Shown: piece after piece, positions 1-32,135 of the stretch
How positions within the stretch are numbered: position 1 is the first letter of the stretch
How the letters are laid out: each line of letters starts with the position of its first letter
IMG/VR virus record: IMGVR_UViG_3300006916_000197
Coordinates: 1 to 32,135 of that record
Source of the DNA: a virus
Strand: one strand, 5' to 3'
DNA: 32,135 nt
Notes under the pieces: model-generated
Told to the model about the DNA's origin: nothing
The model's database searches: none
What the model saw: only the letters and a program-made list of their open reading frames with translations
Made by a program: the position numbers and the translations under genes

Positions 1-1968
1 GATGATGATTTGTTGTGGGCGTGGCCTCTCTCTTCTATTCAATCTGCTTCTCTTAGCTATCGTAAGATCGTAGAGCTCGAAGAGTTTCAAACACCGTTTT
101 GGATTGATGCCGTTGGTACATCGCCGACTGGTATCGCAGTAGGTACTTACGTATTTGGTTTTTATCTCGATGGCCACGAAAAAAATATTCCAGTTATTTT
201 TGGCACGTATCATAAATCATCGATATATCCCGAACCACCAACTGATGAACCAACGGGCAAATTTCTACAAATCAAACCTCCAGAAGAAGATTATCCGTAT
301 ATGGATGTATCTGCTTTGGCAAAAGGTTGGCATGAAGATACACAACGTGAAGCGAATCATCCATTAGGTCAAGATTATCCACTCGCTACTGATCCGGGCA
401 AGGGTGGACAGATGTTGCCTAAACATCCATATCATAAAGGTCAAATGAATATCGTATGGCAACCAGCCTCTGACTACGATACTGAATATCCATATAATTT
501 TGTACATACGACTAAATCAGGACATGCTATTGAATTAGATGATACGCCTGGACATGAGAGGATGCAGTGGTGGCATCGGTCAGGTAGCTACGAAGAGGTA
601 TCTAATAATAAACAAGGTTTGCCCAATTGGCGCGATGCGCTGCCTGGTGCATATCCTGATACAATGCGTGGATGGTTAGAACCAAACAAGAATCACGAGC
701 CTGGACTTCATCCGCCATGGGAAGGCAGACGAGTAAAGAAAACAGTCGGCAATGATTATACTATTTCACTTGAAAATAAAGAGACATATGTTGGTGCATC
801 AGTAAAACTTGAAGTTGTTAATAGTACTACATCAGGTATCGGCAATAATCATGTAGAAACAATTGCTAATAATATGTTTATTGCGGTTGGATATTATCCG
901 CGCACTGCGAATAATCAACTAGCAGGAGAATCTGCGCGTTATCAGCTTAATGATTCATGGATCAATGAAACAACATATCGCGAGAATGCAGATAAGAAAA
1001 CACAAATCTTGCCTAATACCCACAAATATGATTTTATTACTGATGTAGCTAATAACGTACAACTATCAGTAGGCTGGTCATGGAAAAAATCTCGAGAGCT
1101 TGATACACATTCAGAGAAAAATAATTATGTTGAGATAGCCAATAATCAATACACTTCTCTCGGCTGGATACCACGAAACAATTACGATAAGGATGGCGAA
1201 AGCAGACAACTATCTGACTTCGAGAAAACAAATCAATATTTCGATATTAAGGGTAATAGCGTTTCTAATATTGGATGGAAACCAAAAGACGAAGCACGAC
1301 TACTCACTGATAAAGATATTAATAATAATGTTGTTGATATTAAGAACAATAGTTTAACAAATATCGGTTGGCATCCGATCAACGAAGCACGTCAAGTTCT
1401 TTATGATAGCACTACTAACTTTACTATCGATGTCAAAAACAATGGTTTGTTAAATATAGGTTGGAATCCACAAACAGAAGGTAGAGCATTAACTACAGAT
1501 GATACGAATAATCTCTATATCGACGTCAAGAATAATTATACCACGGTAGCAAACAATAATTATTATCTTTCGGTTGGTGTAGATCTTGAAAATCAACACA
1601 ACGCTGTTGAAGGTTTAGATTCTCGTAGTTTGTTTATCGACGTTGCTAATAATAGAGCCGATTTTGTCGGCGCTGAATATGCGCAGAAAATAGGTGGTAA
1701 TAAGATGACACATACTCACGGTAATCGATATGATACTACTGAGTACGCTCATTATGTCAGAGCAATGTCATTCTTATTTGTCACAGGAAAAGGTAAATCA
1801 GGAGCAACTACATTTATTAGTGATGTTACAGTAGGTGATGCCAAGAATAAGAGATCATTTTATGTTAACGGCCCGATGGGTTCATCAATGGGAGCGAGCG
1901 ATTCATTTACTACACCAACAGGTAGAACAGTCACAGTTGTTAATGGAATTATTACGAGCATAGCATAA
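1..1968 (+). CDS. 5: gp5-like baseplate central spike/hub protein, 5' end missing
   Basis: The reading frame is open from base 1, so the gene starts upstream; the TTG at 10 is not a real start. The N-terminal part (motif LLWAWPLSS, then a stretch ending PVIFGTYHKS) fits the OB-fold domain of T4 gp5/VgrG proteins. About 180 residues in, the spike signature SGHAIELDDTPGHERMQWWH is visible. T4 gp5 carries a lysozyme domain between OB fold and needle. I see no lysozyme-like stretch here, as in marine T4-like phages. The C-terminal half holds NIGW repeats (listed separately) that probably form the trimeric needle. A THTHG motif at about 1708-1722 is followed by some 80 more residues. The protein should sit at the centre of the baseplate and pierce the outer membrane. 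Its stop overlaps the next start by one base (TAATG). Confidence 0.85.
   Translation, partial: DDDLLWAWPLSSIQSASLSYRKIVELEEFQTPFWIDAVGTSPTGIAVGTYVFGFYLDGHEKNIPVIFGTYHKSSIYPEPPTDEPTGKFLQIKPPEEDYPYMDVSALAKGWHEDTQREANHPLGQDYPLATDPGKGGQMLPKHPYHKGQMNIVWQPASDYDTEYPYNFVHTTKSGHAIELDDTPGHERMQWWHRSGSYEEVSNNKQGLPNWRDALPGAYPDTMRGWLEPNKNHEPGLHPPWEGRRVKKTVGNDYTISLENKETYVGASVKLEVVNSTTSGIGNNHVETIANNMFIAVGYYPRTANNQLAGESARYQLNDSWINETTYRENADKKTQILPNTHKYDFITDVANNVQLSVGWSWKKSRELDTHSEKNNYVEIANNQYTSLGWIPRNNYDKDGESRQLSDFEKTNQYFDIKGNSVSNIGWKPKDEARLLTDKDINNNVVDIKNNSLTNIGWHPINEARQVLYDSTTNFTIDVKNNGLLNIGWNPQTEGRALTTDDTNNLYIDVKNNYTTVANNNYYLSVGVDLENQHNAVEGLDSRSLFIDVANNRADFVGAEYAQKIGGNKMTHTHGNRYDTTEYAHYVRAMSFLFVTGKGKSGATTFISDVTVGDAKNKRSFYVNGPMGSSMGASDSFTTPTGRTVTVVNGIITSIA
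1042..1690 (+). repeat. NIGW protein repeats in the gp5-like needle
   Basis: At least five units with pattern (V/I)(D/E)(I/V)(K/A)NN-x4-(I/L/V)GW are visible, with the GW codons near 1072, 1161, 1272, 1365 and 1459. Two degenerate units follow near 1573 and 1666 (SVGVD, FVGAE). Spacing is about 90-115 bases (30-38 residues). T4 gp5 uses 8-residue VxG repeats in a triple-stranded beta-helix. The longer unit here suggests a different strand arrangement (inference). Confidence 0.75.
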
Positions 1969-2654
1969 TGGCAGATTTTTCACAAACAATCGATACGATT
2001 AAAGAATGGCAAGAAGAACTCGAGAGAGCAACTGGTGTCACTGAAGTAGAAAACGCTAATGGTGACATTGAATCAGTTCCTGGCGAATTTAGTTGTGAAA
2101 GATTACAATTACTAGTTGATGAACATGTAACTGAAGTAACTGATATTATCGCAGCGAAAGCTTCAGAAATTTCTGAGATTATGAGTAAGTATGCACCCAT
2201 TTTAAGTGTGCCAAGCAATCCTCTAAAAATTATCTCATGGGCAAAAAAAGTTGTAACAGGTATTGCGGGTCCTCAAGTAGCGGCCGCTATTCAACTAGCA
2301 ATTGAAATCGCTCAACTGGCTGGAGCCCTCGCGGGTTTAGCTTCGGCTGTTGCTAGCGCAGCTGCTCGTCTTGCTGATTGTGTAACGAACGTTGTATTAG
2401 GTGCTTTACAAGATATTCAAGATTCGTTAATGGAAAATGCAATTAGTTTGTATAATCAAGCATTTGCAATGTACGAAGCAGTAAGAGATGACGCGCTTGA
2501 TCAATTAGGTTATAACGAATTGTTAGAATTGAAAGCTGAAGTATCTGGTCAAATCAGTGAACTTACGACTGCGATGGCTGATATTGAAGCTTCAGTAGAT
2601 AGTATACAACAAAGCGCTACTGATTTGGGCAATGTCACAGTACCGGCGACTTAA
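1968..2654 (+). CDS. Ala-rich helical virion protein between spike genes, function unknown
   Basis: I do not recognise a named family. The 228-residue protein is predicted almost entirely helical: a charged N-terminal part (1-80), a long Ala/Val/Leu/Ile-rich stretch at about residues 96-150 with few charges, and an acidic coiled-coil-like C-terminus (160-220). The hydrophobic stretch could be an internal packing helix or a membrane-active segment. It starts within the stop of the gp5-like gene (TAATG) and is followed 12 bases later by the putative spike-tip gene, so it is probably co-translated with spike components. A role inside the hub or as a chaperone for the spike is inference from position only. 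Confidence 0.8.
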   Translation: MADFSQTIDTIKEWQEELERATGVTEVENANGDIESVPGEFSCERLQLLVDEHVTEVTDIIAAKASEISEIMSKYAPILSVPSNPLKIISWAKKVVTGIAGPQVAAAIQLAIEIAQLAGALAGLASAVASAAARLADCVTNVVLGALQDIQDSLMENAISLYNQAFAMYEAVRDDALDQLGYNELLELKAEVSGQISELTTAMADIEASVDSIQQSATDLGNVTVPAT

Positions 2655-2666
2655 TAGGAAAATAAA

Positions 2667-3407
2667 ATGAGCTCATGCAGATGTACATGTTCGGTAAGTC
2701 CAGGCGGAAGCAATGAAAGCGGACCATTTACATATACTCTCGAAGTAGAATTACAAAGTGGTGGTCCTCAAGACGGCACTAAAACTACAACAACTGGGAT
2801 TAATGAAAATGGTGAAAGGATATTAGAAACTACACCTATTATTATTGATGCCGGACCATCTGTATCTGGCAGCGGTACAGTATTAGCAGATATTAGAGTT
2901 ACTGTTGCTAATACAGCTAATTTCCCATCTTCTGATGCGAATAATACAGTAAACTTTATTAAGTATTGTGAACAATTACAATCAGATGCGAATGATTTAG
3001 CAACTAATTTACAATCTATTTTAGATACTAAGCTCGCCGCAGGCGGAGGCGGAGGAGGCGGGAGTGGTGTCACTGAAGGTGTAGGTAATCAATGTGATGA
3101 GCCGTTTGAAATAAAAGCTGACGGATTTACTATTAATTGTAATTCAATGACAGTCGATGCATGTGATGGAGGCAAACCAGCAGTTACGTTTAATTGTAGC
3201 AGTATCTCATTTGTGTCTGGAGGAGTTACAGTCACAATTAGTGGAGGAAACGTTACTATATCCGGAGGTACATTAAATTTTCCGGCTGGCACTACGGTTA
3301 ATAATCAAGCTATTCTCACTAGTCTTCCTGCACATACTCATAGCGCTGGTACACTTACAGATAGTCAATCAGGTAGCGTTTCAGGTTCAACCGGCGGTGT
3401 ATCATAA
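2667..3407 (+). CDS. Putative spike-tip protein, Cys/Gly-rich with HxH motif
   Basis: A 246-residue protein preceded by a good RBS (AGGAAA, 2656-2661). It begins with a CxCxC cluster (C4, C6, C8). The middle has a run of seven glycines near residues 128-135. The C-terminal third is a Ser/Thr/Val/Gly-rich alternating pattern (VTVTISGGNVTISGG) typical of a narrow beta-helix. It ends LPAHTHSAG with H223 and H225. In P2 gpV and phi92 gp138 the membrane-piercing spike tip binds iron through an HxH motif in each of three chains. This protein has the same kind of ending and lies between the hub and wedge genes. A tip or spike-extension role is therefore likely, but it is inference; no PAAR domain was recognised. 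Confidence 0.6.
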   Translation: MSSCRCTCSVSPGGSNESGPFTYTLEVELQSGGPQDGTKTTTTGINENGERILETTPIIIDAGPSVSGSGTVLADIRVTVANTANFPSSDANNTVNFIKYCEQLQSDANDLATNLQSILDTKLAAGGGGGGGSGVTEGVGNQCDEPFEIKADGFTINCNSMTVDACDGGKPAVTFNCSSISFVSGGVTVTISGGNVTISGGTLNFPAGTTVNNQAILTSLPAHTHSAGTLTDSQSGSVSGSTGGVS

Positions 3408-3410
3408 ATA
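3403..3410 (+). promoter_or_regulatory. Possible T4-type late promoter, variant CATAAATA
   Basis: CATAAATA overlaps the stop codon of the upstream gene and ends 20 bases before the gene 25 start. It differs from the T4 late consensus TATAAATA at the first base. Position suits transcription of the wedge block, but one 8-base variant match in AT-rich DNA is weak evidence. Confidence 0.3.
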
Positions 3411-3429
3411 ACAACTAAAAGAGAAAACA

Positions 3430-3864
3430 ATGGGCGTTAAGACAGCAACGAAAAACCAAGAGTTTCAGATTAGTGCGAACAATCGCGATATCTATAGCGA
3501 TTTCAATCATACTTTTCTACCTCATCCCAATACGGGTCAAATTACTCGGCGTATAAATGCTGATGCTGTTAAACTTGCTATACGTAATCTGGTATTGACG
3601 AATAAATATGAAAGGTTACGTAATCCTTCTTTTGGTGGAAATATCAGTCATTATTTGTTTGAGCCTCTCGATGATAATACAGCAGAAGAAATTAAAAACG
3701 ATCTTAAATGGTTAATAGAAACATATGAACCACGAGCTCAAGTGAGGGAAATTTATTGTGTTGTTTCAGAAGATCAAAATTCAGTCGACGTAAAAATTCA
3801 ATTTAATGTCTTGACATCGAGGGATGTTGAAGACTTAGACCTCACACTATACCGAGTAAGATAA
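3430..3864 (+). CDS. 25: Baseplate wedge subunit gp25
   Basis: A 144-residue protein of the gp25/TssE family (T4 gp25 is 132 residues). It has the N-terminal pattern YSDFNHTF followed by an internal LAIRNLVLTNKYERLRNPSFG segment, then the family's conserved EPR motif at residues 100-102 (YEPRAQV). In T4 and in type VI secretion systems this protein joins the wedge core and helps nucleate sheath polymerisation. Its position just upstream of gene 6 supports the call. It is separated from gene 6 by a single base, so the two should be co-translated. The leader has only a purine-rich run (AAAAGAGAAAA) as RBS. Confidence 0.92.
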   Translation: MGVKTATKNQEFQISANNRDIYSDFNHTFLPHPNTGQITRRINADAVKLAIRNLVLTNKYERLRNPSFGGNISHYLFEPLDDNTAEEIKNDLKWLIETYEPRAQVREIYCVVSEDQNSVDVKIQFNVLTSRDVEDLDLTLYRVR

Positions 3865-3865
3865 A

Positions 3866-5650
3866 ATGGCTACTAGCAACGATCTCACTACATTAGATTT
3901 CGCTTCAATCAAAGAAAATTTAAAACTATATCTCAAGAGTCAAGATCTTTTTAGAGACTATGATTTTGAAGCATCTAATATTAATGTATTGTTAGATGTA
4001 CTCGCATATAATACCAGTTTAAATGGTTTCTATTTGAATATGGTTGCAAACGAGATGTTTCTTGATTCGGCGCTTTTAAGAGATTCTATTGTTTCGCACG
4101 CTAAAGAGCTAAACTATATTCCTCGTTCATTCAGATCTGCACAGGCGAGAGTGAATATAACGCTGAGAGATAATTCTGAAAATGCAACTGTATTAATTCC
4201 TCGCGGTACATCATTTACTGGTACTGCAGGCAGCCGTAATTTTACATTTACTACTAATCAAAATATTCAAGCATTTAGTACTGACACGCAAAACGTATTC
4301 CTTGCGACTGATGTAGTACTTTATGAAGGTGACTACGTACAAGATTCTTATGTTGCCGATACACAAAATCCAGTTAGATATTTGATTACTAATAAAACTA
4401 TCGATACGACGAGTTTACGTGTAACTGTAATCGAAGATAATGGCGCAACCGTTTTGAATTACGATATACGTGATTCATTATTTGGTCTTGGAGCTACTAG
4501 TCAAGTATTTTTCTTGCAAGCCGCAGAAAATGATTCTTACGAAATACTCTTTGGTGACGGGGTTATTGGTCGACCTCCAAAAAATAACTCTATTGTGTTG
4601 ATTGAATACAGAGCATGTAATGGTGAATTGCCAAATGGTATACGTACATTTGCCGCTGATGATGATATCACGACGGCGACTGTTACCGATATTCGTGTAT
4701 TATCTAGGGCGTCTGGCGGTTCTATTCCGGAATCAGTAGAATCAATTAAGTTTAACGCGCCGCGAGCATTTACAACACAAGAACGAGTTGTAACAGCACA
4801 AGATTACGCTACACTATTAAAAGCAAATTTCTCAGAGATCAATGATATCGCTGCGTATGGTGGCGAAGAATTTGATCCTCCACAATTTGGTAAAGTAATT
4901 ATTGCTGTCGACCTTAAAAATACAGATTCATTGCCCGATACGTATCGAGCCAAATATAGAGACTTTATTAAACCTCGCAGCCCCTTGTCAATTGATCCTG
5001 TGTTTATTGTTCCAAATTATATGTATTTGACAGTGAGTTCAAATGTGAAATACGATATTACACAAACAGCTTTGGGTGTTGATGATATGAAGAGTCTTGT
5101 AGTATCAGCCATTCAATCGTTTAACTTTAACAATCTCAATGGATTTAATAAAACATTACGTTATAGTAAGTTTATTGCTGCTATCGATGGGGCACAAGAT
5201 GCTATTATCAGTAACGATACAACAGTCGAAGCCACGCAGTTTATTTCTCTAAATGTAGCAGAAAGAACTAATTATACGATTGATTTTGGCATGCCATTAG
5301 TAAATGATATTGGTCAAAAACAAGGAGATCACTCTTCCAATCAAAGAGCTGTAGTGCGCACTGATACTTTCTTATATCAAGGCGAGCAGTGTTCTATTGA
5401 AGATAATGGATTGGGAGATTTGATTATAATTAAATCAACAACAAGTACGCATACACAATTGACGTCTATTGGTTCTGTTAATTACGAAACTGGTGTGTTA
5501 CGTATTAATAATTTCTTGCCTCAAGATCAAAAGCCTCAGATAAAAGTAACTGTTACACCACGAGAAAAAGATATTACAGCAAAAAATAGATCTATTCTCA
5601 GGGTACTCGATGCTGATATTAATGTAAGAATTGAACAGGTTAGAATTTAA
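3866..5650 (+). CDS. 6: Baseplate wedge subunit gp6
   Basis: A 594-residue protein (T4 gp6 is 660). The N-terminus (LDFASIKENLKLYLKSQ, then NINVLLDVLAYNTSLNGFY and ELNYIPRSFRSA) is the conserved start of gp6/baseplate_J-like proteins of T4-type phages. The segment ERVVTAQDYATLLKANF near residue 310 is another family landmark. In T4, gp6 forms the ring-like iris that links wedges around the hub and opens on contraction. The gene starts one base after gene 25 and its stop overlaps the start of the next gene (TAATG), giving the order 25-6-7-8. Confidence 0.92.
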   Translation: MATSNDLTTLDFASIKENLKLYLKSQDLFRDYDFEASNINVLLDVLAYNTSLNGFYLNMVANEMFLDSALLRDSIVSHAKELNYIPRSFRSAQARVNITLRDNSENATVLIPRGTSFTGTAGSRNFTFTTNQNIQAFSTDTQNVFLATDVVLYEGDYVQDSYVADTQNPVRYLITNKTIDTTSLRVTVIEDNGATVLNYDIRDSLFGLGATSQVFFLQAAENDSYEILFGDGVIGRPPKNNSIVLIEYRACNGELPNGIRTFAADDDITTATVTDIRVLSRASGGSIPESVESIKFNAPRAFTTQERVVTAQDYATLLKANFSEINDIAAYGGEEFDPPQFGKVIIAVDLKNTDSLPDTYRAKYRDFIKPRSPLSIDPVFIVPNYMYLTVSSNVKYDITQTALGVDDMKSLVVSAIQSFNFNNLNGFNKTLRYSKFIAAIDGAQDAIISNDTTVEATQFISLNVAERTNYTIDFGMPLVNDIGQKQGDHSSNQRAVVRTDTFLYQGEQCSIEDNGLGDLIIIKSTTSTHTQLTSIGSVNYETGVLRINNFLPQDQKPQIKVTVTPREKDITAKNRSILRVLDADINVRIEQVRI

Positions 5651-8589
5651 TGGCTATTGATGTAGAAAATACAATATCGCAACTAGTTGCGAATCAATTT
5701 CCTGATTTTTATAAAGAAGAAGGCCAACTTTTTATTGCCTTTGTAAAAGCATATTATGAGTGGCTAGAGACGAGTGAATTTTATGCTGATTTAGATGGTG
5801 ATGGAAATAAAGAAACACTTGTTCAAAATCCTTCAGAAGCGATATATCATGCGAGAAAGCTTGCAGATTATAGAGATATCGATAATACTATAGATGATTT
5901 TATTCTATCATTTAAAAACAAATATCTTTCTAACATTCAATTTAACGTTGCTACAAATAAACAGTTATTCATTAAAAATGCTTTAGAATTTTATAGAGCG
6001 AAAGGTTCTTCGCGAGCCATCGATCTATTCTTTAAGCTGGTGTATGGATTAGAAGCAAGAGTTTACACTCCATCAGATGATGTATTCCGATTATCAGATA
6101 ATGAATGGACAGACGAACGTTATCTTGAATTATTGCCAGATCCTTCTAATATCAATTTTGTAGGCAAACAAGTTTTTGGAACAGTCACGGGCGCCTCTGC
6201 ATTCGGAGAAAAATTAATTCGAATTAAACGCGGTAGTCTGTACATTGAAGTTTTGTATTTGAGTGGACTTAATGGCAATTTCCAAACGGACGAATTAGTT
6301 GTTGCTTTTGATGAAGTAGAATTAGGCGGAACTCAGTATAGAAATAGAATGATTGGCTCATTAAGTTCATTTGAAATTCAAGCTTCAAACGATGGTTTTA
6401 TAGTTGGTGAAGAAGTAGCAGTTAAAGACGGCAAGGGTAAAAAAGGCGTAGCAGTTGTAACAGCTGTTCGAAACGCTGTTGGTGTTGTAGACTTCAATCT
6501 AATTGAAGGGGGCTGGGGATATACTAATGATGCTCAAGTCATCGGTTCAAAAAGAACACTGAGATTTGATGAGATAAAGAATTTTGAAAACGAAGACTTT
6601 TTCTTTCAAACACAGCCATTTGAAATCTTTAATACTGTAAAACAAGATCTACATCGTTTCTATCTCAACACTTCTAATACTGAGTCTACAGACGCTGCAC
6701 TAGCTCTTGATTTAGGAACAGAGTTGTATATTACTGCAAACGATGATATCGGCAATATTATCGTATGGGAAGGCACTCTTGTTGATAAAAGTACTGCTGA
6801 CGGTTATCTTGTTTTAAATTATATTAAAGCTAATTATGCTAATAGCTCTACTGGTTTGATTGAAACAGATGATGGTAGGGACATAGCAAACAGTTTTTAT
6901 TCGAACACACAAAATATTCAATATCTGTATTCTAATGTAGATAGCTCATCTGAAAGATATGAATTAGAAGATTTAGATGGTATTGATGTTTCAGTAGAAG
7001 CAAATGTTATCGCAGTGAGCAATGTTTTTACACTTGAATACACCACAAATTCAGATATTGCAATTGCTGCTGATACCATTTTCTACCAAAAAGATGATAT
7101 AAATCAAATCTATTCGCGGGCAGGTGTAGCAAATACATTCTCAAATAATGCAACAGGTCAAACGTTTCTCAATCTACAATCAAAGGTCGGCGCGTTCAGA
7201 ACAAATCGGCCATTTTATATATTAGGTGATGAATCCAACGAGCCATTTACGATTGTAGAAATGTCAAATGTAAATATTGGTTTAATTGGCACAACATCAG
7301 AAGAATTACCATTTAAACTATATGCAAATACATATGCATCGAATACAGCGCTTGGTACATATGCTCCTGGTAGTGCAAATAATAGAACATCAACTTATAC
7401 TACTAGAGCTAATTTTACATTATCGACTTTCGAAGAACAAGAAACACAATTCTATTACGAAACGACTCAAAGATCTGGTGGTCCTCTAATATTAGATACT
7501 CTTGATTTATCTACTATTATATACGAAACAGCAAATATTGATGCAAATGATCCAGGCAATTCAGAATTTCAAGAAGTTGCACAAGGAAATACAATTAATT
7601 ATTCTAATACTACATTGCTTGATGCTTTAAATTATACTACAACTGGTATAGAAATTGGATCGATTGATTCTATTGTAATTACCGCACCCGGTGAAGGATA
7701 TGGCGACGATCCATTCTTTATCGTATATGATCCATTGACCTCACACATCGATAGACATGATTTTTACATTCGCTATAAAGATGAAGGAGATGCCGAAAAT
7801 CTCCTGAAGACATTTAGAGTAGGAGAGAAAATTGTAGTACAAGGCGAAAATGATACAAAAGAAGCAAGAATATATGATTTTAATATTCAGACAAGAGAAA
7901 TATTTGCCAGACGTTTAAATTGGGATGTACGTGTAGATGATAATGTCGACACCGGTGCAAATAATGTTATGAATTTTTCTACTCAATCTGAATTTAGACA
8001 TGGAGAATCGATTACAGGAACGACTTCAGGTGTCACTGCAGTGATTGAAACTGTTGATGAAACTCGAATGCTACCAGGTCCTGGCCAAAATGCAGATGTA
8101 AAAGCAACAGCATTATCAGGCAACGGATTTGCTACAGCTGTTAGAATCATCAATTCTGGTTTCGGTTATTTCGGTAAAAATTATGTAAATTCTACTGACA
8201 CATATGAACTAGGAGAAAATTTAACTCTTGAGTCGACTAAAACTGCCGATAAAACAATATCAGTAAAAGGTTTTCTTGGTACTCAAGGTATTGCTCCTGG
8301 TATCCATCCAAATAGAAGGTCGTTTCTCAGTTCGGATAAATACTTAGCTGATAATGACTTTTATCAAGAATATTCTTATCAAGTTCTGTCTGCTCTACCG
8401 TTTAACAAATATAAGAAGACACTCGTAGATGTGCTTCATGTTGCTGGTAGTAAACCATTTGGTGGATATGTTGGTACTTCAGAAGCTACTATTGATATTA
8501 CACCTATCGATACTTCAGTACAGTTTGATTTGAAATCGACATCATTATTCATCAATCAAAATACTTTCTACACTGCTAACGTAGCATAG
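5650..8589 (+). CDS. 7: Baseplate wedge protein, gp7-like
   Basis: A 979-residue protein in the position of T4 gene 7 (1032 residues), between 6 and 8. The N-terminal 150 residues are well conserved in marine T4-like phages: FVKAYYEWLE near residue 31, ADYRDIDNTIDDFI near 75, KGSSRAIDLFFKLVYG starting at 118 and a following SDNEW. The rest is a long series of beta-rich, Asn/Thr/Gly-rich segments, including repeated 'GFGYFG/GEGYGDDP' turn motifs. In T4, gp7 starts wedge assembly and binds gp8 and gp10. Assignment as gp7 rests on the conserved N-terminus and gene order; a generic virion structural protein is the fallback. Confidence 0.75.
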   Translation: MAIDVENTISQLVANQFPDFYKEEGQLFIAFVKAYYEWLETSEFYADLDGDGNKETLVQNPSEAIYHARKLADYRDIDNTIDDFILSFKNKYLSNIQFNVATNKQLFIKNALEFYRAKGSSRAIDLFFKLVYGLEARVYTPSDDVFRLSDNEWTDERYLELLPDPSNINFVGKQVFGTVTGASAFGEKLIRIKRGSLYIEVLYLSGLNGNFQTDELVVAFDEVELGGTQYRNRMIGSLSSFEIQASNDGFIVGEEVAVKDGKGKKGVAVVTAVRNAVGVVDFNLIEGGWGYTNDAQVIGSKRTLRFDEIKNFENEDFFFQTQPFEIFNTVKQDLHRFYLNTSNTESTDAALALDLGTELYITANDDIGNIIVWEGTLVDKSTADGYLVLNYIKANYANSSTGLIETDDGRDIANSFYSNTQNIQYLYSNVDSSSERYELEDLDGIDVSVEANVIAVSNVFTLEYTTNSDIAIAADTIFYQKDDINQIYSRAGVANTFSNNATGQTFLNLQSKVGAFRTNRPFYILGDESNEPFTIVEMSNVNIGLIGTTSEELPFKLYANTYASNTALGTYAPGSANNRTSTYTTRANFTLSTFEEQETQFYYETTQRSGGPLILDTLDLSTIIYETANIDANDPGNSEFQEVAQGNTINYSNTTLLDALNYTTTGIEIGSIDSIVITAPGEGYGDDPFFIVYDPLTSHIDRHDFYIRYKDEGDAENLLKTFRVGEKIVVQGENDTKEARIYDFNIQTREIFARRLNWDVRVDDNVDTGANNVMNFSTQSEFRHGESITGTTSGVTAVIETVDETRMLPGPGQNADVKATALSGNGFATAVRIINSGFGYFGKNYVNSTDTYELGENLTLESTKTADKTISVKGFLGTQGIAPGIHPNRRSFLSSDKYLADNDFYQEYSYQVLSALPFNKYKKTLVDVLHVAGSKPFGGYVGTSEATIDITPIDTSVQFDLKSTSLFINQNTFYTANVA

Positions 8590-8602
8590 AGATAAATAAA
8601 AA

Positions 8603-10834
8603 ATGGCAAAGAAACTAGTACCAGCAGAATTTAAGACACATCTGATTAATCAGATAATCGAATCTGTCACCGAGCGGGCAAATACTGCCTATTATGCTTT
8701 TGTTGGTGATCATGAAACTGTTGCGTCGACACTAGAAGAAATTAATACACCGACTGAGACAGTACGTCAATTAAACTCTGAAGTATTTCGAAATATGATT
8801 TTCGGGAAAAAGATGACTTCTGCCGATATTCGTTTTGTAGTCAATCGTACAAATTGGGAAAGTGGTACAGTATATGAAATGTACGATGATCAATTACTTG
8901 AGCTACAAGATAAAAACTTTTATGTGCTAGTCGATGAAGGCGCTTTTAAACATGTTTATAAGTGTCTGTACAATAATAACGGCGCGCCGAGTACTTCTAA
9001 GCCATTATTTGCAAATGCCAAATACGATGCTGATTTATATACAGTAGGTGATGACTATTATGAAACTGCTGATGGTTATCAGTGGAAATATATGTATAGT
9101 ATCACGTCGACGGTATTTAATAAGTTTGCTACTGAAAAATATATTCCTGTTGTTGCTAATACTGTAGTACAAGATAATGCTGTTGAAGGATCGATCGATG
9201 TTGTAAGAGTTACATTTGCTGGTAAACAATACGATAATTATATTACAAATGCAAAATTTGAAGTTGCAGATATTAATAGAATTACATCAACAATTATCGA
9301 TAGCGCTCCTGAAGGATCAGCAGAAGCACACTTTACTGCAGCTAAAGCCAATCAAACATATCGATTAAAATTAGGCTCAGAACAAACTACAGATTTTTAT
9401 AAAAATACTATATTGTATATTACAAGTGGTGTGGGCTCGGGTCAATATAGAACCATTGAAAAGTCTGCATATATTTCAGATCTCGGCGGTGTATTTGCTC
9501 AATTAGACGAGCAATTTACTACTCTGCCTAACGAAACATCCACATATGAAGTAATGCCTAAGGTGCAAATTATAGGTGATGGCAACCAAACTGCTAATGC
9601 TGAAGCTCGAGCTATCATCAGTCCGTCTGCATCTAATAGTGTAAATCGAGTCGAGATGCTAAATATCGGCAGAAACTATTCATTTGCAAGTGCTAGTGTA
9701 CTTCAGGGTAATCCAGTTTCAAATAACGGAATTACAACTGCGCCTACTCCTGCAACTATTAGACCTATTATTCCGCCACAAGGAGGACATGGCGCTAATA
9801 CTGTTATTGAATTTGGTGCTAGGCGATTGGCATTCTATATGAAGTATAATCGTGATGAAGCAGGTCTCGTTGAACCAACAAATTCTTTTGCTCAGTTCGG
9901 TATTATTCGTGACCCACAATTTGCAAATGTGGCAATATATACTACTGACGAAACTGGTGATTTCGTTGAAGAAGAAGTTGTAAGGCAGTTTTCTAAGTTG
10001 CAAATCGGAGCGACTGGAACTTTTATTAGTAATACTGCGCTGGGTGCTTCTATACAAGATAGTGTAGATGGTGGTAATTATAATCTACACTTTAACACTG
10101 GAGATTATATTTTTCTTAAAACTGAAACATCAGTTCCACAATATTTGTTAACAAAGGTAGCTGCAGGTTCATCTTCTAATACAATTAATTTGACAGACAC
10201 TCCAGAATGGGTGACAGCTACTAATACATCAGTTACTGCTTATTATGTTCATATGCAAGCAGATGCTATCGTCTCAAATAAATCTGCTCCATTGCCTGTT
10301 GGGACACCAAGCAATATTGCTGGTATTTTAGTTAATAACTGTAGACCATTCTTTACTAAAGGTAGTATGATTTATGGTGAAACAAGTAAACAAATAGCTA
10401 CGATTGCTGGAATTGATATAAATAGTAGAATAGGTCAGCATGACGCTGACTTTAGATTCGCTGATTATAATCAAATGTTGAAAATAATCGGTAGTTCGGT
10501 AACTAATGGTCCTTTCACTCAAGACGAAACAATTTTTCAAGGTGTAGATTTAGATCAAGCAACAGCCACAGGACAACTACATTCTACAACCGATACAGGT
10601 GGCTCAGCAACCACTATTAGTCTAACAAATGTTTCAGGTAATTTTAACACATTTACTAATTTGACAGGAAATCTGCGAGGAACACAATTAGTTGCTAGTG
10701 AAAGTGATGCTTTAGATATTAAATACGGTGATCTAGATCCAAATAGAGGTGCTATCCTCTATATTCAAAATGATATACCAGTTGATAGAGACGAAAATCA
10801 ATCAGAAGAAATTCGCGTTATATTGGAGTTTTAA
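8603..10834 (+). CDS. 8: Baseplate wedge subunit gp8, enlarged
   Basis: A 743-residue protein; T4 gp8 is only 334. The N-terminal 200 residues carry the gp8 pattern: a start with NQIIESVTERANTAYYAFVG, a DIRFVVNRTNWESGTVY segment near 70, a VYKCLYNNNGAPS segment near 117, and the hallmark DGYQWKYMYSI beginning at residue 157 followed by KYIPV. The extra roughly 400 residues are beta-rich repeats including FNTGDYIFLKT and a CRPFFTKGSMIYG segment. In T4, gp8 dimers bridge gp7 and gp10. It is 13 bases downstream of the gp7-like gene and 3 bases upstream of the giant DUF4815-type gene. Confidence 0.85.
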   Translation: MAKKLVPAEFKTHLINQIIESVTERANTAYYAFVGDHETVASTLEEINTPTETVRQLNSEVFRNMIFGKKMTSADIRFVVNRTNWESGTVYEMYDDQLLELQDKNFYVLVDEGAFKHVYKCLYNNNGAPSTSKPLFANAKYDADLYTVGDDYYETADGYQWKYMYSITSTVFNKFATEKYIPVVANTVVQDNAVEGSIDVVRVTFAGKQYDNYITNAKFEVADINRITSTIIDSAPEGSAEAHFTAAKANQTYRLKLGSEQTTDFYKNTILYITSGVGSGQYRTIEKSAYISDLGGVFAQLDEQFTTLPNETSTYEVMPKVQIIGDGNQTANAEARAIISPSASNSVNRVEMLNIGRNYSFASASVLQGNPVSNNGITTAPTPATIRPIIPPQGGHGANTVIEFGARRLAFYMKYNRDEAGLVEPTNSFAQFGIIRDPQFANVAIYTTDETGDFVEEEVVRQFSKLQIGATGTFISNTALGASIQDSVDGGNYNLHFNTGDYIFLKTETSVPQYLLTKVAAGSSSNTINLTDTPEWVTATNTSVTAYYVHMQADAIVSNKSAPLPVGTPSNIAGILVNNCRPFFTKGSMIYGETSKQIATIAGIDINSRIGQHDADFRFADYNQMLKIIGSSVTNGPFTQDETIFQGVDLDQATATGQLHSTTDTGGSATTISLTNVSGNFNTFTNLTGNLRGTQLVASESDALDIKYGDLDPNRGAILYIQNDIPVDRDENQSEEIRVILEF

Positions 10835-10837
10835 GTA

Positions 10838-13800
10838 ATGCCCCTTAATACAAACTTATCATCATCTCCTTACTTTGACGATTTCGATAGAAATAATAAC
10901 TACTATCGAATTTTGTTTAAGCCTGCAACTGCGGTGCAAGTACGTGAGGTAAACCAGCTTCAGACTATGCTGCAAGATCAAATCGAGCAGTTTGGTGATC
11001 ACATTCTGAAAGCTGGTACAATTCTTGATGGTTGTAATTTCACATACCATAACTCAATGCCATTTGTAAAAATCTTAGATACTACCAAGAAAGGGGCCGC
11101 GGTAGATGTAAGTAAATTTGCAGGTATGAGTGCAAACGGTCAATTGACAGGTAAAATTGCGTTGATCGATCATGTTGAAGATGGTTTCGAAAGCGATAAT
11201 ATAAATTTAAAAACATTATATGTCACATATTTAGATGACGAAGCTGCGTCTGCAGCAGGCACAACAAATCCTGATGAAGATGAGTTCCTCGCAGGTGAAG
11301 AAATTAGAATCTTCCATCAAGACGAAAGACTCTTTGATATTACCGTAGCTAACAATTCAAGTGGATCAGCTGTCTTTTCTAATAATGATGTTGTAGTAAT
11401 ATTTTCTGCAATCGAAATTAGTACCGCTACTAACGGCGATGCTAATTTCACTAATACATTCGCAGTAAATGATGTAATTTCAGACGTTGCGACAGGCAAT
11501 ATCTCACTGATTGTAACACATGATCCAATACCTCATCCAGAAAATGATAGTTTGATTCTTCGTGTAAAACCAAATTCACAATATCAATATGGCGATCAAA
11601 TTGATGCATCACGTTGGGATATTGAAGTCGATCAGTTACTCGAATGTACAACTGGTAGTGGATCAGGTAATCAATTTAGAGTTGTTTCGTTTATTGGACA
11701 AAACGCTACTGGCAAAATCACTACAACTGCTGGTGGACAAATTCAGTCTGCTGAAATTACTCGCGGAGGATTTGGTTATAATATACTGCCTCATGTTAGC
11801 TTATACTCAGTAGGCGCAACAAATGCTACCGTTTTAAATAATCTTCAATTAGATCCAGAAAACTGGTATCAAACTGTTACAGTCGGAGCTAGTGTAACTA
11901 ATCCCGTAGGCGAAGGCTATGGTATTTCAGTTGCATCGGGTCAAATTTATCAAAAAGGTTTATTCTTGAATGTTGCTCCTCAATTCAAGATGGTAAGTAA
12001 GTTCTCAAATACACCGAGCGATTTGTCAGTCGGTTTTGATAGTACTGAATCAGTAGTAAACGTATTTACAGATGCGACTCTTTATGACAATGCGTCTGGT
12101 TTCCTTAATCAATCTGCTCCTGGTGCAGATCGATTGAGAGTATCACCTGTACTTGTTGTTAGAACTGCTGCCGAAGAGAAGACAGCAACTAATTTCTTCC
12201 CTATCATTCGATTCTCTGAAGGCAAGCCTTTCCAGCAAAATAAGACAACACAATATAATAAGATAGGCGACATGATCGCTCAGAGAACATATGATGAGTC
12301 TGGTAACTATGTTCTCGATGAGTTCCGCGCCACAACTCGATCACCTTTAGATTTCGAAGATTCTGATACTACCTTCTCATATGTAGTCGATCCTGGTCAT
12401 GCATATATCGGTGGATATCGAATTAAGACGGAGACAAACTTTGTCAAGGATGTTAATAAAGGTACAGATACAGTCACTAAAACAGATCAAGATATTGATC
12501 TGAACTATGCTGCATACGTCGAAGTAAATGAAGTTGCAGGTGTTTCATCTTTTAATGACAATGGTACAGTAGTATTAAAGGACACTGCTGCTAATTTTAT
12601 TAGTGGTTACAATTACGACGCAGCTAATACTGTTACTTCATCTCTTGGTGGAACTGCTATTGGTTCTGCTAAGATTAGAAATATGACATATGTAAGCGGT
12701 ATTCAAGGCACATCAAATGCCAAATATCGAATTTATCTGTTCGATATTCAAATGAATAAAGGCAAAAACTTTAAAGATGTAAGATCAATTTACACAGATC
12801 TTGATTCTGGTTTGATGCAAGAAGATGGAATTGCGGATGTCGTTACTATTCAATCAAATCAAAATATTATTCGATCACTTAAATCTGCCGGCGAAGTGCA
12901 AATAGAAGAAGGTGGTAATAACTATATCGTCGATGCTTATGGTGATATTGCTCAAATTGTAGATGCAGATCGAAACGCACTTATTTTTAACACTGGTTTA
13001 CCAGCTTCTAGTATCACTAATACATCATACATTTATCGTACTACAGGTACTACATATTATGATGTAAATACTAGCGGTCAAATTACCGTTGCTAAACAAA
13101 CTAATGCAACTTGGTCGTATTCTTCTGGTAATGGCTATCTTAGCGATCAAGAAGAAAATGATCTAATCATTGTACCAAAACAAGATGTTATTGCCTCAGC
13201 AGATATCGAATCTGGTATGACACTTTCTACATCAAGTGACGGCAATAATCTTTATACTATTACAGATAGTGCAGGCGCTGCAACATTTGTTACTAATATG
13301 AGAGTTGGTGATTGGATTACTGATGGTACAGATGTTGGTCAAATTACGGCAATTGGCGGACAAAATAAACTGACATTTAGATCACAGAGCGGATTGTTTT
13401 CTGGATTATCAAATGCTACAGGTAAATCATTTAAGAGAATTTTCCCTAAGGATATTCCTGTCGATCTTTCTTCACGATCAACAGCAAATGCAGAAGTAAA
13501 TGGTAATGACCTAATCATTAATTTAGGCGTTGCTGTCCCTGCTGCAACAGGCGTATTCAGTGTAACTTTTGATCAACAATATGATAATCAAATTGTATCT
13601 ATGAATGTCCGTCGAGGATATTACGTACTTGTTAATACAACTGGTGATTGGGATAAAGGTAAAAACCTCGGTTTCTCAGGTATTATTCGACTAGTCAATG
13701 TTTATAATGGCACAAGTACGAGTGATACTAATATTACATCGGAATTCTATGTTGATAATAATCAACGAGATGCATATTGGGGACTTGGTTATTTGTATCA

Positions 13801-16540
13801 ACGGCCATCGGCATCTACGACACTCGCTACTGAAATACTTGTAGAATTTGATTATTTGTATGACGGCGATGAACACGGTGCTAAAGTAATAAACTCATAT
13901 AATATTAGTGATGAGCAAGAACTCGCTACTCTACGTGCTAATACTACACCTAATGGAGTAATGCATACTCTTGAAATTCCAGAAATGGTAAGTGAGAGAG
14001 GACGATATTACGATCTTCGTGAATGTATTGACTTTAGACCGATGGCAAAACCCACTGCAGCCGTTACTACTAATCCTGCAACTGCAAACTGCGCATCGTC
14101 TGAAGTGGTATCATTTAATTATAGTCAATATAGATTCCCGAAACCACAAAGCAACTTTGAATATGATATTACATATTATAAAGGTCGCACAGATGAAATC
14201 AGTGTAAAGTCTGATGGTAGTTTCGACGTTACAATTGGTGCTAAAGAATTACAGAAACATACTGAAGCAAATAAATTAAGTCTATATAAGTGTAGTGTAA
14301 AACCATATCCTTCAATTCCTGAGAGACCATCGACAGAATTGAAAGAGATTATGTCTACGTTTGTAGAAAATAGTAATCAGCAATTTGTTAGAGTTAGCAA
14401 ATTCCAAAACCAATTGTTCAAAGTTGATCCGCAGAATCGTGTATATACGATGTCGGAAATTGGTAATCTTGAGAGAAGAATTAATGCTCTCGAATATAAC
14501 CAAAATATGTCAGAACTTGAAAATAAGACAATTAATAAAACAATTCAAAGTTCTGTTGATAGTACATTAGAAAGATTTAAGTTTGGTTTCTTTGTAGATA
14601 ATTTTGAAAACTATGGTCTTTCAAATAGAGACCTATCATATTATAATGCATCTATCTATGAATACGTATTACAGCCCGATAGAACAACACTCAATATTGA
14701 CTTTGAGGTTGCTGCAGTATCTTCGAAGTATGTAATCGGTAATAAGATTACTTTCCCGCATAAGAGAAAAAATCTTGTAAGTCAAACAATTGCTACTTAT
14801 GCGCCATATGTAGAGCCATATGTGCCTGAAATTGAAGAGTTTTGTGAATTTGAATCTAATAGAAATCTACAGAATGTCGGAGATACAACTACTACACCAT
14901 ACGAAAAACTGCAGCGAGTGTGGGAAGAGTTTACATTCGTAGGTACTAACGAAACTGACGGCACGCAAAGATATGTTGAGATTAAATTCTTTAATCCTCA
15001 GGGTGGTATTTCATATGAAGTAATTCAATCTAAGACTCCACCGACATTAAATAGTCAAGAAACAGGTACATTACAAGTAGATCCAACTAAAACTGATAAG
15101 TTCGTACCTCTTGGACCTGATGAAGCTATTGAGTTGTATAAGAAATTATATCCAGTCAAAAACGGTAGAAATCAAGTTGTTCCATATTCTACTAATCCAT
15201 GGTTTGAAACTGCAAATCCAACTCCGTCAAATATCAGAGTAACAATAGATGGTACTGGTCCATTTGATTATAAAGCTTGGCAAGGTGCCGGCAAATTACG
15301 ATTTGCATATAATCATCTCAATGGTCGATATATTACGGTTAGAGCCCATAAAGCAAAAGAAGTATTTAACTTTGAAATTTGCTATCCTGCTACTACACAA
15401 GCTGATGCGGTATATGATTCTGGTCAAACAGCTGTAAATACACGACCACCTGCATGTCCTAAAGGTACGTTTAAATACGATCGTTGTGTTGGTAGCACAC
15501 TTTATGTATATCAGTGTGATGGTAACTATGGCACCGAAGTTGGTTATACTGTACCAAATTCACCAAAGTGTTATGTCGCTCCACCGCCAGTTGTTGAACC
15601 GCCTGAAGAAAGTTGTCCTCCAGCTGGTTCGTTCTACAAAGTTTCATGTTCCGGAACATCACAGATAACATACACATATACAGGTAATCAGGGGTCTGGT
15701 CCCGGTGGTTGTACTGTTACGGCGTCAGATACTGTAGTTTGTTCTTCAGCGTGTGGTTGTAATCCGACTACACCAGAACCTGGTTGTACTGATCAAACCA
15801 CACCACCAACAAATAATAGTGGTGATGATGGTTGTGTGAGTACAAACGACCCCGAATGTAATATTGAAGTAGAATCTACTCCACCCCCAATTCCACCTTC
15901 TGGCCCACCTGTGGTTGATCCCGAGCCAGAACCGGAACCGCCCGAAGAGCCAGTTGTTGAGCCGCCAGATCCGCCGCCTCCGCCGCCTCCACCTCCTCCA
16001 CCCCCGCCTACCAAACCTGGCGGTGGCGGTGGTTGTGTACACGTGGACAGCTATTTGCCGGTAGTGACTGAAGGTCAAAATAGAGCACATCAAATGATGC
16101 CCGGATCTGCAGTATTGTTGGGTACTGAAGATCTAGAAATAGTTGAAGGCACTGTTATTAATGCAGTAACTAAACCAGAACCCTGCGTAAGAGTTACAAC
16201 TGAAGCTGGAATTAGTCTGATATGTTCTACGTCAGCACCTCTATGGACCGATGAAGGTAAATACTACGATGCACCAGATGTCGGCGATAAGAAAGTAGCA
16301 GTTATGAAAGATGGTCAAACATGGTTCGATACTGTTATTAATGTCGAAGATATGGGTGTACTTGATGTTAGGCCGATGGATTGCGGCGATAAAAACTTCT
16401 GGGCAGGTGAAAAAGATGGTGAATACATCTTACACCATAACGTAAAGATAAGATTTAAAGATGGTCCAAACTTTGCGCCGATGCACGGTATGTTTAACCT
16501 TTTTGGCACCAATAAAGACCTTATATTAGATAAAAGATAA
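10838..16540 (+). CDS. Giant DUF4815-type virion protein with C-terminal Hint-like domain
   Basis: A 1900-residue protein. The N-terminus (SSSPYFDDFDRNNNYYRILF, then QVREVNQLQTMLQDQIEQFG) is the hallmark of the DUF4815 virion proteins of marine T4-like phages. A second landmark, VYTMSEIGNLERRINALEYN, begins at residue 1202. From residue 1540 there are Cys-rich modules of the type CxGxxxYxYxxDGNxGT, then a Pro/Glu-rich linker ending in 13 consecutive prolines and five glycines, and finally a Hint-like domain (C1733 to N1868) with a 32-residue tail. Position after gene 8 suggests an outer baseplate protein in the place of gp10 or a fibre-attachment protein. The following gene looks like the C-terminal continuation seen in single-chain relatives. 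Proteolytic self-processing is possible but unproven. Confidence 0.85.
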   Translation: MPLNTNLSSSPYFDDFDRNNNYYRILFKPATAVQVREVNQLQTMLQDQIEQFGDHILKAGTILDGCNFTYHNSMPFVKILDTTKKGAAVDVSKFAGMSANGQLTGKIALIDHVEDGFESDNINLKTLYVTYLDDEAASAAGTTNPDEDEFLAGEEIRIFHQDERLFDITVANNSSGSAVFSNNDVVVIFSAIEISTATNGDANFTNTFAVNDVISDVATGNISLIVTHDPIPHPENDSLILRVKPNSQYQYGDQIDASRWDIEVDQLLECTTGSGSGNQFRVVSFIGQNATGKITTTAGGQIQSAEITRGGFGYNILPHVSLYSVGATNATVLNNLQLDPENWYQTVTVGASVTNPVGEGYGISVASGQIYQKGLFLNVAPQFKMVSKFSNTPSDLSVGFDSTESVVNVFTDATLYDNASGFLNQSAPGADRLRVSPVLVVRTAAEEKTATNFFPIIRFSEGKPFQQNKTTQYNKIGDMIAQRTYDESGNYVLDEFRATTRSPLDFEDSDTTFSYVVDPGHAYIGGYRIKTETNFVKDVNKGTDTVTKTDQDIDLNYAAYVEVNEVAGVSSFNDNGTVVLKDTAANFISGYNYDAANTVTSSLGGTAIGSAKIRNMTYVSGIQGTSNAKYRIYLFDIQMNKGKNFKDVRSIYTDLDSGLMQEDGIADVVTIQSNQNIIRSLKSAGEVQIEEGGNNYIVDAYGDIAQIVDADRNALIFNTGLPASSITNTSYIYRTTGTTYYDVNTSGQITVAKQTNATWSYSSGNGYLSDQEENDLIIVPKQDVIASADIESGMTLSTSSDGNNLYTITDSAGAATFVTNMRVGDWITDGTDVGQITAIGGQNKLTFRSQSGLFSGLSNATGKSFKRIFPKDIPVDLSSRSTANAEVNGNDLIINLGVAVPAATGVFSVTFDQQYDNQIVSMNVRRGYYVLVNTTGDWDKGKNLGFSGIIRLVNVYNGTSTSDTNITSEFYVDNNQRDAYWGLGYLYQRPSASTTLATEILVEFDYLYDGDEHGAKVINSYNISDEQELATLRANTTPNGVMHTLEIPEMVSERGRYYDLRECIDFRPMAKPTAAVTTNPATANCASSEVVSFNYSQYRFPKPQSNFEYDITYYKGRTDEISVKSDGSFDVTIGAKELQKHTEANKLSLYKCSVKPYPSIPERPSTELKEIMSTFVENSNQQFVRVSKFQNQLFKVDPQNRVYTMSEIGNLERRINALEYNQNMSELENKTINKTIQSSVDSTLERFKFGFFVDNFENYGLSNRDLSYYNASIYEYVLQPDRTTLNIDFEVAAVSSKYVIGNKITFPHKRKNLVSQTIATYAPYVEPYVPEIEEFCEFESNRNLQNVGDTTTTPYEKLQRVWEEFTFVGTNETDGTQRYVEIKFFNPQGGISYEVIQSKTPPTLNSQETGTLQVDPTKTDKFVPLGPDEAIELYKKLYPVKNGRNQVVPYSTNPWFETANPTPSNIRVTIDGTGPFDYKAWQGAGKLRFAYNHLNGRYITVRAHKAKEVFNFEICYPATTQADAVYDSGQTAVNTRPPACPKGTFKYDRCVGSTLYVYQCDGNYGTEVGYTVPNSPKCYVAPPPVVEPPEESCPPAGSFYKVSCSGTSQITYTYTGNQGSGPGGCTVTASDTVVCSSACGCNPTTPEPGCTDQTTPPTNNSGDDGCVSTNDPECNIEVESTPPPIPPSGPPVVDPEPEPEPPEEPVVEPPDPPPPPPPPPPPPPTKPGGGGGCVHVDSYLPVVTEGQNRAHQMMPGSAVLLGTEDLEIVEGTVINAVTKPEPCVRVTTEAGISLICSTSAPLWTDEGKYYDAPDVGDKKVAVMKDGQTWFDTVINVEDMGVLDVRPMDCGDKNFWAGEKDGEYILHHNVKIRFKDGPNFAPMHGMFNLFGTNKDLILDKR
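15440..15790 (+). repeat. Two Cys-rich modules in the giant virion protein
   Basis: Unit 1 begins at C1540 (CPKGTFKYDRC, then LYVYQCDGNYGTEVGY, then SPKC). Unit 2 begins ESCPPAGSFYKVSC and continues with ITYTYTGNQGSG and a final Cys cluster CSSACGC. Such G-T-F/Y-C-G modules recur in marine phage virion proteins. Cysteines are rare in the rest of this protein, so paired disulfides are plausible. Confidence 0.6.
15862..16033 (+). repeat. Pro/Glu-rich linker with polyproline and polyglycine runs
   Basis: The linker reads ESTPPPIPPSGPP, then an EPEPEPPEEP stretch, a run of 13 prolines and a GGGGG run directly before the Hint-like Cys. It probably forms a stiff spacer that holds the Hint-like domain away from the body. 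The opposite strand shows open frames here only because of the biased composition. Confidence 0.75.
16034..16441 (+). other. Hint (hedgehog/intein)-like domain, C1733-N1868
   Basis: The block A equivalent starts with C1733 (CVHVDSYLPV) right after the glycine run. The block B region is VTTEAGISLICSTSAPLWTD followed by a DVGDKKVAV turn. The terminal block is FWAGEKDGEYILHHNV, matching the usual end of Hint domains with a penultimate His and Asn1868. The first Cys and terminal His-Asn are present. The block B TxxH histidine appears replaced (STSAP), which may weaken or alter the acyl-shift chemistry. Thirty-two residues follow Asn1868, beginning with Val rather than Cys/Ser/Thr. This resembles bacterial-intein-like or hedgehog-type Hint domains, not a splicing intein. 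Confidence 0.65.
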
Positions 16541-16553
16541 TAGGATTATTTAA

Positions 16554-19370
16554 ATGGCACGCAAAAGACTAAGAGGCAGTATTAACCAAATTAGGAGACG
16601 TGATGAAAATGTTTTCACGATGCCTAGAGCTGCTCGCGGTAAAAATAAACCTAAGTGGGTAACACTAAAAACTACTGGATTAAAACCCAATACAAAATAT
16701 AAGGTGATGCTCGATAATCACCCTGGTAATCAATTTGAAGATATTACATCATTTTCAAAACCAATGGGCAAATCTGTTAAAAATAATACCCATCGCGAAG
16801 GAAATAGAGGTCTTACGACATATTTAAAATCTGATGCGAACGGTAAACTTGAAATTAAAACAAGACCGTTTGGTACGGATGATGCTACTGTTTCAGGTAC
16901 TAAATCTAATGGTTCTAAAGATTTCACAAAAATGTGGAAGTTTTGGCATACTCGTACTCAAAAAAATGATTTAGGTCGAGATAAAATTAAACTCATTGCT
17001 TATAGCAGTGTAAATAATCCTGATAGTTCCAATAAGATTAAAACTCTTAAGAAAACAATTGCTCCGCCGGTAGTAGTAGAAGATGGGGGTACATCAACTA
17101 CTGTTGTAAATCCTCCTCCTCGACCTGAAGATGCTTTACCTCCTGGTATTATTTGTGATTGTCAACTACCCGACGTGGGGATGATCGATCCGATTGTACC
17201 TATTTCAACACGCAGTAATTATTATCAAACTTTCTTTATTGATGCATTAAAAGTTGATGGATCAGATACTGTAGATTTGCTCGATGTTGTTCTGTATATC
17301 AGATCTAAACCAATTATCAAACAAAATGCTTCTGGTTTAGCAAATCCTGGCATTAACATCTCTATTCTACAATGTGAATCAGATGGCACACCGATTATTA
17401 CATCACGTTATGCTGGTTCAGAAGTGCAATTAGATTATAATCAAATCAAAGCTTCACCTCTTGCAACTTCTGGTACCGTATTTACGTTCAAAAGTCCATT
17501 GAGATTAAAAACAAATCGGTTTTATGCTATTGCTATCAATTTAGAAGATACTAATTATGCTTTATGGATGAATCAAAAAGGTGATTTGACTCTTGTAGAT
17601 GGAGTTAAAACAGAAGAAAGATCTCAAGGTTCTTCGAAAGGACATAAAGGTGATGTTTTCTATTATGATAGAGAAAAATCTAAGCGTAAGACTGCTGCAG
17701 CGTCGTCATGGACACCTAAAAACGATTTAGATATTAAATTTGATGTTAATATTGCAGAATATACATTGAGCTCAGTCGATGTTACTTTGCACAATGCATC
17801 GTACGAATTCTTCAATCTTTCTAGTACTGCGGCAACATGGGAACCAGGTGAAGAAGTATATAAAGTTCGCACAGATGAATTGAGCAATGTATATATTGCT
17901 GCTGGCACAAATAAAATCATAGGAAGTAATACTAATTTTACAACACTTAGCGATGGTGACAAACTAATATTAACTGATAACACAGATACCACCATTCAAC
18001 AAGTATTCACTGTAGATAAATCATTTGCTGGCAGTGCGACTATAGTCTATGTTGAAGAATATGCTGAAAGGACAATTGGTGGTACATCAGGTTCACCAGC
18101 TGGTACTTGGTTTAAATCTGTCGTAGGCGAAGTCGAATATTATGATTATTATTTCTCAAATATTCGACTATCTGATTCGTCTGTTAATTATGCTCAATAT
18201 GATTTAGATGGAAATATGAGATTTGCTGTTGGTGATACTATTAAAGGTATAGATTCTGGTACAACTGGAGTTATTGCTTCTTATAATCCACTGCCTGTAT
18301 CAGTATTTAGATCAAACTGGAATGCTCAATTGCCACCGAAATTTAAACCGGTAACTTATTACAATCTTTCCGAAGATTTAGGTGCAGGAATATATAAGTT
18401 GCATTCAAATAACAAGATTTTTTATCTTAATGCTCCAAATCATATCAAAGATTATGCAGGATGGATTATTTCTACTTCGCAAGAAGTTGATCAGGCCAAT
18501 TCAGGCGGTACCAATTTTACTGGTCAAATGAAGTCTGCAGAAATCAATTTGACTTACCAATATCTCGGTGAGACTGATCGATCATACTCTGCTCCAACTA
18601 TCGATTTGAACGAAATGGATATGGTCACACATCGATGGTTGATCAATAATGATAGTACCAATGAGCATCTCAATAAAGGTAATGCGTTGACACGGCATAT
18701 CTCTACAACTCTTGAGTTAGGTGACGGAAACAATGCTGAAGATATTAAAGTTATTATGAATGCATATCGACCACGTAATACTGATATCGAAGTTTACGCT
18801 AAGATTCATAATAATGCCGATCCTGATGCATTTGACGATAAACAATGGACAAAACTTGAAAGAACAGTTGGTGATGATAAGTTTAGTAAAGCTGGATCTT
18901 TAAGAGATTACAAAGAAATGGAATTTAGTTTCGCTAATACAACAGCGACTACACTATTATCCGGAACGTTTACTACAACACTAAACAATAATGTAATCAC
19001 TGGATTCGGTCATGATTTAACAAATGAAATTACGGTAGATGATGTAATTAAGATATCTAGTCCATTGTTCCCTGAAAATTATCAATTGTTCGCAGTTGAT
19101 TCATTTGATAATGCAGCAGGCACTATTACATTGACAGAAAATGTTTCAAATAATAATATTGTTGGTGAAGGTTTTGAAGTGTCAAAACTTGATGCTGCAC
19201 AGACTGCGTATCGCAATCCAGACAACTATAATGCAGTACGATATTTCAATGAAGCCGGATCACCGTATGATACGTATAATCGAGTTGCTATTAAGATTGT
19301 CTTACTGGCTTCAGATAGAAAACTTGTACCGAAAGTTGACGATTATAGGGTGATCGGAGTCACAGCATAA
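16554..19370 (+). CDS. Large virion protein, apparent C-terminal partner of the DUF4815-type protein
   Basis: A 938-residue protein. A basic N-terminus (MARKRLRGSINQIRRRDE) leads to WVTLKTTGLKPNTKYKV from W35, a segment that in other marine T4-like phages lies inside the same chain as DUF4815. A Pro-rich hinge near residues 185-205 and a CDC pair come before YYQTFFIDALKV at 223 and LRLKTNRFYAIAINL near 315, the usual beta-sandwich of these proteins. The remainder is a series of beta-rich domains. It lies 13 bases after the giant gene with an AGGA RBS (16542-16545). The two genes probably make partners of one baseplate or appendage structure; that split is an inference from memory of relatives. 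Confidence 0.7.
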   Translation: MARKRLRGSINQIRRRDENVFTMPRAARGKNKPKWVTLKTTGLKPNTKYKVMLDNHPGNQFEDITSFSKPMGKSVKNNTHREGNRGLTTYLKSDANGKLEIKTRPFGTDDATVSGTKSNGSKDFTKMWKFWHTRTQKNDLGRDKIKLIAYSSVNNPDSSNKIKTLKKTIAPPVVVEDGGTSTTVVNPPPRPEDALPPGIICDCQLPDVGMIDPIVPISTRSNYYQTFFIDALKVDGSDTVDLLDVVLYIRSKPIIKQNASGLANPGINISILQCESDGTPIITSRYAGSEVQLDYNQIKASPLATSGTVFTFKSPLRLKTNRFYAIAINLEDTNYALWMNQKGDLTLVDGVKTEERSQGSSKGHKGDVFYYDREKSKRKTAAASSWTPKNDLDIKFDVNIAEYTLSSVDVTLHNASYEFFNLSSTAATWEPGEEVYKVRTDELSNVYIAAGTNKIIGSNTNFTTLSDGDKLILTDNTDTTIQQVFTVDKSFAGSATIVYVEEYAERTIGGTSGSPAGTWFKSVVGEVEYYDYYFSNIRLSDSSVNYAQYDLDGNMRFAVGDTIKGIDSGTTGVIASYNPLPVSVFRSNWNAQLPPKFKPVTYYNLSEDLGAGIYKLHSNNKIFYLNAPNHIKDYAGWIISTSQEVDQANSGGTNFTGQMKSAEINLTYQYLGETDRSYSAPTIDLNEMDMVTHRWLINNDSTNEHLNKGNALTRHISTTLELGDGNNAEDIKVIMNAYRPRNTDIEVYAKIHNNADPDAFDDKQWTKLERTVGDDKFSKAGSLRDYKEMEFSFANTTATTLLSGTFTTTLNNNVITGFGHDLTNEITVDDVIKISSPLFPENYQLFAVDSFDNAAGTITLTENVSNNNIVGEGFEVSKLDAAQTAYRNPDNYNAVRYFNEAGSPYDTYNRVAIKIVLLASDRKLVPKVDDYRVIGVTA

Positions 19371-19571
19371 ATGTCAGCAGTTGAAAAAGATTATGTTTCT
19401 ATAGGCGAAGGTTCGTTTATAAATACCAATAAGAAGGATCTCGAGCACTATAAAATGAACAGAGCTCGAGCTTATAAAGAACGAGAAATGCAAGACAAGA
19501 TAGACAAGCTCGAAAGAGAAATTATTCAAATCAAGCAGATCCTCCAAAAACACATAGTAGGAACCAGATAA
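19371..19571 (+). CDS. Small coiled-coil protein upstream of the long fibre gene
   Basis: A 66-residue, strongly charged protein. Residues 25-60 (KMNRARAYKEREMQDKIDKL, then EREIIQIKQIL) have heptad hydrophobics (I, L, I, I, I, L) typical of a parallel coiled coil. The N-terminus contains YVSIGEGSFINTNK. It starts directly after the stop of the previous gene and overlaps the next start by one base. A small coiled-coil oligomer next to a fibre gene could be an attachment adaptor or fibre chaperone; I recognise no family. Confidence 0.75.
   Translation: MSAVEKDYVSIGEGSFINTNKKDLEHYKMNRARAYKEREMQDKIDKLEREIIQIKQILQKHIVGTR
19418..19425 (+). promoter_or_regulatory. Possible T4-type late promoter inside the small coiled-coil gene
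   Basis: An exact TATAAATA lies 146 bases upstream of the long fibre gene start, within the coding sequence for F-I-N-T. The distance is longer than usual. About two to four exact matches are expected by chance in a window of this composition, so this may be coincidence. Confidence 0.2.
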
Positions 19572-22500
19572 TGGCATTACTGTCAGATTTTCCACAACTC
19601 AATCCAGCTACAGACACATTTGCTGATTGGCTGAATAGGACCAACGACATCTCGCTATATTTGCGTGGTGAATTTGTCACTGGTACTACTCAGATCATGA
19701 CAGCAAATAGTTTGCCTGGCGGTTCAATGACCTATGGTAACGCTACTCTTTTCGGTCAGTTTACTGCAAATACCATGGTCGTTATCAATAATGGTAGAAA
19801 TGATGGCACTGATGATAATGTGTTTGGAAATAATGCTGCAAGCAATACTGATGCAAATGTAGAATTTGGTGGATTGCGCGGGGGTTTTTGGGATAATTCT
19901 CAAAATACTATTACGGCCGATACGCTCTATATCGTTTCTAATACTACGTTTACACCAGAATCAACTGAAGTTTATGTCAACTCTACATATGGCTTAATCG
20001 TTGAGAATACAACTGAGTTACGATATGATGTATTATATGTAGGCGACGGGCCTGCAGGAAGTAATACAAATGCTCAACTACATTGGCAAAGCTCAAATAA
20101 TCAACTAAATTTCAATGATGATGTACGAGCAACATTTGGTGGAGCATCAGGTACAGAAGTATTTGGTGGCACAGGCCAATATGAGATGTTCTATTCTGCG
20201 GCTGATAATAGAATGTACTCTAATACAGACATTCAAGATATTCGGTCAACTGCTAATCTAAATCTTATTACTGATCGCTACGAGTTAAGAACAGAAACCG
20301 GTGGCGAGAATATGATGACTGCCAATCTCAATGGAGAAGTTGTACTCTATTGGGACAATGCTGCTCGACTCACAACTAATACATATGGTGTCACTGTACA
20401 TGGTGATGCAATCCTCGAAGACGATCTCGTAATCTTCGACGGCAATAAAATCTTGATGGGTGGTAATACTACTTACGACGGAACACAAGATCTTACCACT
20501 TATAAATTCCAAATGTTCACTGATGGATCAGATGCATTTATTAAAGCTGATGATCGCGACCTATATCTCGAAGTGAAAGAAGGCTTTGAGTTGACAAACA
20601 TCGGCCGCACTACTCATTACATGACGGCGAATGCAACTGGAGAAAATGAAGTTGCATTGTTTGCCGCTGGAACAGAAAGATTATCTACTATCGATAGTGC
20701 ATCAGACGCAGATAATTCTCCAGACGGCGTAGAGATTTATGGCGAAGCTAATACTACTACTTTACGCGTTCAATCAGATGCAAATTATGATAACACTACA
20801 TTAAATTCAAATAGTGTCCATTGGGATGCTACAAATGAGATTTGGAATTACAGAGATAATGTCAAAGCTACGTGGGGTGATGGTGACGATCTTGAGATCT
20901 ATTATACTGGAACTCGAGGAAATGTAAATACCGATATTCTCGATGTCCGCGGTTCGACTAATACAAACATCTTCACAGATGACTTTGAAATGCGGTCAGA
21001 CACTGGTAATGAATTGTTAATGACAGCAAATGTCAATAATGGTGTCGAGCTATATCATAATAATATTAAGAAAGTATCATCTAACACATACGGTGTAGAA
21101 GTATACGGACAAGTTCTTGCTGATAATGGTTTTGTCACCTACAATAACCAACCTATCGAAATGGGTGGCGCAAACTATGCAGCAGCCCATAACTTCACCA
21201 TCGTCACCGATGGCACAGATACAACGATAACAGAAACCTCTAACGATTTGTCAGTTCGCGTTGAGGATAACTTCCGCGTTACTGATGATACTGGCACAAC
21301 TAGCCTTATCGTTGCGAATACATCTGGTGAAGTTACACTTTATCATAATAACAACCAAAAGATGCAGACGAATGCTTACGGTGTAGAAATCACCGGTGAG
21401 GCAAATACTGTCACTCTACGTGTACTGACTGATGCCAACTTCGATGGATCTACTGGTCTCGATTCTAATAATATCTCATGGGATGCATCAGCTAATACAC
21501 TCTACCTCAGAGATAACACACCAATTGTCTTGGGTGATGGTAATGATTTGACTATCAAGCATGATGGTAGTCATAGCCTTATTCTTGAAGGAGGCACTGG
21601 AAACCTTTATATTGAAGGTACAAACTTAGTATTGCGAGCAACAGACAATTCTCGTTATTTAGAAGGTATCGATGGAAGCCACGTTATCATCTATTCTCCC
21701 GATGATACTCCTGCGCTTTTAGCCAACAATAATCAAGTACATATTACTGATCTCGCTAATACGAATACTTTGCGAGTACGTAGTACTTCTCTATTCGAAG
21801 ATGATATTGATATTGAAGGTTCTACAGGTAATCCTACATTAACATGGGATAAGTCAGCTAACACACTAAACTTTGACGATAACAACTATATCACAATGGG
21901 TACAGGTGGCGATTTCACCATGTATCACGAAGGTTCTAACACATATATTAGAGAAGAAGGTGCCGGTGATTTAGTACTTCAAGCAAATAACATGCAGCTG
22001 GAAGATACAAGCGGACTAGCATATTTTTGTGGTACTGCTGGCCAAGGTGCATCGATGCACTTCAATGGTGATCAAAAGTTAATTACTCGAAACGACGGCA
22101 TAGAAGCTAATGGAATCGTTGATACCGATACATTGCTTGTTACATCATACGCTAACTTCGAAGCAGATGTATACTTCGATGGTACTACTGCTGATGCAAT
22201 GCATTGGGAATCTACTAATAATCTTCTAAACTTTAATGATGGAATTAAAGCTACATTTGGTACTGGTGACGACTTACAAATATATCACAATGGTTCGCAT
22301 AGTTATATCGACGACGCCGGTACTGGCAATCTTTATATTAGATCAAATGATTTAAATATTCAAAAATATACTGGTGAAGAAATGATAAGAGCCATTGCAG
22401 ACGGCGCTGTCACTCTTTTCCATAATAATAGTGCTAAACTTGCTACAACAGCAACTGGTGTAAACGTTACTGGTACAGTTGTTGGAACTGGTTTAGACAT

Positions 22501-23446
22501 CAACGGCAGCTCAGATCTCGGCGCTTCTGGTTCAGACACAATCAGCATGATCGGTGTTGTCGATACAAACATCGTACCAACAGGATCTGTCGACCTAGGT
22601 ACATCAGCTGCGCCATGGACTGAATTGTGGGTAACGAATGCAGATGTACAGACTCTTCAAGTAGATCTCAATGCAACAATTACAGGCGAAGTCACTGCTA
22701 ATAACTTTGTTGGTGATGGCGCTCAACTGACTGCTATAAATGCATCAGAGTTAACGACTGGTACAGTGAATGATGCTCGACTGCCTGGAACAATTTCATC
22801 TGATATTACTGGTACGGCAGCACAATCAAATACTATTCAAGTGCATTCGAGCGGAGCAAGTGAAGCACATCCAGTAATATTTATCCCAGCTGGTTCAACT
22901 ACTAACTCATATCAAGATGCTCGATATGATACTACTTTTGTCTTCAACGCATCTAATAATACACTTACTGTTGATAATTTAATAGTTGATACAGCTGTAA
23001 CATTACCCTCTGATTTAACACTTGGAGGTACTACTCAATTTGAATCGATCGATGTAAGTGCAAACCTCAATGCTAACGTAGTCATTGGTTCTACGTTCGA
23101 GATTCCTGATGTTGGTTTCTCTGGTTCAAATACTTCTGTATCGACAACAGCAGCAACTGTAATTGATAGCTTCCCAATTGGCCAAACAAAAGGATTTAAG
23201 TATTTTGTACATGGTGATAGATCTGGTTCTTCTGACTCAGCATATGTGGTAGAGATTAATGTTGGTGTTACGGACAATGGTGATGTCTATTATACTCGAT
23301 ATGGTGAAATTGTAAATGATATGGCAGGTGTAAGCTTAGTCCCATCTTCAAGTGCAACGCATGTGAGTCTTATCGCAACATGTACTTCTGCATCAGGTTC
23401 AAACGTACATAACTTTACAATTCTGAAAATTGAGACTCGATCATAA
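19571..23446 (+). CDS. Long tail fibre-like protein with repeated shaft modules
   Basis: A 1291-residue protein. The N-terminal domain (FADWLNRTNDISLYLRGEFV, then MTANSLPGG) is the conserved attachment region of marine phage fibre genes. From about residue 155 to 970 come roughly seven modules of about 110-130 residues containing HW-(D/E)-x-(S/T)-x-N-x-L-NF-x-D, GDGDDLxIYHNGS, GTGNLYI, and LYHNNxxKxxTNxYGVEVxG. A transition region has LTAINASELTTGTVNDARLP, a frequent fibre link. The last 100 residues (FPIGQTKGFKYFVHGDRSGS onward) form a separate beta-rich tip domain seen at the end of related fibres. It probably makes a trimeric host-contact fibre. The RBS is GTAGGAACCA ending 4 bases before the ATG. 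Confidence 0.85.
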   Translation: MALLSDFPQLNPATDTFADWLNRTNDISLYLRGEFVTGTTQIMTANSLPGGSMTYGNATLFGQFTANTMVVINNGRNDGTDDNVFGNNAASNTDANVEFGGLRGGFWDNSQNTITADTLYIVSNTTFTPESTEVYVNSTYGLIVENTTELRYDVLYVGDGPAGSNTNAQLHWQSSNNQLNFNDDVRATFGGASGTEVFGGTGQYEMFYSAADNRMYSNTDIQDIRSTANLNLITDRYELRTETGGENMMTANLNGEVVLYWDNAARLTTNTYGVTVHGDAILEDDLVIFDGNKILMGGNTTYDGTQDLTTYKFQMFTDGSDAFIKADDRDLYLEVKEGFELTNIGRTTHYMTANATGENEVALFAAGTERLSTIDSASDADNSPDGVEIYGEANTTTLRVQSDANYDNTTLNSNSVHWDATNEIWNYRDNVKATWGDGDDLEIYYTGTRGNVNTDILDVRGSTNTNIFTDDFEMRSDTGNELLMTANVNNGVELYHNNIKKVSSNTYGVEVYGQVLADNGFVTYNNQPIEMGGANYAAAHNFTIVTDGTDTTITETSNDLSVRVEDNFRVTDDTGTTSLIVANTSGEVTLYHNNNQKMQTNAYGVEITGEANTVTLRVLTDANFDGSTGLDSNNISWDASANTLYLRDNTPIVLGDGNDLTIKHDGSHSLILEGGTGNLYIEGTNLVLRATDNSRYLEGIDGSHVIIYSPDDTPALLANNNQVHITDLANTNTLRVRSTSLFEDDIDIEGSTGNPTLTWDKSANTLNFDDNNYITMGTGGDFTMYHEGSNTYIREEGAGDLVLQANNMQLEDTSGLAYFCGTAGQGASMHFNGDQKLITRNDGIEANGIVDTDTLLVTSYANFEADVYFDGTTADAMHWESTNNLLNFNDGIKATFGTGDDLQIYHNGSHSYIDDAGTGNLYIRSNDLNIQKYTGEEMIRAIADGAVTLFHNNSAKLATTATGVNVTGTVVGTGLDINGSSDLGASGSDTISMIGVVDTNIVPTGSVDLGTSAAPWTELWVTNADVQTLQVDLNATITGEVTANNFVGDGAQLTAINASELTTGTVNDARLPGTISSDITGTAAQSNTIQVHSSGASEAHPVIFIPAGSTTNSYQDARYDTTFVFNASNNTLTVDNLIVDTAVTLPSDLTLGGTTQFESIDVSANLNANVVIGSTFEIPDVGFSGSNTSVSTTAATVIDSFPIGQTKGFKYFVHGDRSGSSDSAYVVEINVGVTDNGDVYYTRYGEIVNDMAGVSLVPSSSATHVSLIATCTSASGSNVHNFTILKIETRS
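20030..22485 (+). repeat. Shaft repeat region of the long fibre
   Basis: About seven degenerate units end in variants of (T/S)NxYGVEVxGxA and start with HWxxxxNxLNFxDxxxxTFG(T/D)GDDL. Two GTGNLYI copies lie near 21594 and 22319. The units are diverged at DNA level, indicating old expansion, not recent slippage. Confidence 0.7.
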
Positions 23447-23871
23447 TGGCTAACGCAATATACGATAAATATAAGGAAGCATTACTTAGCGGTGCTGCTA
23501 ATAGTTCGTTGACTACTGAAACGGTAAAGGTTTCTTTGATCGATGCTAACTCTATCGCTGAGCCGTTTATAGGAACAGATGAGTTTTATGATGATGTGAA
23601 TACAGCTAATTCAGTATTAGCAACAGTTGCATTATCAAACGTAACGGTCACTAATGGTGTGCTTGATGCTGATGATATTACATTTACTTCAGTGACTGAT
23701 ACGTCCACAGATGGTGATGCAGATGCACTTTTATTTTGGATAGATACTGGAGATACGGCAACAAGCAGACTTGTTGCATGGATGGATACTAATATAGACG
23801 GATTACCTATTACACCAGACGGCTCAGATATTGATGTTACATGGGCAGTCGACGGAATATTCAAATTATAA
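23446..23871 (+). CDS. Conserved small virion protein of marine phages (MANAIYDKYKEALLSG type)
   Basis: A 141-residue acidic protein. Its start, MANAIYDKYKEALLSGAANS followed by VKVSLIDANS, is a pattern I recognise from many marine phage fibre clusters, where it is annotated as a structural or hypothetical protein. The rest is beta-rich with a DTGDTATSRLVAWMD segment and a C-terminal ITPDGSDIDVTWAVDGIFKL. It starts in the stop codon of the long fibre (TAATG) and is followed 12 bases later by another fibre gene. Probably a fibre- or decoration-associated virion protein; the exact role is unknown. Confidence 0.75.
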   Translation: MANAIYDKYKEALLSGAANSSLTTETVKVSLIDANSIAEPFIGTDEFYDDVNTANSVLATVALSNVTVTNGVLDADDITFTSVTDTSTDGDADALLFWIDTGDTATSRLVAWMDTNIDGLPITPDGSDIDVTWAVDGIFKL

Positions 23872-23883
23872 AAAGAGATAGAG

Positions 23884-25065
23884 ATGGCAACTGCACAAAA
23901 ATTTGATACACTCGACGGTCTTGTAGTTACTGGTACATTAGAAACTGGAGGCTTGACTTCTTCCGGAAATCTTACTGTTGACACGAATACCCTTTTTGTA
24001 AATACCAACACAAATGGTGTTGCTATTGGTAATACTAGTACTTACGGCAAACTTTATATCTCACATACTGGCGCTAATCCAAGCCTCAATACAACATCAG
24101 CACAAAATGCTGCGCTTACAGTGCACGGTAGTTCATCAACTATTATGTCGGTGGGCGCAATGGCCACCGGGCCCTATGTCAATTACATTCAGGTAACTGC
24201 CCTAAGTCAAAATAATGCATATCCTTTAACTCTTCAGCCTGTCGGCGGAAATGTAGGTATTGGCACTAGTACTTTAAGTCCTGATGATCGATTGACAGTA
24301 AATGGTGGCGCCGGAACAGGTATTTCTATCTGGGATTCTGGAGCATCATCAGATGCATTGAGAATTGTCACTAATAGCTCTAGTTCATATATTAATACGA
24401 TTACTCACGGTAATACTGGATTAGAATTTAATAATAATAGTACGAGTCGCGGTTATAAATGGTCTGTAAATGGTACTTCTGCTGTAGAAATTGCTTCGAC
24501 ACGAGTCACTACATTCAGAGCTAATGTTTCTATGGCCGGAAACACGCTCGATATGGACTTAGGTAATATAGACGATGTAAATACCCTATATCTCGCCAGC
24601 TATGTGTATCATGATGGTAATACCACTTCATATTTTGGATTTCCTGCTAATAATCAGTGGAAATTAACGTTAGCTGGTTCAGACATTATTAATGCTACTT
24701 CTAGTACTACAACTGTTCAAACTACATTGACGGCTCCAAAAGTACAAGTTTCAGATTATTTTATCGAAACAAAAGTAGCAGCTCAATCAGGCACAGGTAC
24801 AAAAACCTTTGATTTAAATACGGGTTCATCATTTGAATATAATGGTACAGGTGGAAGCGTTACAGTGGCATTTAGCAATGTACCAACGTCAGACACAATT
24901 GCTTGGACACTTAAAACTACAAATAGCGGCAGCATTACTTGGCCAGCAGCGATTAGATGGGCTGAAGGTGTTGATCCACCTGAATCTGCTGGTCATGACA
25001 TATATAGTTTTATGAGTATTGCTGGTACAATTTATGGATCTCTAGCAATCAGAAATGCTTACTAA
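23884..25065 (+). CDS. Tail fibre/appendage protein
   Basis: A 393-residue protein with fibre composition. The N-terminus (LDGLVVTGTLETGGLTSSGN) has alternating hydrophobics like beta-helical shaft starts. The middle has repeated NxSSxINTITHGNTGLEFNN and TNGVAIGNTSTYGKLYI segments. The C-terminal 100 residues (KTFDLNTGSSFEYNGTGGSV, then VPTSDTIAWTLKTT and ITWPAAIRWAEGVDPPE) form a compact tip domain that I have seen at the end of other marine phage fibres. It sits between the MANAIYDKYK-type gene and the Tyr-rich gene, so these probably form one adhesin set. Receptor contact is likely but not shown. Confidence 0.75.
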   Translation: MATAQKFDTLDGLVVTGTLETGGLTSSGNLTVDTNTLFVNTNTNGVAIGNTSTYGKLYISHTGANPSLNTTSAQNAALTVHGSSSTIMSVGAMATGPYVNYIQVTALSQNNAYPLTLQPVGGNVGIGTSTLSPDDRLTVNGGAGTGISIWDSGASSDALRIVTNSSSSYINTITHGNTGLEFNNNSTSRGYKWSVNGTSAVEIASTRVTTFRANVSMAGNTLDMDLGNIDDVNTLYLASYVYHDGNTTSYFGFPANNQWKLTLAGSDIINATSSTTTVQTTLTAPKVQVSDYFIETKVAAQSGTGTKTFDLNTGSSFEYNGTGGSVTVAFSNVPTSDTIAWTLKTTNSGSITWPAAIRWAEGVDPPESAGHDIYSFMSIAGTIYGSLAIRNAY

Positions 25066-25075
25066 GAGGTAAAAA

Positions 25076-26761
25076 ATGGCTGGTGCTGGTGGAAAAGGTT
25101 TTTTTGATCGAACATGGGCAGATACTTTTAGTGAATCTCGAGACGTTTCTAATCGTACTACACCGATCAATTTACCCTATGGAAGACAAGTATTAGAAAT
25201 AGAAGGTCGTGGCGGTGTAGGAACTAAAGCGTATGTAAGACCTGCGTATTCAGATGGCGCAGATTATCCTTTGGTATATTCTGTAGAACCAGCTTATCAG
25301 ACTACCACTGCTGCATACTCTGTCATCACCTATTATCCTACACGATATTATAACTCGCATCCGCCTTCACCTCAACAAGCTACAGGCGGTTATAGTGTCT
25401 CAGCAGCTTATCCTAGTAATTATACTACACCGACCGGCCCGAATGCTGCCTATAGTGTATCAGTAAATTATCCGAACACTTACGCAACACAACCAGCATT
25501 CTATTCTCAAACATTTCAGCCTTCTACATATTATTTAGAAGGTGCTTCTGAATTTTCGGCATATATTTTTGAAGCTGCGTACACAGAACCAGCATATGCG
25601 TTTTACGGCTTTCAGCCCACAACATATACGGTGTATCCCGCTTATGAGACGGCATACACTTATCCTAATTCTTATACTTCACAAGCTGCAGGAGCAAATT
25701 ATTACCAATATCCGACAAGTTATACACAAGAACCGGCTTCAGAATTTTCGTATACACAACCAAGTACATATACTAGCTCGCTCGTAACTGATGGAACAAC
25801 TTATACCGTTATAGTATATGGCAGTAAAGGTGGTTATAGAACAAGAAATAATTGGACAACAGCATATAGTTCAGCCGGAGGCGGAACAACTTATGCGGAT
25901 CAGCCGGCAACATGGACTTCAGCCGCGGGTGCTTATAGCGCAGCGCCGTATCCGACCAATTGGACTGTTAATTACGGCGCTACAGTTTATGCAGACAATC
26001 CAGCAACATGGTATAAAGAACCATCAAATACGTATTTGCAGGCATCGTATCCTTCGCGAAATTTTCCCAGTTCATATTACGTTTCATATTATAATCAGCC
26101 TTCTACATATTATTTGGAACCGGCCAGCACCACGTATGTTGCTCATCCATCGTCAACATACTTACAACAAGCTGCGTATACTGGATATACAACTTATCCG
26201 TCTCGATTCCAAACTCAGGGTGCTTACACATTATATACTCATTATCCCACACGATATTATCAAGCGCATCCGCCTTCACCTGGTTTCCCCAGTGGTGGTT
26301 ATGCTGTGTCTACTCAATATCCTACGAATGTTCAGTATTATCCAGCAAGATATACAACAAGTGGTGGATACACATTGCAAACAAACTATCCCTCTGTATA
26401 TACAGCTGGTGTTGATGGTGAAGATACATCTGTTTCAATATCGGCAGCAGACGGCACATCATATGCATTCGTTGCTCCGGGCGCGCCAGCACCAGCTGGC
26501 TCGGGTTATTCTTTAGCACATGTATATAATTTCAAATATGGAGCTCAAGCTGGATATTATATACAGTTTGTCACGGTGCCCGGTCAATACACTACTCCGT
26601 CTGTTCCTAATGCCGTATATGCTACCTTACATGCTCCGCAATTGACCGGTGTTTATCAATCATCTGTGAATGCATATGTAGGTTGGTCTAGAAATAACTC
26701 ATTAGCCTCAGAAAAGGGCTATATAAATATCAGATACGATGGAGATCCTGATACTGTTTAA
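25076..26761 (+). CDS. Tyr/Pro-repeat virion adhesin-like protein
   Basis: A 561-residue protein in which about 84 residues (roughly 15%, hand count) are tyrosine. The N-terminus (TTPINLPYGRQVLEIEGRGG) and the very end (EKGYINIRYDGD) resemble the two ends of glycine-rich phage tip domains. Between them, about residues 62-446, lie repeats built on YP(S/T/N)xY followed by 6-10 spacer residues and AY. A Gly-rich break near residues 243-285 (IVYGSKGGYRTRNNWTTAYS) divides two halves. The copies YYPTRYYNSHPPSP and HYPTRYYQAHPPSP show an internal duplication. The RBS GAGGT is well placed (25066-25070). I know no family with this repeat; an adhesive or fibre-tip role is inference. The following gene is a putative hydroxylase. 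Confidence 0.8.
   Translation: MAGAGGKGFFDRTWADTFSESRDVSNRTTPINLPYGRQVLEIEGRGGVGTKAYVRPAYSDGADYPLVYSVEPAYQTTTAAYSVITYYPTRYYNSHPPSPQQATGGYSVSAAYPSNYTTPTGPNAAYSVSVNYPNTYATQPAFYSQTFQPSTYYLEGASEFSAYIFEAAYTEPAYAFYGFQPTTYTVYPAYETAYTYPNSYTSQAAGANYYQYPTSYTQEPASEFSYTQPSTYTSSLVTDGTTYTVIVYGSKGGYRTRNNWTTAYSSAGGGTTYADQPATWTSAAGAYSAAPYPTNWTVNYGATVYADNPATWYKEPSNTYLQASYPSRNFPSSYYVSYYNQPSTYYLEPASTTYVAHPSSTYLQQAAYTGYTTYPSRFQTQGAYTLYTHYPTRYYQAHPPSPGFPSGGYAVSTQYPTNVQYYPARYTTSGGYTLQTNYPSVYTAGVDGEDTSVSISAADGTSYAFVAPGAPAPAGSGYSLAHVYNFKYGAQAGYYIQFVTVPGQYTTPSVPNAVYATLHAPQLTGVYQSSVNAYVGWSRNNSLASEKGYINIRYDGDPDTV
25260..26412 (+). repeat. Tyr-Pro repeat array
   Basis: About twenty degenerate units of 15-22 residues contain YP(S/T/N)x(Y/F/W) or QPSTYY/QPATW cores. 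Two 70-base blocks (25331-25401 and 26241-26311) and two identical 20-mers (25517-25536 and 26096-26115) show internal duplication. Length varies between units, so this is not simple microsatellite DNA. Confidence 0.75.
26722..26729 (+). promoter_or_regulatory. T4-type late promoter TATAAATA before the oxygenase gene
   Basis: An exact TATAAATA lies in the last codons of the Tyr-rich gene, 31 bases before the first ATG of the oxygenase frame and 49 before the preferred ATG at 26779. T4 late transcription starts just downstream of this motif. The spacing matches the second well-placed site at 30923. Confidence 0.55.
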
Positions 26762-26778
26762 TGCGAGGTGTATACATT

Positions 26779-27408
26779 ATGTTTCCAATCAATCAACCCT
26801 TAGTTCCCCAATATCTTCTTCCGCATTTTGGTGTAATGAAAGATGTATTCGTTGAGGAAGAAATACAAAGAATACAGTTTTTCGAAAAAATATTAGATTT
26901 TAAACCAGGTGAGACAGTAGGCCAGATGATGGGTGAGGATCAATCTGAAGATCGCATTGCTCGAAAAGTTAAAAAGGCTTTAATGCCGATTGATCAAAAT
27001 ACTCAATGGTTATGGGATAAAGTTTCTCATATTACTGGAAAAGCTAATTACGATCTTTTTCTTTACGACATCACGAGTTTAGAAAACCTTGAATATCTAA
27101 TATATACAAATGATGACGAAGGCCCTGATTTTTATACAACACATCGTGACGTATTGACGAGAGGTCATAACAGATATGACAGAAAAATATCTGGAATTAT
27201 TATGCTCTCCAATCGTGATGAATATAAAGGTGGAGAAATTTTAATTGACCTCGCGGGTAATCACGATAAAACCAAATGGCAGAAAGTAGAAATGAATAGA
27301 GGTGACGTATGTTTCTTCGATTCAATGTTTCTGCATAGTGTTGAACCTGTGACAGAGGGAAAAAGACAAGTTTTAGTTTTTTGGGCCCACGGAAAAAATA
27401 AACTTTAA
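26779..27408 (+). CDS. 2OG-Fe(II) oxygenase, prolyl-hydroxylase (PKHD)-like
   Basis: A 209-residue protein from the ATG at 26779. That start has GAGG (26765-26768) at good spacing; the ATG at 26761, overlapping the previous stop, is the alternative and adds six residues. The iron-binding triad is visible as H122-R-D124 (THRDVLTRGHN) and H186 (FLHSVEPV), with R196 (EGKRQVLVFW) to bind 2-oxoglutarate. KISGIIMLSNRDEYKGGEIL and RGDVCFFDS are the usual strands of the double-stranded beta-helix. The length is normal for PKHD-type phage oxygenases. Substrate is unknown. The adjacent Tyr/Pro-repeat protein is the obvious candidate for prolyl or tyrosyl hydroxylation, but this is inference. Confidence 0.85.
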   Translation: MFPINQPLVPQYLLPHFGVMKDVFVEEEIQRIQFFEKILDFKPGETVGQMMGEDQSEDRIARKVKKALMPIDQNTQWLWDKVSHITGKANYDLFLYDITSLENLEYLIYTNDDEGPDFYTTHRDVLTRGHNRYDRKISGIIMLSNRDEYKGGEILIDLAGNHDKTKWQKVEMNRGDVCFFDSMFLHSVEPVTEGKRQVLVFWAHGKNKL

Positions 27409-27423
27409 TAGATAAATAAGCTT

Positions 27424-27681
27424 ATGAAGATATGGGATAAAATAGTTGCAAAGATTGATGCGTGGCTTCACGACGAATTCGAAGTCACCATTTATTTTGC
27501 AGGCGAAGTAATCGAAAAACCAGATGGCAGTAAAATCGCTACAGGCAATCCGAAAACATATGTATGTAGTAAGTTGATCAAGGTTACTGAGACACATTTT
27601 AAGTTATTAACAACCGATAAACGATTAGTGGAGATAAAAACGGTAGCACCTGTAGGGTATGACGTTGTCAAGATCAAATAG
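27424..27681 (+). CDS. Small hypothetical protein upstream of the lysis cassette
   Basis: An 85-residue protein I cannot assign. The N-terminus (MKIWDKIVAKIDAWLHDEFE) is an amphipathic helix, followed by short beta strands (VTIYFAGEVIEKP, YVCSKLIKV, HFKLLTTDKRLVEIKTV) that suggest a small barrel or sheet. There is no signal peptide or membrane segment. A GATAAATA (27411-27418) ends 5 bases before the ATG. It precedes the holin candidate by 8 bases, so it may be transcribed with the lysis genes. A lysis-related role is not supported by its sequence. Confidence 0.75.
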   Translation: MKIWDKIVAKIDAWLHDEFEVTIYFAGEVIEKPDGSKIATGNPKTYVCSKLIKVTETHFKLLTTDKRLVEIKTVAPVGYDVVKIK

Positions 27682-27689
27682 GAGCTAAC

Positions 27690-28016
27690 ATGTCCGAAGA
27701 AGTCGAAAAGTCTGGATTTCATCCAGCAGATACTAATGGTGATGGAAAGGTCAGTGCTGAAGAGCATGCGATGTATATGGAGTTTAAGAGAAAGGAACTA
27801 GAAGATGCCGATGCAATGCGAGACGCACAACGAAATATGGCATGGTTCTCTCTTGCTGGTATGTTATTCTATCCCGCCATGGTTGTTGCTACTGATATTG
27901 CTGGTTTAGAAAAAGCATCGAACATTTTAGGTGATATGGCGCCGACCTATTTTGTTGCAGTCGCTGGCTTAGTTGCAGCATTCTTTGGTGCCCAAGCATG
28001 GAGTAAAGGTAAGTAA
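27690..28016 (+). CDS. EF-hand, two-TM membrane protein, holin candidate
   Basis: A 108-residue protein with a strong RBS (AGGAG, 27680-27684). Residues 14-25 (DTNGDGKVSAEE) form a canonical 12-position EF-hand loop with D14, N16, D18, S22 and E25 as calcium ligands. Residues 26-50 are a charged helix (MYMEFKRKELEDADAMRDAQ). Two hydrophobic segments follow, about 50-71 (MAWFSLAGMLFYPAMVV) and 83-104 (TYFVAVAGLVAAFFGAQAW), and a basic end (SKGK). Size, two TM segments and position directly before a spanin pair fit a holin. The calcium-binding domain would be on the N-terminal side of TM1. No endolysin gene is in the window. Function is inference. Confidence 0.7.
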   Translation: MSEEVEKSGFHPADTNGDGKVSAEEHAMYMEFKRKELEDADAMRDAQRNMAWFSLAGMLFYPAMVVATDIAGLEKASNILGDMAPTYFVAVAGLVAAFFGAQAWSKGK

Positions 28017-28017
28017 T

Positions 28018-28413
28018 ATGCCGTATTTGATTTTAATGTTTTTGTTATCCGGCATGGTAGGAGGCGCGTGGTTCTATTACACTGATACACAAGAGCGTCT
28101 CGCTACCCTTCGTGATAACAACGCAAAGTTGATGATGGTTGCTGAGACTAATCAAGAAACCATTAATAATTTACAAGCCGATTATAAACTCGCACAAGAG
28201 AATATGCTCGCGCTGCAAGAAAGGGCAAAAGAAGCAGAGAAGTATCAAGACGAGTTAGCTGCAAAGCTACGACGACATGATCTCACACGACTCACCCTAC
28301 AGAAACCTGGACTAATTGAAAAGAGAGTAAACAATGCTACGGACAAGATTTTCTCAGAGCTCGAAATCGATTCTGGCGCTGAGCCTCCTGTTCCCGCTGA
28401 TCAGCCTGAATAG
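28018..28413 (+). CDS. Inner-membrane spanin (Rz-like)
   Basis: A 131-residue protein; I start at the ATG 28018, one base after the holin candidate's stop, because it opens directly with a TM anchor. Residues 2-20 (PYLILMFLLSGMVGGAWFY) are an N-terminal membrane anchor. About residues 22-95 form a long charged coiled coil (NNAKLMMVAETNQETINNLQ, then ALQERAKEAEKYQDELAAKL). The end is acidic and Pro-rich (SGAEPPVPADQPE). This is the i-spanin architecture: an inner-membrane anchor with a periplasmic coiled coil that binds an outer-membrane o-spanin. The o-spanin frame starts inside this gene, which supports the call. Confidence 0.75.
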   Translation: MPYLILMFLLSGMVGGAWFYYTDTQERLATLRDNNAKLMMVAETNQETINNLQADYKLAQENMLALQERAKEAEKYQDELAAKLRRHDLTRLTLQKPGLIEKRVNNATDKIFSELEIDSGAEPPVPADQPE

Positions 28414-28792
28414 TGGCTGTGCAAGCGTAGAACCAACTGTCGTAGTCAAGACCGACTACGTAGTCAAGGATATTCCTATCCAACCCCGGCCCAAACCTAT
28501 GAATCTGCATAGGGTAAAGTTTTATGCTGTGACGCCTGAAAACATGGAAGAGTTTCTCGTAAGGTTCGAAGAAGAGAGTGGTACTACTGTATTCTTTGCG
28601 ATGAGTGTTCCTGACTATGAGAACATGAGCCTGAATGTTGCTGAATTGCGTCGATATATAAACCAGCAGAAAGCTCTTATTGTATATTATGAGGAGTCTA
28701 TTGAGACGATGATCAAAGAAACTCCCGAAGATACCGAAGAAGTCGTACAAGAAGGAACAGATTCTGTATTTGATTTGATTAAATTTGACTGA
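28334..28792 (+). CDS. Outer-membrane spanin lipoprotein (Rz1-like), partly embedded
   Basis: A 152-residue protein in a different frame that overlaps the i-spanin by 80 bases. Residues 1-28 form a lipoprotein signal: basic start (RTR), hydrophobic core ILALSLLFPLISL, then NSGC with C29 as the lipidated residue. The -3 residue is Asn, a less usual lipobox. After C29 comes a Val/Pro-rich stretch (IPIQPRPKPM), as in Rz1 proteins. The mature part is longer than lambda Rz1 (60 residues in all) and ends in a helical, acidic segment. Overlapping frames and lipobox next to a coiled-coil i-spanin fit a two-component spanin that fuses the inner and outer membranes at lysis. Confidence 0.75.
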   Translation: MLRTRFSQSSKSILALSLLFPLISLNSGCASVEPTVVVKTDYVVKDIPIQPRPKPMNLHRVKFYAVTPENMEEFLVRFEEESGTTVFFAMSVPDYENMSLNVAELRRYINQQKALIVYYEESIETMIKETPEDTEEVVQEGTDSVFDLIKFD

Positions 28793-28802
28793 GAATTAAT
28801 AA

Positions 28803-29534
28803 ATGAATGAAGTGAATGTCGACTTTGTTGATATAACAAAAAAAATCTATAGCCTACATCCAATACAAAAAGCAGTATCTGTAGAAGGCGCCCATAAAAA
28901 AATTCAATTAGAGAAACACGGTCGCGAAACCTTTGTCGACTGTCCTGGCATTTTTGATTATAAAAGCCAAGGATGGATTATGACGGCATGGGATGAATTT
29001 ACTGTGTATGCATCTGAAGGTGCAACGATGGCATATGCTGGTAGTGATGGTAGGCCGACAGATTTTCCTACTCCAAAGCCGATACATAAAACAAATCCCA
29101 ATCCTATGAGTGCAGACATTACTGACGGCATTCCAAATGATGCTACAGAGTGTCCAGTAAAAAGATTACAACCTCTTCATTTTTGCAGTCCGTGGAGAGT
29201 CCAACCTCAAAACGATATTTCTCTTTTATTAATGCCTCCATTTTACCATAGCCAATATATCATGGAAAATTTTATGATATATCCTGGTATAGTTGATTAT
29301 ACCCAAAAATTTCATACTATCAATGTTATCATGTCTCCCAAGAAAGAGGGTACGTTTGTTATTAAAGCTGGCACACCTTTGCTACATATGATACCTATTC
29401 AAAAGGGCACATATAACTTAAAATACGGACCTCAGACAAAAGAAGATATAGGTGTTGTCGCGTCCGCGAAACAATTTTATCGTAGATATATTATGAAAAG
29501 ATCGAAATACACACTGGAGAAATTTGATGATTGA
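28803..29534 (+). CDS. Phage protein of unknown function, DUF6065-like pattern
   Basis: A 243-residue protein without signal or TM. Visible landmarks are VDCPGIFDYKSQGWIMTAWD near residue 45, PLHFCSPWRVQPQNDISLLL near 121, and FVIKAGTPLLHMIPIQKGTY near 182. The order 'substrate-free beta strands, W-x-I-x-P-x-G/D-x-S, then GxPLxxMIP' recalls DUF6065-like proteins found in phages next to oxygenase genes; I am not sure of the family. It lies between the spanin pair and a JmjC/cupin-like gene, and its stop overlaps the next ATG by eight bases. Possible link to the modification genes around it is context only. Confidence 0.6.
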   Translation: MNEVNVDFVDITKKIYSLHPIQKAVSVEGAHKKIQLEKHGRETFVDCPGIFDYKSQGWIMTAWDEFTVYASEGATMAYAGSDGRPTDFPTPKPIHKTNPNPMSADITDGIPNDATECPVKRLQPLHFCSPWRVQPQNDISLLLMPPFYHSQYIMENFMIYPGIVDYTQKFHTINVIMSPKKEGTFVIKAGTPLLHMIPIQKGTYNLKYGPQTKEDIGVVASAKQFYRRYIMKRSKYTLEKFDD

Positions 29535-30294
29535 TTTAGATAAATTGTATAAGTTAAGAAAAACCATACATTTTAACGACAATGTGTATCATTCTGAAAA
29601 ACTTCTAATAGAAAAAATTTGTGATTGGGATGACTTCAGAGATTGTACTATAGAAAATAATACTTATAATTGCTCTATTTTAAATAAAACTGATAGCATT
29701 TATGAACCTGTGAGTACGATGGAAGTCAGAACTAAGAATAATACAAAAGAAAAACAAATATATCATACGACTGGGGACATTAATGGCACACCTAGTTGGG
29801 ATGCTAGAGATTATTTCGAAAACGGCCACATGGTTGTTATAAAAAATTTCGAAAGAAAAAATGAAAATGTCAACAATCTTATAAAACAATTGTTGTATGT
29901 ATTTTATTTAAATATCGAAGATCATGGAGTTTGGCCAGCAATTATTAATCAATATTCAGGCCACGCGCATTTGTATGGTGGTCTAGAAAATAGTAATTCT
30001 TTTGAACCGCATGCCGACCCTTATTGCAATTTTATATTTCAAATTGAAGGAACAACAGAAGTAACTATCTACAAAAATAGAGCGTGCTCATTAATGGATC
30101 ATCAACTGCAGATTTCTGCTACAGAGAACCAAAGAAAAGAAACTATAGGTAATCTAGAAGTGCAAGAAATAATTACTATGAACGAAGGTGATTGTTTGTA
30201 CATACCAAATCGTCAATTTAATTATTTTAAATCCAAAACAAATAGATTGTCACTCAGTATTCCACTCATTATGAAAGGTCCAATGGCTTACTGA
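29527..30294 (+). CDS. JmjC/cupin-like protein, possible 2OG oxygenase with altered triad
   Basis: A 255-residue protein; ATG at 29527 is chosen over the TTG three bases earlier. Residues 96-115 (GHMVVIKNFERKNENVNNLI) look like the substrate-facing lead-in of JmjC/cupin_4 proteins. The core has FEPHADPYCNFIFQIEGTTE with H162 and D164 as two metal ligands, then EVTIYKNR, and EGDCLYIPNRQFNYFKSK. In the family the last segment normally reads GDxLYIPxxxxH. Here the His position holds a polar or aromatic residue (N/Y), so iron binding may be changed or lost. It overlaps both neighbours (8 bases upstream, 1 base downstream). A hydroxylase role is plausible but uncertain. Confidence 0.65.
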   Translation: MIDLDKLYKLRKTIHFNDNVYHSEKLLIEKICDWDDFRDCTIENNTYNCSILNKTDSIYEPVSTMEVRTKNNTKEKQIYHTTGDINGTPSWDARDYFENGHMVVIKNFERKNENVNNLIKQLLYVFYLNIEDHGVWPAIINQYSGHAHLYGGLENSNSFEPHADPYCNFIFQIEGTTEVTIYKNRACSLMDHQLQISATENQRKETIGNLEVQEIITMNEGDCLYIPNRQFNYFKSKTNRLSLSIPLIMKGPMAY

Positions 30295-30935
30295 TGGATA
30301 TGAATATACAACGAAAAGATATTTTTGTTGAAAGTATCTTTGACGTAGAAGTTCCCGATGTAGATACTGATGGAATTTATGCCTTTTTTATGGAGGCAAA
30401 AAAAAATCACAGTGGTATTTCAAGATCAAATTACGGTGGCTGGCAATTTGATATGAAAACTGATGTTTGTCCAGCATACGATGATCTGCTTCAAAAATTA
30501 GATATGGCTGCAAATCATATCATCAGAAATGTTTTTAAAATGGATCTAGAAGTATTTGTATGTAATTCATGGTTGAATCATAGTTTAAAAGGCGGAATGA
30601 ATTCAATACATACTCATCCTGGAGCTCTTCTTTCCGGAGCATTTTATATCAAAACTAGTGACAATACTGGAGACATTAATTTTGTCAGGGAAAGTGCACA
30701 CGCCATTGAAAATACTTTACATTATTTAAATGCAGATTATATAAGAAAAAAGAGAGATAGATTGTGGATGACAAATCACTCGCGGCCGCCTAAACAAAAT
30801 CATGCTTATATGTTTTCTCCGTGGTTGATGCATGAGGTAATGGAAAACACAACAAACGATGATCGTTTAGTAGCAGGATTTAATGTTAGGCCAGTTTTTC
30901 CGGAAGATAGGGTCGCGGCCGTTATAAATAAATAG
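30294..30935 (+). CDS. Putative 2OG-Fe(II) oxygenase, TIGR02466-like
   Basis: A 213-residue protein with the pattern of the TIGR02466 family: SNYGGWQFDMKTD near residue 44, FVCNSWLNHSLKGGMNSIHT leading to H106-T-H108-PGALLSGAFYI, GDINFVRES, and MFSPWLMHEVMENTTNDDR with H180 and R191 as distal ligand and 2-oxoglutarate-binding residue, then GFNV. Members occur widely in marine phages; their substrates are not known to me. It starts in the stop codon of the JmjC-like gene (TGATG), so the two should be made together. A late promoter lies over its last codons, driving the next gene. Confidence 0.75.
   Translation: MDMNIQRKDIFVESIFDVEVPDVDTDGIYAFFMEAKKNHSGISRSNYGGWQFDMKTDVCPAYDDLLQKLDMAANHIIRNVFKMDLEVFVCNSWLNHSLKGGMNSIHTHPGALLSGAFYIKTSDNTGDINFVRESAHAIENTLHYLNADYIRKKRDRLWMTNHSRPPKQNHAYMFSPWLMHEVMENTTNDDRLVAGFNVRPVFPEDRVAAVINK
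30923..30930 (+). promoter_or_regulatory. T4-type late promoter TATAAATA before the second structural block
   Basis: An exact TATAAATA overlaps the last codons of the oxygenase gene and ends 37 bases before the ATG at 30968. The intergenic leader contains the RBS GTAGGAACCA (30953-30962), the same ten bases that precede the long fibre gene (19557-19566). Position at the head of a new gene block makes this the best-placed promoter in the window. Confidence 0.6.
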
Positions 30936-30967
30936 ATAAAAATAGATTCATCGTAGGAACCACGAAT

Positions 30968-31324
30968 ATGTCCTCTACACGAGCTGAAGATCTGACCATT
31001 ATACAAGGGACGGATGTCACATTCAAAATCAATATCCAAGAACCTGATGGCACAGCTAAAGATGTGACATCTCAGAATTTCTATGCTTCTCTTAAAAAAT
31101 CTTATACTTCATTAGATTCTACTAAAATCGATTTTACTACAAGTGTCGTTGATGCTGCAAATGGTATTATTACTATTTCTTTAGATAGTGATACAACTGC
31201 GACTCTTGATCACAATACACGATACGTATATGACTGTTTTATGGCAGCTGCAGGTAATAATAATATTATCAGTATTTTAGAAGGTAAAGTTTTCGTCAAA
31301 CCGAGTGTAACGAGGGTAGGCTAA
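30968..31324 (+). CDS. Small virion protein, Ig-like/BppU N-terminal-type beta domain
   Basis: A 118-residue beta-rich protein. The pattern LTIIQGTDVTFKINIQEPDG, then KDVTSQNFYASLKKSY, IITISLDSDTTATL, RYVYDCFM and EGKVFVKPSVTRV matches small phage proteins (often annotated as virion structural) with a BppU-N-like immunoglobulin-type sandwich. These typically decorate the baseplate or fibre head. It is the first gene after the late promoter at 30923 and overlaps the next start by one base. Confidence 0.7.
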   Translation: MSSTRAEDLTIIQGTDVTFKINIQEPDGTAKDVTSQNFYASLKKSYTSLDSTKIDFTTSVVDAANGIITISLDSDTTATLDHNTRYVYDCFMAAAGNNNIISILEGKVFVKPSVTRVG

Positions 31325-31572
31325 TGAGTACTATTGTTACACGAACAAACGGCGCTACTGCAAAAGGTTCGAGCCTTACTCATGAAGAGCTTGATGACAA
31401 CTTTATCAATTTAAATACTGATAAGTATCAATCAGGTGATGATATTGTTGCCAATACAGTGAGTGTATCTGGTGGCACATCCACAGAATTTCTTAAAGCC
31501 GATGGTTCTAAAGACTCTAATACATACGGCACAATAGACGACGCAACTGCGCTAGCAATTGCATTAGGATAA
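31324..31572 (+). CDS. Short fibre-head-like protein
   Basis: An 82-residue protein. The start (MSTIVTRTNGATAKGSSLTH, then EELDDNFINLNTDKY) is the common N-terminal attachment sequence of phage fibres. The end (GGTSTEFLKADGSKDSNTYG) is a linker usually found inside longer fibres. Here the frame stops after 82 residues with no shaft, so it is either a genuine small adaptor or the remaining head of a once longer fibre. The stop is followed 4 bases later by the next ATG. Confidence 0.65.
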   Translation: MSTIVTRTNGATAKGSSLTHEELDDNFINLNTDKYQSGDDIVANTVSVSGGTSTEFLKADGSKDSNTYGTIDDATALAIALG

Positions 31573-31576
31573 TCAA

Positions 31577-31909
31577 ATGGCCAACACATTTAAAAATGCT
31601 TCGTTACAGAATGTGAGTAATAGTAGTTACGATACACTCTATACTGCGCCAGCAGCAACAACGACTGTCATCTTAGGTGTTGCATTGTGTAATAAGAGTG
31701 CGTCAGGTATCGTCGCCTCGCTACGTTTTACTGACAGTTCAGCAGCAACAAATACTCTCGTGCTAAACGAAGTGAATATTCCTGGTGATACAACACTTGA
31801 AGTATTAGCAGGACAAAAATATATTTTGGAAACAGGAGATTCTTTAGCACTTCAAGCGGGATCTGCATCAGCACTTGATGTAACGCTTGGAATTATGGAG
31901 ATCACCTAA
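31577..31909 (+). CDS. Small virion protein of fibre cluster
   Basis: A 110-residue beta-rich protein (LYTAPAATTTVILGVALCNK, then ASLRFTDSS, VNIPGDTTLEVLAGQKYILE, GDSLALQAGSASALDVTLGI). This pattern is common in marine phage structural clusters, as a jelly-roll-like decoration or fibre protein. It overlaps the next start by one base (TAATG). No enzymatic motif is seen. Confidence 0.65.
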   Translation: MANTFKNASLQNVSNSSYDTLYTAPAATTTVILGVALCNKSASGIVASLRFTDSSAATNTLVLNEVNIPGDTTLEVLAGQKYILETGDSLALQAGSASALDVTLGIMEIT

Positions 31910-32135
31910 TGGCATTTTCCAAGATTGGTGGAAAAGGTATAGATCTCAGTACTGATATCATTACTGAATTTAATTCAACCGGTGTCGATGATAACGCGAC
32001 TGCCACTACCATCACGCTTAATGCTAATAATACTGCTACGATTCCAAACGTAACAGGCAATACCACGTTTAATGAATATATCACGGTTACAAATCTAACT
32101 GTGAATAACGATGCGTCAATTTCTAATGATTTGAC
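31909..32135 (+). CDS. Tail fibre-like protein, 3' end missing
   Basis: The frame opens at the ATG 31909 and runs past the window end with no stop, giving 75 complete codons. The start (MAFSKIGGKGIDLSTDIITE, then FNSTGVDDNATATTITLNAN) resembles N-termini of marine phage fibre proteins, and the rest is Asn/Thr-rich with alternating hydrophobics (NEYITVTNLTVNNDASISND), as in fibre shafts. Full length and tip are unknown. Confidence 0.65.
   Translation, partial: MAFSKIGGKGIDLSTDIITEFNSTGVDDNATATTITLNANNTATIPNVTGNTTFNEYITVTNLTVNNDASISNDL

Follow-up and report, generated by a model that had tools for sequence, protein, structure and literature searches.

A PKHD-type oxygenase gene beside a putative Tyr/Pro-repeat tail adhesin gene in a marine T4-like phage: a candidate system for adhesin hydroxylation

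A marine T4-like phage carries, within its tail-gene cluster, a gene encoding a Tyr/Pro-repeat protein followed by a gene encoding a 2OG–Fe(II) oxygenase of the PKHD/PHD prolyl hydroxylase type. The conservation of this pair among relatives, together with its fate in a lineage whose enzyme has lost its active site, suggests, without proving it, that the tail adhesin undergoes chemical modification by an enzyme of the phage itself. With moderate confidence, we propose that the oxygenase hydroxylates prolines in the repeats of the neighbouring tail-tip adhesin late in infection. As regards the substrate, the prolines hit and the purpose of the hydroxyl group, we infer the following sequence of events. 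The oxygenase would be made late, alongside the virion proteins, and would hydroxylate the repeat prolines co- or post-translationally, before or during tail-fibre assembly. The target prolines most likely lie outside the YP dipeptide (QP-A/S-Y type), and their hydroxylation may stiffen or stabilize polyproline-like strands or, otherwise, change the contacts with the receptor.

The locus, its two proteins and the late-promoter motif

The window, i.e., the whole stretch of DNA analysed, is the 32,135-nt viral record IMGVR_UViG_3300006916_000197, a fragment (~32 kb) of a T4-like phage (Table 1). The gp6 baseplate-wedge protein (3866–5650) finds its best match in alphaproteobacterial T4-like phages (38.6% to Sinorhizobium phiN3) and is followed downstream by large tail proteins, a 141-aa minor-tail-like protein, a 393-aa tail-fibre protein, the 561-aa Tyr/Pro-repeat protein and the oxygenase. 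The last two genes directly adjoin each other, as the preliminary description of this DNA had reported. Further downstream, an Rz-like spanin gene (28334–28792) overlaps the end of a small membrane-protein ORF (27973–28413), which is a typical nested lysis arrangement.

Table 1. Features of the tail cluster around the adhesin–oxygenase pair (positions in the window; oxygenase residues in the 215-aa numbering)
Feature	Position	Strand	Remarks
Large tail-fibre protein, 1291 aa	19571..23446	+	
Minor-tail-like protein	23446..23871	+	phrog_644; synteny kept in relatives
Tail-fibre protein	23884..25065	+	phrog_9017; directly 5' of the adhesin gene; syntenic in L007, L011, L014, L093 and L096
Putative Tyr/Pro-repeat tail adhesin, 561 aa	25076..26761	+	
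TATAAATA, T4-type late-promoter motif	26722..26729	+	Inside the final codons of the adhesin gene
Probable Shine–Dalgarno sequence, gaggtg	26764..26769	+	Predicted from sequence for the start at 26779
PKHD/prolyl-hydroxylase-type 2OG–Fe(II) oxygenase	26779..27408	+	ORF called 26761–27408
Fe ligand H128	27142–27144		
Fe ligand D130	27148–27150		
Fe ligand H192	27334–27336		
2OG-binding R202	27364–27366		
phrog_7084 protein	28803..29534	+	Syntenic relatives in L007, L011, L014 and L096
JmjC_2/cupin-type oxygenase	29524..30294	+	In the tail cluster of the pair; distal Fe-ligand His is Asn
2OG-FeII_Oxy_5 oxygenase	30294..30935	+	In the tail cluster of the pair; ligand residues retained

The repeat ORF contains 15.0% Tyr, 8.7% Pro and 8% Gly, with a Tyr/Pro periodicity of 16 residues (lag 16 at 2.2 times the expected value). 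Its architecture comprises an N-terminal frame (MAGAGGKGFFDRTWADTF...INLPYGRQVLEIEGRGG), degenerate 16-residue repeats and a C-terminal frame (VYATLHAP...GYINIRYDG). Fourteen YP dipeptides were counted where 7.4 would be expected by shuffling (a count this high arose in 15 of 2000 shuffles), a number that the preliminary description had overstated as dozens, while xP[STA]x(Y/W/F/R) motifs occur 21 times against 6.5 expected, a count that none of 2000 shuffles reached. No match to the repeat protein was found in Pfam, PHROG or INPHARED, nor in GTDB genomes, the BLAST low-complexity filter possibly hiding distant matches in both INPHARED and GTDB, and its AlphaFold2 model was unusable (pLDDT 26.5). 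Presumably, this protein is a receptor-binding adhesin located at the tail tip.

The oxygenase matches PF13640 (3.5e-13, 50.8 bits for a cut-off of 27) and phrog_61 (1.3e-21). The intact HxD...H and Arg set previously ascribed to this PKHD-like enzyme is indeed complete (H128, D130, H192 and R202) and, moreover, these residues are invariant across 47 aligned oxygenases, L096 not counted, while a dN/dS of 0.055 between the enzymes of L011 and L013 indicates strong purifying selection on intact copies. Translation more likely starts at 26779 than at 26761, since the orthologue in L007 aligns from that Met, which is preceded by GAGG. The AlphaFold2 model of the oxygenase is good (pLDDT 88.2), its nearest folds being Sbal_3634 and PiuC (both PKHD), PHD2 and the Pseudomonas EF-Tu prolyl hydroxylase, and the 46 different PDB sequences hit by the 47-sequence profile (E up to 1e-3) are without exception PKHD enzymes or prolyl hydroxylases. 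Both lines place the protein closest to known prolyl hydroxylases, and the profile and the modelled fold fit a protein hydroxylase without fixing its substrate.

In each of the eight phages analysed, the motif TATAAATA stands 38–65 nt upstream of the oxygenase start, as in a T4-type late gene, while the adhesin gene has no such motif close upstream in seven of them. The earlier observation that the enzyme has its own motif in the 3' end of the repeat gene is thereby borne out, its position being conserved in 8/8 phages. In seven of them, the motif overlaps (F/Y)IN codons near the end of the adhesin, always via ATA and AAT codons, and the joint chance of those codon choices amounts to 0.08–0.22 per genome. 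In L007, the adhesin reads FVNV and the coding motif is gone, TATAAATA standing in the intergenic gap instead. Only this conserved position is informative; the frequency of the motif in the window was dropped as evidence, as it is not above chance (4 found against 5.2 expected). This predicted promoter, conserved before the oxygenase, supports the idea that the enzyme would be expressed late, together with virion proteins.

Relatives of the pair and a lineage with a broken enzyme

Single window proteins, used as queries against viral contigs, returned no match, and alignments were needed. A 160-kb contig (L007) carrying the same pair, with an oxygenase 56% identical to that of the window, was found via a neighbouring gene, and further contigs were obtained by one profile scan and two scans with the adhesin framework. 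In each of the ten contigs that make up the adhesin-framework family (the window, L007, L011, L012, L013, L014, L015, L093, L096 and L097), the gene immediately after the adhesin, on the same strand, is the oxygenase ORF. Thus, the search for co-occurrence and adjacency in related phages proposed in the preliminary description gave a strongly positive outcome in every family contig found. The oxygenases of the family form one clade (support 99/95) of six rows in the tree, where L012/L013 and L015 are represented by near relatives. The repeat unit turns over completely between relatives while high Tyr and Pro persist, the adhesin of L007 showing a regular 17-mer, QPAYSVTTNYPSRAVPD, and that of L014 an 18-residue period, QPYSYNQPYPFQAPGTKP. 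Furthermore, in L028/L029 a distant oxygenase (27% identity), placed outside the family clade, follows a Tyr/Pro-rich adhesin with a different, unrelated repeat. Since L028 lies outside that clade, a Tyr/Pro neighbour accompanies two separate branches of the oxygenase tree.

In the lineage formed by L096 and L097, which differ at 10 positions in 16 kb and were counted as one event, the HxD motif of the oxygenase ORF has become HRE, the distal His is replaced by Trp and the 2OG-binding Arg by Ala. Its branch length of 2.48, against 0.43–0.8 for the others, marks the L096 copy as fast-evolving. The adhesin of L096 (973 aa, of the KAAYNTSATTNYPARFN type) contains 1.0 non-YP Pro per 100 aa, against 5.2–10.0 in phages with an intact enzyme, whereas YP stays at 3.9 per 100 aa and QP is down to 1. 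The joint occurrence of a broken enzyme and the loss of non-YP Pro, albeit in one event, points to QP-type proline rather than YP as the target, and the simplest reading of this event is that their hydroxylation is the reason why non-YP prolines are retained. The loss of QP could, however, stem from tandem amplification of one mutated unit; the QP count in the window adhesin is 6, though its enzyme is intact, and the search for a further dead-enzyme lineage found none. The proposal that the phage hydroxylates its own adhesin therefore gains from the adjacency and from this co-evolution signal, but the signal falls on non-YP (QP-type) prolines instead of YP, and the hydroxylation itself is a prediction. 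The hydroxylation of Tyr to DOPA was also considered and dropped as lying outside the known chemistry of 2OG oxygenases, none of which is known to carry out this reaction.

It is unlikely that the oxygenase modifies some other tail or host protein, or a residue other than proline (Asn, Lys, Arg or Tyr), the Tyr/Pro gene being merely its neighbour. Residue specificity is not readable from the sequence, homologues occur in many contexts, e.g., adjoining neck genes and other oxygenases in the isolate HTVC008M, and three different oxygenases (PKHD, JmjC_2 and 2OG_Oxy_5) are found in the tail cluster of the window, all of which would agree with another substrate. However, a Tyr/Pro-rich neighbour recurs outside the main oxygenase clade, and it is specifically the non-YP prolines that vanish together with the active site.

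Regarding the companion oxygenases, the JmjC_2 ligands are kept in L007, L011 and L014 and lost in L096 (12988–13803), whose 2OG_Oxy_5 enzyme retains its ligands, unlike its PKHD-type and JmjC_2 oxygenases. Arg was rejected as a JmjC target, since Arg content does not track JmjC integrity: the JmjC proteins of the window and L096 lack ligands, and L014 has intact ligands but little Arg. In L014 (8017–12615), the genes encoding the adhesin, PKHD, phrog_7084-type/DUF6065-like, JmjC-like and 2OG_Oxy_5 proteins follow one another without interruption, and the ends of the last four overlap, which makes this possibly a complete modification operon. DUF6065-type proteins recur beside the pair (L007 7148–7861, L093 10270–10998, L096 11502–12212, L029 10558–11310, L046 and L082), as Pfam matches in L007, L029 and L096 and by resemblance in L093, L046 and L082; the open literature searched holds no mention of DUF6065.

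Many tail adhesins of phages depend on dedicated chaperones in their neighbourhood, and the oxygenase ORF of L096/L097 is still intact and in place although its Fe ligands and 2OG Arg are lost. The oxygenase-fold protein might accordingly act mainly as a folding or assembly partner of the repeat adhesin, with catalysis being secondary or dispensable. This is quite improbable, given that, L096 aside, the catalytic residues do not vary among the 47 aligned sequences, that the L096 copy evolves fast and that the composition of its adhesin has changed in the direction predicted for a hydroxylation target.

Oxygenases near Gly/Pro-rich adhesins in other phages

Neighbourhoods were counted for 51 oxygenase clusters (<80% identity), taking genes within four positions as near. 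A Tyr/Pro-rich ORF is present in five of these clusters, always at position -1, and a Gly/Pro-rich ORF lies within four genes in 27. Tyr/Pro- or Gly/Pro-rich genes account for 37 of 379 genes near oxygenases against 10 of 594 farther away (Fisher p 1.4e-8, the clusters not being fully independent), while the near-gene enrichment of Tyr/Pro ORFs alone is not significant (p 0.16). The first half of what the preliminary description had named as speaking against adhesin hydroxylation, namely a widespread oxygenase without any Tyr/Pro-repeat gene, is literally what was found, yet 27/51 clusters have a Gly/Pro-rich ORF. As many of these neighbours show a similar terminal arrangement, the idea is broadened rather than discarded.

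Many Gly-rich neighbours have a repetitive interior flanked by an N-terminal "P.G...V.G.G" strand and a C-terminal "G.v.I.W" strand. Direct homology between the Tyr/Pro frame and the Gly-rich frame gained no support from hhalign, where their comparison is not significant (probability 2.9% and 0.4%), and they are bridged only through L029, whose Tyr/Pro adhesin matches the Gly-rich frame HMM (E 1.5e-5). When ~1,900 ORFs were scanned with the YP frame HMM, the next-best matches came from L029 and, for the most part, Gly-rich adhesins, all of them weak (E 0.06 or weaker). It is likely, and not proven, that both types of adhesins share an architecture, judging from these sequence patterns. The Gly-rich adhesin of L067 gave no sequence match to solved structures in the PDB.

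Among isolates, cyanophage S-CAM9 (L101 1–5537) carries a collagen-like GPT-repeat tail fibre three genes before a PKHD-type oxygenase, the fibre, a hypothetical protein and a pair of 2OG oxygenases being encoded consecutively, and HTVC008M encodes a Gly-rich protein ~3 kb from its oxygenase array. L060, L077, L057, L088 and similar loci contain 2–4 consecutive oxygenase-like genes and then a Gly/Pro-rich adhesin rich in GNPGN. In S-SCSM1 (L103 4968–7385), a protein O-fucosyltransferase gene is located between two 2OG oxygenase genes, and hydroxylation followed by glycosylation is conceivable there; mass spectrometry of S-SCSM1 virions has been published (PMC9602691).

Overall, the pair seems to be one version of a broader "adhesin plus hydroxylase" arrangement in phages. 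More tentatively, and as a possibility that falls somewhat short of probable, marine and freshwater phages may carry adhesin-hydroxylation cassettes. These would consist of a fast-evolving Tyr/Pro or Gly/Pro adhesin and one to four dedicated 2OG oxygenases (PKHD, JmjC_2, 2OG_Oxy_5), often with a DUF6065 protein, which would modify the adhesin post-translationally. If so, such cassettes would explain many unassigned 2OG oxygenases of these phages and would give phages a novel means of adjusting host recognition or the stability of the adhesin.

For cyanophage relatives, AlkB-like repair next to UvsY/UvsX (PMC2984593) and modulation of 2OG levels (PMC3037559) have been proposed, and some homologues adjoin uvsW/uvsY. 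A role of the window enzyme in nucleic-acid repair or host 2-oxoglutarate/nitrogen metabolism is nevertheless very improbable, since its gene is part of a tail cluster and is preceded by a late-promoter motif, and the PDB matches of its profile include no AlkB, only PKHD enzymes and prolyl hydroxylases. Finally, an adjacency due only to inherited tail-gene order, without any functional link, is scarcely credible: the close family (L007, L011, L014, L093 and L096) shares synteny around the pair, where adjacency could be inherited, but the independent adjacency in L028/L029, the excess of repeat adhesins around oxygenases and the joint loss in L096 argue otherwise.

Comparison with known systems

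Precedents exist for viral P4H, for PKHD enzymes and for Gly-rich adhesins of phages. Of the solved structures, PKHD-type hydroxylases (PiuC and Sbal_3634/YbiX; PF13640), which possess the same HxD...H...R set, are nearest to the phage enzyme in sequence and rank among the nearest in fold. The phage gene stands behind a repeat adhesin gene in a tail cluster, whereas in an Acinetobacter contig it is a TonB receptor gene that precedes the YbiX-type gene. The record CAKLQF020000005.1 (L114, "Acinetobacter phage MD-2021a") contains the chromosomal genes clpP, tig, leuA and metX and looks like bacterial sequence filed as a phage. PHD2/EGLN1, the Pseudomonas EF-Tu prolyl hydroxylase and the Bacillus and algal P4H share the DSBH fold and match the sequence profile of the phage enzyme, although identity is 15–20% and the proposed substrate here is a phage repeat protein. 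PHD2 uses Arg as 2OG ligand, whereas collagen-type P4H uses Lys. The phage oxygenase resembles PHD2 in this respect, with Arg202 as the presumed ligand at the place of the Lys that binds the 2OG C5-carboxylate in collagen-type P4H.

In vitro, the P4H of chlorovirus PBCV-1 acts as a hydroxylase on peptides containing Pro (Eriksson 1999, as cited by PMC9301287 and PMC7019647). Unlike the phage enzyme, it belongs to a eukaryotic virus, and the literature consulted mentions no dedicated adhesin neighbour for it. Hydroxyproline was not detected in PBCV-1 virions although the virus encodes an active P4H (PMC7019647), which calls for caution on adhesin hydroxylation. On the adhesin side, the Gly-rich S16 gp38 (polyglycine sandwich; PMC6851490) shares with the window adhesin the presumed tail-tip position and the repetitive strands between terminal frames, and the PGII helices of the sandwich resemble polyproline II (PMC6851490). 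However, the window adhesin has Tyr/Pro instead of Gly repeats and, with 8% Gly, lacks the Gly-rich motifs that form a PGII lattice.

A dedicated enzyme–adhesin pair in phages was not reported in the open literature searched, with subscription papers and preprints outside its scope. The pair, the natural dead-enzyme lineage and the predicted target proline turn adhesin modification into a question open to direct mass spectrometry. If the proposal is correct, hydroxylation of receptor-binding or structural tail proteins is carried out by the phages themselves, and adhesin chemistry would be coupled to the host supply of oxygen, iron and 2-oxoglutarate. The window enzyme is a member of the PHROG 61 2OG–Fe(II) oxygenases of marine phages, which are structurally like human EGLN3 (PMC12774648) and were formerly left without an assigned function or treated as metabolic genes (PMC9602691); in contrast to this earlier view, the enzyme described here is tied to an adhesin gene.
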